A DNA stretch of 64,000 bases from Neoscytalidium dimidiatum (Eukaryota; Ascomycota; Dothideomycetes; Botryosphaeriales; Botryosphaeriaceae): assembly GCA_037367355.1 (NCBI GenBank), contig CM074695.1, forward strand, positions 3,348,001 through 3,412,000, given 5' to 3'. A program made the position numbers and the translations under genes. The number at the start of each line of letters is the position of its first letter. Within the stretch, counting starts at the first letter, position 1. The notes below the pieces were generated by a model. The model saw only the letters and a program-made list of their open reading frames with translations. It ran no database searches and was not told the DNA's origin. Below are positions 1 through 64,000 of the stretch, one piece after another.

Positions 1-990
1 CCTCTTCGCTCTCGTCCAACTCTTCGGGATCCCTCGTCTTGGTCCACTCCGGCACCTCCTCCTGCATCAAGGCCTCGCGCTCGGCCCTCGCCCTCGCGGC
101 CTGGGCATCGCGCATCTCCTTCAACGCCTTCTGCCTCTCGGCCTCGGTGCGCGTGTTCGGCGCCCAGCGGGGGTCGCGCTTGCGCACGAACGCCACCAGG
201 GTCCGGACCGCGTCGTTGAACTCCCTGACGGCCTCCTCGCGCAGCCGGGCGTTCTCCTTCTCCATGTACCGGCGGGTGCGCCGGTCCGGCGCGTCCGAGC
301 ACCTGTAGACATCCTTCCACGCGAACGACTTGCGGGTGGAGAAGGCCATCCACGAGGCGTAGAAGGGCCGCACCACGTCCTCGTACGACGAGCGCTCGCG
401 CCCGAAGGTCGGGTAGTCGGGGGCGTCGGCGCCGTCCCAGGCGGCGGCGACCATCTCCTCCTTGGCCAGGGCGTCGAAGGTGGCGCGCAGGAAGCCGAAG
501 AAGCCGTCCGGCTCGTCCGAGTACTCGACGCGGCTGGTGAAGCGGCGCATCATGCGGGTGAGGTCGTCGGCGGTGGTGACCTTGACGTCGCCTTCGAAGT
601 GCTCGTCGGCCGGGTCGGCGCCGCGCAGGATGGCGGACTCGTGCGAGTCGTACCACGCGCGCTCCTGCGGGTCCGACAGCACCTCGTAGGCCGACTGCAC
701 CTCGGCGAAGAGGTCGGTCGCCCATTCCTCGTTGCCGTAGTTGCGGTCCGGGTGGAGCTCGAGTGCTTTGCGGCGGTAGGCTTTCTTGATTCTGTTGGAT
801 GGAGGGGAGAGGGGGATTGTCAGATAGAGGGTATGCACAGGGGGCGTATGGGGTTGGGGGACTGGGCGCACTCCTCCTCTGTGGCCTGGCGGTCGACGCC
901 AAGTAACTCGTAGTAACTTGTCTTGACGGCGGTGTTTGCGGCGGCCTGCGGTGCCCCGCCGCCGTTTGCGGAGCTCTGGCCTGAGCCCAT
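1..990 (-). CDS. JJJ1: JJJ1/DNAJC21-type J-domain protein, 5' part only
   Basis: J-protein co-chaperone of the JJJ1 family. In yeast, JJJ1 acts with Hsp70 in late cytosolic maturation of the 60S ribosomal subunit (family knowledge). The ATG is at 990. Exon 1 is 990-872 and exon 2 runs from 791 off the left edge, with an 80-nt GT-AG intron (871-792). About 303 residues are visible. A short Gly/Ser/Ala-rich leader precedes a J domain beginning SYYELLGV; the HPD motif lies in [12 protein letters not shown] just after the intron, followed by [15 protein letters not shown], which is typical of JJJ1. Downstream are the family-like stretches [14 protein letters not shown] and a charged helix rich in Arg/Glu. 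The C-terminal zinc-finger region expected in this family would lie outside the window. The gene is divergent from the SPX-RING gene. Confidence in the family is high; the protein is truncated only by the window edge. Confidence 0.9.
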
Positions 991-1582
991 GGCGAGATGT
1001 ACGCTGTCGGGTGAGGCGGTGGAAGGTAAAGATGGAAGAGTGAATCGGGGGGTGGGGGCGCAGAGATGCGGTTGTAGAAATACGAAGTTGTCAGGGAAGA
1101 CGTGGGGTAGCAGCAGATGGAGCGTCAACAAAAATAAAATAAAAAACAAGTGAGGTCATGCTCTCGGCAGGCGCAGGCACAGGCGCAGAACGACGCGTGC
1201 CGCCTGGCAGCCGGCGGGCAGTCAATCATCCTGAGTCATGCGGAGCGGCGGGCTGCGCTGCGTGCGGCAGTGCAGCGATCCGATCTCCAATCTCGCCCGC
1301 GCGCCACAATGTCGCCGGCGCGGCGGCTGATTTTTCGCGGCGGCAGCATCACCGTGCCCAGCGTCCAGCTCCATGTGATGTGATTCCAAGAAGAGGCTGA
1401 AGCCGTCCCGTCCACCCTCATCTGCGTCGATTTTCCTTTTTTTTTTTTTTCCCTTCTTCTCGTCTACTGCAACGACGATGCTTCTCTGGCCTCACGTCAA
1501 CACCGCCCCTGCATAAGCTTTCGCCGCTAGCCTACCGGCAAGGACATCATCCTGGCGAGCTTCTCCGCTCCGCACGCTGCTC
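991..1582. other. Divergent intergenic region, JJJ1 / SPX-RING
   Basis: This 592-bp spacer separates two divergent start codons. It holds a 14-nt T tract at 1437-1450, followed by pyrimidine-rich sequence typical of the region upstream of fungal start sites, on the SPX-RING side. I see no convincing TATA box or additional gene. Confidence 0.6.
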
Positions 1583-3033
1583 ATGAAGTTCGCCCACGCC
1601 TTCCAGGAGCATCTCCAGCACGATGGCTTTCCCCCTCACTGGGTCGCTTCCGCCATCTCCTACCGCCAGCTCAAGAAATGCATCAAGAGGGTCGAGCGCG
1701 AACTCGCTAGCCTGGGCCTCGACGCCGTCACTCTGGGTCAGCTGCTGAGGACGGCGGAGCAAGAGAGGGATGAGAAACTTGCCGAGTACCTCCTGGCAAA
1801 CCCGCAGTCCACATTACGGGACCCAGATGCGCCCGTCCTATTCCAACCCAAGCTGCTGATCGCCGTTGATGAGGAAACTGGGGAGCCACTGGACGCTCAC
1901 CTTTCGCCTCTGACCCGAGAGTACTTGCAACAGCTGGCAATCAGCCAGCAAGTCCCTGATGCGAGGATCGTGGAGGTCCATGATCTTTCTTCGCCTGCTA
2001 CTGCAGAGCAGGGCTCAGCAGAGTCGACACGCCGGAACTCTTCCGATCGGAGTAGCACAGCCGATGGGACCCGACGAGGCTCTCGTGCATGCCGCATGGT
2101 AGAACTCCCTCTGACATCCGATCTCGAGTTCTTCAGCATCCTCCAGACCGAGCTTTCGGGTTTGGCTGTTCTGCAGGCTCAAGAGCGAGAGAAGCTCAGT
2201 AAGGAGGTGAAGGCGCTGGGTACCGCCGTTACCAGAGTCACGGAACCCACCCGCGGATCCGCAACGAAGACGGACATGGCCAGATGGCGCAAGATATTCG
2301 AACTCTACCTCGAATCCAAGATATTCTTTTCCACTAACGAGCTGGACCATGGAAAGCATGATTCTGCAAAGGCCCAGCTCTTGCTCCAGAAGTTCTCCGA
2401 CGAGCTCCGCCGGCAAGAAATCGTGTCCGCCTTCAGGAAGAAGGAGAGCATTGCCGCTCTCGCGCAGTTTTTGCAGTTGAACACAGAAATTTTGCAAAGC
2501 CTGAGGTTCCAGGAAATTAACGACCTTGCGATGCAGAAGATCTTGAAGAGTAGGCGCCACATGAGTATGTTCCTTCGTTCCCTTGTTAACAACTTGTAGA
2601 GTTCGACAAGCGCACTGCGCTCGGTGTCAAAGCGACGTTCCCCGCAGTCTTGCAGCAAAGCATGCCGCGAGATATCGCGAAGGCAATCTGCTACCAGGTC
2701 TCGACCGAGCTCCTCCCCATCGTTCCGCAGCTCGATGACTATCTCTGCCCGGTATGCTTTAGCATCTCGTACCGCCCCGTCCGCCTGCGTTGCCAGCATA
2801 TCTTCTGCATCCGCTGCTTGATCGTCTTGCAGAGAGCCAAGGAAAATCACTGTCCTCTCTGCCGTGGAGATGTCGTCATGGAGGCAGACAGCCAGAACTT
2901 GGATCCTGCTTTGGCGAATTTTCTGGTGAAGTATTTTCCGGACGAGGTGAAGGCAAAGCAAAAGGAGAATGAGAGAGCTGCTGGTGTTGATCGGTATGGG
3001 GAGGCTTACAATGAAAAGTGTCTTGTCATGTAA
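1583..3033 (+). CDS. SPX-RING protein, putative E3 ubiquitin ligase
   Basis: Probable phosphate/inositol-pyrophosphate-sensing E3 ubiquitin ligase (function inferred from domains). The ATG at 1583 starts directly with the SPX signature MKFAHAFQEHL. SPX helices, including SYRQLKKCIKR, fill roughly residues 1-320, with an acidic/Ser-rich insert around 150-180. A C3HC4 RING follows: CPVC, then CQHIFCIRC, then CPLC. I place the intron at 2550-2599 (50 nt), because joining there gives the family-typical KILKKFDKRTALG. A stronger-looking GTATGT donor at 2565 is also in phase; it would add five residues and leave a 35-nt intron. With the first choice the protein is 466 aa. The C-terminus is hydrophilic and ends CLVM, which resembles a CaaX box (seen, untested). 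The gene is divergent from JJJ1. Confidence 0.9.
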
Positions 3034-3356
3034 CGACAGCAAGCTCCGAGCAATAATCCTGGTAAGTTTGCTGCTTCGGTACTTCTGACACCACTAACGT
3101 AGACGAGGAAAGTTTGGGGGTCGAACATAGAGAGCATGATACCCAGGCTGAATGAGTGCGGTAATTTTCCCCCGGAGTGAGTTGAAACGTTATCTTTAAT
3201 ATACCCTTAGTATTCTATACAGTAGAACATCATTATGCATGTTGACCATAATAAACCATTTTCCAGCTGGATGGGGGTATTGCAAAAGACCGCTCCGAGT
3301 AACGCCCTTGTTTGCTTTTCATCATTACGACCATCCCAGGATCAACAAATTTTGCA
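3034..3356. other. Convergent intergenic region
   Basis: This 323-bp region lies between the 3' ends of the SPX-RING gene and the Zn2Cys6 regulator. It is AT-richer than the flanking genes, and I see no gene or clear motif beyond what 3' UTRs would hold. Confidence 0.5.
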
Positions 3357-5131
3357 TCAAACAATCATCCATTGGATTTCGAGCTTCCTCAATTTCTGCA
3401 GCCACCCCAGTGGTACATCCGTTGCCCCTACCCAGGAATCGTCCGTGCTCCATATCACTTGCAATGTTTCCAACGCTGTCGGAAGATAGCCCCAGAACAT
3501 CAGCCTCCACAGCAAACCCAGCCGCTCCGCAGCCCAGGCACGTCTTTCCGGGCTTTCGCTCTCAGCACCCGCAACAAATGTCGGCCAGGCAGTCCCTTTG
3601 ATGAGGCTGTCATCGCGGTCGATGCACGAAAGGTGATAGATGATGTCGCATACGAAGCTCTCGACCTCTGGTTCGTTCAACAGGTTGGCTGTTGGCACGG
3701 CTCGATGGATGTACAGGCATATGGCTGACTTGTGCGCCGTAGCCACGTGTACACGACTCTCGAAGTCATCATGAGACGATATCCCCTTCACACCCTGCGC
3801 CCAGGCGTGGATATCGAAGGATCGCGCTCTGCGCATGAGCGCCAATGCTTCTTCTTCCCGCGGTATCTCCTCTTCGGCGGTGACCTTCGGATCGATACTG
3901 CACAGGTACGACGCTGAGAGCATGATCTGCAGAAGCACCGAGGGACACGAAAGGTAGCTATTTGACTCGGCGCGTTCCAGAAATGGGAGGACGTACTGGA
4001 AGTGACGGTTCGCGCTTCTTCTGGACCACTGCGATGAGACCGTGGAGCCGAGAATATAGAAACTGGAAGAGCCTCATGTCAGCATCAGTCATTCATCAGT
4101 CACACCTGGAGCCTCTATAAACTTACGTCAAGCAGTCAGAAATGACGTGATCGCGCAGCCTACTCATCGTTATCGAAGTATCCGACCCGTTGGACTGTCC
4201 GAAAGTCTCTATCAGCTTCCTGGCACCTTCAACGTGCACTATACAGTCCCCTTTTCCGGAAATAAGGAGTTCAAAATTTGCGAAGAGGTGTATGGCGGCC
4301 AGGAGGATATCACGGTTCCCCGCGTTCACCTGTTCCAGCGAATTTCGGAGGAGCTTTAGCGCCTTTTGCTTCGCTATCAGAGCATCCCTGTAAAATCGGC
4401 TCGATTGGTGATTCAGTACTTGGACTGGCTGCATGTGAGTTGCTAACTCTCCGCTGGATAGCGATAACGCTGTGGCCGTGGCTTTCTGCGTCTCAATCGA
4501 GTGGAGGTTCGCCAAGTGGATGGCTCCGTTCGCCATTGCGATGTGAAGTAGCACCGCATGCTCTCTGCTAAGAGGTATCAGATCGCGGAATGGATTCAGA
4601 TTAGGTAGGTCGTAAGTCACTAGATCTGCACACAACTGGTTGGCGACTGGACGAGGTGTCAGCCATCAATCACGAGCCCGTGCGCCATACACGCCGGTAT
4701 GTCTTACAATGAGAGAGATAGCGGCGAGATGAGTCCCCCAAGTCTTGGAATAACGGATCGACCAAGGATGGCTGGAGCGACACAGTCCCGTCTACGAAAT
4801 TGCTCATTGCGTTGCTACTCCTCCTGACCAAAACTTGGGATGTCCGCCGCTCACTGTGGCGATTTACGCTTCCTGAGTCCACGAACACCGCAGGTCGGCT
4901 CCTCTGCGGAGAAGCTGGCGCCTGAGCCGGAAAGTTCTTTCCCATCATCTTCCCTCTACTCGCCACGCCGTGGTTCCACAGGAATAGCTTGCCGTAACCG
5001 AGACATTCTTGCCCCGTCTTTTTGCATTTCTCACAGGCTGGGGTAGAGCGGTCGCATTTCAGTCTGCGACGACGACAGTTGTGGCACGCCTTTGTCGGAG
5101 TACCATCCGCCGCGTCCTGGCCGGACGACAT
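3357..5131 (-). CDS. Zn(II)2Cys6 transcription factor with fungal-specific C-terminal domain
   Basis: Gal4-class fungal regulator, predicted to be nuclear. The ATG is at 5131. Exons are 5131-4708, 4646-4127 and 4062-3357; introns of 61 and 64 nt are both GTAAGA/T...CAG. The product is 549 aa. The binuclear zinc cluster uses Cys16, 19, 26, 33, 36 and 43 (KACHNCRRRRLKC, then ACEKCKKTGQEC). Joining exons 1 and 2 restores HFANQLCADLV, followed by NPFRDLIPLSREH, the start of the Fungal_trans_2-type domain (PF11951). That domain fills the rest of the protein with helical repeats. The gene is divergent from the MFS transporter and near a P450, so it could be a pathway regulator of that small set (inference). 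The target pathway cannot be read from the sequence. Confidence 0.9.
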
Positions 5132-5665
5132 CCGGTCCGTGCTCTCCCGAGTGGAAGAAAAAAAAATAGAAGAGGGTTTGACGCCCTTTCAAGCTCGAGG
5201 TTTGGAGCCTGGGATGCGGAGAGCACAGCAGATCGGCTTGGCGAGAGGGCGGCTGATAAGGACTCCGATAGGGCACGGCCTATAATGCGACAGGCATGCG
5301 GTGGGGGTTTGAATGGAGAGGGGAAAGGATGGCAACGGAAGGGACGGAGAACGTAAGAGTCGCTTACGTAACGACTAGAATTGAGGCTTGGCTTCCTATT
5401 CGGGTTTACGGGTGGGCCCTCTGCACACAGCACGTGCGAGTGGGAGGCTAATAGGAAGGCTTTACAACACGTAAAAGGACTATTGCGGCAGCCAAGGCTC
5501 AGATCCGTCACTCTGATGGTATCCGCCTCGATGGATTACTCGGTCTTCGCTGTCGCCTTCCAGCGCCTGCTTGGGCCATCTTGGCCACCTCCTTAAGAAA
5601 AGGCTCGAAAAGACTTCGAAATGAAAGAGCCACGGCTTCATTTCTGATCGTTCACTTCGTGCAGA
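5132..5665. other. Divergent promoter, Zn2Cys6 regulator / MFS transporter
   Basis: This 534-bp spacer separates the two start codons. It contains the bZIP-type site TTACGTAA (5364-5371) and a CACGTG E-box-like hexamer near 5431, both between the genes. No other gene is seen. Confidence 0.6.
5364..5371. promoter_or_regulatory. TTACGTAA bZIP (Yap-type) palindrome
   Basis: This is a perfect 8-bp palindrome matching the Yap1/AP-1-like response element. It is framed by GTCG on the left and CGAC on the right, giving a longer palindrome with one extra base. It lies roughly midway in the TF/MFS divergent promoter and would suit a drug- or stress-inducible transporter. Function is inferred from sequence only. 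Confidence 0.45.
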
Positions 5666-7319
5666 ATGCTGGAAGAAGGTACCCGCGAGGCCGTCATCCG
5701 GTCCAATTCTCCGTACGAGCCGGCCATGATAGACGTGGAAAAACTCGGGAGGCAGCGTCCGGCTGTCTTCAATACCAAGTACGCGGAACTTTGCTTCTGT
5801 TTCTCACTGCTGGGTTCAATGTTCATGGCGGTAAGTCCTGTTCCGAGGTTCCTTGCATCGAGTGCTGACAGGGGAAAGGAATACTTCATCAGTGGTTTCC
5901 ATATCATTTTGCCGGCCTTAATCGAGTCCCTTGATATACCATCTGCATCTCGAAGCTGGCCCTCAAGCGTCTTTTCGCTCGTCACCGGGGCCTTCATCCT
6001 TCCTTTCGGCCGTCTCGCGGATAGAAATGGAGGTCGGATAGTGTTCATATGCGGGCTGATTTGGTTTGCCATCTGGTGCCTCATCGCGGGCTTCAGTCAG
6101 AACTACATTATGCTCATCTGGTGCCGCGCGCTTGCTGGCCTTGGCCCAGCCGCATTCCTACCATCCGGCATAATGTTGCTTGGAAGTGTCTATCGTCCGG
6201 GTCCACGGAAGAACCTCGTCTTCAGCTTGTATGGGGCTTTCGCTCCGGTCGGGTTTTTTACCGGTATCTTCTTCGCTGGCATCAGTGGAGAACTCCTGGA
6301 TTGGTCTTGGTACTTTTTCTTCGGGACAATCTTCCTCGCTATCGTGTGCATAACTTCCTTGTTTTTCATCCCGCTGGAAAGATCAGATGGGAGTGCGGCG
6401 AATATCAGGATGGATTGGTGGGGCCTGGTAACCATCGTACCCGGTCTTCTTTTGGTCGTCTTCGCGATCACGGATAGCTCCCACGCACCTCGAGGTTGGG
6501 CAACCCCGTACATCATTGCCACATTTGTTGTTGGCGTACTTTGCCTTTGTGCTGCTTTGTATGTCGAGGGCTGGGTTGCCGAGCAGCCTTTACTCCCGTC
6601 CGACCTGTTCAAGCCGAAGTCCATGAAGCCACTTACCATTGGACTTTTCTTCTCGTGGGGAGTGTACGGGATTTACCTCTACTACGCCAGCTTCTAGTAA
6701 GTGCGAAGATTCCAAACATTCTTCACATATATTCGGTTCTCATACGTTGTGCAGCATTGAACTCGTCCTCGGGGTCGGAACTCTCCAAACCACAGCATGG
6801 TTCGCTCCCATGGCAGGAGGTGGCCTCATTCTCGCAACCGTTGGCGGCTTCATCCTTCACCTGCTCCCTGGCAAAGCTCTGATCATACTTTCGGCATGCA
6901 GCAACATCGGCTCCCATCTGCTGTTCGCCCTCATGCCCGAGAACCCGAACTACTGGGCATACGTTTTCCCGGCAATGCTCTGCGCCACGCTTGGCGTCGA
7001 CGTGTTATTTTCGGTTAGCAACGTCTTCATCACCACCACTTTGCCTCGCCATCGTCAGGGGCTCGCGGGTGCTCTGATAAATACGACGGTGTTCTTAGGC
7101 GTCGGATTTTTTCTTGGTGTGGCCGATCTAGCCGTGAGCAGTACTGCGGACTTGGGGCTTAGACGTAGCTACAAGGTAGCCTTCTGGCTAGGAGTGGGAT
7201 GTGCGGGAGTTGCACTGTCGATGATCTTGTTCGTTAAGATTGGTAGGGCAAAGAGTGATCTAACTCTGGAAGAGAGGGCGCAGCTGGAGGCGGAAACAGA
7301 GACGGAAGAGGCGCGGTGA
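5666..7319 (+). CDS. MFS transporter, DHA14-like, probable efflux pump
   Basis: Major facilitator superfamily protein of the drug:H+ antiporter type with 14 predicted helices, at the plasma or vacuolar membrane. The ATG is at 5666. Exons are 5666-5830, 5879-6696 and 6755-7319, giving 515 aa. Intron 1 (48 nt) has a GTAAGT donor and an AAG acceptor. Removing it joins GSMFMA to EYFISGFHIILP, as in relatives. Intron 2 (58 nt) restores a Tyr codon in YYASFYIELVLG. The motif-A-like loop LPFGRLADRNGGR follows helix 2, and RALAGLGPAAFLPSG matches motif B. The C-terminal tail is hydrophilic and Glu-rich. The gene lies between the divergent Zn2Cys6 regulator and a P450 on the same strand, suggesting export of a small metabolite (inference). 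The substrate is unknown. Confidence 0.88.
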
Positions 7320-8064
7320 AGATGCCGTGAATGCTTATCATGTCTATTTACGGTAATGTATGATGTGCCATGGAATCTCAGCTCAGCTCCCCAGAATTGA
7401 TCTAATTATTCATTTGCTCCTTAAGGAATGTTTTGTCTTCACTCAATCTACTGTAAAAATCGTCCGATTTCCGGGTGCACACCTTCTCCTTCAACACTAA
7501 AACAGGAATTTTTTTTTTTTCGCACACCTGCCGCTAAGGGACACTTACTTGAACTCGAGTATGAGATAGATAAACAGTGCAGAATGCCAGGGCGAATCGG
7601 AGCGCATCAGTTTGCGTTTCCGACGCACGCTCATGAATACGATTCCGAGTCGAAGTTCTCTTGGCCCTCGCGTTCTGGCCGCAACGGGTGTGACACTTAC
7701 CCGGAACCAGTCAAATTCTATTTCATTCAAGCTTATGTCGCATCTGCACGACGCGCGCCACACGGGCTGCTTCCTGGATTTCGGTGGAGCTTGGCTGAGC
7801 GAAAACGACTCGTGCATTCGACCAGTTGTCGTACACACAATCAGCTCTGCTGCTGCACATCTTTCCCCTATTCTTTCTCGCTATTCTCGCCGCAGATCAT
7901 TTGGACCCTGTCAATCCGAGCGACGATGCCGCAATCCGAAGGGCAAGTGGCTCGGTCAAACTCGGATTCCCCGTCTCAGCGTCGAACGAATACGAACCTG
8001 TTGTAGAGCGATCCGAGAAAGGATTCGGACACAACTAACCACCGTGGCAGTCCTGGTGCCCTGT

Positions 8065-8083
8065 TACGCAAGTGTCTTGCGTA
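8065..8083. promoter_or_regulatory. Operator-like palindrome upstream of P450
   Basis: A perfect inverted repeat: TACGCAAG, a 3-nt spacer TGT, then CTTGCGTA. It ends 12 bp before the TATA box of the P450 gene, where a dimeric regulator could bind. I did not find the same 8-mer in the TF/MFS promoter. A binding role is inferred. Confidence 0.4.
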
Positions 8084-8095
8084 GCTACTAGCTTC

Positions 8096-8103
8096 TATAT
8101 AAG
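8096..8103 (+). promoter_or_regulatory. TATA box of P450 gene
   Basis: TATATAAG lies 87 bp upstream of the P450 ATG at 8183. This is a normal distance for a fungal core promoter with a short leader. Confidence 0.6.
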
Positions 8104-8182
8104 ATGGTGTTTGTATCCATGATCCTGAGGCTGAACCAGAACCAGAACCAGAACAAACTAACTCTCCGCACCAAAATCCATC

Positions 8183-10050
8183 ATGACACTTACCACCACC
8201 GAAAGCGGACAAGGCGTTCCTGGCGTCCAGCACCCAGTACTAGTTGCCGCAGTCGTCGTTCTTATCAGCACTTTCTTCTACAACTTCATCACTGGATTCC
8301 TGGGCCCGAAAGCCTACAAGGGCTTCCCTATCGTCGGCAAGGAGCCAGGGGAGTGGACGAACAAGGCAGCGCAGAAGCGGTGGTTCACACAGAGCAGGCA
8401 GCTCCTGAAGAATGGTCTTTCACAGGTAAGTCTCCCTTTGCTCTGTTGACGTGGTTCGCGAGGCTCACAACCCCTCAGTTCAGCGGTCCTTTTCAACTGT
8501 TCAACCCCGCAGGTGTTTTGCTTGTGCTTCCTCCCAAATACGCCGATGAAATTCGCAATGACGAACGTCTTAGCTTTAACGCCTGGATGTCAAGGGTTAG
8601 TACTGAGGATGCTCAACTTGGGGTCCCAGAGTATGCCTAACGCTGTGGCAGAACTTTTTCGAGGGCTATTCAGAGTTCTCAGCTTTCCACTCCGTCACGC
8701 AAGGCGAGATCATGCAGGAGACTGTCCGCACCAAGCTGACGCAGTCATTGGGTATGAATAAGCGCGTTACACCTGTGATGATATCGTAACTAACACGTCG
8801 CAGGTCAAATCACCGAAGACCTCTCCAAAGAAATGATCGAGATCTGCACCGAGCTACTCCCCCCGAAGACAGGTTTGTCCCATACCCTCCTGAAACCACG
8901 ATACCCTCTCGGACTAACGTCCATACCTCAGAATGGAGCGAGACCAGGTTTTACGGCGTCGCGACTGAGATCGCCGCACGCATGTCGGCCAAAGTCTTCC
9001 TTGGCGAGCCGCTCTGCCGTAACCGCGAGCTCGTCGACATCTCGATCAAGTTCACGCACGACGCCTTCAAGGCCAAGATGGCGCTCGAGAGCGTTCCTGC
9101 TCCTCTCCGGCCCCTGGCCAAGTACTGGCTGCCGGAGATGGCCAACGTGCGGGCGATCCAGAAGACCATGTCGCAGCTGATCGAACCGGAGATCAAGGCG
9201 CGCCGCGCCCGTCGCGCGGAGTTGGAGGCCGCGGGCAAGCCCGTTCCCAAGCCGGCGGACTCGCTGGAGTGGATGGACGCCGTGGCCAGGGGTCGCCCCT
9301 GGGACTTCTCGGCCGCGCAGCTGCTGCTCAACTTCAATGCCATCCACACGACGTCATTGACGCTGACGCACTTGATGTTCGACCTCGTCGAGCATCAGGA
9401 GTATATTCACGCCCTGCGGAAGGAGATTGTCGATGTCCTGAAGGAGGATGGCGGCTGGAAGAAAACGAGCTTGTACAAGATGAAGCTCCTGGACAGTTGC
9501 ATGAAGGAAAGCCAGAGGATCAACGTCCAGAGTGCCCGTAAGTATTCACTTCTCACCTCCTCTCCGCATTGGATTTGCTCCGCAGCACCGATAATCCTGA
9601 CGTTCGCCTCCCCACCCAGTTTTCATGAACCGCATTGCCGTTGAGCCCGTCAAGCTCTCCGACGGCACGGTCATTCCCAAGGGCGCCTCCGTCGCCGTCG
9701 CGACGCTGCACATGCAGGACCCGGAGCGCTGGCCCGAGCCGACCAAGTTCGACGGCCACCGCTTCCTCCGGCTGCGCGAGCAGCCCGGCAACGAGAACCG
9801 CTGGCAGTTCGTCACCACCAGCTGGGAGCACCTCGGCTTCGGCCACGGCAAGCATGCCTGCCCCGGCCGCTTCTTCGCCTCCAACGAGATCAAGATCGCC
9901 GTCGCCCACCTGCTGCTCAAGTACGACTGGAAGTTTGAGAACGGCCGGCCGATGACCGTCAGCGACGGCACCGGGCAGAATTTGCCTGACGCCAAGGCAC
10001 CGGTGCAGTTCAAGGTGCGGACGCCGGAGATTGATATCGATTCCCTTTGA
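8183..10050 (+). CDS. Cytochrome P450 monooxygenase (secondary-metabolism type)
   Basis: Haem-thiolate monooxygenase with an N-terminal membrane anchor (hydrophobic VLVAAVVVLISTFFYNFI at about 19-36), predicted at the ER. Six exons: 8183-8425, 8479-8595, 8652-8751, 8804-8872, 8932-9537 and 9620-10050. All junctions are GT-AG and keep frame, giving 521 aa. Seen motifs are I-helix NAIHTTS (the variant with Ala-Ile-His-Thr-Thr instead of the usual A/G-G-x-D/E-T), K-helix ESQR, and the haem loop FGHGKHACPGR with Cys459 as axial ligand. This pattern fits the fungal group containing ent-kaurene-oxidase-like and mycotoxin-pathway P450s, but the substrate cannot be assigned. The gene is on the same strand as the MFS gene, with its own TATA box and palindrome. 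Confidence 0.92.
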
Positions 10051-10857
10051 GATATGCGCGGCAGGTGGGTTCTGGGGGAGAGATATACAGGGAGTTCTGG
10101 GGTGTTCGTATTTCCTAGACTGAGCTTAGCGTGATTTTATCTTCTCGCAATTAATTCTTCATTTGACTTGTCAGTATAACAGCTGCCGTGCACTAGAACT
10201 CGAGATATCCTCCTAGGCCGATCATACCGCATCGGAACTGACTCGAATGCGATATTGTGAGACTTCGACCCAGCCTCCACCCACCAAAGCACCTACCAGC
10301 AGCAAACTCAAAAATCCCCCTTCATGTTAGCACCATAATCCTCAGCACTAGCGGGAAAATCAAGAGGAACGCCGTCTCTGGGGACGCGCGTCCTCTACTT
10401 GTCCCTCGCAAATCAGCCTCCGTCACCCCGGAAATCGGGTTACCTCCCCCAACCCCCCCCCCCCCCCTCTCTCCTTTCAAAGAACATCAAGCACCTCACC
10501 ATCCGTGTTTCCCAATTATCTATCTTCGCAACACCGTCTACTCGCTGTCGCAGAACCCCTCTCCTTCCCGTTACACTTAAGTGCAAAGGCCGCCAGATAG
10601 AGTATGAATAGCCTTACGCTCCAAGGAGATCTTTCAGACCATTTGCAATATAGACAGAAATATACACATGCATACACACCAAGAAAATGCACGCCGCCAG
10701 ACCCATCTCTTACCGCACCAACGCATCATCACACATGCTACGCTTCCTTCGCAACAGACACATGAGTGAACCGGACCAAACTTCTATTATCCATGTAAAG
10801 AAAAAAGCCCAATGCAAGTCCGCGAGGTCTTCCTTGTATCTCTTCTGTCTGTTCTCT
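10051..10857. other. Convergent intergenic region with poly-C tract
   Basis: This 807-bp region lies between the P450 stop and the OCT1 stop. It contains a 15-nt C tract at 10453-10467 inside a longer pyrimidine-rich stretch. No gene is supported. Confidence 0.5.
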
Positions 10858-13215
10858 CTAGTCATGTACACCCCACTTGCCAACCTCCTTCATCGCCTCG
10901 GTCCCGCCCTCAGCCAGCTCCTCCCTGCCCAACACGCCGGCCACGCACCGCCACCCATCCCTGCCGCCGCCCCACCGCAGCACCTCTTGTCTATACCGTG
11001 CGCCCGCCTCTCTGTCTACGCTCTTCTTGCCCTCCAGGAAAACGTCCTTCCACACCTTGCCCGCGATCGCGCGGTCGAACAGGTACGAGTAGTAGGTGGC
11101 GCCGTACCCGAACAAGTGCCCAAAGAAGCCCTGCCAGGCGGTTCCCTGGGGCTCCGGGATGGTTGAATGTAGGTTGTAAATGTCGTGGTACGTGCGGGTG
11201 CTGTCGAAGCCGGGCTCGAGCGGTAGGGCCGAGTGGTAGGCCTGGTCGAGCATGGCGAGCAGGATCTGGGCCTCGGTCTCGGCGCCGCTGAGGCGGCGGT
11301 CGATGGCGACGCGCTCTTCGACCATGCGGTACGGCAGCGGCGCGTCCGTCTCGAAGTGCCGCGCGAAGAGCGCCAGCACCTCGGGCGCCGCCGCGAAGTG
11401 CTCCATGAGCACCGACGGCAGCTCCGCGAAGTCGGTCGCGCAGCGCGTGCCGCTGACGTTCTGGAGCTGCGTGCGCCCGCAGATGGAGTGGATCGCATGG
11501 CCCATTTCGTGGAAGAGCGTCTGCACTTCGCGGAAGGAGAGGAGTGTCGGGCGAGCGCTGTGTGGGCTCTGTCCGGCAGTGTCGAAGTCGCAAATGAGAG
11601 CGATGGTTGGGAGTTGGTAGAACGATTTGCCGGTCTTGTCGGCAGGATTGACCGCAGATGCCATGCCGTCAGTAGCAGCGTCAACCGCCGAAGGAAAAGG
11701 ATGTGAGGTCTCTGCTGCTTCAGCGATTTCTTCGCCAGAGATCAGACGAGAGCAGCGTAAGGTGAAGTGAGCAGGATTGGGGTTCTTTCCGGGCCGGGAG
11801 AACAGGTCGCAATACACCACCGCAATATGCCCTTCGTTTTCGTCGATCACGTCTAACCGTCTAACGTCCGAGTTCCATGTCTCACCAGGAAGGGTTTCAT
11901 GAGGGACCAGGCGGATACCGTAGAGTCTGGTAAACAGTCGAGAGAGACCCTGAATGACAGTACCCAAAGAAAAGAAAGAAGAGAGGAAATCAGGAGAACG
12001 AATACGAGTGCGGAGAGAAGAAAGTAAGCGCTGCGTGTAATAATCGCGGTCCCAAGCATTCAAACGATCTGGGAAATTATCACTCCTGGCATCAGACTTT
12101 TTCAATTCCAGAAGCTCCTGGAGCTCGTTGTTGACTTGGATGTGGTTGTCTTCGACCAAGGCGCCAAGGAACTGATTGACTGCCTCCGGGCTGTTCGCCA
12201 TCTTGTCACTCAAAGCCATGTGTCCAAATGTATCATATCCAGAAAGCTTCGCAAGTTCGGCTCTTTTCTTCAGCATCTCCTCGAGCCTAGAAATGTTCGC
12301 CTTCGAAGCAGTTCGGTTGGCAACGTAGACCTCGCGTCTCACGTCAGGGTCCTCGACAGTCCTCAGCGCCATCATAGCAGGAAGGCCGACCGTTGGCAGC
12401 GTCACCTTACCCCATTTGGTCAAGCTCTTAGCTAAATTGGGATCCATGCCTTTCAGCCGGCTGCTATCGAACTTGAGGTATGGTTTCTCCGGAGCCATGC
12501 CATCGACAAAGTCGTTCCCAGTATGTGTTATGTCATTGGAGAGGTCGACGAATCGCTGCCTAGTCTCCTCAGGCAGGTCAATGGCAGACTTGGAGAAGTC
12601 GCGCATAAGAATCTGAGCGACAACCTGCTCTTCCTCGCTCCAGGACTCCCACACCTCAGGGATTGAAGCCGCCTTTTTCAGCTGATCGTTCAATCCCGTG
12701 GTGGTGTTCAGCCTGTTCATGTACTCAAACATGATGGCGTAGGCCTGGGTAGCAGCGGCCTGGATTCTGGGGTCCGGATGAGTGGAGCGCACAAAGTCAG
12801 ACAGGTCGATGACGCGGCAGAGCAGGTCGCTCAAACGGTCCAGGTCCCTTGCAAGCGTGCGATACTCCTCAACAGTGCTGGCCGTCAGCACCTTGTCCAC
12901 AATCTTCATGCATTTCTGTAGCGTGACCTCGGCAAAGTGCTGGAAGCCTTCCGGGCGCGTGAGATATCGGTTCTGGAAAAGGCCGGCGGAGGTGCCTTGA
13001 AGCTGGTGCTTGGTGCGGCCAGAGAACTCTTTCCAGAATCGCGGAGAATCGAAGATCTGGCGGAGGACACGGTCGTCGTGAGAGGCGTCGGGAGCGGTGC
13101 GGTTTGCGGGCGATATTTCAGCGGCGGTTGCGGCGATGGTGCTTCCGCATCTCCGCTGCTGCAGGCGTAGGCACTGGGAGCATGTCCATGCTCTTCGCCC
13201 GGTGCGCCGCAGCAT
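10858..13215 (-). CDS. OCT1: Mitochondrial intermediate peptidase (M3 zinc metallopeptidase)
   Basis: Matrix oligopeptidase that removes an octapeptide from imported precursors after MPP cleavage (family knowledge). It is a single uninterrupted reading frame of 785 aa starting at the ATG at 13215. The N-terminus ([10 protein letters not shown]...QQRRCGS) is Arg-rich and lacks acidic residues, as expected of a mitochondrial presequence. The M3 zinc site is complete: [10 protein letters not shown] with HExxH at about 569-573, and the downstream Glu ligand in [14 protein letters not shown]. Length matches fungal OCT1 (about 750-800 aa). It is divergent from a second mitochondrial gene (MICOS subunit) across only 213 bp. 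Nothing looks broken. Confidence 0.95.
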
Positions 13216-13428
13216 GTTGACGCGGAGGGAGAGAGGGCAAGAGCGAGGGCGAGGGCGAGGGTGCGGCGGAGAGGTGGAGAGGAATGGTGGAAACTGGGCG
13301 GGCGGAGCGCAGATGACGCTGGCGGCTCTCGGCTTTCACAGCCTGCGGGAAAGCGACGTCCGTCTTCAACACCTCGCGTGCTTCTTCCGCCCGTCGACAA
13401 ACCCATTGACCCAGCCCCTTGCCCCCCA
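13216..13428. promoter_or_regulatory. 213-bp bidirectional promoter of two mitochondrial genes
   Basis: This is the whole space between the start codons of OCT1 (minus) and the MICOS subunit (plus). It is GC-rich with no TATA box seen, consistent with a shared housekeeping promoter for two nuclear-encoded mitochondrial proteins. Co-regulation is inferred. Confidence 0.55.
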
Positions 13429-14276
13429 ATGGCTTTCCGACCGCTCCTACGGCAGGTGAGCTCTGCCGCGCCTCTGCCTACTTGATTGTCATTGTGCTCA
13501 CCAATGCCAGCGCGCCGTCGTGCCTGCGACGTCCGCAATTCTTGCTGCCGGCCTCTCGCTCTACCCGCTCCGCAACGTCCGCGCCGAAGCTCCCCAGACG
13601 TCAGAAAGTCCATTCGAGAGGGTACGCCGTCCTTCCAAGCTACCTCGTCGCCAGGCTAACGTCCGCCCAGGATCTCCGCAACAAGCCCATCTACGACGAC
13701 TTCGCGCCGGTGCCCGCCGAGCCCATCAGCCCACCCAAGAGGGCCCCCAAGCCGTCCACGCCCACCTACACCGACCGCCTGGCCTCTGAGGTCGCCAAGG
13801 CGCGCCTGTTCCTGCACGGCTATGCCGCCAAGACCGAGGACAAGGTCAACGATGCGCTGACCGAGGCCCTGCGCCTGGAGAACTCGTTCACCAGTACCAT
13901 CGCGTCGCTTGCCCCGCCCAAGGAGTCCGGCGAGAAGGTCATGCCCGGCGGCATCTACGTGCTCGTCTCCGCCATGGCCGGCAGCATCGTCACCCGCAAC
14001 CGCAACATCCTGCTCCGCGCCACCGTCCCCGTCGCCGTCGGCATCGCCGCCTCGTGGGCCATCCTGCCCATCACCACCAGGAACGTCGGCGACCTGATCT
14101 GGACCTACGAGGAGCGCTACCCCGTCATTGCTGAGAACCACGTCCGGGCGAAGGAGCGCGTCACCAGATTCGTGCAGACCGGCATTGCACACAGCAAGAT
14201 GACCGCTGCCATGCTGGAAGAGAAGATCGGCGAGGCGAGGGAAGCCGTCGAGGATTGGGTGAAGAAGGGCAAATAA
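13429..14276 (+). CDS. MICOS complex subunit MIC26/MIC27 (apolipoprotein O family)
   Basis: Inner-membrane protein of the MICOS complex, which shapes crista junctions (family knowledge). Exons are 13429-13455 (only nine codons, MAFRPLLRQ), 13511-13621 and 13671-14276. All introns fall between codons, giving 247 aa. The N-terminus is short, basic and hydrophobic (ATSAILAAGLSLYPL). A Pro-rich linker with PIYDDFAPVPAEP, typical of fungal members, follows. The Apolipo_O core carries the Gly-containing membrane segments GGIYVLVSAMAGSIV and VPVAVGIAASWAILP, then the conserved TTRNVGDLIWTYEERYP. The C-terminus is an amphipathic, Lys/Glu-rich helix. The choice between MIC26 and MIC27 cannot be made from sequence alone. 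It shares a 213-bp divergent promoter with OCT1. Confidence 0.9.
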
Positions 14277-14891
14277 GTGAAGTGAAGGAGGGCAAAAGCT
14301 AGGCAGAGGGAGGCGTGCTGGTCGAGGAGACTGCCAGATGACATCAGACACCCGATTGTTTTTCATTTGTTGCGCGCAAAAAATTCTTTTGGCGTAGACC
14401 ATGGGTGTTCTAGAACAGTGTACCATCAGCTAAATTTTCGTAAATACAGTTCTCGGAACATTCCACCACGAGCGGAAGATGCGGTGTCGTGCGCTGTCAC
14501 ACCTACCATGCAACCTGATTTCGGAGGACTACTGACAGTTGATGAACGCGTTCGGCCCGTACGATGTCGCTACATGCCCCATAATCGGAGCAGTTGATCA
14601 GACAAGACACATATCAAAGGCACAATCGCGGCGAAGTTGCCAGGCCAACTACTCCAATCTGAGGATAAGTACCTTGCCGGAACTATTTGGGTGGGGTTGC
14701 AGAACAGTTCTACCTGCGTTCAATTACAGATAACACCGCGAAGTGAAAGTTCAATTTCTTTTAAATTCATGAATAGCTGCAGCAGAAATTTTGCTGATAT
14801 CCCATACTGGTTGCTCCCATTCCGCCCTCTACATCCAGCGCCGTCTCGTCTATCCCAGAAATTCCATGTAGATGTCAAAATTCGTCCTCCT
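14277..14891. other. Convergent intergenic region
   Basis: A 615-bp spacer between two 3' ends. I see no gene, repeat or motif in it. Confidence 0.4.
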
Positions 14892-15651
14892 TCAAGATAC
14901 CAGGCCGCCGCAGGTGCCGTTGCAGCCATTGCAATGGTGACCTCCCATGCGGCGGGTGTTGATAGAAGTGGCGCCATTCTGGGTGGTCGTCATAGTGGAC
15001 ATGGTGACGTTGAGCTCGCGCTCGGCCTTGTCGAGGAGCAGGAAGAGGGCCTTGTTGCGGCCGCCGGCGCGGCCATGTATGATGGCGCGGGCCTCAGTCG
15101 GCGCGGTATGCTCCAGGAGCTCGGCGACGTAGTCCGGCTCCTGCGCGTTGGGTAAGCGGTAGGTGACGACTTCCAGGAAGCGATTGGAGCCGACGAGGCT
15201 GCGGCCGACGGCTGTGAGTGCGAAGTCAGTGGAAGATCTTGAGGCGGCAAGACGGCAAGACTGGCGTATGTCGCTTACCAAGGATGCGCTCGGTGAGCAT
15301 CTCCGCAATGCGCAGCTGCTGGAACTGGTCGCTCGAAGCTAGGTGCAGCTCGGGGACGTCCATGTCGCGGTCTTGGAGGGGCAGATTGACGATGACCGTG
15401 CGAGGGTTGTGGGTGATGCTCGGCGATCTCCTTCAATGCTGATCAAAGATGTCAACATGTCTCTGAAAGGATGGAAACTGCACGTACATATTATCGTCGT
15501 GCGCTACGGCGGTTTGCTCGGTGTGGGTAAAAGAAGATGAGAGTGGGCTAGAGTCAGAGGAGGCGCTCAATGTACGCTTGAAAATATACAGGCAGTTTCT
15601 GCACACAGACACTCCAGTACGTGAGTTTGGTGACGCACCGGGTTTATGCAT
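14892..15651 (-). CDS. Hypothetical protein with Cys/Gly-rich C-terminus
   Basis: I do not recognise this gene. A consistent three-exon model is 15651-15488, 15430-15279 and 15211-14892, with 57- and 67-nt GT-AG introns, giving 211 aa with the frame kept at both joins. The last exon reads as coding sequence: AVGRSLVGSNRFLEVVTYRLP, then an alpha-helical, Ala/Glu-rich segment (KALFLLLDKAERELN), and an ending MGGHHCNGCNGTCGG that could bind metal. The first exon has a CRNC pair but is less convincing. The start could instead lie further upstream, or at an internal Met (MDVPEL). It may be a fragment of a larger family. Confidence is moderate for the last two exons and low for the first. Confidence 0.45.
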
Positions 15652-17550
15652 AGGAAAATCAAGTGGGTAGAAGTGAAACTCAAAGCAACGCTTGCCATAG
15701 ATCACAGCGGCTCAACTCCAAAGCTAGTTAGCTGCTTAAACACTAGCGCTCTACCAGACAAGCATTTGAGCTTTTTGTCCCACCTACTTGAGTGCCCAGT
15801 TGTATATTTCCTGGATATGAAATATCGAGAAGGAGGCATTGTCTTGAAGATAGGATCAAGTGTTTGACTGATCCCGAGATTTTGTCAGAAGGCGCCATCC
15901 AAGCCTGCTGTTGCGTATTTCTCAGAAAGAGCGCTAACTCACACATTTACAACTATCAGATCTCTAGATGCGCTCAATTCCATTGTGGATCCATGTGAAG
16001 CGGATAGAATGGAGCTCGTAATAGACCCAAGGTGTCCATACGAGCCGATGAGACGCAGAGTTCCAACGTTTTTTTTTTCCTTTTTTATTTTTAATACCCA
16101 AGAATTACGCTCCTTGTCTTTCACTTCATATATCGACGGGTATAGGGCGTAAGCTGTAGCAATATCCTAAAGGTATGCAGAATTTATATGCGTCACCAAC
16201 TGCCGTCTGTTTCGGTGTTGAAACGCTCGGACGTTCGCTGGTAGCCCATGGGGGGAAGTCTCGGAAAAAGTCCTTGCCGGATTAAAAGCGAGCTGGTGGA
16301 GCGATTATCAATGAATGCGGCAAGGATTTCCTGGACATTCATTATTTACATTGGTGCGTCTCGCCTGTGATCTCTCGTCTCTTCATCCATTCACCCTATT
16401 TCATCGCAAACTTTGACCAGAGCTCTCATGTCGTGTTCGCCTCACGCTTTGCAGCTATTAGTATGTTTTCAATGTTTTTTTTTTTTTTTTGCTAATTCGA
16501 CTCCGCTTGACCTCAGCCTCAACACAGCCACAAAGTATTCCACTTCATCGTGGTATTACGCGTACGTTTTGTCGAAAAGCTCGACGATCAACCTGATACA
16601 ATAGGTCCGTGATGATTCTGGCCTTCTCCGCACTTAATCCGGGCTGTCGTCGGTCGCTTTTCCTTTCCCCACCCCCGTCGAATTTCAGGGAACCCTTTCC
16701 GCGGGTAGGGTCAAGATCAGCTCGCATGGTTTTGATAAGTTTGCTGGCCCAAGCGGGCGAAGATCATGCACGCCTTATAGCGGTTGAATCATTAAACTTT
16801 TGCAATAGCTCGGAAAAGGAGATATTCTCAATATGTGAGACATCTTGTGTCACGAGCTGCCTGTCAAGGCTATGACGCAGAGGCTTGCAAGAACACCTGT
16901 TAAGCTCGTGAAAATTCCAACAACTCGTGCGCATTTCGCGGCGCCTGCGGATTTTCGGGCTACGAATCCTGAGGTGCTGAGCCTCCTGAACTCCTCGTTC
17001 CAGTCCTGTCTTGGCTGTGATAATCCTCAAGGCAGCCATCGTGACCCGTGAAAAGGAACCATGCGGTACCAACCGCGGATTGACCAACCGCGGGCTGCAT
17101 TAAACGCGACAACATCAGCTCCGTGCTGCGCCGCAGGAGCATACCCCACTATGTAGCTTTCCCCATGACGCTTGAATGCAGTCTGTAGATACCGCGCGCT
17201 TCGCAACGAGTTATCATTCGCCTACAACCTGCTTTCCTGCAACATTCACGGCAATCCAGCGTTGCGGCTTGGGTTCCTGTTATCGTCACGGACAACTTCA
17301 GCCTTGTGCATACTGTGATCTGGTTTGCATTGTCTCAGTTAGGGGCCAAATTAAAGAACCCCACTCGATGATTTCCCAAAGCAGATCTGAATACTTCGCC
17401 CAGGACAACGCCGCAACCTTGCATTACTAGCCAGACAGTGGTGTTTCACAATATATTTGAACCATCGCAATGGAGTTTTTGAAGGTTTTGAGCGTTCCTC
17501 TCAACATCGTGCCGGTTTTCTTATGAGACTTTGCTTTTCCGTTCGGCACC
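15652..17550. other. AT-richer gene-free stretch
   Basis: About 1.9 kb with visibly lower GC than neighbouring genes and no reading frame I can support. It includes a 16-nt T tract at 16475-16490 and a second T-rich run near 16070-16090. It could hold promoter sequence of the secreted protein at its right end, or a degenerated insertion, but no recognisable element remains. Confidence 0.45.
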
Positions 17551-19655
17551 ATGGGCTCCTTCAAACCAACTTTGATATTTTACGCCATTTGGCTCCTTGC
17601 ATGTCTTCCGCACGGAGCCTTGTCCGCTGCCGCCTCCGTGAGGAGTCTCGGTTCTGCGCCGATGATGGACTTGAAAGCAGCTACGAAGCGTTCCGATACC
17701 CTCCGCCGTGATAACCAGATTCGGACTACAAGATTCGTTGACTTGCTCTATGCTGATGGTAAGCAACTTCTACGTGAAACGAGATACCTCGGAGCTGACG
17801 ATGCACAGCCGACAATACCGATAGCCAAAAGTCCGTTTTCTTCTCCAGAGTCCAAGCGCAGTCAAGCAAGCATGTGCTCATGCTGGAGGACATTGAGGAC
17901 CAGCTGAACCATATCGAGTGCACGAAGTGGGGCATCGAACTCGGATTCCGCAATGATGAGAACTTCCCTGAGGTGGAGCAAGTGATGTCTGGTTTGGAGG
18001 GTGGATACGTCATTGCTGCTCACGCGGGCTGCAGCAAGGAGGGTGCGCGCTCGGTGTACCGGTAAGTCGCTCCAATGCCAGACCTTGGTTTCGTGACGAG
18101 CTCATGGTATCGATCAGGGTCGACGGCGTGACGGCGTCTGAAGACACCAAGACCATCACCCTCGCTACCACCAAGAAACACTGGAAGGAAGCCTTCAACC
18201 ACTTCAACATCGAATACGGACACTCTCAAGAACACCATGAGCTGCGACGCCACACGCATATGCGTAGGCAAGAGGCTACGCCGCAAGCTCCTGCTTCCAC
18301 GCAAGCTCCTGCTACGCCTGGACCCACAACCGCAACCTCGACGTCTGCTTTCTTGAGCCACACTACCATCCTGCCGTCCAACACCTCTCAGGCTACAGCA
18401 ACTTCTGTCGCCTTGAATCTGTTCCACGAGGAGGCCAACACGACCTTCACTCTGCCCCCTGGTCTTGTGATGACCTTGCCCAACACCCATTTCACTCTCG
18501 GATGCAAGCACTGCAGGACCTCTGGCAACCTCAACCTTACTCAGGGTGGCTGGGAACTTGACTGGCCTGATATGGACGAGATTGTTGAAATGGACTCTGT
18601 TGCCGATGTCTTCAAGATGGGCTTCGTCCAGCTTGCCCTGAACGACTTCTCTGCTTACATCGAGCTCCAGGCTTCGCCGGCTGAATCGGGTGGTTTGGTT
18701 ATTCCACTGTTCACTGCACCTGCTGTTGGTTTCAGGGTAAGACCCTCGGCTGTACGGTAGGGTGGTCTGCAGAGCTGACTTCCCTCTCAGATCCCGGAAC
18801 TCGGCACTGCTGGTATCATGTTCGGGCCCGCGCTTACATTCAACTGGGCTCTGAGCGGAGGCATTCGCATGTCCTATGGCTTCAACCTGACGATTCCCAG
18901 CGCCATCGCAACCCTTAACTTCACCGACCTTGACTCGTCTGACGTGAAGGGCCTGTCAGTTAATCCCTTCCTCCATCATTCTCAACCATTACTTACCCCT
19001 TCCCCCATCCAGGGACAACTACAACCTCACTGCCGTCCCCTTCCAAGCCAACATCTCGGACATCGACCTGCAGCTGCACATGGCGCTCCGGCCGCGCATC
19101 GAACTGGCGTTCGGCCTCTTCGACGACGACCTGCTGGCGGAAGCGGGCACGTACCTGGACCTGCCGATCGCGACGGTCAACATCACGCAGCTGGCGTCGA
19201 GCGGGCACAACGCGGCGTGCGAGGCGGTGGAGGCGCCGCCGGCGGACGAGGCCGACTTCCACGCGGCCTTCTCCAACCTGACGCACATCGCGGGCGAGGT
19301 CGACGTGGGCGCGGGCGTCGACCTGCGCATGCAGGCGCAGCTGCCGGTCCTGCGCGACCCGGCCTTCGCCACCAGCTGGAGCATCGCGTCCGTCCCGGCC
19401 ACGACGCTGCCCACCGCCTGCCTCGTATACCAGACGGGCGCGCCCGCCGGCGCCGCCTTCACGCCCGCGGCGACCAAGGTGGCCGCGATGAAGAAGGAGA
19501 AGGAGCGGCAGAACGGCGGCGTTCTGGGCGCGGGCAGCTCGAGCGGCGCTTCGGATTCTGGAGTCGGTATGGTGTTGAGTCTCGTTGCGAATGTCGTTGC
19601 TTTCTGGGGATGCGTGCTAACGGTTGCAGCGTTGAACTTGACGATTTCGCTGTAA
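17551..19655 (+). CDS. Secreted, probably GPI-anchored protein (DUF7029/DUF7223-like)
   Basis: Predicted extracellular or cell-surface protein of unknown function. The ATG at 17551 begins a signal peptide (hydrophobic FYAIWLLACLPHGALSAA). Five exons: 17551-17758, 17809-18061, 18118-18736, 18791-18954 and 19013-19655, giving 628 aa. Residues about 85-185 contain HVLMLEDIEDQLNHIEC and AGCSKEGARSVYR, resembling the fungal DUF7029 region. A Pro/Thr/Ala-rich linker with repeated QAPA follows, then a beta-rich domain with LGCKHCRTSGNLNL, the paired-Cys pattern I associate with DUF7223. Several N-glycosylation sequons are present. The C-terminus has a Ser/Gly-rich segment followed by a hydrophobic tail (VVAFWGCVLTVAALNL), fitting a GPI signal or a single membrane anchor. 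The domain names are from memory and need a profile search. Confidence 0.8.
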
Positions 19656-20220
19656 ATTTCTTGTTCGTCTTTCACTTCTTTGCAGGCTACCCTTCTTCAC
19701 AATCATTTCTGTTTCGGATGTTTTGAGGATGTTTGTGGATGATTCTCCCGTGCCTGCGACTTGGTTTTGGCAGAGTTGTGCAGTTTCCGCTCGAAGGTTG
19801 TAGAAGTGGTTGCGTCCGGATTGTTGGAGAGTTTGCTCTTGTTGCGGGATCGATTGGCGTTGGTTGGCCACAACTTATTTCGCAAGACGGCTGTACGCGC
19901 CGGGTATCAAAACGGGTCGACAGCATAGGGAAAGCGTGACATCATTGGTGGTTGAATCCTTTAGCGAGGGTTGAGTTGGAGGGTGAGAAGAGAAAGTAGC
20001 CCGGAATCGCAAAGCCACAGAGGAAGAGCCGAACACGACCACCACTTTCAACCTACCGTTCAGGTTGAAATTGCTTCGTCCTTTTGGGCGCCGACTCAAG
20101 CAACCTCTTCTATACAGCCAGCGTTTCAAACAAGAACTCTCCAACTCTGCGCACTTTGCCACTTTGACATACCCACCCCCATTCGCGACTTCGTCCACTC
20201 CAAAGAAGATACATTGCGTG
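19656..20220. other. Intergenic region
   Basis: This 565-bp region lies between the secreted protein and the acidic low-complexity protein on the same strand. It contains no further gene that I can support; its right half is presumably promoter and 5' leader. Confidence 0.4.
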
Positions 20221-21006
20221 ATGGATGACAACGAAGCCGCGCCGCCGTCGCGAGCACCACTCGCCAGCGACGAGCAGCACCCCGACCCCAGCCCCAACCC
20301 CAACCCCACCACGGCACCAACCGATCACGAGCCGCCACCATCCTCAACATCATCAACATCCCTATCTCCATCCCCATCCCCATCGTCCTCAGCAGAGACC
20401 GAGCCCGCAAGCGTCGGTCGCGCGTCCGCGTCCCGGCCCGAGAAGCCCGCGCGCCTGACGCTCTCGTCCGACGAGCTGCTCCAGTCGCTGCGCGCCGGCA
20501 ACCTGCCGGACGGCGTCGACAGCGGGCGCGCCGACATGCCCAGCCGCAGCGCGCTGCGGCGGCGCACGCGCCGGTCCATGGCGTCGACGGCGAGCGTGAG
20601 CGCCGGCGCCGTCAGCCCGGCGCCGTATCCGTGGCCGCAGCAACAGCAGCAGCAGGAGGCGACGTGTTCCCGGGGCGCGGCGGCGCATGAGGGCCTGCTG
20701 GGCGCAGAGTTGGTTGAAGGGGGGGAGGGAGAAGAAGAGGAGGAGGAGGGAAGGAAAAGGGGTGTGCTGAGCGGGGGAGGGGAGGTTTCGGCGAGCGAGT
20801 CGGATGCGGAGAGTCATGGGGAGAGGGGGGAGAGCGAGGCGGAAGGGGAGGCGGAGGAGAGGGCGGAGGGAATCGAGAGGTGGATGCGTGAGCATCAGGC
20901 GCCAGGCGCTGCTGAGGGCGGTGGGAAAGCTGCGGACGAAGGCTATGGCTCTGAGGACCTAGACGAAGCGGCTGCGAGAAAAGCGGAAGAGGAGAAGGTG
21001 AAGTAG
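20221..21006 (+). CDS. Acidic low-complexity hypothetical protein
   Basis: I do not recognise this gene. The likely start is the ATG at 20221 (MDDNEAAPPS); the frame is also open upstream to an ATG at 20065. From 20221 it gives 261 aa in one exon. The N-terminal third is Pro/Ser/Thr-rich. A more ordered-looking stretch around residue 75 reads RLTLSSDELLQSLRAGNLP, followed by an Arg-rich patch (ALRRRTRRS). Then come a Gln run, a Glu run and a Glu/Gly/Ala-rich, predicted disordered C-terminus ending in Lys. The composition suggests an intrinsically disordered nuclear or regulatory protein, but no function can be assigned. Confidence 0.6.
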   Translation: MDDNEAAPPSRAPLASDEQHPDPSPNPNPTTAPTDHEPPPSSTSSTSLSPSPSPSSSAETEPASVGRASASRPEKPARLTLSSDELLQSLRAGNLPDGVDSGRADMPSRSALRRRTRRSMASTASVSAGAVSPAPYPWPQQQQQQEATCSRGAAAHEGLLGAELVEGGEGEEEEEEGRKRGVLSGGGEVSASESDAESHGERGESEAEGEAEERAEGIERWMREHQAPGAAEGGGKAADEGYGSEDLDEAAARKAEEEKVK

Positions 21007-21674
21007 AGTGGCACGGCGAAAGGTGGTGCACTATGTGGAGTTCGACTTTGATTGAGAACGGTAAATGATGGGGTTAAGGGACAGCGGTTGGTAACGGGAT
21101 TGGATTGCATTTCGCATCTTCCACCGAGGGCATCGTAGGCTCAGGTGACGGGCAAGTTGGAGTTTTGTGCATACCAGATTTGGAGATGGATGAGGGTTGT
21201 AAATGTGACAGTCACTTCAGGATAATGACCGAAGTCCCTCGCAGGCAACAATGGAAAGATGACGTACTGAATGAGCATGTTTCTTTCTTTAACAGCAGCA
21301 GATAGTGGTTCTATATCGCGTGCGCCCTGTTGAGGAGTCCCGTGGTACTTCTACTTGCGATCTCCCTGGAACAGTGACTCACATTTCCTGATCAGGATCG
21401 AAATTCATGAATGTTTCCCAATCGCTCCTTCACTTGAAACCCCAGGAATATGTGCACGGGCCCCATAAACCCTGCATTGCCTGTGCCAAGCCGCTAACGC
21501 GAAGTCACGTGCGTAGTGCAAAAATCAGCAAAGCCTCCGATGTCCCGCCTATATAAACGTCCCCTCCCCCCCTCAACACACCTCTTTTCCTTTTTCTCTA
21601 TCCTGGTGCTCGGGCATGACGCGTGCAAGTGAAGGGTAACCTGATGCCGCGTTTTTGCTAGTTGAAAACTACAA
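21007..21674. other. Gene-free stretch with an orphan TATA element
   Basis: This 668-bp region holds no reading frame I support. Near its right end is the TATA element at 21550-21557, followed by a CT-rich run, pointing into sequence without an obvious plus-strand gene. Confidence 0.4.
21550..21557 (+). promoter_or_regulatory. Orphan TATA box with CT-rich initiator
   Basis: TATATAAA is followed within 50 bp by a strongly pyrimidine-rich run, the usual layout of a fungal Pol II start site. No convincing plus-strand coding exon follows; the first ATG opens only seven codons. It may drive a non-coding RNA or an unrecognised spliced gene, or be chance. Confidence 0.35.
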
Positions 21675-21875
21675 CTAATGACCGCTCTTGTTGGTCTTCG
21701 GATCGGCAAGGAATATTTGGAACCAAACTTTCTGGCGTAGCCAGGACCTTTTCGTTGCGACGCTCGCCTTGCTGCGGGAGCGTGAGGAAGAGGAGTACGT
21801 ATTCTGGGGTAATTTCGGCAAGACATGCCCAAGCGAGGCCGCCTCTGAATACTCTTGATAGTCGTATTCACTCAT
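21675..21875 (-). CDS. Possible small protein, 66 aa
   Basis: A short single-exon frame with protein-like composition. The N-terminus is acidic and Tyr-rich (MSEYDYQEYSEAASLGHVLP), followed by a Ser/Arg-rich middle and a basic, aromatic C-terminus (VWFQIFLADPKTNKSGH). I do not recognise a family. The even use of residues and the domain-like ending argue for coding; the small size and isolation in a gene-poor stretch argue against. It could be the last exon of a larger spliced gene. Confidence 0.3.
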   Translation of the reverse strand: MSEYDYQEYSEAASLGHVLPKLPQNTYSSSSRSRSKASVATKRSWLRQKVWFQIFLADPKTNKSGH

Positions 21876-23702
21876 GTTGCAATCCTCTTCTCGACGAAGA
21901 AGTAAATTGAAAATTAGTGCTGTCCAGTGATGCTGATGCCGATGCTGCTGTTTATGCACGCGTAGAAAATCTATCATGGGGGACAGTATTGAGCGCCGCC
22001 TTGTGCGGCTTTGTCAGAACCTTCAGCCTATTATCAAGTTCCCCGACCCGATCACCCAGCAGCACAAGCGATCCATAATCACATTCCTAGATCTCTGACG
22101 CACTGCTCAGCGTTACTTGATGCGATGATGCAACACCGCCCGGTGCGTACATATGTTGTTGTGTCGAGCCCCAGCCTTGTCCGCACCCCTTCGCCTCCCT
22201 CAACCGCACGCGACCGAGACGCGCCCGCCACGCACGTAGATCGTAACGCTTTCGCAACCCACCCACCGTCGTCGAAGCATTCCTGATTCCACAGCTCCTC
22301 GCCCGCGATATCGTCGATCCTATCCGAACGAACTATCCATCAGTCCCCGCCGGAACGACAAAGAATCACAACAAACCCCATCGCCCTCGATGGCCCAGCT
22401 CCCGCTGCCACCCCGGGATGAAACCCACCGCGCCCACCATCCGCCGAAGCAACAGATATTCCGACCGCTGTAGCCTAATACTCTCCCGCCTTTCCCATCG
22501 CTAGTCCCACTCGCGTATCGACGACGGCACGTTGCGTAGCATGGCGGGTGAAACGCCACCGCGTTCGTTCCAGCAGGCAGCAGGATAATGGAACATCCGC
22601 GCTCCGCACTCCCAGGAAGGCGAACGCCACACACACACATATCGGCCAATCAAAGGATCATAATTAAAAGGATGTAGAAAGGAGCTGCGTAGGCGTCAAA
22701 CAAAGGCGGGAAAAGAAGCTCATTCTTGGGGGATGGGTCAGCGACGACGCGTTTCCGTACTCCAAGGCTAGGGAGCACCGCGTTCGTGCAGCCTAGTAGA
22801 CGGACGCTTCGGCCGGCCAGTCACCGCCGCTGAACAACGCTACCCGCGGCGTTTCCACGTGTCGCCGTGTAGGGTAGGTAGTCATGCGCGGTGGGCGGTT
22901 GCGGGCCTGTCGACGGACAGGAAACAAGCGGGGAGAGGAGCCATCGCAGCGGGCAACCAAAAAAAAAAAAAAAAAGGAAAACAATCCTCTCTTCCGCAAA
23001 CTGAGACCTTTCATAAGGAGAAACTTTCAAATGAGGGTTCATAGGAAGTTGAAACAGGCGCTCGGACGTGGATGTCGCGAGAGGAGTGTGGCATCTGCGT
23101 TCGGACAGCTGCTTTAGCTGCCTATGGGATTCGTGTTGCGGTCTGAAAGATGATTTTTTTCCGCCCTCTGCGATGCAATGAATCTCACGTGCATTCTAGA
23201 ATGCAGTAGTCCAGATCCCTCACATGACTGTCTCCTGAAAAGATGCTGGTACTGCAAAGGCATGGGGCTTGAACCAGCCACCCGGGCTCAGGTGTGGTGG
23301 AAAACGAGATGTAGAATATTGATGGGCGGAAGCGCTCTTCGTAATCCGCATGTGCGTTTGCTGTGTGGATTCATAGTCCCTTTCACACCGATCCGGTACC
23401 GTAACAAGACAAAATATCATGCCATCCTATCCCACAATTCACGTGTTCATGTATGCCTTCATTCGCCCCATCTGTGATCCAACAACGTTGGCAAATCAGT
23501 TTAATGCGGCTCATATGTCCATTCGCAGAATCAGACTCGGTAAGGAATCAAAATTATATGAACATTGCTATGCAACGGAGAAGAGTGTGTATATACACCG
23601 CCCCATCCTAAATCACCTTGCTACCCCGCCGCCCTCTCGAGCAAAGATCAACAAAAGCAAGTAGGGCTGCCGTTAAAATACACCGTCCCTCCTACTCCCT
23701 CT
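21876..23702. other. Gene-poor stretch
   Basis: About 1.8 kb between the possible small protein and the 3' end of the CYP52-like gene. It contains a 17-nt A tract at 22959-22975 and a short CA-repeat near 22628-22640. I see no supported gene, tRNA or inverted repeat. Confidence 0.4.
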
Positions 23703-25405
23703 CTATGCCTTCGCCTCCTTCAACTTCAACTTGACGCCCTCGCCGGGACAGCTCGTCAGCGTCAACCCATAGCTCACCCGCCCGTCCATGCCGAAGCCCT
23801 GCAGCGCCTCGAACCGCTGCAGCAACCGCACCACGACATAGCCGGCCTCGGTGAGCGCGAACTGCTGGCCCAGACAGATCCTGGGGCCGCCATTGAAGGG
23901 CAGGTACTCCCAGCCGACCTTGCGGCCCTCCCACCTCTCCGGGCGGAACTGCGCCGCGTCCTCGCCCCACAGGTCGGTGCGGCGCTGCATGGCGTGCACG
24001 CTGTAGCCGACCTCCTGCCCTTCCTGGACGAAGACTGGCGACTTGCCGTCGGGCCCGCCACCGAGCGGGATGGTGGTGTCGACGGCGGCGCGGCGCGAGT
24101 TCATGGGCACGACGGGGAACAGGCGCAGCGTCTCGTTGAGCGTGTACTGCAGGTACGAGCATGCCTTGAGGCGCTCGAACGAGATCTCATCCGGGTCGGA
24201 CTCCTGCCAGGTGCCGAACTCGTTGACGATGACGCTGCGCAGCTTGTCGTACTTGTCCTGGTTCTGCGCCAGCAGCCAGAACAGCCACGACAGCAGCGAG
24301 GCCGTCGTGTCGCGGCCGGCGAGGAGGATGTTCAGCAGCTGGTCGCGGAGCTGGATCGGGTCACGGGTCTGGGCAGCCAGGGCGTCCAGGAAGATGTACT
24401 TTTCCTTGTTTCCCGTGCCCTTTTCAAGCTCCTTCTCGCGCAGTTCCTTCTTGAGGGCGAGCTGGACGAAGTGGTCCACGAAGGCGTGAACGTCGCGGCA
24501 TTGCTTCTTGAAGTCGGCCGTATGGGCGAGCCAATATCTCTTTCCGAAGCGGCCCGCGCGAGCGAGGTACCATTGGGCCTTGTCGAAGGCGAAGGCGAAG
24601 TTACGCTCGTCTTGTTCCGGCAGGGCTTTACCGCGGTCAGTGGAGTAGCCGGGCAGTGCGGCGAGTTGGCTGTCGACGCTCTCGCCGAAGAGGAATTCGG
24701 TAGCAGAGTCAATCGTCAGGCGGAAGAAGAGGACTTGAATGTCGGTGATGTCGGTCCAACCATCCGCATTGACGGGCAGCGCTTTCATCATGTTCTGCAC
24801 GTGCTGCTCTTCCAGCTTCAAATCGCTGATCTGGCCACGAGCGAACTGAGGGCGGAGCAGGGCACGAGAGAGCTCCCAACCCTTTCCATCTGACGCGAAC
24901 TGAGCATAAATCATGAGCCTTCTAACTCCAAAATGAAAAAAAGGGAAGAAAGCAAATTGATGGTGCGGATCAGGGACTGTGGGACTACACTTACAATACC
25001 GTGGCCCAATAATGGCTCGAAGTTTCCATTTCTCCTCGGACCCAGGCCGAAATCCTTGAACTGGGTGGCCAAGATGGCCTGTATGTTCTTGGGTTCAATG
25101 GTGAAGAAACTCTCCTCGCCAGCAATGATGTTCCGCATCGTCGTCACGCGGCGGCCTTCACGCTCGCTGATGTCTTTGATGCGCTCCTCGCTAAATTCAG
25201 GAATACGCTTTTCCTTGTCGGCTTTCAGAAGCTGACGGACGTTCCAGATGCCGAGCGGATCTCCACGATTGAGCATGGGTGCTGGCTGACAGCCCAGGGC
25301 GCGAGCTTTGCGGGAGGCATTCCACGAGGATACAACGTACGTGATACCAAGGTAGAGAACGTAGGCAACCACGGCCCAAAGGGCAAAGAAAACCGTGGCC
25401 TGCAT
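23703..25405 (-). CDS. Cytochrome P450, CYP52-like (fatty-acid/alkane hydroxylase type)
   Basis: Membrane-anchored P450 of the clan that omega-hydroxylates fatty acids and alkanes at the ER (family knowledge; substrate inferred). The chosen ATG at 25405 (MQATVFFALWAVV) directly opens the transmembrane anchor; 13 codons upstream are also open. Exon 1 is 25405-24995 and exon 2 is 24899-23703. The 95-nt intron joins LLGHGI to FASDGKGWELSR exactly as expected, giving 535 aa. Motifs are ELSRALLRPQF in the C-helix region, FLFGES typical of CYP52 relatives, I-helix LLAGRDTTAS, K-helix ETLR, and the haem loop FNGGPRICLG with Cys479. The gene is intact. It is not clustered with the first P450 and belongs to a different clan. 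Confidence 0.92.
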
Positions 25406-26941
25406 TGTCTGTGGTTTGATAGAAGGGTATCGACAGGCAAGCACAAAATAGCAGGTAGGATCAAGGCAGAAGTAATGGTTTCCGCAGACGGTTGCCGCAA
25501 GTACGTGGAGGAGAGTCGGGTCGAACAGGTCGCACGCAAGATGTTAAGTGGCTTGTCGTCGGCCTGACGTTTGCCGGCGGGGTATCACATGAACCGAAAG
25601 TGTACAATCAGGGGCGGACGAGTAGGCAACTTTTCTACCCGCGAACTAGGGCGAAACAACGCTGCGGGGAACTGGAGCATGGGGCGCAGTTGGCAGACGC
25701 AGAGCGATGCTGATGAAAAGGCTAAGCTCATGTGGTAGCAACCACGCGGCGGAAGGAATACTTGTGGGGGCGAAGGCGACTGGCAATTGGCTGCATGTCG
25801 GTGAGAGAAGAAAGCGAAGTGGTACTCATGCCCAGGAAAGGCTCAAGCGCACGCTGACACGACGGAATAGCGAACATGTGGAACCTGCATGCTCAGGCAT
25901 CAGGACAATCTCACAGGCAGGACGAGAAGCGGGCTCAATGCGCCTCGGCTGATTGGGCGAGCCGGCGTCTGCTGGCGGATGCGGCTCCTTTAGTCTTCCC
26001 GCCGCACCTTCAATCCCTCCGCTCCATCCTGTTCGTCCGACGCTGCCAGTCGCCAACCATTGGCTGCCGCGTCTTCTGTCTCGTGCGCCCCTTGCTGCCG
26101 CAGCTTCGCCTGCAATGGTCGCGTGATTGATTCCCTGTTTCAGCCTTGCCAACTTCGCGCGTACTACTAGGTAACTAAATGGCACACATCGCGGTGCTCG
26201 GACAGTGTCTTGGACGTGCCCGTGCACTCCTCGAGCTGCGTCGCATACCCTCTCATCATTACGCATCGGGGTGGATCTCTCGTCTTTCAAAGTCGTTGGT
26301 AGGAGCACACCTGGGCCTCCCGCTCAGACCGAGACCTTCGTATCAAAACTGACTGAGTCCGGCGCCGCCAGCCGCCTCGGGCTATTTGGATGCCGGAATG
26401 GGCAATGTGGAGGCACGTAGTGCGGTGTGCTCGTCGTCTCGGTCATGATGCATCAAACAGCTATTTGCAGGACCCGTCTTACTCAGCTGTGGCGCTGTTT
26501 GGTGGAATCTGCCCTATTGGACCAAATCGAAGCATGAAATCGGAAAGGCCGGAGAATAGGATGCGGTATGCAGGCTGTCTGCCTTGGACGCACAGCGCTG
26601 GTCATTGTGGAACATAAGCAGCCAAGCCATGCAGCCGTAGTCTGATCTGACCGCCGCTCATCCGGATGTACGGAGCACTTTCTTTAACATTACTCAAGCA
26701 GGTTCCGGCTGAGTCTCGTCCCGATCTCCCGCAAAAATAGTCAGGCAGTAAGTCTCTCCAAATTGTCAGTAGTGGGAATCATTCTCATTCGATAATACAG
26801 CAATCAACAACTCGTCGGGCTGGCCAGCAATTACAGGGTATCGGGGCTGCCGAACCAAAGGTAGTGCCCAGTCTCGAACCAAGAGAACAGCAGTGCTTGC
26901 TCCTGCGACGCTGCCTTCCGCTTCCCGCCTTGAGATGACCT
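25406..26941. other. Intergenic region between P450 and chitinase
   Basis: About 1.5 kb containing the promoter of the CYP52-like gene at its left end and the 3' flank of the chitinase at its right end. Open frames of up to 160 codons occur, but their composition is not protein-like and I do not support them. Confidence 0.4.
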
Positions 26942-28578
26942 TTACTCGCCTGGCATACCCTTCCTGAGGTTCTCAAACTTGCTGTCCGGATAATCCAGAT
27001 TATTCTCTGCGAACTCTGCTTTGCCGCCATCATGACCCAACATATGCTTCGCCACCTTTGACAGAGAAAAATGTCGATTAGTCGAGGATTCCCTTGGTTG
27101 GTGTCGATTCAGAGCATCACTCACGTTGCCGATGATGCTCTCGTGGCCGGGTTTGTCGGCAGAGGACTCCCACCACATGGCGCCGCCAAGCCCGTGATCG
27201 CGGATGTACTCGACCTTGTTGAGCGCCATCTGCACCGTGTCGTACGATACCATAGTCCTGGAGACTGGGTCGTAGCAGTATGTCGCGCCCGCATCTCTGT
27301 CGAAGTGCTCGTGTGCACCAGGCCGCGGAAGGTCCTGCAAAAGGAAACATCAGCATCTGCTGGAAGTTAGGCCCGAACATTAATCACCTTATAATCCCAC
27401 ACGCCGTTTTCCCAGCTGCCTTCACCGATGCCACTGTACGGCTTTCCGGGACCATCTGTATTTTGAAAAGCACGACCATATAGCGGCATTCCTACCACCA
27501 TTTTATCACTCGGAATACCGTTATTCACATAATACCGAAGAGCTTGCTCGGCGTTGAACGGCGTGCATTCCGGGTTGTGGTTACACTGATACAGGTTCGC
27601 CTGGTGGCCCGCCTTGCTATCCCAAGAACCGGCAAAGTCATACGCCATCAGGTTGATAAAGTCCAGATAGCGATTCATTGCGCCAAGGTGCAGTTTGGTG
27701 TAGTTCTGCGGTCCCGCGGGAGCAGCAATGGTTAGCAAGAAGTGCTTATCGCCGTACCCAGCGTTGCGGAGCTTAGCGGCATAGGCATCCAAAGCTTCAC
27801 GGGTTTCCTTGAGCAATAGGACCCAGTCACGCGCCTGCGAGTCGTTTTGCGGATACTCCCAGTCGATGTCGAGGCCATCGAGACCAAGGTCCTTCAGCAG
27901 TTGGACGGCACTTTGTGCAAAGCGCTGACGCCCGGCGGGTGTGGAAGCCGGCGCGGCAAAGTTGGAACTGTAGGTCCAACCGCCAATGGAAAGGAGAACT
28001 TTAAGGTTGCGATTGCGCTTCTTGAGGAGATAGAGCTGCTTGATACAGCCGTAAACATTGGTGCCGATATCATTCCAAGAATCGCTGGGGTAATGCTTCT
28101 CGACATCGGACCAACTGTCTGTGATGTACCTGAAGCAGAGTCAGGCATATACGTCTTGAATGCTGTTGGGGTTTGGGTATCCGTACACTTCACCTGTATC
28201 CGGTCGTACGTTGGCGAAGGCATAGAGCACGTGGGTCAATTTCTCGGCAGGGAGATCTTGAGGATTGTGCTGACGACCGTAGATAGCCTAGAGAGCGTTA
28301 ACATGCCAGTACCTCGGTATATCTGGACGTTACTGTGAGGTTTCACGAACCCAATTGACGAAATACGCCACAGTTCTGTATCCGTTTCCGCCACCCATTG
28401 TTGGTGCTGTCGATCCTGACGAGAAGATGTGCAGTACTGAAGATGCAGCAGATCTGAGGGGGGGAACGAGCTGCTGTGTGACGGCAGAAGAGTAGGTGTG
28501 GGGGGCCAAATATAAGGAAAGAGAGAGAATGGCGACCGCTGTGGCAGTTACAGTGGAGAGGGCCGGTGTCCAACGCAT
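26942..28578 (-). CDS. GH18 chitinase, class V-type endochitinase
   Basis: Hydrolyses chitin. Five exons: 28578-28351, 28287-28187, 28129-27388, 27334-27125 and 27055-26942. The total is 464 aa from the ATG at 28578, or 404 aa from the internal ATG at 28398. The catalytic motif DGLDIDWE (Glu201 in the long form) is intact. Other family landmarks are [42 protein letters not shown] and GAMWWE. The last intron (70 nt, GTGAGT...AAG with CTAAT branch) keeps an open frame if unspliced. Removing it joins SIIGN to VAKHML and leads to NYLDYP-like [13 protein letters not shown], as in relatives. The long form adds a hydrophobic segment ([15 protein letters not shown]) before the fold. This would make a secreted or membrane-anchored form, while the short form begins as in many wall-remodelling fungal chitinases. 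Confidence 0.92.
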
Positions 28579-29175
28579 CGTCACAACTGTGGCGCAGCAC
28601 CTGGTCGAGGGACCCCTCCACAGCTCCGAGCACCAGCTGAAACAGGTTTAACGGGTCGAGGATGATGATCTTACTCGCTGGCGCCACTCAAAGGTGTCGT
28701 CGAAGCGCTGCATCGACTCGTGCTCCATTAACCTTGTGGGGTTAAGGTAGCATTCGGGATGAGCCTGCTGATGGGAGCTGCCGGAAGCTCGTGATTGTTG
28801 TTGCCTTGGAGCTCTCATTTGCCCCTCTGTTGCCGCTTTATGTGCGAATGACGTCGGATCCAGCGGCAACCACCATTTCAACGTGGCCGCTGGCATAGCA
28901 GGCCGCACGGTGGTCAGTGATTGCATGTGGCGACGACGAAGCACGAATGCTTGAGGGACAAGACCGGTCACAAAGCACTGGAACTCGATACGGTTGCCTC
29001 AGTTATGGTCTGCCTGTTTACTGAGAATGATAGTGAAGTTGAATATCCTACAACGCCATAGTCCTTGGCCCCTATTCGGCCAGCCATCGAACGCCTTCTG
29101 CTTACACCGAGAGGCAAGCATGAGCCCACATTCAGTCGCCCGTCCGTCCATGCTCAGCTCCGCCACAGAAACGGA
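28579..29175. other. Intergenic region upstream of chitinase
   Basis: This 597-bp spacer lies between the chitinase start and the 3' end of the J-protein gene, both on the minus strand. It should contain the chitinase promoter; I see no clear TATA box or gene. Confidence 0.4.
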
Positions 29176-30096
29176 TTACGAGGGAGAGGCGTCGCGAATG
29201 CCAGAGATGTCGGCACGCTTAACATCCTCGCTGGAGCAGACATCTTTATACGGAAGCAATCTCCGATAGGCCTCCTCGCTTTGTGTGGCGGCGTCTCTGT
29301 GCCGCAGGAAGCTCTGTATTCTCTGCTCTCGGTCGCCGCACGCCATGGCAGCCTGCCGAACCCGCCTCAGTTCCCTGCTCGTCTGCGCATGTACAATATC
29401 CCTTTGCTCAACCATCGTATTTCCCCACTGTCCTGCTCGAGTTGCTTGTCCGTAGCCTCCGAGAGCTGCAACAAGAACTACCAATCCCACAAATGCCCCG
29501 TTGGAGACAAATATCGGATGCTGGTCGCTCTTCTGGTCCCGATTGTACCACCGCTCCCAGTCTTCCCAGGTCGCATTCGCAGACGGGTCCTGCCCGGGTT
29601 TCCACTGGTGGGCGCGCTCATATGCGGGTGCATTTATCTCTCTCGCGCTACCCCAGCCGGCACCATACCGGTCGTACGCACTACGCTTCGTTGGATCGGA
29701 TAGTATCGTGTGGGCGGCAACAATGAGACGGTAGCGCTCGAGACGGACAGGATGAGGACAGATATCGGCGCGCACGTGGGAGGGAAGGTTGCGATCCGGG
29801 TGGTATATCTTCACCAGCTCATAGAAAGCTCGCTTGTTATATGGCGAACCCTTCTTTAAGTTGAAGATCTCGTACGGTGTCGGCAGCTTCCCCGCTACCG
29901 AGCTTTCTGGCCACGGGAAGTGCTCGCCATCGTAGGAGTCGTTCGTACCGGCAATATCGGCATATGTCCGGACGTGTGCGGTGGTTGATCGTGTGCGTCG
30001 GGTGGGCGATGACGCACTACATGGTGGCGTCGGGCTGGAGACACATTGAAAGCCTTGGTAGGAGCAGAGGAGAAAGCCGGGCTTCTTGAAGAGCAT
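29176..30096 (-). CDS. JID1: JID1-type mitochondrial J-domain protein
   Basis: J-protein with a mitochondrial leader and one membrane segment, resembling yeast JID1 (function poorly known). Single exon from the ATG at 30096, 306 aa. The N-terminus is rich in Ser/Arg/Cys and poor in acidic residues (RRTRSTTAHVRTYA), as in a presequence. The J domain spans about residues 70-145 with PTPYEIFNL, HPD in KIYHPDRNLP and HTILSDPTKRSAYDRYG. A Trp-rich segment (WEDWERWY) precedes the hydrophobic stretch FVGLVVLVAALGGYG around residue 205. The rest is a charged helical tail. This arrangement (J domain first, transmembrane segment after) fits JID1 better than Pam18. It is divergent from the next gene across 345 bp. 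Confidence 0.75.
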   Translation of the reverse strand: MLFKKPGFLLCSYQGFQCVSSPTPPCSASSPTRRTRSTTAHVRTYADIAGTNDSYDGEHFPWPESSVAGKLPTPYEIFNLKKGSPYNKRAFYELVKIYHPDRNLPSHVRADICPHPVRLERYRLIVAAHTILSDPTKRSAYDRYGAGWGSAREINAPAYERAHQWKPGQDPSANATWEDWERWYNRDQKSDQHPIFVSNGAFVGLVVLVAALGGYGQATRAGQWGNTMVEQRDIVHAQTSRELRRVRQAAMACGDREQRIQSFLRHRDAATQSEEAYRRLLPYKDVCSSEDVKRADISGIRDASPS

Positions 30097-30441
30097 CTTC
30101 TCCGATGTTTACCGCGGGGCGCATGGCTCCAGCAGCATTGCAGGAGGAAGCGGGACGAGGGATGAGGGAGATGTTATAGAGGGTGCGATTCCGGAGTCAA
30201 GTCATAGGCGCGGCTGCATCGGCGGCGAGGGCGGAGGCGGGTATCGATAAGTCAGCCCCAGCTAAAACGAGCTGCTGCGCAAGTATGAGGTCGTTCTCCT
30301 GACCAGCGTTCACGCCCCACGTCCAACAATCGCTGCTGTCTGGTTTACAACGCTCTCTTATGTTCTCATCGCGCTAATCACTGATGCATCCTCGGCCACT
30401 CATTTGCCCCGCCCGCCTGGTGCGCGACAACAACCGACAAC
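30097..30441. other. Divergent intergenic region
   Basis: This 345-bp spacer separates the start codons of the JID1-like gene and the uncharacterised gene at 30442. No TATA box or other motif stands out. Confidence 0.4.
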
Positions 30442-31652
30442 ATGCAACCCCGACCGGACGCATTCCTCTCGCGCTTCATCTCACGCCGCCGTGTCCAGCG
30501 TGCTCGTGATGCTTTTGACCCGGGGAGTGGTCAGGTCTTTTCTGAGACCCACTGCAGCATGACATCGATGGTGCCCTCGTGGGTAACAGCTACTACTGGA
30601 AGCATCGTCGATCTTATCGAGTTTCGGAATGTCGAATCAGTTGGAGTCACTAGCCTCGAGGATATTGCTCTTCGTTCTGTGCTTCTGCAACTCGACAATT
30701 TAGATCATGAGACTCTTTCCTGCGTTCCATGGCCCATCGGGAAGAAGATATGGGCTTGTGTTCGAGAGTTCAGACTAGATTCACTGCGTACCTGGCGCCT
30801 ATTTGTCAAGGCATATCCTGAAGAGCGGGCTGCTTTCCAAGGGATTCGTAAAGTCTGCCTATGGAATCCAAACGTTCACATCAAACTTGATGAGATCATT
30901 AAGCAAATCGCTGCACCAAGGTTTGAGTGGATTACCCACCTGATCTTGCAGGACCCTGGCCTCTCCAAATCCGACTGGGGCAAGTTGGCAAAGATCCCGA
31001 ACTTAGGCGCTCTCGATATACTAGGCCCGCACGAGGCCAGTATGGACGACCGCGTTGTGCGAGGTTGGAGCGAGGCAGCAAAAGACGGGTGTGCTTTTTC
31101 AAAGCTGCGTGTTATTTTCCTTATTTGTGAACCTTGGATCACTGAACGCTCGCTGCACTACCTTGGGACGCTTCCGGCCTTGGTCCTCTGTAATATGACA
31201 GGGTGTGATATTGATCTGCTACAATTGGAGAACTCTGGATGGAACAAGTGCCTGGAGTACGTATGAGTAGCACCCATGAGCGGGCAGCAGGCGCTGACAT
31301 CTGAGTTAGAGACGAGCTTAGCCACCAGCTGAACGCTGAGTGGACGTTCTCTTCAAATCCACATGATGCCTTGCGTGCTTATTACCGACGCGCTGCATCT
31401 TCGGTTCTTTTTCCCTACCAGAAGGCAGGGCTCGATGAAGAGCCGGTACTATCGCTATACAAACGCACGACGGAAATACCATTATTGCCGACACGCATGG
31501 CGCTTTGGTTCCATCGCCGTAACCCGGTCGCTCAAAAAGACCTGGAGAATTCGGAAGCGCAAGCTACTACTGAGCCGCCCCTGAAGAGACGGAAACTGCG
31601 GGCTACGAAAGAGAAGAGTCTCGGTGACGTCATGGGTGGATTTGGTTTGTGA
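30442..31652 (+). CDS. Uncharacterised protein with leucine-rich-repeat-like middle
   Basis: I do not recognise a named family. Exon 1 is 30442-31256 and exon 2 is 31310-31652, with a 53-nt GTACGT...TAG intron. The join gives NKCLEDELSHQ and a total of 385 aa. Residues about 70-270 contain evenly spaced hydrophobic segments such as ITHLILQDPGLS, LGALDILGP, LRVIFLICEPW and LPALVLCNMTGCDI. These resemble loosely conserved leucine-rich repeats of fungal F-box-associated proteins. The C-terminus has a basic patch (PLKRRKLRATKEK) that could be a nuclear localisation signal, ending in GGFGL. The exon structure and frame continuity make it a real gene; its role is unknown. Confidence 0.7.
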
Positions 31653-32216
31653 TTGTGGTGTTTTGGGACCAAGTCCGTGAAAGACTCTCGTTTGCACTGC
31701 TGCAGAGAAGGTCGTGTATGCCCCTGTTCGAGATACCCCAATTCTACTTCACCCACTCAACTATGTACGGTTTCGATTTTCCAAAACGGCAATTTCTATT
31801 TGAAGCAGTTCGTATAAAGTTGCATGTGCTGGTGATGTGCTGGGTGTATCAGTCAGGTTATGGCCTGGGTTTCAACAATGAATTAGAAAAGTGATGACAA
31901 GATACACGAGATTGGCCATGTTTAAGGCCAACGTTGATCCAATTCTATTGGCGATGTGCTCGTGTTGCAGCCTCACGCTTTCCGTTTCGGGAAATGTTGC
32001 CTGACTGCCGCCTAAACTTTAAACTAGCAGCAGTGCCACTCCGACGATCCTGCCATTGAGCACCGCATATAAGACCACCTGATCGCGCGCGAAAGATGCG
32101 TCTCCAGAACAAAGACGAACGCGTCCAACCCTTTGTGCCTTCATCTGAGGCTTCGTACCGCATTATCTGCCAAGGAGTGCGCCTTTGCTACAAACGTCAG
32201 AGACCCAATCGCAACC
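31653..32216. other. Intergenic region with TATA box
   Basis: This 564-bp region lies between two plus-strand genes. It contains the TATA-like element at 32066-32073 and otherwise nothing I can name. Confidence 0.4.
32066..32073 (+). promoter_or_regulatory. TATA-like element of F-box-like gene
   Basis: CATATAAG lies 144 bp upstream of the chosen ATG at 32217. An ATG at 32096 opens a 66-codon frame that overlaps the main start in another frame. Whether that upstream ATG is inside the transcript depends on the exact start site. Confidence 0.4.
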
Positions 32217-33523
32217 ATGACTGGCAGAGGACGTCGCCAACGAAAGAGAGAGCAGCAGGCAATCTCAAAGCTTGTTGGGGCTGCCCTCGAGCTTAATTGT
32301 TCAACCAGCCCCAGTCCCTTCTCACATTACCTTCCTAAGTCTTATACCACTCCTGCACAGCCATCAAAGCCTACAGAGAAGACACCAAAGCAGTCTGCTC
32401 CAAGGTCCTACAAACGCAAGCGAGCTGAGACTCCGCGATGGCGAGAGTACGGAATGCGCTCACGCCAGCAAGTCTCGTACGCCGACGCGGATGACTCGGA
32501 TGATAGCGCGTTCTACGGCTCAGATGATGACGGCGAAGAGATTACAGCGCTGAAGGTTGGCTCTCCTATGCGCTCGATATACCTCCATATTCTTACTGAC
32601 CTCACTGTCCCATTCGACAGAAAGCTAAGGTCGAACGGTCCCTCCCAAAACGCAAAATTTTCCCTTTCCTCTCTCTCCCGCGCGAGCTTCGAGACATGAT
32701 TTACGAGCACGCCGTCGGCAGCTCTTCGATCATCATCACCACTACGCAAGATCTCGGCGACGGTGACCCAACGAACTATGGAACGGCCATCGCTACTACC
32801 ACCAGATCCCCCATCATCCGCCTCTGCAGCCGTGAGATCGGCTATCGGCACACGGCGCAGCGCCTCAGCTGGTGCGAAAACTACTACTGCACCGCCGAAG
32901 GCAGGCGTATCCTCCGGGGCAGCTGGGGCGCCACCAAGAAGAAGAGGGTGGAGTGCTCAATCGCCCCGATCGCCACGACGCTGCTCCGGCTCAATCGGCA
33001 GATCTACGCCGAGGCGGCTCCCGTACTCTACACGGCGTCACGCTTCCAGTTCTGCGACCCGACCGTGCTGCACACGTTCGTGGCCGCGCTGAGCCCGCCA
33101 ACGGGCGCGCTGCTGGGTGACATCGAGCTGCTGAATTGGGAGCAGCGCCGCAGCTACAGCAAGGCGTACAATCACGCCGCGTTCGTGATTCTGGCAGAGG
33201 GTTGCGTCGGCGTCAGGGCGTTCCGCTTCAGGCAGGGCACGTACACGCGCGAGCCGAAGCGCGAGGCTAGGAGGGTCTACCGTTTCGCCTACCCGTGGCT
33301 GGAGCGCTTGGCCGCGGTGAGGGGGGGCGGCGTGGCCGAAGTGCTGAGCATCCTAGCGAAGGGCGTGGAGGAGTGGGGCGACGAGTGGGAGGTGGGCGGC
33401 GAGAAATGGGAGGTGTTTAGTGGGGAGTTTGTTAGGTTGATGGCCCTAGGCGTGAACAGTGAGGGAGAGGAGGTCGAGAACGAGGACGAGAGAGATGATG
33501 AGGGAGATGAATATCAAGGTTGA
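32217..33523 (+). CDS. F-box-like / 2EXR-type hypothetical protein
   Basis: Exon 1 is 32217-32555 and exon 2 is 32621-33523. The 65-nt intron (GTTGGC...ACAG, branch CTGAC) falls between codons and gives 413 aa. The N-terminal 110 residues are basic and disordered, with an acidic patch (DADDSDDSAFYGSDDDGEE). Immediately after the splice comes PFLSLPRELRDMIYEHAV, the classic start of the fungal F-box-like/2EXR fold. It is followed by LLRLNRQIYAEAAPVLYTASRFQF, a hallmark of the same family. The C-terminus is Glu/Asp-rich. Such proteins are common in large families in filamentous ascomycetes; a role in ubiquitin ligation is possible but not shown. The start at 32217 was chosen as the first ATG in frame. 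Confidence 0.75.
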
Positions 33524-33941
33524 GGGCATCTTTGCTTTAGCGGCATTTACATGGTGTTCGTGACATTTTAAGGTCTACACATTCTTTTTCCTGGTAGCCT
33601 TTGCACTAGTCAGCGTACAAATCCGAGTCAGCATTATGAATATTTTCGGCAAATTTAGAGTTGCCTTCTACTCTGATGACGACCTTTTTTTTTTTTTTTT
33701 TGAGATCCCTGTTATCCTAGAACTTCCGTCAGAATTCGTTTCCCTTCCTTTTGATTCTACAAGATTGACTACATTATAAGGAGGAATTTTACGGGTGGGG
33801 TACACATTTTATCAGGCGAGCTGAGTGGGGTATCAAGACTGAGTAGAGTGCGCTGAACGTCAGCTGATACGCCAGAAACATATTGAGTACAAACCAAGGA
33901 CTTTCACCTTCCAAGCTACGGAACAACAAGTCCGTTCAGGC
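33524..33941. other. Convergent intergenic region
   Basis: This 418-bp region lies between two 3' ends and includes a 17-nt T tract at 33685-33701. No gene is seen. Confidence 0.4.
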
Positions 33942-35346
33942 TTAGGATGCTCGTTCCTCATTCCTCCTCTCATTTGCAAGCTCCTCTTCCAGGTATAGCC
34001 TCAACAGATTAGCTGTGCTTTCCGGATCTGAGGCCTCCTCCCACTCCTTGAACAGTCGATTGATTTCCAGAAGAATCTCGAAGGCGATCAGGTAGATAAT
34101 GATCCACTCCAGGAAATGACCATGCTTCTCTTCCAGACGATCACTCAAAACTTGAGCAATCTCCTGGGCGTATGTGAGTTTGTCATTCAGTGCTTTGATG
34201 CGCACGGATACATCGAGGGCACGTCCAACTTTGGTATAGTAATCCTCGAGGCCGAGTTCGTGCCTGCTGTCCCAGAAAATGTCCGGAAGAGCATCAGTCA
34301 GCTCTGAGTAGAGATTGAGTTGCGCTCGAATATTGAGAAGCTCTCCGGTCTTCATCAAGATGAACTTGCGGCTGAACCGCAGGCGTTCGCCCTTAGAAAG
34401 GACGATAGGAATAGAACGTGTGGATTCGAAGTATTTGTCAAGCAGGTCCTCAAGCACGGCAAGTTTCGTAGAGCGTGCCAACCCAGACGAGAAAGCAATT
34501 TTGGCCAAGACAGTATCAACTTCATAAGTAGAGGATTCCTGGTCATCTGCCGGGGATGATTGCCGGGGAGCATCGTCCTCAAAGCTTCCAGTTCCCAGAA
34601 CGATGGTATCTCCGGATACGTCACTTGAGCTCCTTCTTGGGTCTTCGACATATGCCAGGTCTTCCGTCTCGATGTTCGCCAGGTGCGGACCTTCCGCAGC
34701 AGGAACCAAGGTCTTGTGAACTAATCGGAAAGATAATCTCTCCGGGACATTCCAAGCTACCAGTGTGCCAGAGGGGAAGATGAAAATGTCGCCCGTCTCT
34801 TCACTCTCGAGTGCATTGTTGATCTGGATGTGAACCACTTGTGGATATAGTCCGGTGCTGTATGGATCGACTTCGAAGCCTTCGGCGCGGACTAGACGAG
34901 CAACTTCGAAGATGTTATATCTCTCGGCGGCGCAGTAAGCAGTGATTTTCTATTCCCAATGAGCGCGAGAGCTACAAATATGAGATTCATGAACGTACCT
35001 TCGTCTCCTCTGGGTTGGGTATGACCGATTTTGCTCTCAGTCTTTTCCGCTGTGCTTCGACGGCCACTTTTCTCAGCGTTGGAGAGGCAGCAGCCGAAGT
35101 TCGCGCACGCTTCACCTCTTCCTGCTTGGTCTCTTCACCAGGTGTATCATTCGGTGGAGACTCGTCCTTGACTTGACTCAGTAATCGCCGTGTAGAATTG
35201 GATAGCTGACGGGTGTTGAGAGGGTTCGCTGTGGAAGCGGAACGCGTGAGCGGAAGGCGGGAAGAGAGCAGCGCAGCAGACTTCGGACGTGCGACCAAGG
35301 CGCGGGTCGCGCTGAGAGATGAAGCATAGAAGCGAAGAGAACTCAT
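33942..35346 (-). CDS. Mitochondrial DUF155/RMND1-family protein
   Basis: Member of the DUF155 (RMND1; yeast RMD1/MRX10-related) family. Mitochondrial members are inner-membrane proteins linked to mitochondrial translation (family knowledge). Exon 1 is 35346-34999 and exon 2 is 34949-33942. The 49-nt intron joins PEETKK to ITAYCAAERYNIFEVARL, a recognisable family start, giving 451 aa. The N-terminus is rich in Ser/Arg/Leu (ATRALVARPKSAALLSSRLPLTRSAS), as in a presequence. The core contains DIFIFPSGTLVAWNVPE and, near the end, WDSRHELGLEDYYTKVGRALDV. The hydrophobic helix FLEWIIIYLIAFEILLEI follows, typical of the family's C-terminal membrane segment. The gene is divergent from VPS41 across 302 bp. 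A short Ser/Asp-rich insert near residue 225 is probably a species-specific loop. Confidence 0.88.
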
Positions 35347-35648
35347 CGCCAGATCCACCTGGTTGGATTCATAGATCTCGAAAAAGAGGCAAGCCTCGGG
35401 AACGCCGGAAGACGGTCGAGCTCGGAGGAAATGTGTGCGGGCAAAGAGATGTAGGTCTGACGATGCATGAAGTAGTTGCCGAGCTGCAGCACTTTCACCG
35501 GAGCCGGCGCATGCTTGGCCGGGATCAGCGCCCAAGGCCCGGCGCCCGGCAGCGTCATGAGCTGTCCGCCAACACCGACTCCCGGACGCGCGCACGACAG
35601 CTCATCCATCTCGCGCCAGCTCTTCCCACCGCGGACCATGCCCTCAGC
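35347..35648. promoter_or_regulatory. Divergent promoter, DUF155 gene / VPS41
   Basis: This 302-bp interval separates the two start codons and must hold both core promoters. No TATA box is seen. Confidence 0.45.
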
Positions 35649-38600
35649 ATGGCTGCGCAACCTAATGGACTACACGACGATGCTGTCGCCCACCCCCACG
35701 ACGACCACAGCACCATCGACGAGCCCAGCACTGCCAGCGATCCAGAGACGGACCGCGACGAGGACGAAGATGACGATGACGAAGAAGATGAGGAGCCCAA
35801 GCTGAAATACGATCGCCTGACCAGCATTCTGGGCTCAGTCTATCGCAATGGCGATGCTACTAGCAGCTTCGTGGTCGGCGGAGACAAGATGGTATGCTCC
35901 GACCTTAGGGCGCAACACTGCCGCGCTTGTTGAGGTTTGCTAAGCTTGTATAGATTGTAGGAACCCACAATGGAAACATTGTAAGCTTCCAAGCTCCCCA
36001 TCTTGTCATTGCCAGCTAACCTCTAGCAGAACGTGCTTTCATTGCCCTCATTCCAATCATTGCGCTTCTATCATGCCCACTCAGCTTCGGTCACCTCAGT
36101 GTCTATCTCGCCATTCCCGCCGCCACTACCAGATGTGAGATTTGATGCAGTGACCAGGACTGCAACGGAGCCTGTACATTCACCGGAAAGGCGTAGCACT
36201 TCCGCCTCCACAGTTTCGACCCCACCATCGCGGGCTCCGAGACAGCCGCCAGTTCCAGCCACGCCATCTAACTCAATTTACGTTGCGACCTCCTCGATTG
36301 ATGGACATGTTTGCGTCTCGTCCCTAGTGGATCAGAAAGATGTCACCCTTCGAAATTTCCGCAGGCCAATTAATTCGGTCGCCTTGTCACCGGAATACAA
36401 GAGCGATAGGAGCTATATCTCAGGAGGACTGGCTGGAAATTTGATCTTGACGCAGGGTGGCCGTCCTGGTGTCAGTGCTGAGGCCAACACCAACAGCGCT
36501 GCCGCCGCAGCTTCTGGCTGGCTCGGTTCCATTGGTCTGGGTACAAATACGGGGAAAGACACCATTTTGCACGCGGGCGAGGGCAGCATCAGCACTATCA
36601 AATGGTCGTTGTCCGGCAGATATGTGGCATGGACCAACGAACAGGGAATCAAACTGATGAGATCAAACCTCAAGCTTGAGAGCGTGGACTCGGAATTCGC
36701 CTGGAAACGCATTGCCCACGTCGACCGACCCTTTCACGGCCAGTGGGAAGATATGGCGTCGGTGTGGAAAGCACGGATAGAGTGGATCGATGAAAATAAT
36801 CTTGAGCCGGACGACGATGCTCCCGCCAAGAATGGCATCGAGCGCACCGGAACAGACCTCTCAGAAATCCCAAGCTCGCCAAGCAAAAATGGCACGAAGC
36901 GACTGAAGCCCAAGAAGGAGAAGCTTCTGGTAGGCTGGGGTGACACTGCATGGGTCATTCAAGTCGATCCAGGTGGTGCCGGCGTTGGGAAGAATGTCGG
37001 GGAGAGATCTGCAGGGCGAGCAGACATTGTTCATAAGTGAGTGGGGATGCTTTGCCAAACGAATGACTTACTGACGAGACGACAGGCTTCGATTCGATGA
37101 CTGTATTATTTCTGGTTTATCGCTTTATACCCCTTCCATACTTCTTGTTCTAGCATACCGCACTCGCGACGACGACGATAACCCCATCAACACTGCCACG
37201 GACACGACTAAACGTGGAATCCATCATCGTTCCAATGGAATCCAGCCTGAAGTACGCTTGATCAACGCAGAAACATCTGAGGAAGTCGACGTGGATACTT
37301 TGACCGTCAGCCGATACGAAACCCTGTCCGCAGCTGATTACCATCTCAGCACACTCTATGTTCCAGCGCTACAACCGAGCACTCCGGTAACCCAGCGCGG
37401 AGCTCTTGAGACGATTAGCGAAGGCATCTGGGGGGCAGGCTTGAGTGCTCAGCGAATTTTCAGCTCAGGCGCTTCCATAGCCAGCTTGGGCAGCAGCAAT
37501 GAGAATGGCAAAGGAAGTTTACCACGCAGCATGACTGGTCATTCCGTGGTGGCAAGACACGCTTTGACGAAAGGGGCACATCCGCTGGCATTCCCTGCCG
37601 GATTGAAAATATTCATCCACAGTCCCTACGACTGCGTCATTGGCGTGAAGCGTGACCTTGCAGACCATCTTTCATGGCTCTTAGATCACAAGAATTATGA
37701 AGATGCGTGGGAGCTTGTCAACAATCACCCTGAAATTGTGGCCTCCTCTCTTTCAGGTGAAGAACCTATGTCACCGACCGTCAGCACGCCTTCTTCCACG
37801 TTAAAACGCAAGCCGAGTATCGCGGAGTTCTTCGCGGACGATGCCTCGCAAACAACTATCTCGGCTGAGAAAGGGCACAATTCTGCTGTGGAAAAAGAGA
37901 AACGTAGGATAGGCGATTTGTGGCTTCAGCAACTTGTGTCTGCCAAAGATTGGAAGACTGCTGGTAAGGTGGCCGGCAAAGTCCTGGGTACATCATCGAA
38001 ATGGGAACATTGGGTGTGGACATTCGCCCAAGCGGACCAATTCGATGCCATTACCCCGTACATACCTACAAAACAGCTTCATCCACCGTTACCTTCAGTC
38101 GTGTATGAAGTTGTGCTTGGCAACTATATCCTTCGCGATCGCGTTCGGTTGAAAGAACTGTTGGATATTTGGGACCCGGAATTGTTCAATGTCAACAGCG
38201 TTATCGATGCATTGGAGAGCAAGCTGGACTCGGGCGATGTCACGGAGGATACTATCGAAGGAGGCGAGAGGGGCCGCGACTGGCGCATCCTTTTGGAATC
38301 GCTCGCCAAGCTATACATTGCTGACGGTCGTCCGAAGGAAGCTCTTCAGTGCTACATCCGTGTTCAGAATGCAGACGCGGCTATGGCTCTCATTCGCGAA
38401 TATCGCCTCATGGCTGAAGTCGCTGATGACATCCCCGGTTTCATCATGGTCCGAATCTCGAAAGAGCAGATGAAGACTGCCCCACTGGAGGAATTGGAAG
38501 AAGCATCTTCAGAAGCCGTGCAATTGCTAGTCGAAGATGCATACCAAGGGCTAATCAACCCTCACACCGTTGTTGATCAGCTCCAGGGGAAAGGGGCCTC

Positions 38601-39746
38601 GTTCAAACCTTTCCTTTTCTTCTATTTGCGGGCCTTGTGGAAGGGTAACGGAAACGAGAGCACACTTCGCGCAACCCACGAACGGATAGCTGCAGCGGGC
38701 CAAGATCTTGTGGAGGATTTCAGTGATCTTGCTGTCGAGCTCTTTGCTGAATATGACAGGGACTTGTTCATGGAGTTTTTGAAAACCTCGCACAGCTATG
38801 ACTATGAGAAGGCCTGCGCCGTGTGCGACGCCCGGCAGTACATCCCTGAGCTTGTGTAAGTGCTGAAAAACGTCCGCCCCTGTCAGACCATGATGAACTG
38901 ACAAGCCTATAGCCACATACTTTCCAAGACCGGCGAGGTGAAGAAAGCTTTGTTCCTCATCATCGACAAGATGGGTGATGTCTCTTACGCCATCTCCTTT
39001 GCCAAAGAGCAAGATGATCCGGACCTCTGGAACGATCTGCTCGATTACAGCATGGACAAACCCCATTTCATCAGAGGCCTTCTCGAGGAAGTCGGAACAG
39101 CCATCGACCCAATCACATTGGTCCGTCGCATCCCCGAGGGCCTAGAGATCGAAGGCTTGAGAGACGGCATCAGGCGCATGGTCAGGGAGTACGAGATCCA
39201 GTTTAGCATCAGCGACGGCGTTGCCAAGGTTTTGCGGAGTGAGGTCGCCTCGGCGATGGAGACTCTGCGCGCGGGGAGGAAGCGAGGCGTCAAGTTCGAG
39301 GTGGTGGACAAGCAGCCGGAGCACGTAGACATTTTCGTGGAGCCTTTGCCAGAAGTGCAGGAGACAGTTGACCCGTCGGCGGCCGAGAAGAAGCGTGTCG
39401 ATTCGGAGGGTGGTATCAAGCCCGGCCATTGCGTGGGCTGCAAGAAGGCATTCACGGAAGATGGTGCGCATCCCAAAACATTTGTCAATGACTGCCCTTA
39501 CTGACCGCCTTCGCAGAGAAGGAAACACTCATCGGCTTTGCCTGTGGCCATGTCTACCACCTCTCCTGCCTACTCGAATCCGCCGGCTCCAGCTCCAGCG
39601 CTTCCGCTGCTTCTATGCTGCAGGCCCAGTTTGCGGAGGATCCTGACACGTCGAGTCACAGCGTAGGCGCTAAGGTTGCGCATGCACACCTCATTCGGAA
39701 CGCTATCAGTGGTGGTTGCCCCGTGTGTGCGGAGGTGGCGGAGTAA
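35649..39746 (+). CDS. VPS41: Vacuolar protein sorting protein VPS41 (HOPS subunit)
   Basis: HOPS-complex subunit for tethering at late endosome and vacuole, binding Rab7/Ypt7 (family knowledge). Six exons: 35649-35891, 35954-35980, 36030-37036, 37086-38855, 38913-39463 and 39517-39746, giving 1,275 aa with the frame kept at every join. The second exon is only 27 nt (IVGTHNGNI). Acceptor choice for exon 3 may add one Gln. The N-terminus is acidic (about residues 25-50), then comes a WD40-like beta-propeller (VLSLPSFQSLRFYHAHSASVT, SIDGHVCVSSL). The clathrin-heavy-chain-type alpha-solenoid follows, with YEVVLGNYILRD and ALQCYIRVQNADAA. The C-terminal RING-H2 has CVGC, then CGHVYHLSC, and finally CPVC. 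All zinc ligands are present and nothing is broken. Confidence 0.94.
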
Positions 39747-41508
39747 GTCGGTGGGGATGGAGCGTGATGATTTTGCTGGTATGCGAGTATATAAAGAAGG
39801 AAGGGATCTGGTCGAGTACCTTTTTGGTTTGAAAAGCATTTCGGTGAGACGAGGCATCCTTGCACGATGTGGTTCTGGTGATGCATGTTGATTACATCGG
39901 AGAGCGTGTAGCGTGCATCTGCTGCATAGCGGGTCTTAGCGTCTGCATGCGCGTAATGCAGTGCTTTGGAAAAAGATATTCTGCGAAGCGGAGAGAAATC
40001 TAGGTGAATAAAGAAATATCATGATAACTGTACAGTCGTGCTCAGCGTCATCGGAGATTACATACTGTGTGGATGGAGTTCAGAGGGAATTGTGATAAGG
40101 GAGCAACACAGGGCAAAACGGGTCGGCCATATGTCGAACCAACAACCTCAGCCTACTCCGCCCAGCGCCTCGGTAATCACCCTGACACACGCAGAATGTT
40201 ACTTCGCGCCAGCTTGGCCACATTACCTACTGCTACCGTACTATTCAGTGTTGGTAGATCCGTTCATATACGTCATATACAAAGTTGCTACAACCAGTGC
40301 ACATGTGGAGGTGATCCGCCGGCAATGCGAGGGCGATGAGATACTTCCTTCCACACTGCACGACTATAGGTCTCTCCGTGGCATGAGATTTCTGTGCCTT
40401 CGCGCCACAATGGGATGTCATACTTACTGATTTCGGGAATGCCGGGTAGGCGTCTGCTTGTCCGTCTCAGAGAATGACGTCCTTGTTTCAACATATCATG
40501 ATCCTCTTGCGTCCACGAGCTCGAGCCACACGAATGCCCACGCGTTGGATGCCAGGAGCAACGACTGAATCAAAAAGCCACTCACGATGCAAGAACACTG
40601 CCCGGACCGCGTGCCGTCGGGCCCAACTCTCAAAGTGAGACTCATTGTCTCAGAATACTAAAGTGAGGAGTAGAAGAAACAAATGCGTCATACGGCGTCA
40701 GTGTGTTGTCTCTAATGGAAAAGTCGAGTAAAGCAATGCTGTCACAAAAAACGCTGATATCGTTTCAATCAAACGGACATGACTTTCGACGAAGTTTTAT
40801 GGAGATTGTTCTAAATGACATTGAGTCGAATTACAGGCATGAATCATCATGACGAGATATGTCTTGCTATTTTCATGATTTCCACCGTTGGACATCTGCT
40901 GGTGTAGAGACAAGAACGTCGGGGGTCTTTTGCATTGCAGAGACGAACGATGCAGCTGAGGAGGGGGGTCAAATGATAAGATCTGCAGGAGAGAGAATGA
41001 AACACCGCGAGCGGGAAGGTGACTTATCCTTATATCGCTCGCTGGCTGCGAAGATCATGGCTTTTGGAGCAGCAAGTCCGAGGGACATTGGGAAATAAAG
41101 CCTTTGAAAGGGTTCGGCGGGGTCTGCTGAAGATTCGAGCGTTTCTATATGCTTAAGTGGGATTGCAGCTGTCATGATCGTGGATGGCTCCTATGCAGCC
41201 GAGAGAAGATCCCCTAACCTTCGAACTCGGGGTATGACAGACGTGCAGAAGCTTTCAAGACCAAATTTTGTGCGTTTAGAAGACGGTACGGTGTTCCTGC
41301 AGGGCTGCGGAAAGAGAATCCGTATCCACCGTAGCCTGAAGCTCCCCTCCTCGAAGCGCGACGAAGAACTCTAGATCGAGAACGGGAAAACGAAGGCACT
41401 AAGGAAGACGGAGTCGGAGCGAACCTTCGCTGACCCCATCACGAAGCCAAATTACTCTCGTGCGCAAGGACTGACCCCGCACCATGCTAACACTCACCAT
41501 CATGCGTC

Positions 41509-41652
41509 TACTGTGGTATCCAGCATAAGTATTGTTAATGGGTGTGAGATCACGTGTAAAGGAAGATGAGCCAATCGAAGGTTGTAGAACTGCCGCGCAC
41601 GGGGATTCGCAACGAAATCGCACGAGCAATACTTATGCTGGATACCACAGTA
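41509..41652. repeat. 144-bp element with 26-bp perfect inverted ends (MITE-like)
   Basis: The left arm (41509-41534) is the exact reverse complement of the right arm (41627-41652), separated by a 92-bp unique spacer. Both outer ends are TA, so the layout fits a 140-bp element with 24-bp terminal inverted repeats (starting CTGTGG) flanked by a TA duplication, as in Tc1/mariner-derived MITEs. The spacer encodes nothing recognisable. Alternatively it is a hairpin-forming transcript or regulatory structure. No second copy is present in the window. Confidence 0.5.
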
Positions 41653-44100
41653 CAACAGGGTATGTGGGAAGACGGAACAGCCGTATCTCACGACCACCAC
41701 CTGGACCGAGCTGGGAGCAACGACACACCGACAGCTCCACAAACATGGCCCGGTTTTCAAACCCCCCCCCCCCGTCCCAAGCAGACGCACCTTGATAGCC
41801 AACAAACCGGTCCTCGGACCGGGTTGCCTTTAGCAATGCCTGCACCCTGCCAACAAGCTTGGCAGAACAAGATCCCCCCCGGTCCCGTTCCCCGGCGCTA
41901 AACAGCAACTTCCGCTACAAGGAAGAAAAAGCCGGGCAACTTAACCGGGCCGGGCGCCGAACAGCTCGGTTAGCAGGGACAAGATGACATGGGGTGGTCG
42001 CAAGCAACGCAGCTGAAAGAAAGTACCGGACCGCAGGCCCTGATTGGCGGATGCCGCTGCGCAGAACGACGGAGAGCCGAAATAAATGTATGCTGGTACG
42101 GGGATGCCGTCACAGCTGGCATGACGCGTTGTGATAAGGCAAGCTTTCTTCGCGCTTCGCTCGTCAACCCGTAGCTTGTGGATCGCGCATTGGACTGGAA
42201 CGCGTGGACGGTCCCCTCTGATTTTTTCGCTTTACCTTACTTGAAATGTTGAATTATTTCGACTTCGGAGTGAGCTCGCGCGCGTGACAAGAAATACGCC
42301 CGTGAATGGCAGGCGCCAATTGATAACTGGGTTTGTGGTGTTCTTGGTGTGTTTTTTTTTTTTTTTTGTGTTTGGCGCAGTGCCTATCGTCAAGCCACCG
42401 CGTTTCAGTTGCGCTGAGTTGGGGTGTGATCAAGAATTTTCTGTCGGGGCTGGAGCGGATGGGAAGAGATAAGCGGCCCAGCTTCCATGCCTCGGCGGAG
42501 AAAGTCGGTTAGTGAGACAAAGCCTGGAAGAAATGGTCGTCCATGGATATCGGCTCTGATTCTAAGGTCGGCGCAGTCGTTCAGAGCAGCAGCAATGACC
42601 GAGCAGTGGAGAGTTAATCAATTGAGCTCCAAAGCTTGGATTAAGCGGAGATGGTTCTGGTAAACGCAGCGCTCCTGAGCTGTCTAAGTGGTCGCAGAAG
42701 GAAGACGCAACGATAAAAAGGAATCCCACGCAACCACGACAGCAGCGGCCACCAGCTCCTTCCAATTACTCAAATTTCCATGGAGGGGAAATAGATGGAG
42801 AGAAACGGGGTGTAGACGCATGCGTTCATGGATCTCCTGCATCTCCTCATTTGCGGTTGCATATCCGCCATTCCGTATAGGGACAGTAGAGCCGCCCGGT
42901 GTGTGCTTCTTCTACGTTTTGTCAGACGAAGCGCTCACACAACGCAATGTTAAGGTGCAGCCGTTAATCGTACAGGCTGACAGGATCATCAAGGCTTTAC
43001 TGGCATCGCACGAGGTATTGCAAGTCAAAACAAGCAGTGGCGTCGCAGGACCAAGGTTGAAGGGCGATCGAACCTGGCCGGGTAATGATAATTGGTGAGG
43101 AAGCCACACTGCCTGACTCAAGCATTCTGATGAACAGCCGGCTGCTGTTGATGATCGGTCAATGAGCGATTCACGTTGATGATGACAGAGAAGTAGATCC
43201 GCCACAGAGGCGGTAACCACTCCTGCCGCAGTGTAACCTCCCAACATGCTGTCAGTCGCACAGCTCAGGCGTCACAGTTCGCGCACTGTGCCCTCGATAC
43301 CCCCTCGTTGAGGCCGAAGGACGAGCGGAAGGGTGAGCAGCGACGGCGAAAACGTGTAGGAATTCGCTCATCAGCCTTCCGTATCCGCTGTCTTGAATAT
43401 CGTCTCCGGGGGTAGGTGACCGGTGCTGTGCTGGTTGTGCAGCGCAGCGGAGTGGCTGGTATCGTACGTGTAGGTAAAGCCAAAACCGGGCGCCCACTCA
43501 CGCGTTGCCTTGACCTATGTACGTACCCATGTAATATCCCATGTGGACAATCGCGTACACAGCGTACACAGGAGCAAAAGGCAGCGGAACGAAGGGATGG
43601 AGCACACGAGAAAAGAACACCGGTGGCGGGAAGCACAGGCAGGAAAGCGGGCCTGTGGGAACATGAGAACGCCCGCCGCCGTTGCGCTGTACAGTAGTGG
43701 CATTTGGCACCCCGCGGGAGAGGAGCCGCGTCAACGCCGTGTCGCAATGGTCTTGACGGCCTGGTGCAACGGTCAAGACCGCCAGGCTGGACGTGGAAAG
43801 GAAACGGCGTTGGACCAGTACGCGCGCAGCCGCGTGCCTTGCTCCAGGGCAATCCCAGGCCTCGAGGGCCAACAAGCTCTCGGGCCAACGCACGAAAGAG
43901 GTGGTGTGGTTCGAGTGACACCCCTGTCCTTGGAAGCGCCGAAGCTGAAAGGTAGACGCGCAACGGCTTCGCCGATTGCTTAGCGGAACGAAGGAGAAAG
44001 GCTTGGTACATAGCGTTGACGTGGACGTTCTGCCGGCTTCGACAGGTCGGGCCGGTGTGGTCAGGCGTCATGGCAGATGGCTGGAGGTGGCTGGCACTTG

Positions 44101-44142
44101 CACTGGCACTGGCACTGGCACTGGCACTGTCACTGTCACTGG
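44101..44142. repeat. CACTGG hexamer tandem repeat, seven units
   Basis: Seven head-to-tail 6-mers: four CACTGG, two CACTGT and one CACTGG. It lies in non-coding sequence about 650 bp beyond the end of a GPI protein whose own Gly-Thr repeat is built from closely related hexamers. Confidence 0.85.
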
Positions 44143-44793
44143 CATGCTGAGATGTGACGGCGGTGGCTGGGCGGCTGGCGTCGCCCGTTGGCCTGGGCTT
44201 GCCTGTTCCTTATCATTACCAGGGCCGTGCGCCAGCGGTGCTGTGGGGCAGCCGCGAATGGGCCCCGCCGCCGCTCAGGATCCCCAGTCACTCCCTGACT
44301 CGCCGTTGCGGGACCCCGGGCGCTAGTCAATCAGCGATCCATGCGCGCAGGGATGCTCATCAAGATTCGTCGAGCGTTTCAGTCCACCGGCCACTCAACT
44401 GGAAGGTGCTCCGTCTGCTGTCGCCGCCCTGTGCGACACATCGCCGGCCACGGGCGTGGACATACCAATTCACACGAAACCCATGGCACCACAAGCGGAC
44501 CAGAGTGAGGCGAGGTCAACGGTGACTCCTATTGTTCAATGTCTGCGAAACTACCGACAAGAAAAGAGTCCACCAAATGCGACCTCCACGCTATGCTAGA
44601 GTTCAATTACAGCCCATCTTTTTGATAGTCAAGATCTTCACGCCTGCCATTACGATCCCCCCCGGTGCCCTGCCAGTGAATAAGTCAATCCGTCATCAGA
44701 CGTGATCCCGTAAACCCATATCGCTCGTTACGAAAGAAGGAAAGAAAAGCCAAAGACGCCTGCAGTCCTTGGACCTGTCGCCATGCCGGGTGC

Positions 44794-45467
44794 TTAAGCG
44801 AGCGCAATGAAGACACCGGCGGCGAAGAGGGCCGCCATGGCGTTGTCGAGCTTGATGGCCGACGCGCCGTTGGTGGGGGCCTCAGTCGACGAGGCAGCGG
44901 CCGTGGTGGCAGCAGACTCGCTGGCGCTGGGAGTGGCCGAGCTCTCCGAGCCACTGGTGCCGGCAGCCGAGGACGAGGCGGCCGGAGTCGAAGCGGTACC
45001 AGAAACTTCAGAAGAGGGAGCCGGAGACTCAGTGCCAGAAGGAGCTGAAGTGACAGGAACGGAGGCAGAGCCGGTGCCGGTGCCGGTGCCGGTGCCGGTG
45101 CCAGTGCCAGTGCCGGGAGCGGTGGTCGGGGCCGAGGTGGCAGGAGACTCAGGACCACCAGGAATGGACGAGGCGGGCGTGGTCTCAGCACCAGAGGTCG
45201 CAGCAGGAGTAGTCTCCGAAGGAGCAGCAGTCGTGGTGCCAGGGACGACCGGGGCGGTGGTGCCAGAGCAGACGGTAGCGGTGACAGTGACGGTCGCAGC
45301 AGCAGGGCAGTCAGAACGGCGGATGAGGTCATTCAGACCGTCGTTGTAGCCTACAAAAACGCTAAATGTTAAAATCACTGGGTTCCAGGTGAAGTAAGGC
45401 AAAGCGACTTACCAGCCGAAGCCATAGCGACTAGGCAGAAGGAGAGGAAGATCTTGAGACCGAACAT
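44794..45467 (-). CDS. Small Ser/Thr-rich GPI-anchored cell-wall protein
   Basis: Predicted secreted wall protein. Exon 1 is 45467-45413 and exon 2 is 45350-44794, with a 62-nt GTAAGT...TAG intron, giving 203 aa. The signal peptide is MFGLKIFLSFCLVAMASAG. A short mature head with two Cys (DCPAAATVTVTATVCSG) follows. The rest is mainly Ser/Thr/Ala/Pro, heavily O-glycosylatable, including a seven-fold Gly-Thr repeat encoded by a hexamer tandem repeat (45071-45112). The C-terminus (DNAMAALFAAGVFIALA) is a GPI-attachment signal with a likely omega site at Asn or Gly upstream. The hexamer repeat can change length by slippage without frameshift. It is divergent from a second, larger protein of the same style. 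Confidence 0.82.
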
Positions 45468-46953
45468 CTTGACGGTTGTCGTAGTGATTGGATAAAGTCT
45501 GTGCGCAAAGCAGATGAAGTTGAGGCTGAGAAGCGAGATGCTCGTGGATCGATGTCTGTCGTCAAGAAGAGTGAGTAGGATGGCGGGCTGGTTGAGCTTG
45601 TGAGGTGGTGAGCTTGGAGCTGGGGTCTGGGGTCTGGACGCTGCGAGGTAGATCAGATCGAGCTCAAGGCAAGGGTGCAATGAGGCTCAATTGAAAAAGG
45701 ACCGCGAGCGCCAGACCGGGGAGACGGAGGCAAACTTACCTGACGCTTAGCGATGCCTTGCGAAGGTGTTCGGTGGAGGAGGAAGAGAGGGGAGGATGGA
45801 GGGTTGGATGGCTTTTATGGAGCAGCAGGCGGCGGCTGGCAGGGCAGGCGAGCGCACGGGCCAGCAGGGTGACCAGCAGGGCGGGCCGCGGCCGTGTGCC
45901 TGTGTGTCTGTGTGTCTGTGCCTGCCCTTCCTGCGAATCGCACACTGGCGCCGCCTGGCAGGCTGGGCTGGTCGGCCAATGCCTTGATCGCCGTGGACGC
46001 CCGCAGCCTGCCCGCTTTGCCTGTGCAACCGCCCAAAGCTGAAACGCCCTGTGCGGCCTGCGCTGCAAATCGCCAGTTAGTGCCAAGTGCTGCCCGTCCC
46101 TGGTGTCTTGCAGCCCGCCTTCATTTCAAAGCCTGCAGCTTGCAGCTCCTTGGAACGCCCGCATCGAGCGCCTCTGTGTCTTCTCACTGCCTCGCTCCTC
46201 GGTGCCCCACTGCCGTTACTGCTCTCGCCTTCGCCCTCACGGCGCACCGCCATCTAGATTAACGTAGTAGCGAGAGTGACGGGCTGCGCCTGCCCTGCCT
46301 GGCAGGCGACACTACATCAGCGCTTCAAGCAGAATATTTCGCCAATACTCAGCCAACGCTGCTGTGCTGGAAAAAAGTTGAAAAGTGCGACAACGGCCAT
46401 TTGGGTAGAGGCAAACATCAGCTGGCATGGCAACGCAAACGTCACAACACTGTAGTGTCGAAGCTTTTGAAAGAGAGGGGAGAGAGAGAGAGAGAGAGAA
46501 ACACCCTCCGTGGCAGTCCGACAGCCTCCACTATACGCCGCCCTCAAAGTGTTAGCGCCGCCTCCCTTGTGTAGAGTAAGAAGGCTAAATGTCTCCGACT
46601 TCTGCACTCATCCGTGGTGCTCGATACTTGTGCTAACAACTCTCACGGCCAATGATGCTTTGCGTTGTGCGCGGTAAGCCAACCGCGACTTCCGTGTTGA
46701 AGCTGCGGCTTCGTTGACAGCGGCGGGCACCCGGTCTCCAGCTTCGCGCCTTCCATACTCTCATCAGGCTTCAGCTGATACTTCAATCCCTCTTCTCGTC
46801 TTCTCCCTCCTTTCTTCTCCTCTTTTTCTTTGCCACCTGCAACGCATCGATCCGCAAGTCTCTCAAGTCCGCTGCTTCTTTTGCTTCCTCCTCTTTCTGC
46901 CTCTTCAACTCTCTGCGCCATTTCTCAGTCCTGCTCCATTGACATCTCGCACC
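45468..46953. other. Divergent intergenic region between two GPI-protein genes
   Basis: This 1.49-kb region contains the promoters of both GPI proteins and a GA-repeat near 46479-46499. The right end is strongly pyrimidine-rich just before the start codon at 46954. No additional gene is supported. Confidence 0.5.
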
Positions 46954-48503
46954 ATGCAGTACTTCAAGCTTGTCGTGGCTCTGGTCGCTCTTGTCTCTGC
47001 CGCTCTGGCTGTCAAGCATGGAAGTTGTAAGACCAACAAGCCGATCCTTTCGCCCGAGCCTGTTTAATCACTCACTGAAACGCAGATGTCTCCCTCGCCG
47101 AGAATGACCTTGCTGGGCGTCAGTGTATGTTATCACTTCTCAGCAGGAGTGGCCCTCCAGCTCCAAGATCGATGCTGACTCTCGTGGAAGACGAGCCTAG
47201 GTACACCACGAGCGTTGTCTTCGTAGATGTCATTCCAGCCGTAACCACTTCCGTTGTCTTCTCCACCTACGAGGTCACTGTTACGAGCTGCCCTAGCAGT
47301 GTCTCCGACTGCCCCACTCTGTCTGCCTCAGTCCTGACCTCTTTCATCCCGATCTCGACCACCGTCTGCCCGGTGACCTTGACCTCGTCACACATCAGCG
47401 AAGTCACGACTTCTTGGGCATATCCTACAGATTCCCCAGCCTCCATCCTCTCGGCTTCCAACTCCACTACGCCAAATTCCAGCACAGCACTCCCGTGGGC
47501 AACCGACATCAGCTTTTCGTCATCGACTTTCTCTATGCTGCCGCCTTCGCCCACCTCTCCTATCGCTGGAACGACCTTGGCTTCTCCGATCATATCTGAG
47601 CCTGGCCTAACATCCATTTCCTTGTACTGGCCTCCTGTATTTCCATCCTTCGTGTGGCCTTCGACCATCATCTCCACACACTCGGATACCATCACTCTTG
47701 GAGAGCCTTCGACTCTGAGCACTACGACTTCGACGTACACAATCTCGGTTGTTTATCCGTCCGACATTACCCCCTCCTATGTCCCAACTTCAACATCCCT
47801 TTCCATCACTTCGAAGCTTCCGGTGTCGGGAGATCTCTCCTCAGGCTACAGTCCCTCCTATCCTTTTACCTCGGCTCCACCAGGTTTGACTGGTACCATT
47901 TCGTCCAGATCGAGCTCGTCGCTGCCGACATCGTCCTTGGATGGCCCGGTTCCAGTATCCTCATTGCCTGACGGTCCGAGTTCACTAGTGGTCGTTTCGG
48001 AACAGTGGCCTTCCGGATTCTTCCCATCGACCGACAGCCTCTACTCTGACACTACGATGGGTCTTCCTACAGGCGCAACTACAGCTCTGCCAGCTAGTAC
48101 CGGTCTGGGCTCGGCTGTAACATCATACACTCCAGTAATCATCATTACCGTAAGCACATTAGCGTCTAACCCGTCGATTGCCTCGACGATCACTGGAGGC
48201 GGTATTTCCACGCTCCTAGCTACCACAGACACAGCTTCAACCTCAGCATTGGCAACACCAATCATCTCACCCTTCATCCCTACTCTTCCTAATGACACAA
48301 CACTGTCGATGACTGCTTCCGGGCCCTCGGGCTCTGCCGCGAGCACTAATGCGTCTCCGATCACCACTGGCAACGGTAACTTCAGCAGCATCGTTTCTGC
48401 GCCAACAGCACCTTTTACCGTCTTCCAGGGTGTTGGCCCCAAGCTCACGGGAAGAGTCTCTGCTAGCACCATCATCCTTGCTCTCATTACAGCTTTCCTG
48501 TAA
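46954..48503 (+). CDS. Large Ser/Thr-rich GPI-anchored cell-wall protein
   Basis: Predicted secreted, GPI-anchored wall protein. Exon 1 is 46954-47026 (signal peptide MQYFKLVVALVALVSAALA), exon 2 starts at 47086, and the last exon runs to 48503. The second intron has two workable solutions: 47123-47200 (GTGTAT...CTAG) giving 470 aa, or 47125-47190 (GTATGT...GGAAG) giving 474 aa. Both keep frame and remove an apparent overlap with stop codons. The mature protein has a head (YTTSVVFVDVIP) with three Cys in TSCPSSVSDC and TVCPVTLTS. A long Ser/Thr/Pro-rich stalk follows with several N-glycosylation sequons. The hydrophobic end (VSASTIILALITAFL) fits a GPI signal. No enzymatic domain is visible. 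It probably serves as a wall structural or adhesive protein (inference). Confidence 0.78.
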
Positions 48504-50193
48504 TGGTCCACTCTTTTCGAGTATTTGCGGAACATGTGGGATCATGCGTTTGTATCGATTGGCTGACTGACTGACAACTGTGCCTTTCTTTCTTCATGTC
48601 AACAATTTCTTGTCCTATGCTTCAGTAATGCACTACTCACCGCCTGCATTTATTGTTGCCTTCCTCCTACATGTTCATGTCATCCAACATTCGATGTATG
48701 CATCCAAAAGATAGATTCGATGTAGTACAAAACCAAGCAATGAAATTGGCATTACCAGATCTCTCGTCTTGCCATCCTGAATTTGATTTTCGGTGTTTCT
48801 CAAGCACCACAGCGTACAGCCACCCCGGGGCTGTTTCGCGGGCACCTGGTCAGCTGCATGCTGTACCGAGGTTCACACTGACGCTGTACTCCCAGATGAT
48901 CGTGTCGCACTGCAGCGGCGACGTTCGAGTGGAAAGCAAAATTGCAGGTAATGCAGAAGCGGAATAGAGGAATACAGTGAGAGGGGGAGAATGGGAGGTA
49001 AGGAACATGAGTAGTGTAGACAAGCTTTTTCTTCCCTCCTAAGATTTCCTCCAATGTGCGCGAACACGAGGCGGGCGCGGCTGTGCAGGATCGGCGGGAC
49101 GGGGCAATCTACCCTAGCTAGTAACGGCTCAATGCGTCCTCCTATCCATCTCCCCACTCTTGTCACCCAGCTAGGCGGGTCGGCTCGGGAATGGCGAGAG
49201 GGGACAGCTGAGGAGTGGCTGGTATGTTGCTCTTCCCGCCCCCACACACAATCAGTCGCTCGCCATTCTCTTCGAACGCTTGCTCATTTGATCACCCGCC
49301 ACCGGCCTGATTTGCTCGGTCCACGCCCAGAGTCTTGGTGATCCCACCCAGCAAAGTTGTCTCAGACCGTTGCATCCCATGCATCTATCTTCTAAACGAG
49401 AGTTTCAATGGCTGGCTGGCCGAGAGATAAGAGAGCATGCACTCCTCTCCTTCGCGTGGTCGCCGGAGGATTCCATAGCGTTTGCTCCCAGCCTTCGGCT
49501 TTTTAATTTTTTTTTCCCATTAGTCTTTTCTTTCCTCTTTCTGATCCTCGCCATTCGGCACGTTACCTTTGCAGCGGCGATAAGTACAATGAGCCTTTTC
49601 CCTTCACGATTGATTAATCTTCCCTGCGTTCTCGTCGCTGCGGTGCGACAATCATTTTCGTCTACGCTGAATTTTTTTTTTTTTGTGGAGAGGCTGGGTG
49701 TTCGTTTTGATGAGTACAGGGGAAAGGGGACATGACTTGACTTTTCTTCAAGGTTTCCCTACCGCTGAGAAGAGATTCGTACTTGGAGTTCTCACGCAAC
49801 CTCAGGAGACACGCTCGGACAGTCAGACACAGAGCATGTGAGCTGCATGAGTTGAAATATCTCTTATTCCTCCTGCTTAGCTAGCATACAGTGAGGGTAG
49901 TGGTGCTATATCTACTGCTCCGCTAGCCTACATTGAGTGGTAGAAGCACATTTTTGAATTCCTTTTCTTTTCTCTCTTCAGCTTCGCTCCGCTTCCTGCT
50001 CTATTCTCAATCCACCTCTTGCCAGCCTTCCTCCGATTTCGATTTCCATCCCGAAATCCTAAGCCTGTTGAGTGTAGTGGTATCTTTGCCATAGCCATGA
50101 CGCCAATACAGAAAAAGGGAACGAAAAGAGTACCTTATGCTAATACCGTCAGCACCACCACCTTCCCCGATCATCATCCATCTATCACCTCCT
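48504..50193. other. Convergent gene-free region
   Basis: About 1.7 kb between the 3' ends of the GPI protein and the rvt gene. It includes a 13-nt T tract at 49672-49684. No supported gene, RNA or repeat is seen. Confidence 0.45.
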
Positions 50194-53040
50194 TTAACCC
50201 TGCCATCTGACCCTCTCGCTACGCAAGATGCTGATGAGTCCCAGCGGCAGCAGACCCTTCTCGCAGATTGCCAGACCACCGAAACGCTTGTCCGTCTCGC
50301 CGGAATAGAGCAAGACTGTCCACCTCCAGTAAGGCTTCAGCGCGGCCCACCTGTCAGCGAAGCCCGGAGTGTTGTACTTCCCAGCAGGAAGTTTCGCCAA
50401 AGCATCCGAGATGGCGCTTGGGAAGTCGATTTCCGCTTCCTCTGTCGGCCTGAGGAGCTTTTCGTACACGATGCTTAGCTCGTCGGACGTCTGCTCGGCG
50501 AAGCGCATGTACTCGTCCAGGTCCATGAACGGCTCACCCTCGAGGTTCTTCGGCGCCGAGTCGTCGGCCGGCAGCTCACCGGCCTCAAAACATTCCCTGG
50601 CTTCCTCGTAGGCTTCTTGCTGCCTGATGAGAGCCCGTTCGAGGTCTTCGACCGGATTCTTGCGCGAAGACTCCCGCATTGCGTAGAGCTGCACAAACGG
50701 GTTGAGCAATCCCAGGCCGCCCAGCTCGACCGGGAAGTAAAAGAAAGCGTCCGGAATGGGGCGTCCGCAGCTAATAGCCGTGGCGTCAGCGAATCGCTTG
50801 GTGATAACTCCGCGGAGGTGCTCAGCCACGTTGCGAACGCCCGAGTCAGCGAAGAGTGAGCGCTGGATGTGTTCAAACGTCTCAATGCACTCATCGAGAT
50901 GCCGACGCCCTAAGCACCACGCCGGCTGCCCGAAGTTCGTGGTGAAGAAGCGCGCGACGTAGCTGTTCCAGGCTTGTACCCAGGCAAAGACGCTGCGGCA
51001 TGCCTCCAACTGGCGCTTGAGCTCCAGGACGTGTTCATCCACCTGCTCCTGATCAATGGTCCAACGGCCCTGGTTGGCGTCTAGCTTCAAAAAGCCCCAT
51101 CGAATCGTGCCCTGGGGAAGCGCCGCATGCAACGGTGCCAGCGCCTGCTTCTCAGGACTGACTACTTTCGCTGCGGCGGTTTTGTCCTCATTCAGTTGCA
51201 GGCCCATAATCTTCGAGAACTCCTGCAGCGTTTGCCATGCTTGAACACAGGTGCTCTCCTGACCCCAAAACCACAAATCATCATGGAAACGGTACAGCAC
51301 AGCTCCCTTAGTCTTGCGGTGGACAGCGAAGTCGAGGCAGAAGAGGACCGCCTCTCCCAGAGCATCTGCTAGCACATGGCCCATGGGGATGCCGTTCTTA
51401 CGAACCTTCGGCTCGGCATCGGGGCCATCCTGGGTGAAGACAAGCGGAGCTGCGAGGAACTTCTTGAGGAAGTTCAGCCAATGCGTGCCAAGGTTTAAGT
51501 ACTCCAGCACTGTGAGAATCGTTGCGTGCGGGATAGACGGACCGAACCATTTGAAATCGCTGGTAAATACGGTGAACTCGCCGTAGAGCTTCGTGTTGAC
51601 AAGCATTTCAGTTGTCACCAGACGAAGCAGTGACTGTTTGATCTCAAGCGGCTGCTTGGTCTTATCATCCGCATCCGTGTCATCATCACCGTAGTCACGA
51701 GTTGCCTCTTGCACGGTCGTAGGCATCTGTGTCATGAACCAGTCGTCCCGGAAGGTTGTACGGCGAATATCACGCACGGATTGCTGCTGAGACTGCACAT
51801 TCCTCTTTCCGAGGAAGTAGTGACGTCGCTGTCTATCCATCCTCGTCATGGCGCGGTAAGGAGCTTGCACCCAAGCGCCAGAGTTGAAGTGTGCCATGAA
51901 GGCGTTTCTCAGCATGACAGCCAGGTGCGCACCCACAACATGAATCAGGATCGCCGTGTGAACCTCTTCATCCATGTATGCCCGATACTTGCCGTTGAGC
52001 TGTCGACGCAGCAGGACTGGAACAGGACCGGGCCATTCCCAGCTCTTCAACGAGTCAAGGTCCATGCGCAGCACATCAACCATCTCCTTGATGACCTCAG
52101 GGCGCGAGTTCAGATCGATGAGCACTTCTCTCTTGGAACCGGTGAAGAGATCTGCCTTCAAGAGGCCCTTGATGGCAAAACGGATAGTGTTCTCGTCAAC
52201 GTGGATGATGCCGTCCCACTTGCCAATGTTGTGGCGGAGTTGCTCTAAGGGAGTCTTCTGCGAGCTTCTGGCCGTATGAACCGGGATAAGCAGATCATCA
52301 AGATATTTCTTGATGGCATCGGTGTCGACAGCAGGCTTATTAAAGATGAACTCTTCGAGCATCTTGCGCTGCTCATGCATTTCCTCGCGCCCAATGATGT
52401 CGAACGAGTCTGACTCCTCACTAGAAGAATGCGAGCGGGTGTCGGGCAGCTCAGCCTGGGCGGCTCCGCTATGGGCGTTCAGCTCCTCCATGGCACCGCT
52501 CGGATTCTTGATCCACTCAGTAACCAAGCGGCCGAAGAGATCGGCGTAGTTGTACTTGTCGGTGTGCATGTCGAGGTTCTGTTCCAACCAGGCGCGCCAT
52601 TGCTCGAGCAGACTTGTCGAGACCGAAGGGTCATGGCGAGCTTGCTCAAGAAACCTCTCAACATTCTTGACCGAAGACTCGCCCTTGTTATACTTGATGC
52701 CGTTCTGCTTGAATCCGGCCATCAGGATGCGGACCTTCTCGGCGGCATCGGCCTCTTTTCCAGAAGCGTCGAGAAGCTGGGCCTTCTGGGATTCGAATGA
52801 TTGCTGGTGCTCGGCCAGCTTGGCGAGCTTGCGGTCGGTGACATGACGCAATGTGGAAGTAACGGCTCCTCCAGACATGTTGACGTTCTTGCGGATACCG
52901 GCAAAGGATTGAGTGGAGTAATTGGTGGAAGTGAGGGCAGGACGAGCAGTGGGGCCGCGGGGGAAAGGCCGACCTCTTCCGCGGAACAGACCACTAGCTC
53001 TGAAGCTCGCTCTTCCTCTTCCGTTTCCTCTGCTATCCAT
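50194..53040 (-). CDS. rvt: Reverse-transcriptase-related cellular gene (rvt)
   Basis: Single-copy-type domesticated reverse transcriptase of the rvt class, described in filamentous fungi and other lineages as host genes rather than transposons (family knowledge). One intact exon from the ATG at 53040, 948 aa, the usual rvt size. The N-terminus is Arg/Gly/Phe-rich (GRGRASFRASGLFRGRGRPF), followed by a helical, coiled-coil-like region (about 65-300). The RT core has motif A SDFKWFG (Asp495), motif B GIPMGH (about 550), motif C FHDDLWFWG (Asp587, Asp588), motif D MGLQLNEDKT and motif E RWGFLKLD. The triad Asp495/587/588 is complete. The charged insert around 405-465 fits the rvt-specific loop between RT motifs 2 and 3. 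No endonuclease, integrase, RNase H, LTR or target duplication is present. A TATA box lies 122 bp upstream. Confidence 0.93.
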   Translation of the reverse strand: MDSRGNGRGRASFRASGLFRGRGRPFPRGPTARPALTSTNYSTQSFAGIRKNVNMSGGAVTSTLRHVTDRKLAKLAEHQQSFESQKAQLLDASGKEADAAEKVRILMAGFKQNGIKYNKGESSVKNVERFLEQARHDPSVSTSLLEQWRAWLEQNLDMHTDKYNYADLFGRLVTEWIKNPSGAMEELNAHSGAAQAELPDTRSHSSSEESDSFDIIGREEMHEQRKMLEEFIFNKPAVDTDAIKKYLDDLLIPVHTARSSQKTPLEQLRHNIGKWDGIIHVDENTIRFAIKGLLKADLFTGSKREVLIDLNSRPEVIKEMVDVLRMDLDSLKSWEWPGPVPVLLRRQLNGKYRAYMDEEVHTAILIHVVGAHLAVMLRNAFMAHFNSGAWVQAPYRAMTRMDRQRRHYFLGKRNVQSQQQSVRDIRRTTFRDDWFMTQMPTTVQEATRDYGDDDTDADDKTKQPLEIKQSLLRLVTTEMLVNTKLYGEFTVFTSDFKWFGPSIPHATILTVLEYLNLGTHWLNFLKKFLAAPLVFTQDGPDAEPKVRKNGIPMGHVLADALGEAVLFCLDFAVHRKTKGAVLYRFHDDLWFWGQESTCVQAWQTLQEFSKIMGLQLNEDKTAAAKVVSPEKQALAPLHAALPQGTIRWGFLKLDANQGRWTIDQEQVDEHVLELKRQLEACRSVFAWVQAWNSYVARFFTTNFGQPAWCLGRRHLDECIETFEHIQRSLFADSGVRNVAEHLRGVITKRFADATAISCGRPIPDAFFYFPVELGGLGLLNPFVQLYAMRESSRKNPVEDLERALIRQQEAYEEARECFEAGELPADDSAPKNLEGEPFMDLDEYMRFAEQTSDELSIVYEKLLRPTEEAEIDFPSAISDALAKLPAGKYNTPGFADRWAALKPYWRWTVLLYSGETDKRFGGLAICEKGLLPLGLISILRSERVRWQG

Positions 53041-53963
53041 GTCAACGGTGGGCTTTGAGAGAGGGTACGAAGCTGTCGCTCACCTGCGGATGTGAGTTGG
53101 CCAGGAAGAAGAAAAAGAAGGCTTGGTCGGTAGAGAGCAGTGGGAGGTGGAGGGCGAGCGGTTTATAAGGTGAGAGTTTGCTAGCAACATGGGAGCAACA
53201 ATGCACGTGCCGGGCGTACGCGGCGGCAAACTAAAACGGACACCATATTGTGGAAGGATCGCCGTAAGTCAATGCGCAGCAGCTGCCTTCTGTGCCTGCC
53301 CCACAAGCGCCTGCTGCCTATCCGTAAAACTTCACGGCCAATATCAGTGACGAGCCCAGGGGCAAACCGGACGGCATACCAGGCGCCGATACACAGACAC
53401 ACAGAGACACATACAGAGAGAAAGGGGGATGGGGAAAAGAGAGAGAGAGAGAGAGAGAAGGGCTTGAGTGAAGGTGTGCAGGAGGAGGGCGATGAGCATG
53501 CAGCTGAGCCTAACATTCCTGTTATGGGGGGCTGTGGACCCTTGCGCCGATCCGCCGCTAGCGCCATGCGGGTCAAGTCAACACCGCCGCCCGCCGTCAC
53601 CTTGCCGTTTTCTCCTCCCTCATCTCCCATCAGCCGGTGTCCCTCTTAAGTCAACCTAGTCCAGCTGCTCGTCCCCGCCGCCGCTACACTCCCGCAATAG
53701 ATGTGCTGCCAGGAGCTGTTGCCCCGCTGATGACGTCATAACCTGTTATGCGCAGTTGCGCGTTGCTGTCACCGCAAAATGTGAGTTATGTTTCCGCAGC
53801 AATAGTCTTCCGCTCTCCCGGCACACCTAAAGTATCCTTAGTCAGTCTTAAAGCTACATCTTGTCTTATCTTATTCTTTGTATTTCATTGCAGACCTCTT
53901 GGTTCAGGCACTGACTATCGGCGGCAGTGCCAATTACCAGCCCGAAAGTCAGATCTCAGCACA
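53041..53963. other. Divergent intergenic region, rvt / hypothetical gene
   Basis: This 923-bp region contains the rvt TATA box and a GA-repeat near 53441-53459. On the right there is a possible 5'-UTR intron for the next gene (GTGAGT near 53780, TTGCAG near 53893). No other gene is supported. Confidence 0.45.
53162..53167 (-). promoter_or_regulatory. TATA box of rvt gene
   Basis: On the minus strand the sequence reads CTTATAAAC, 122 bp upstream of the rvt ATG. A canonical TATA box suits the inducible expression reported for rvt genes in Neurospora (established knowledge); induction here is not shown. Confidence 0.5.
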
Positions 53964-54953
53964 ATGAGCTCGAAGCCAGAGCTCTTTCAGAGATGCTGCT
54001 CTCTACTTTCAACACGACAAGCCCTCTTTAGGCAGCGTAAAGAAGCGTATATGCCGAGATTTCACTATCACATGCCTTCTTCACCCGGCTCTGTTCTAAA
54101 GACGTACCTTCACGCTCAACCCACCCGTAAGAGGATTCTAACTCAGCGCCCATACTGGCCCGCACAGCGCTGTAACTATGCGTCCATCGGCGGAACCATT
54201 TGTCTCCAAATCGAGGATGCGCTGTGTTGCATGGCTAGCCCACAAAAGCTTGCCGGATGTCGCAACGTTCAGCTCATCCTTTCGGACTGGCCAAAGTGGA
54301 GTCAAGACACGACAGTTCATGACTCGAAATTGCACTCCAGGCTCTCGCATGTGCTTGGTGTTCTTGAATCAAATCCACACGTCGATAGTGTGTTTCTGAC
54401 CCTCTCTGACGTGCTCAAGTTGCCACTCGAGAGCCGCAAACACCCTGATCACCAGGAGCGGACTCCTGTCACGATCTTAGGCTCGATTGCTGTTGATGTC
54501 AAGCCCATTGATTTGGGCGTCTGGGCTCTTCCTGATTACTTATCTATCAAGATTGGGGACCCAGCTGTCATACGCCTTGTCCAAGAAGCTCGGAAGTATA
54601 CTGAAGACGCGAACGCATGGCATGACGTTGTTGGAAGATCGGGCCCTACTTACCAAGCATTTGACTATACGGCCTCCTTCCACGCGATCGACCTACGTAT
54701 TAGAAGCGAAGGCACATCTGAAGGCATGCGTCTTGTTGACTTTGGTCCTTACGGCTCGGAATATAGCACGGAAGACTTGGACATTCTCAGCATCTACTTC
54801 GCGGATGATATGGCCCACAACACAGAATACTTCGAGCGCGGGAACAAGTGGATCCCTAACTTATATGAGCTTCTGAGGCACAATCATGGATTCGTGAGCT
54901 CAAAACTTGGTTATCGTATTGCAGATGGAGACGGAAGCGAACTCTTAACTTGA
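53964..54953 (+). CDS. Hypothetical protein, 329 aa
   Basis: I do not recognise this family. The preferred start is the ATG at 53964 (MSSKPELFQRCC); the frame is open further upstream to an ATG at 53748, but that segment looks like untranslated leader. The single exon gives 329 aa with ordinary globular composition: Cys-rich start, aromatic middle (YWPAQRCNYASIGG), then ILSDWPKWSQ, and a regular stretch VILGSIAVDVKPIDLGVWALPDYLS-like in the second half (LGVWALPDYLSIKIGD). The protein ends in a short acidic tail. No signal peptide or membrane segment is seen. Lower GC and codon use than the flanking genes may hint at a different history, but this is only an impression. It lies just upstream of the tandem tRNA genes. 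Confidence 0.6.
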   Translation: MSSKPELFQRCCSLLSTRQALFRQRKEAYMPRFHYHMPSSPGSVLKTYLHAQPTRKRILTQRPYWPAQRCNYASIGGTICLQIEDALCCMASPQKLAGCRNVQLILSDWPKWSQDTTVHDSKLHSRLSHVLGVLESNPHVDSVFLTLSDVLKLPLESRKHPDHQERTPVTILGSIAVDVKPIDLGVWALPDYLSIKIGDPAVIRLVQEARKYTEDANAWHDVVGRSGPTYQAFDYTASFHAIDLRIRSEGTSEGMRLVDFGPYGSEYSTEDLDILSIYFADDMAHNTEYFERGNKWIPNLYELLRHNHGFVSSKLGYRIADGDGSELLT

Positions 54954-55537
54954 AAGTCGCAATGCGTACCATTCGTCCTCTATCATATTTCTAAATCTGG
55001 TCCTTCGGAAATTTTAATAATTGTACTTCTCCCCTTCATCTCATTTTTCCCTTGTATTCTACTCTTCCCAGAACACGATACCAGACAAGTACAAGTACAA
55101 GCAGGGAACACCCTTCTCACGGCCAACATAAAGTCAATTTTTCTTCCGCGCTGCAAACACGTAATGATGAGTTGCTGAAGATGCCACGCGCAGGTTCTAC
55201 CACCGGCCTACAATTTTTATTAGCCACGACTCAGCCCAATCCATCTCAAGACATGGAAGAAAAAAGAAATAGTTTAATTTCTGAGTATTCCACGCGAAAT
55301 GGCTGTCAAGAGGTTCGGCGTTACTTCACAGTGGCAGAATTGCGGCAGACTTGATATTCGGCTAAGGTTAGTGGAACCGAACACACAAACGCTCGCGTCA
55401 GCCAGCCAAAGAAGCTCTTTCATAGCTACAAGCAGCACCATTTTCCTACAATTACAACAGCCAATTTTCGTCAGTTAAGAATGCAGCAGTCTTCAATTCT
55501 ACAGATTGACAGTAAGGCAAAAACACCGCCACAACAT
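54954..55537. other. Intergenic region upstream of first tRNA
   Basis: A 584-bp, AT-rich spacer. No gene or motif is recognised. Confidence 0.4.
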
Positions 55538-55683
55538 GGGGGCGTGGCGCAACGGTAGCGGTAAGTTCCCAGTGACAGAGTGACGGACTATAATTCAATA
55601 AACTAATTCCTCTTGCAGCGTCAGATTCCAGATTCCACCTTGGAGTTTCCTGAAGGCTGTGCGTTCAAATCGCACCGTCCTCA
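55538..55683 (+). tRNA. tRNA-Trp (CCA), copy 1, with D-arm intron and anticodon intron
   Basis: The exons fold to a complete 72-nt tRNA. The acceptor stem is GGGGGCG with CGTCCTC (two G-T pairs), the D-stem GCGC/GCGC, and the anticodon loop TTCCAG+T with anticodon CCA (55628-55630). The T-arm is GTGCG-TTCAAAT-CGCAC, with discriminator A55683. The A box (55545-55555) and B box (55663-55671) are intact, and TTTTT at 55687-55691 can end Pol III transcription. A canonical 16-nt intron after position 37 (55632-55647) contains TGGA, able to pair with the anticodon as in a bulge-helix-bulge substrate. Unusually, a second insertion at 55561-55618 (58 nt) splits the D-stem between positions 24 and 25. 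It starts GTAAGT, ends TTGCAG and has AACTAAT 18 nt before the end, like a spliceosomal intron. Pair 31-39 is A-C in the mature form. Confidence 0.85.
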
Positions 55684-56254
55684 TTCTTTTTCGTTTTGCT
55701 CGTTGTGCGCGTGCTCCGTGTGGTGTAAATGACTCTCTTTCCGCCTTGCCAAGTGGAGACCACTGGGTCTGGACTCGAATGCCTTCAGCTCTTCTCGGCC
55801 GGACAAGGAAAAAACGACCCACCCCTTTTTTGCGTGCTTTTTTTAATTAACCTCAGGACACTTGGCCGGACTAAACGCACTCAAGCGCCGGCGACTCTTC
55901 CAGGCACATGAGCTGCAGCAAGTGATGAGTGCTTTGGCATAGTAGGAGGCCGGAATGTTTGAAAGAGAAGGAAAACGAGATGAACTTGAGGCTTGGTGAT
56001 CTGCGACATTCCGATGCTTCAACCATGAGGTCGAAACGACACCATATGCTCATTTGCTCATTTCCACTGTGTTGAAGAGCGAACATGTGTCAGACGTAGG
56101 CAGTTCGACGCAGTGAGATAGAAATCCAGGAACCCCACATTAACTAAGCGAGTTGCTCACAACCGCCGGCCACGTTCGCTTGCGAGTTGCCAAGCCTTTT
56201 CGCGAGAAAATCTTGTAATGATATAGTTTGTCTGCGGCTTGTTATTTCAAGTTT
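55684..56254. other. Spacer between the two tRNA genes
   Basis: A 571-bp spacer without a supported gene. The upstream flanks of the two tRNA copies are not similar, so the duplication does not extend beyond the tRNA itself. Confidence 0.5.
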
Positions 56255-56390
56255 GGGGGCGTGGCGCAACGGTAGCGGTAGGTCTTCACACGATTCTTAC
56301 AAGTCTCAAGTTTATTCTAATTCGAAGTAGCGTCAGATTCCAGATCATGGAATATCCTGAAGGCTGTGCGTTCAAATCGCACCGTCCTCA
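56255..56390 (+). tRNA. tRNA-Trp (CCA), copy 2, with D-arm intron and anticodon intron
   Basis: The exonic parts are identical to copy 1, including positions 38-39, so the same 72-nt tRNA is predicted. The anticodon CCA is at 56340-56342, the A box at 56262-56272, the B box at 56370-56378 and the terminator TTTTT at 56396-56400. The anticodon intron is 11 nt (56344-56354), again with TGGA facing the anticodon. The D-arm insertion is 53 nt (56278-56330), at exactly the same place between positions 24 and 25. It begins GTAGGT, ends AGTAG and has TTCTAAT 13 nt before the end. The two D-arm insertions share ends and branch-like motif but otherwise differ, whereas exons match completely. This suggests functional genes rather than pseudogenes. 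Confidence 0.85.
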
Positions 56391-56799
56391 ATTTCTTTTT
56401 GCTTTTGCTTGTTAGTCTCGTTCCATTCCCGATCTGACAATTTACTGAGTACCAGTGTATCACGGCCACCGCCCTCGCAAGCCGTAACTGGTTGACTAGA
56501 TTCCATTCAAACCGTATCGCCGCTGTGTTTCCATGATCCAGATCAAATGTCTCCCGGGTTGTCATTTCTATAGCTGCGCAACAGATCTAGGCTACTAAAG
56601 CAGATGGAACCTTTTACTTTTGCTCACTTCCGCAGGACTCCCGCCGCTTCTTAGAGGCCCGCAATTCAAAGCGCTGGGGCAGACTGGACATCCATCAAAA
56701 GAAGTGACATCATTTGCAAGAGCAGTCCAGATGGCTTCCCCTCATCCGTCTCAACCTTCGACACTCAGGAAAATCCCGACATCATCTCCCATCGCTCAC
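56391..56799. other. Intergenic region downstream of second tRNA
   Basis: This 409-bp region lies between tRNA copy 2 and the 3' end of the broken glycosyltransferase. No gene is seen. Confidence 0.4.
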
Positions 56800-57838
56800 T
56801 CAGAGTTGCTCAACGGACTGGCCTCCCCATCCTTGAACAGATCCACGTAATCCGTCCTACCGTCCACCAGGCGCTCGAAGTTCAGCCGCGTGCTCCACCG
56901 CGCGCTCGTTGTAGCCGTCCCCGTGGTCCGAGATATCGCTGTACGCCGGCTTCGAGCCGACGGGGCGATGGCGCTGGAACAGCTGGGGCCGGACGGTCAG
57001 GCACGACGCGCGGAGGGGGCGGCGCCGTCCGTCGCAGACGGAGCGGAGCATCACGTCCGCATTGCCACTCGTGCGGCGCACGCCCAGCTCGAACCGCAGG
57101 CGGCGCGCGCCCGGGCGCGAGACGACGCGCGCGTGCGCCGGGTACGTCCGCTGCAGCTCGTCGCCGCCGTACTGCATGTCGATGTGCTGCGGCTCCGGCA
57201 CCGTCGGAGTCGTTGGCCAGCACCACCCGGCGCTGCCGTCGCCGGCCTGCGGGAAGCGCATGCCGCAGCGCCCGAGCCAGAGGACGTCCCGGCGGTCGAG
57301 GTCGCCGTAGGGGGACGCGGTGGGGACCGTCGTGGGCTCATCCTCCTCCTCCTCCTCTCCGAGCGGGAAGTTCTGCGGCACGGCGCCCGCGGCTGGTTCG
57401 GGGTACGTGGGATCCAGGAAGTGGTCGGTCGCTCCGGTCAGCGGCTGGACGAGCAGGCGCGAGGCCCGTGCGAAGTCTCGCAGTTGCGATTTGATGCGTA
57501 TGTCCCAGTCGGAGTCGTCTTCGAGGATGAGCGCGGAAGTGATGTTTTCTTCGAAGATTCTGGGGAAGGTTAGCCCCTGGCTCTTCCTGATGTTGAGGGA
57601 CTTCTCAGTTTTCCTTTTCGGAGACTGCAAGGATGCAAGGGTCAAGCGAGGTCAACCCTACACTCACTTCCTAATGACGTTGACGTGTGCTCTCCAAGCG
57701 CCCAAATTCCCTCCGCTGAGATTCACTCTCTTGGCCCCGGGAGGCAGCGTCTTCTCCTCGACCTCGGTGACGCCATCAACATACTCGATTTTCAAATCTG
57801 AGAATGTGGCTGCTAGTGACCCGCACCGCATCAGCAGC
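56800..57838 (-). pseudogene. Family-25 glycosyltransferase, broken copy
   Basis: Remnant of a fungal GT25 (LPS-type glycosyltransferase) gene. Exon 57838-57668 reads IEYVDGVTEVEEK and LGAWRAHVNVIRK. The 108-nt intron (branch CTAAC) leads to IFEENITSALILEDDSDWD at 57559. Further family landmarks are WLGRCGMRFP, VPEPQHIDMQYG, CLTVRPQLF, HRPVGSK and SDISDHGDGYN. Damage is visible. The expected VVLAND stretch lies in another frame, bounded by two compensating shifts near 57210-57235. The segment between HARVV and SRPGARRL appears to have lost about 14 residues. At 56885-56900 a shift in a GC run sends the frame to a stop at 56857, while the expected end (WSTRLN, then DYVDLFKDG) continues in the next frame to a stop at 56800. 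No convincing N-terminal signal-anchor exon was found. Sequencing error in GC-rich DNA could mimic some of this. Confidence 0.7.
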
Positions 57839-58782
57839 CTGATAAGAAAATATATCTTGATGAAGGGAAGCCGAGGAAATTAGCTCGTACAATCTGTTTC
57901 ATGCCTGCGACCGAGAATCATCTTCATCCGGGCCATCTTCGGGCTCTACCGAAGAATCGTGAAGTAATGAGGACCCTGAGACCTGATAGTCAGGTCCAGC
58001 GAGGTATATTATCTTCGACACTTGCTCCCACGTCGCCAGATTTCCTATAGATCAGCCGCACACCCTTGGGAAAATTTATGCTGTCGCTTTCATCGTGGAA
58101 GAAACATTCAGTCCAATCTGCATCTTTCCGTGGCCGCCGTAGTCGGTTTGTATCTAGTGGACACCAGAGTGTTAAGTCATTTCGTGGACTGCCCAGCATC
58201 CGGTGCCGCCAGGACATCCAGGAGAGCCACAACCATCACTTAGGAAGCGAGTAACGTAGCGCCTATTATAAATCCTCAAACAATATTGCCCCTCTCTCTG
58301 CAGTGGTATCGTAGGCTTGGTGTATGTGCGGTAGATATCCTGAAGTGGCTGCATCCGTTAGAAGTAGCTTGCGCTTGATCGACATTCAGGTGGTTATGTT
58401 CGCCCGATGACTTACGCAGAGCTTAACCTGAAAGGTTGTTCTTTCTTGTTTGTGCACGAACACTGCAGATTATCGGTGCGGCTAACAGGGACCCAGACGC
58501 CGCGAACTAGTGGTTGTGAAGGGGGAATTATGTTCATAGCAAAAGAAAGATGATGATCATCTGCTGGCTCTTTTTATTCGTTGCCTTCTTCATGTGCTTC
58601 CTCAATCAAGGTCGATATCAGCAAAAAGGTTGTTTGATACGTCCACTCGTGATCCTGAATGTAACTGAAGCTCCAAAATGTCTCACCACACACACACCGT
58701 ATGCGTAAAAACCTGTACGTTTCCACTCGTTGATCTTCCTCTGCGTTCGATTGAAGTGAAGTGGAATGTCCGACGGCCACCT
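57839..58782. other. Region between broken glycosyltransferase and GNAT gene
   Basis: About 940 bp. The part nearest 57838 should contain the missing 5' exon of the glycosyltransferase. A short Met-containing frame at 57936-57891 exists but does not join in phase. Nothing else is recognisable. Confidence 0.4.
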
Positions 58783-59472
58783 TCAGGATTTGGCTCTGCT
58801 TCCCGCCCACTCCTCCCTCAACAGCCCATACAGCTCCAGATCCCGCCACACCCCCCACTTCCACACGCTCTTCCTCCGCGTCCCCTCCCGCCTGAACCCC
58901 ACCTTTTCCAAGACCCTCCCGCTCGCGCCGTTCCCGCTGGACACACAGCTCTCCAGGCGCTCCAAGTGCGGCACATTCTCGAACAGCCAGTCGACGTAGG
59001 CGCGCGCGGCCTCGGTGGCGATGCCGCGGCCCCAGACGGCCTCGCCGAGCCAGTAGCCGACCTCGGCGGAGCGCGAGTGCACGTCGACGCCGGGCTTGAG
59101 GCCGATGCCGCCGACGCACTCGTCGTCGATGCAGATGGCGTAGTTGAGGGTCGCGGGCCAGGCGATGGGCGGGCCGGCGGGGACTGGGACGGTGGGGGCG
59201 GTCGGGGTTGGCTGTTGGGCGGCTGGCTCAGAGATGGTAGTGGTGGCGGCAGCATCCGATTTAGAGAGGTTCATGTTGATCCAGTCATGGGCGTTTTCGA
59301 GGGTATAGGGATGGGGGAAGGAGTTGGTCATCCATTGCGCGATCTTGGGGTTATTTGCATGTTTGGAGGAGCTTTCGGCGTCGTTGGGGTGGTAGGTGCG
59401 GATGGTGCAGGACTTCAGGGTAAGGAGAGGGGTGGGCGGAAAGGGGTAGGTATTCTCGTTGCTGTTCTCCAT
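58783..59472 (-). CDS. GNAT N-acetyltransferase, RimJ/RimL type
   Basis: Acetyl-CoA-dependent acetyltransferase of the Acetyltransf_3 kind, substrate unknown. Single exon from the ATG at 59472, 229 aa. The N-terminal part LKSCTIRTYHPNDAES matches the beta-1 segment, followed by MTNSFPHPYTLENAHDWI as in RimJ-like enzymes. A Pro/Thr/Ala-rich loop (about 75-105) interrupts the fold. The acetyl-CoA region reads GYWLGEAVWGRGIATEAARAY (Gly-rich motif A). It is followed by LESCVSSGNGASGRVLEKVGF, the usual bond between substrate loop and last helix. The ending is WRDLELYGLLREEW. It is divergent from ECO1, another GNAT-fold enzyme, probably by chance. Confidence 0.88.
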   Translation of the reverse strand: MENSNENTYPFPPTPLLTLKSCTIRTYHPNDAESSSKHANNPKIAQWMTNSFPHPYTLENAHDWINMNLSKSDAAATTTISEPAAQQPTPTAPTVPVPAGPPIAWPATLNYAICIDDECVGGIGLKPGVDVHSRSAEVGYWLGEAVWGRGIATEAARAYVDWLFENVPHLERLESCVSSGNGASGRVLEKVGFRREGTRRKSVWKWGVWRDLELYGLLREEWAGSRAKS

Positions 59473-60024
59473 TGCCAGAAACTGTGTTTGCTTTGGTGGG
59501 ATCCGGTCGCTGAACCAAGATGTCTGGAGCTGTCGTATTGCAGACTGACGAATTCAGAAGGCGTCACGAAGGTGGACGTGAGAAAGGAATCCAAGAGGTC
59601 CAGAGAAAGCAGGTGAAAATAAATGAAAGGAAGAAACGAGATATGATATATGCTCAGGTGAAGCGGCTTGTCAAGCAGCTGAGTCACGACTTCAGTGTCA
59701 CAGCTAGGAGTGATGGTGACGCATCACCAATGCTCAAGAGTCAGTAAAGCGAGTGTATGGTAGAGGTTCCACACACTGTCTTGTCAGTCCGGCCTTGGCG
59801 AGTGCTGAGGGATGAAGGGTGGGATGGGGGTGAGACAGAGAGGGAGTACCAGCGCGGTCGCACCTCGGCAGGCGCTCGGTCGGCCCACCTTCCCACCGTC
59901 CGTCGCGTTTTCCGTCCGTCACGCCTTCGACGCGTCTCCCTGACGCGTCTTCCTCCGCACCAATACCTGACAGTTCGGAGCCACATTACTACCCCGGTCG
60001 ACCGCGCCCTCCCAAGCACCCACC
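59473..60024. other. Divergent intergenic region, GNAT / ECO1
   Basis: A 552-bp spacer between two start codons. No TATA box or extra gene is seen. Confidence 0.4.
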
Positions 60025-61392
60025 ATGAAGACCTACTCGCGGCTGAAAAAAAGGACGCATCTCTCCTCCGAGCCGGCAACCAAACGCCGCCGTATCCACG
60101 CCGACCAAGACGAAGACGACGAGGGCGCGCTCCGTCTCTCCAGCGATGCCGCCCTCCTCCGCAGCGACTGCGCCTCAGCACCACGCTCGAGTCCACCGCG
60201 CGAAACCAGCGACGCCGCTCTCCCTTCCTCCACGCCTCCATCCTCTCCTCCGCCCGCGCGAACGACAACCGCATCGACACCCCCGCTCCCGCTCCCAAAA
60301 CGCCGTCCCACATTCTCCTTCTTTGCGCGCCGGACCGCTCCGCCAACGGCCCCGCGCCCCAGTGCTGCGATATCCGCCGCCTCTCCTCTTCTTCCTCCCC
60401 TTCCTCCCACCGAGCAGCGCAACCCTCGTGCCAGCGACGCCAACGCCTCGTCAACGGCAACGACCCTCGCAGGCCCCAAGGAGAAGAGAACGCAGCCGCG
60501 CCTCACGCAGCTCCAGCTCGACCTTGGTACCACCCCTGTGCAGCGCGCCTGCGGGACGTGCGGCATGGCGTACGTGCCGGCGAACGCCGAGGACGCCGCG
60601 TTGCACCGGAAGTTCCACGCCTTGAACGTCGGCGGCGTGGAGGTGGGGAAAGCGTTTGCGAGAGGTGGCGGCGGCGGCGTGGTCGTTTGGGAGAAGGGCG
60701 TGGACGGTGACGTGGTTGTCGCGGTCGGGCGGAGGGATAGGGGCGCGGCGAAGGCGCGGGCGAGGCGGGTGTTGGAGGTCGTACAGTCGGAGTTGGGGGC
60801 AGTGAAGATACCGGAGGAGGAATTGTGGGGGCAAGTTGTCGTGGGGGGCGGAATGGAGACGGCCGAAGAGGAGGTGGAAGCGAAGCCGCAGACAGCTGCT
60901 GTGGTGGGGCAAACCGGCGTGAAGAAGACGCCGGAGGAGACGGTGTTGCGCGCAGATCGGTTCAAGGCGTACCTCTACGTCAGAGGCTCCAAGTGCATCG
61001 GCCTTTGCCTCGCAGAACGCATCACCGAGGCCTACCGGATCATGCCTCCTCAGAACACCCCGAGCCCCCCGGGCGGTGGCTCCTCCACCGATACGCCATC
61101 ATCTACCGAGCCACCGGCGGAATCCAACCGCTCACCAGCCCTCACCACCTCACCAACATCGCTGCCAGCCCGCCTTGGCATCTCGCGCATCTGGGTCTCG
61201 TCCTCGCACCGCCGCCACGGCATCGCAACCGCCCTTCTCGATGCTGCTGCCCGTGATTTCTGCGACCTCTATTCTGAAGATGAGAAGCGCGTGCCGAAAG
61301 AGCGGATTGCGTTTAGCCAGCCGACGGAGAACGGGGCGAGGTTGGCGACGAGATGGTTCGGTGTGGAGGCGGGGTGGGGTGTGTATTGGTAG
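60025..61392 (+). CDS. ECO1: Sister-chromatid cohesion acetyltransferase ECO1
   Basis: Acetylates the cohesin subunit Smc3 during S phase (family knowledge); nuclear. Single exon from the ATG at 60025, 455 aa. The N-terminal 150 residues are disordered, with basic KKRTHLSSEPATKRRRIH, a likely nuclear signal. A C2H2-like zinc finger follows: LTQLQLDLGTT, then CGTCGMAY and ALHRKFHALN. The C-terminal GNAT domain has KCIGLCLAERI, then ISRIWVSSSHRRHGIATALLD (acetyl-CoA motif), and the closing AFSQPTENGARLATRWFG, diagnostic of ECO1. The spacing between finger and catalytic motif includes a Gly-rich insert (FARGGGGGVVVW) and a Ser/Thr/Pro-rich loop; both look like lineage-specific disorder. All zinc ligands and the acetyl-CoA loop are present. 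Confidence 0.94.
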   Translation: MKTYSRLKKRTHLSSEPATKRRRIHADQDEDDEGALRLSSDAALLRSDCASAPRSSPPRETSDAALPSSTPPSSPPPARTTTASTPPLPLPKRRPTFSFFARRTAPPTAPRPSAAISAASPLLPPLPPTEQRNPRASDANASSTATTLAGPKEKRTQPRLTQLQLDLGTTPVQRACGTCGMAYVPANAEDAALHRKFHALNVGGVEVGKAFARGGGGGVVVWEKGVDGDVVVAVGRRDRGAAKARARRVLEVVQSELGAVKIPEEELWGQVVVGGGMETAEEEVEAKPQTAAVVGQTGVKKTPEETVLRADRFKAYLYVRGSKCIGLCLAERITEAYRIMPPQNTPSPPGGGSSTDTPSSTEPPAESNRSPALTTSPTSLPARLGISRIWVSSSHRRHGIATALLDAAARDFCDLYSEDEKRVPKERIAFSQPTENGARLATRWFGVEAGWGVYW

Positions 61393-62278
61393 AGCAGAAG
61401 AGGGAAAGGGGGTTTATCGTTTTTTGTTTGAAGATGTCGTTCGTTACAGGAAGATGAGGCTCATATGAAACGAGGGCTGGATCACGAACGTAATGGAAAT
61501 GGGTAAAGGGTGAACGACTTTTCGCAAGTTTAACGATTATATTCACCTTAGAGCATTAGCGTCGGAGTTTATGGGATGTCTTCGAGCATGGAGACGGGGT
61601 TAGAGAGGCCTAGACATTTGATTCACGGAGAAAAACGAGCGTAACCTGTAATGATCAGGGCAGTAGCATCAAAATATCAACATCACAGAGTCCGAATATC
61701 ATCAACTCACCGGAAACTGGAGGACTAGCATAAAGAAGTTGTGCACATATGCTATCGATCAAGTCCTCATCAACCAATACACATGGCCGTTTCTCCTTTC
61801 CGGATACAGAAGAAGAATTACCGAAGTATCAAAGGCCGGGGGGTAGACTAAATATGAGGTAGGTGATGATGAATGAAAAAGGTCTCCTTTACAACTCGCG
61901 AGACGCACACCCGAGTTTGAATTAAAAAAAAAAAAAAAAGGGAGGGGGGGCGGGAAAGCGACAATATCGAGGGAGAGTAGAACGGTGCTCCCTTATTGAT
62001 CCGAATGCTCCACAACGCCCAAGAGAACACCCTAGTCCTACCCATGCACCAGCTTTCTTTCCACAGAAGAATGAAAATTCAAGAAAACAAACCTCTGAAA
62101 AGGAGCAATGACGGAGTGGAACATGAGAAAAAGGGGACGGACGTACCGAGAGCAAAAAACAACATATGATCTTAGTAAGAACTTCCAGAGCTGTACTAAC
62201 CAAAAGGGGCGATGCTTCATTCCAGCTATCCAAACCTCTCTTCACGGCCGACCGACCCGAATAAATACCAGCCAAGAC
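61393..62278. other. Convergent intergenic region
   Basis: This 886-bp region lies between two 3' ends and contains a 16-nt A tract at 61924-61939. No gene is supported. Confidence 0.4.
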
Positions 62279-64000
62279 CTATGCCTTCGTTGTCGACTTC
62301 TGCCTCAACGCTTCGACCTCCTGCTGCAGTTTATCCAACTCACTCAACAGATCCACACCTCCACCTCCTCTCGTTGCCAGTCCACCGCCGCCGCCGCCGA
62401 CCTCGCCGACACCGTTACCCGAACTCCCTAACACCTCCTCAGCCTTGCTGCTGTACTCGGCGAGCACGCGCTCGCTCGTCCCGCTCGCTGTTCGGCTCCT
62501 GCCCTTGAAGTCCCCGCTGGAGCGTCTGCTCTCACCTACGCCCGCCGCAGCGAGAATGCTAGCGCTTGGGCGCTGCATCTCGAAGCTGCTCTTACTGCTG
62601 CCGCGACGGGGAGGCGGTGGCGGTGGCCCTCCCGCGGTGGTCGGACTGGTGATGTCAAACGCGGAGCCCGAGAGGCGATTCGAGGAGCGCAACGACAGGG
62701 ACGGGTTCTGCATGGAGCTCGCGGTGGAGCGGCGGGATGAGGAGCGGCTGAGGCCGTGTGTGCTGACCTCTGCGGCGGAGGAGGGAGCACCGGAGCGGCG
62801 AGTGGGCGGAGGGGGCGGAGGTTTATTCTGGAAAGTGGTGGAAGGGGGAGGTGATGTGGTTGGTGTCTGCTCGGAAGATGGGATAGTCTCTTCTTGTTGG
62901 GATGATAATGTTGCGGCTGAATTGCTGCGTGACCGGGCATCAGACGATCTGAGCTGGCTGTGCCGCCGGGAGATTGGCGGAGTTGGGGGTTTGCGCCGCT
63001 GTGGCGGTGCGGGCTGCTCTGTGGCCTTTGTAGATGGGGATTCGTCTGCTAATTGCACCGTAGGCGGAGGCTCGACTGTGTCTTTGGGAGGCACAGGTTC
63101 GGCTGGTGGTGACGATGGGAGTTCTTTACCTTTAGGGCCTGATGAACCTCGAGGTCGCGGAGGTAGCGGTTTGTGAACATCCGACGGCGTCCGCTTTGGT
63201 GCCTCCGGTCTCATAGTTTTAGAGTCAAATGTGGGAGAGAAATCAGAAAACGACACAACTTGTGGCGCTCTTGTGATAGACTTCCCATGACGGTGTTTCG
63301 GAGGGGGTGGTTTCTTCTTTTCTGGTCTCCGGTCGCCGCCGATGAGGGTGGACTGATCGTCATCACCGCCGGCGTCAAACGAGGTCCTCTCGTAAGAACT
63401 TCGAGGAGAGTCTTCGTGCACCTGGAGAACGGACTCAAACAGAGAATTCCTAGAAGCTGATGAGGCATCAGTGCCGCTGCTGGTATCACCTCCTATGGTG
63501 ATATGGGCCCTGGGCTGAACGCCTGCTGTGGGAGAGTGGATCGAAGGAGCTGGAGCAGCGCTCCCAGTCATGAGCAGCCTCTTGAAAGAGTCTACATCCA
63601 TTGAACCCTTCGCCTTATGACTAGCCGACTGATCCGCCGCCGTTCGCGCACCTGTGCCGGCCTTCTCTAAATCGAAAGCATTCTGTTGAGTTGCAGGCTC
63701 GATGTTCGCCAGATTTCTCTCGAATGGATTGGGCACTCCTGAGGTCCGTGACAGGGTGTCCATCCTCGTGGGATGTCCGGAAGTGGCAGGCTTCAGCGGC
63801 GCATCGTCGTCCTCGTCGTCTTCGTTCACGGGGCTGTCCTCAGACGGCTCGTCGATGGTGTCGTCGGAGGAGGCATCGCTCAAGTCAGCGGGCGGCGGCG
63901 GCGGAGAGCCAGCATGGTGGGCAGCGCTCAGACGTCTGGCGAGGTTGTCGCCTACTTCCGGACTGGACGGTTCCGGCGGAGAAGCCGGAGGAGAGGCTAG
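62279..64000 (-). CDS. Proline-rich protein with C-terminal coiled coil, 3' part only
   Basis: I do not recognise a named family. The frame is open from the right edge (64000) to the stop at 62279, about 573 residues. No start can be chosen because the gene continues outside the window. It is Ser/Pro-rich and largely disordered. One conserved-looking segment reads NPFERNLANIEP and SMDVDSFKRLLMTG (about 200 residues into the visible part). There are many PxxP runs (PLPPRPRG, KPPPPPPTRRSG, GPPPPPPRRGS) suited to SH3 or profilin binding. The C-terminus is a short Leu-heptad coiled coil (DLLSELDKLQQEVEALRQK). The composition suggests a cytoskeletal or membrane-traffic adaptor, which is inference only. 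Confidence 0.7.
   Translation of the reverse strand, partial: LASPPASPPEPSSPEVGDNLARRLSAAHHAGSPPPPPADLSDASSDDTIDEPSEDSPVNEDDEDDDAPLKPATSGHPTRMDTLSRTSGVPNPFERNLANIEPATQQNAFDLEKAGTGARTAADQSASHKAKGSMDVDSFKRLLMTGSAAPAPSIHSPTAGVQPRAHITIGGDTSSGTDASSASRNSLFESVLQVHEDSPRSSYERTSFDAGGDDDQSTLIGGDRRPEKKKPPPPKHRHGKSITRAPQVVSFSDFSPTFDSKTMRPEAPKRTPSDVHKPLPPRPRGSSGPKGKELPSSPPAEPVPPKDTVEPPPTVQLADESPSTKATEQPAPPQRRKPPTPPISRRHSQLRSSDARSRSNSAATLSSQQEETIPSSEQTPTTSPPPSTTFQNKPPPPPPTRRSGAPSSAAEVSTHGLSRSSSRRSTASSMQNPSLSLRSSNRLSGSAFDITSPTTAGGPPPPPPRRGSSKSSFEMQRPSASILAAAGVGESRRSSGDFKGRSRTASGTSERVLAEYSSKAEEVLGSSGNGVGEVGGGGGGLATRGGGGVDLLSELDKLQQEVEALRQKSTTKA

Follow-up and report, generated by a model that had tools for sequence, protein, structure and literature searches.

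Candidate spliceosomal introns in at least 13 tRNA genes of the fungus Neoscytalidium dimidiatum, each beside an ordinary anticodon-loop intron

The window analysed here is a stretch of 64,000 nucleotides from Neoscytalidium dimidiatum (contig CM074695.1, positions 3,348,001 to 3,412,000), and coordinates refer to it unless another contig is named. Two tRNA-Trp(CCA) genes lie there in tandem on the forward strand and each of them is interrupted twice. Copy A (TrpA), as read from the sequence and with ARAGORN, occupies 55538..55683, a precursor of 146 nt, and is divided between tRNA positions 24 and 25 by a 58-nt insert (55561..55618) that runs from GTAAGT to GCAG. Within this insert, AACTAAT (55601..55607) resembles a branch site, its presumed branch A (55606) lying 12 nt from the end of the insert. 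An ordinary intron of 16 nt follows at 37/38 (55632..55647), its TGGA opposite the anticodon. The segment 55545..55555 (gene nt 8-18, standard positions 8-19), which we take to be the A box, is uninterrupted; the B-box core GTTCAAATC is found at 55663..55671 and a run of five T at 55687..55691 is the presumed Pol III terminator. Copy B (TrpB), identified in the same manner, occupies 56255..56390 with a precursor of 136 nt. Its insert at 24/25 measures 53 nt (56278..56330, GTAGGT to GTAG) and carries the branch-site-like TTCTAAT (56315..56321), the presumed branch A at 56320 being 10 nt from the end; its ordinary 37/38 intron measures 11 nt (56344..56354) and again places TGGA opposite the anticodon. 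The A-box region of this copy (56262..56272) is likewise uninterrupted, the same B-box core GTTCAAATC lies at 56370..56378, and a presumed T5 terminator at 56396..56400.

The first-pass annotation of this DNA had described two tandem genes with GT-AG inserts of 58 and 53 nt in the D arm, the anticodon-loop intron with its TGGA, and identical exons around differing inserts. All of this can be read directly from the sequence, where the exons are verbatim the same and the insert interiors unalignable. It had also reported a branch-like CTAAT 13-18 nt before the insert end; the motif is present in both copies, at the shorter distances of 12 and 10 nt. Removal of both introns leaves one common tRNA-Trp(CCA) of 72 nt, called tRNA-Trp(cca) by ARAGORN, in whose cloverleaf 20 of 21 pairs form and the D stem is complete, the exception being A31:C39 in the anticodon stem. 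This non-pair is common to all three Trp genes of the genome. Neither Rfam at its gathering thresholds nor ARAGORN without the intron option detected the two window genes.

The 34-nt 3' exon of the Trp genes, allowing up to three mismatches, occurs three times in the 43.8-Mb, 40-contig genome: in the two window genes and once on contig C10. The C10 gene (TrpC), found through its exon only, has the same two-intron arrangement, with a 57-nt insert (GTAAGT...TACTAAC...CAG) at the same 24/25 site, and the exons of the three genes differ by a single C/T at nt 16. Exon matching, junction matching, BLAST and the Rfam tRNA model yielded no insert-free tRNA-Trp gene in the genome. The insert-free junction, again with up to three mismatches, had one genome match in a sequence that is not tRNA-like, the 72-nt BLAST query returned the same three genes and nothing else, and no tRNA-Trp figured among the 39 nuclear tRNAs obtained with the Rfam model, a search in which only the best candidates were scored and from which many other isotypes were absent as well. 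A separate set of normal tRNA-Trp genes, which had been named beforehand as a result that would weigh against a spliceosomal reading, was thus not found: all three copies found carry the insert. UGG is decoded only by tRNA-Trp(CCA). Because of this, and because no insert-free copy was found, removal of the insert would be essential for reading UGG, barring a tRNA-Trp copy missed by the searches.

The arrangement extends well beyond tryptophan. Ten more tRNA genes with GT-AG inserts were found, bringing the total to 13 genes and six isodecoders, every one of them verbatim in the genome sequence; what had been noticed for the two Trp genes holds for both, and its scope was too narrow. The inserts lie at 23/24 in three Pro-AGG genes (one on C3, two on C11), at 28/29 in two Arg-CCT genes (C7), at 26/27 in Arg-CCG (C2), at 25/26 in Leu-CAG (C5), at 19/20 in three Ala-AGC genes (C5, C9 and C11) and at 24/25 in the three Trp-CCA genes. 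All 13 sites, from 19/20 to 28/29, lie downstream of the A box and upstream of the anticodon, a region that the design of the search favoured, and all 13 genes possess an ordinary 37/38 intron alongside the insert. Elsewhere among the tRNA genes, ordinary 37/38 introns are of considerable and varied length: 38-53 nt for Gly-GCC, either 22 or 76 nt for Ser-GCT and 44 nt for Ala-AGC. No insert-free copy of Pro-AGG, Arg-CCT or Arg-CCG was found in the genome.

These genes were sought with four patterns combining the A-box end, GTRNGT and the B box, together with one query of joined mature tRNAs. The count of 13 is a lower bound, inserts 5' of the A box and exon searches for Leu-CAG and further Ala-AGC copies lying outside the search. 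For eight of the genes (ProA, the three Arg, Leu and the three Ala) the search pattern itself included GTRNGT, which builds in their donor match; the queries that recovered TrpC, ProB and ProC contained no intron signal, ProB and ProC coming first from exon matches only. Pattern matches compared with reversed controls (23 v 14, 10 v 16, 24 v 48 and 17 v 16) reveal no clear enrichment, every count but the first being near or under that of its control, and true matches are marked only by the tRNA that is restored once the GT-AG stretch is cut out. Among the 23 matches of one pattern, one was TrpC, 20 loci comprised four tRNA genes and 16 sequences that are not, and two overlapping matches at C7:867274/867277 were not tRNA. 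The ten matches of the CGGT form corresponded to the two window genes and eight sites without a tRNA. A search for inserts further 3' gave 24 matches (48 in the reversed control), two of them overlapping each other, and no tRNA with a GTRNGT insert. Of the 17 matches to the remaining pattern, three belonged to ProB and ProC, two to the C7:867274/867277 locus, and the 12 others divided into four tRNA and eight non-tRNA sequences. When 3,834 GT-AG cuts were tried at 43 loci on both strands, a single cut outside four tRNA loci was called a tRNA, and it had no GTRNGT donor. Scans of prokaryote contigs returned no match in one case and, in the other, two bacterial tRNA genes (read as Arg by their CCG anticodon); a scan of viral contigs returned none.

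Excision of the insert restores recognisable tRNAs. With introns allowed, ARAGORN gave the right anticodon for only two of the 13 unspliced genes (ProB and ProC), and for ten once the GT-AG insert alone had been removed (the three Trp, three Pro and three Arg genes and AlaB). Leu-CAG was called correctly after removal of both introns; AlaA and AlaC were still miscalled, and their AGC anticodon was read by hand. In the twelve tRNAs of 72 nt, 20-21 of 21 cloverleaf pairs form, the 81-nt Leu tRNA being outside this scoring.

How far the inserts resemble mRNA introns was judged against 19 introns of kinase genes taken genome-wide, which were resolved by a protein-kinase profile with only GT and AG required; of 25 kinase exon gaps, six were dropped for a margin below 4 bits or a length above 100 nt. 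These mRNA introns measure 47-77 nt (median 53), contain CTRAY in 18 of 19 cases and place the branch A 9-16 nt from their end. The 13 tRNA inserts, at 51-64 nt, fall inside this range. All begin with GTRNGT, eight with GTAAGT, and the preceding exon base is G in 12 of the 13 genes. CTRAY occurs in nine inserts, with the branch A 10-14 nt from the end, and the other four have off-consensus branch sites at 8-13 nt (CTAAG in ArgCCTa, TTAAC in ArgCCTb and AlaA, CTAAA in AlaB), that of ArgCCTa, at 8 nt, being slightly nearer than the 9-16 nt of mRNA introns. Twelve inserts end in YAG, and AlaA ends in AAG, as do three of the 19 mRNA introns. In nine genes the acceptor would be the first AG after the branch; in TrpB, ProB, ArgCCTb and AlaC an earlier AG, located 4-7 nt past the branch A, would have to be skipped. 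On a log-odds score summing donor, branch and acceptor, the inserts reach 14.8-23.0 against 12.0-22.3 for the mRNA introns scored leave-one-out, and the three genes found without an intron signal score 22.1 (TrpC), 22.3 (ProB) and 21.4 (ProC). Across the window, 116 of 2,557,700 placements of 48-67 nt (4.5e-5), a count that includes real mRNA introns, score at least as high as the lowest tRNA insert; a chance GT-AG match was set aside on this basis. The earlier suggestion of mRNA-like signals and lengths, made with reference to the window's own introns, is thereby borne out against a genome-wide set of kinase introns.

Comparison of gene copies points the same way. Across ten pairs drawn from the Trp, Pro, Arg-CCT and Ala copies, insert interiors (without the first 6 and last 22 nt) are 0.41-0.60 identical (z -1.1 to 1.8), hardly if at all closer than shuffled sequence, and whole inserts including the signals reach z 1.2 to 6.5; the exons show few differences or none, and the three splice signals are retained. 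Such divergence is what introns selected solely for being spliced would look like. In donor, branch, acceptor and length, the inserts would be classed as U2-type spliceosomal introns.

A particular case is provided by the Ala-AGC genes. A fourth copy (AlaD, on C4), found by the Rfam model, has no GT-AG insert and is otherwise AlaC (C11) minus its 58-nt insert, letter for letter over 116 nt that include the 44-nt ordinary intron; the ordinary introns of AlaA and AlaB differ in length and sequence. The identity ends 3 nt upstream and stops at once downstream, where the 45-nt trailers of AlaC and AlaD are 67% alike, against 59-74% for other Ala pairs. A similar 45-nt 3' trailer (59-74% alike) is a feature of all four Ala-AGC genes, with a T-run at a distance of 33-38 nt from the 3' end of the mature tRNA. 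The AlaC/AlaD pair shows, at the level of the genome sequence, an insert that behaves as a precise unit. On one reading, a precursor without its GT-AG intron but still with the ordinary one may have been copied over AlaD; on another, plain gene conversion from nt 20 to the end may have acted on a copy that never had the insert. With one insert-free copy, removal is perhaps not essential for this isodecoder.

Removal by the tRNA splicing endonuclease, or by a relative acting at a second site on the model of archaea, nucleomorphs and Cyanidioschyzon, with GT-AG ends that are incidental, has to be weighed against these signals, and we consider it unlikely. Passages of a 2014 review on tRNA introns describe non-canonical introns in the D and T arms of nucleomorph genes, their removal documented by RT-PCR, and of a red alga, and a eukaryotic enzyme without a strict need for a bulge-helix-bulge (PMC4090602); an endonuclease-type intron is also present in every gene described here. 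The inserts themselves do not lie at 37/38, the site of SEN-type introns, in any of the 13 genes, and none of the 13 forms a complete bulge-helix-bulge. The outer helix reaches 0-1 of 3 pairs at every insert, whereas the ordinary intron of each gene has 2-3 of 3, and this holds at the 24/25 junction, where a conserved motif had been proposed in advance as evidence against spliceosomal removal. All four central pairs are possible in TrpA and TrpC, as in 6% of 5,000 random inserts, and at most two in the other 11. The central helix is a weak test, since the ordinary introns of these genes range from 0 to 4; when the 19 mRNA introns were placed at the Trp site as controls, ten reached three central pairs and none reached four. 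Minimum-energy folding of the precursors did not return a cloverleaf even for the mature tRNA. A second endonuclease site predicts neither GTRNGT, nor a branch motif, nor YAG, nor a length of 51-64 nt, all of which are present in the copies found through their exons only.

It is very unlikely that these loci are decayed pseudogenes and that the functional tRNAs derive from copies missed by the search or the assembly. Insertions in the D or T arm are usually taken as pseudogenes when only one of many copies has them, and the same passages of the 2014 review confine non-canonical eukaryotic tRNA introns to nucleomorphs and the red alga, other D-arm insertions being probable pseudogenes (PMC4090602). 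The assembly is in 40 contigs, only the best candidates were scored, the 39 nuclear tRNAs from the Rfam model lack many isotypes, and AlaD is an insert-free Ala copy. Against decay, each of the three Trp copies found carries the insert, the exons remain intact with almost no differences, the B box, T-run and endonuclease-type intron are kept, and decay would not spare just the splice signals within the inserts. Scarcely credible, in our estimate, is the idea that the loci sit inside longer Pol II transcripts that are spliced like mRNA, with the tRNA trimmed out later. A cap would then explain access of the spliceosome, and the first T4 run lies as far as 33-40 nt downstream in five genes (ArgCCTb, ArgCCG and the three Ala). 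In the other eight, a run of four or more T follows within 10 nt, A and B boxes are present, and 12 of the 13 precursors contain no internal TTTT; AlaA has one within the insert, at which Pol III might terminate.

Our preferred interpretation, which we hold to be highly probable, is that in these 13 genes GT-AG inserts bearing mRNA-intron signals are cut from a Pol III precursor by the spliceosome, and that the tRNA endonuclease then acts. Pol III would transcribe the precursor from internal A and B boxes and stop at a T-run, a prediction that relies on these elements. The spliceosome, probably the removing agent to judge from the intron signals, would take out the GT-AG intron first, passing over, in TrpB, ProB, ArgCCTb and AlaC, an AG that stands 4-7 nt beyond the branch A, nearer than the 9-16 nt of mRNA introns. 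The folded D arm would then let the endonuclease measure to the 37/38 intron. This order is suggested by the ruler model, in which the endonuclease takes its measure from the folded tRNA body, and by the contact of the enzyme's Sen54 subunit with the D arm, as outlined in the 2014 review (PMC4090602). The first-pass annotation had raised spliceosomal removal from a Pol III transcript for the two Trp genes; the results support that reading, neither of the two contrary outcomes that it listed having appeared, and it is from the splice signals that we infer the spliceosome. We further regard as probable the wider proposition of a fungal lineage with a tRNA-level dependence on the spliceosome, comprising at least 13 genes, six isodecoders and every Trp gene found, in which two unrelated splicing machineries would operate in a fixed order and AlaD would record the intermediate, returned to the genome as a copy.

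The nearest precedent is the U6 snRNA gene of Schizosaccharomyces pombe, in which the spliceosome excises an mRNA-type intron from RNA made by Pol III (Tani and Ohshima 1989, 1991, as cited in PMC8917221). The present genes share the mRNA-type intron in a transcript here predicted to be Pol III-made; unlike U6, the host is a tRNA, several isodecoders are involved and the tRNA endonuclease is also needed for each gene. A single U6 gene was found in this genome (C5:1524025-1524126), and it has no intron. Spliceosomal introns also occur in the rDNA of ascomycetes, which is alike in that a non-mRNA is interrupted and unlike in that the transcript is made by Pol I and yields rRNA. The ordinary eukaryotic 37/38 SEN introns, as the 2014 review describes them (PMC4090602), are present in all 13 genes beside the insert, which differs from them in its site, in having no complete bulge-helix-bulge and in its GT-AG ends and branch site. 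In its account of eukaryotic genes, the tRNAscan-SE 2.0 paper admits no more than one intron per tRNA gene (PMC8450103), whereas here there are two. Nucleomorphs, Cyanidioschyzon merolae and archaea likewise have additional tRNA introns, located in the D arm and the anticodon stem, and some of their genes carry two or three; according to the same review passages, however, the archaeal and C. merolae introns rest on a bulge-helix-bulge, of which the inserts here have no complete version, and those of the Guillardia nucleomorph measure 3-24 nt, against 51-64 nt with splice signals here (PMC4090602). A literature search, with most subscription papers and bioRxiv outside its scope, listed among its matches no title or abstract opening that reports spliceosomal introns in nuclear tRNA genes, and the exact phrase 'spliceosomal introns in tRNA' did not occur among the matches listed.

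The spliceosome has no known role in cutting any tRNA, and in an excerpt of a 2026 review tRNA splicing serves as the standard example of splicing without it (PMC13149111). Should the inserts be spliceosomal, the spliceosome would act on uncapped Pol III tRNA precursors in an essential pathway, and the decoding of UGG would be tied to its activity. Such genes would offer a simple system for the RNA needs of the spliceosome, their transcripts lacking both cap and poly(A) tail and beginning with a leader and a first exon of 18-27 nt. Gene finders blind to inserts of this kind may miss whole isodecoders, as Rfam and ARAGORN missed the genes of the window.

Several other features of the window and genome were recorded. 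A U4 spliceosomal RNA gene lies at 21600-21735 on the forward strand (96.9 bits against RF00015). On the reverse strand, 2.5 kb from the tRNA-Trp genes, a reading frame of 948 aa (50194-53040) contains an RVT_1 domain (E 3.4e-8) and has no match among solved structures at E 0.01; it may be a domesticated fungal rvt gene. An ESCO-type cohesin acetyltransferase with Acetyltransf_13 and zf-C2H2_3 domains is encoded at 60025-61392 on the forward strand, and the mitochondrial intermediate peptidase of the window shares 91% identity with the homologue from Lasiodiplodia theobromae and 85% with the Aplosporella prunicola protein, a similarity from which the host is taken to belong to the Botryosphaeriales. 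Finally, the 308-kb contig C40 contains 24 tRNA matches that form 12 pairs about 176.8-176.9 kb apart, a spacing suggestive of a mitochondrial circle of about 177 kb assembled nearly twice.
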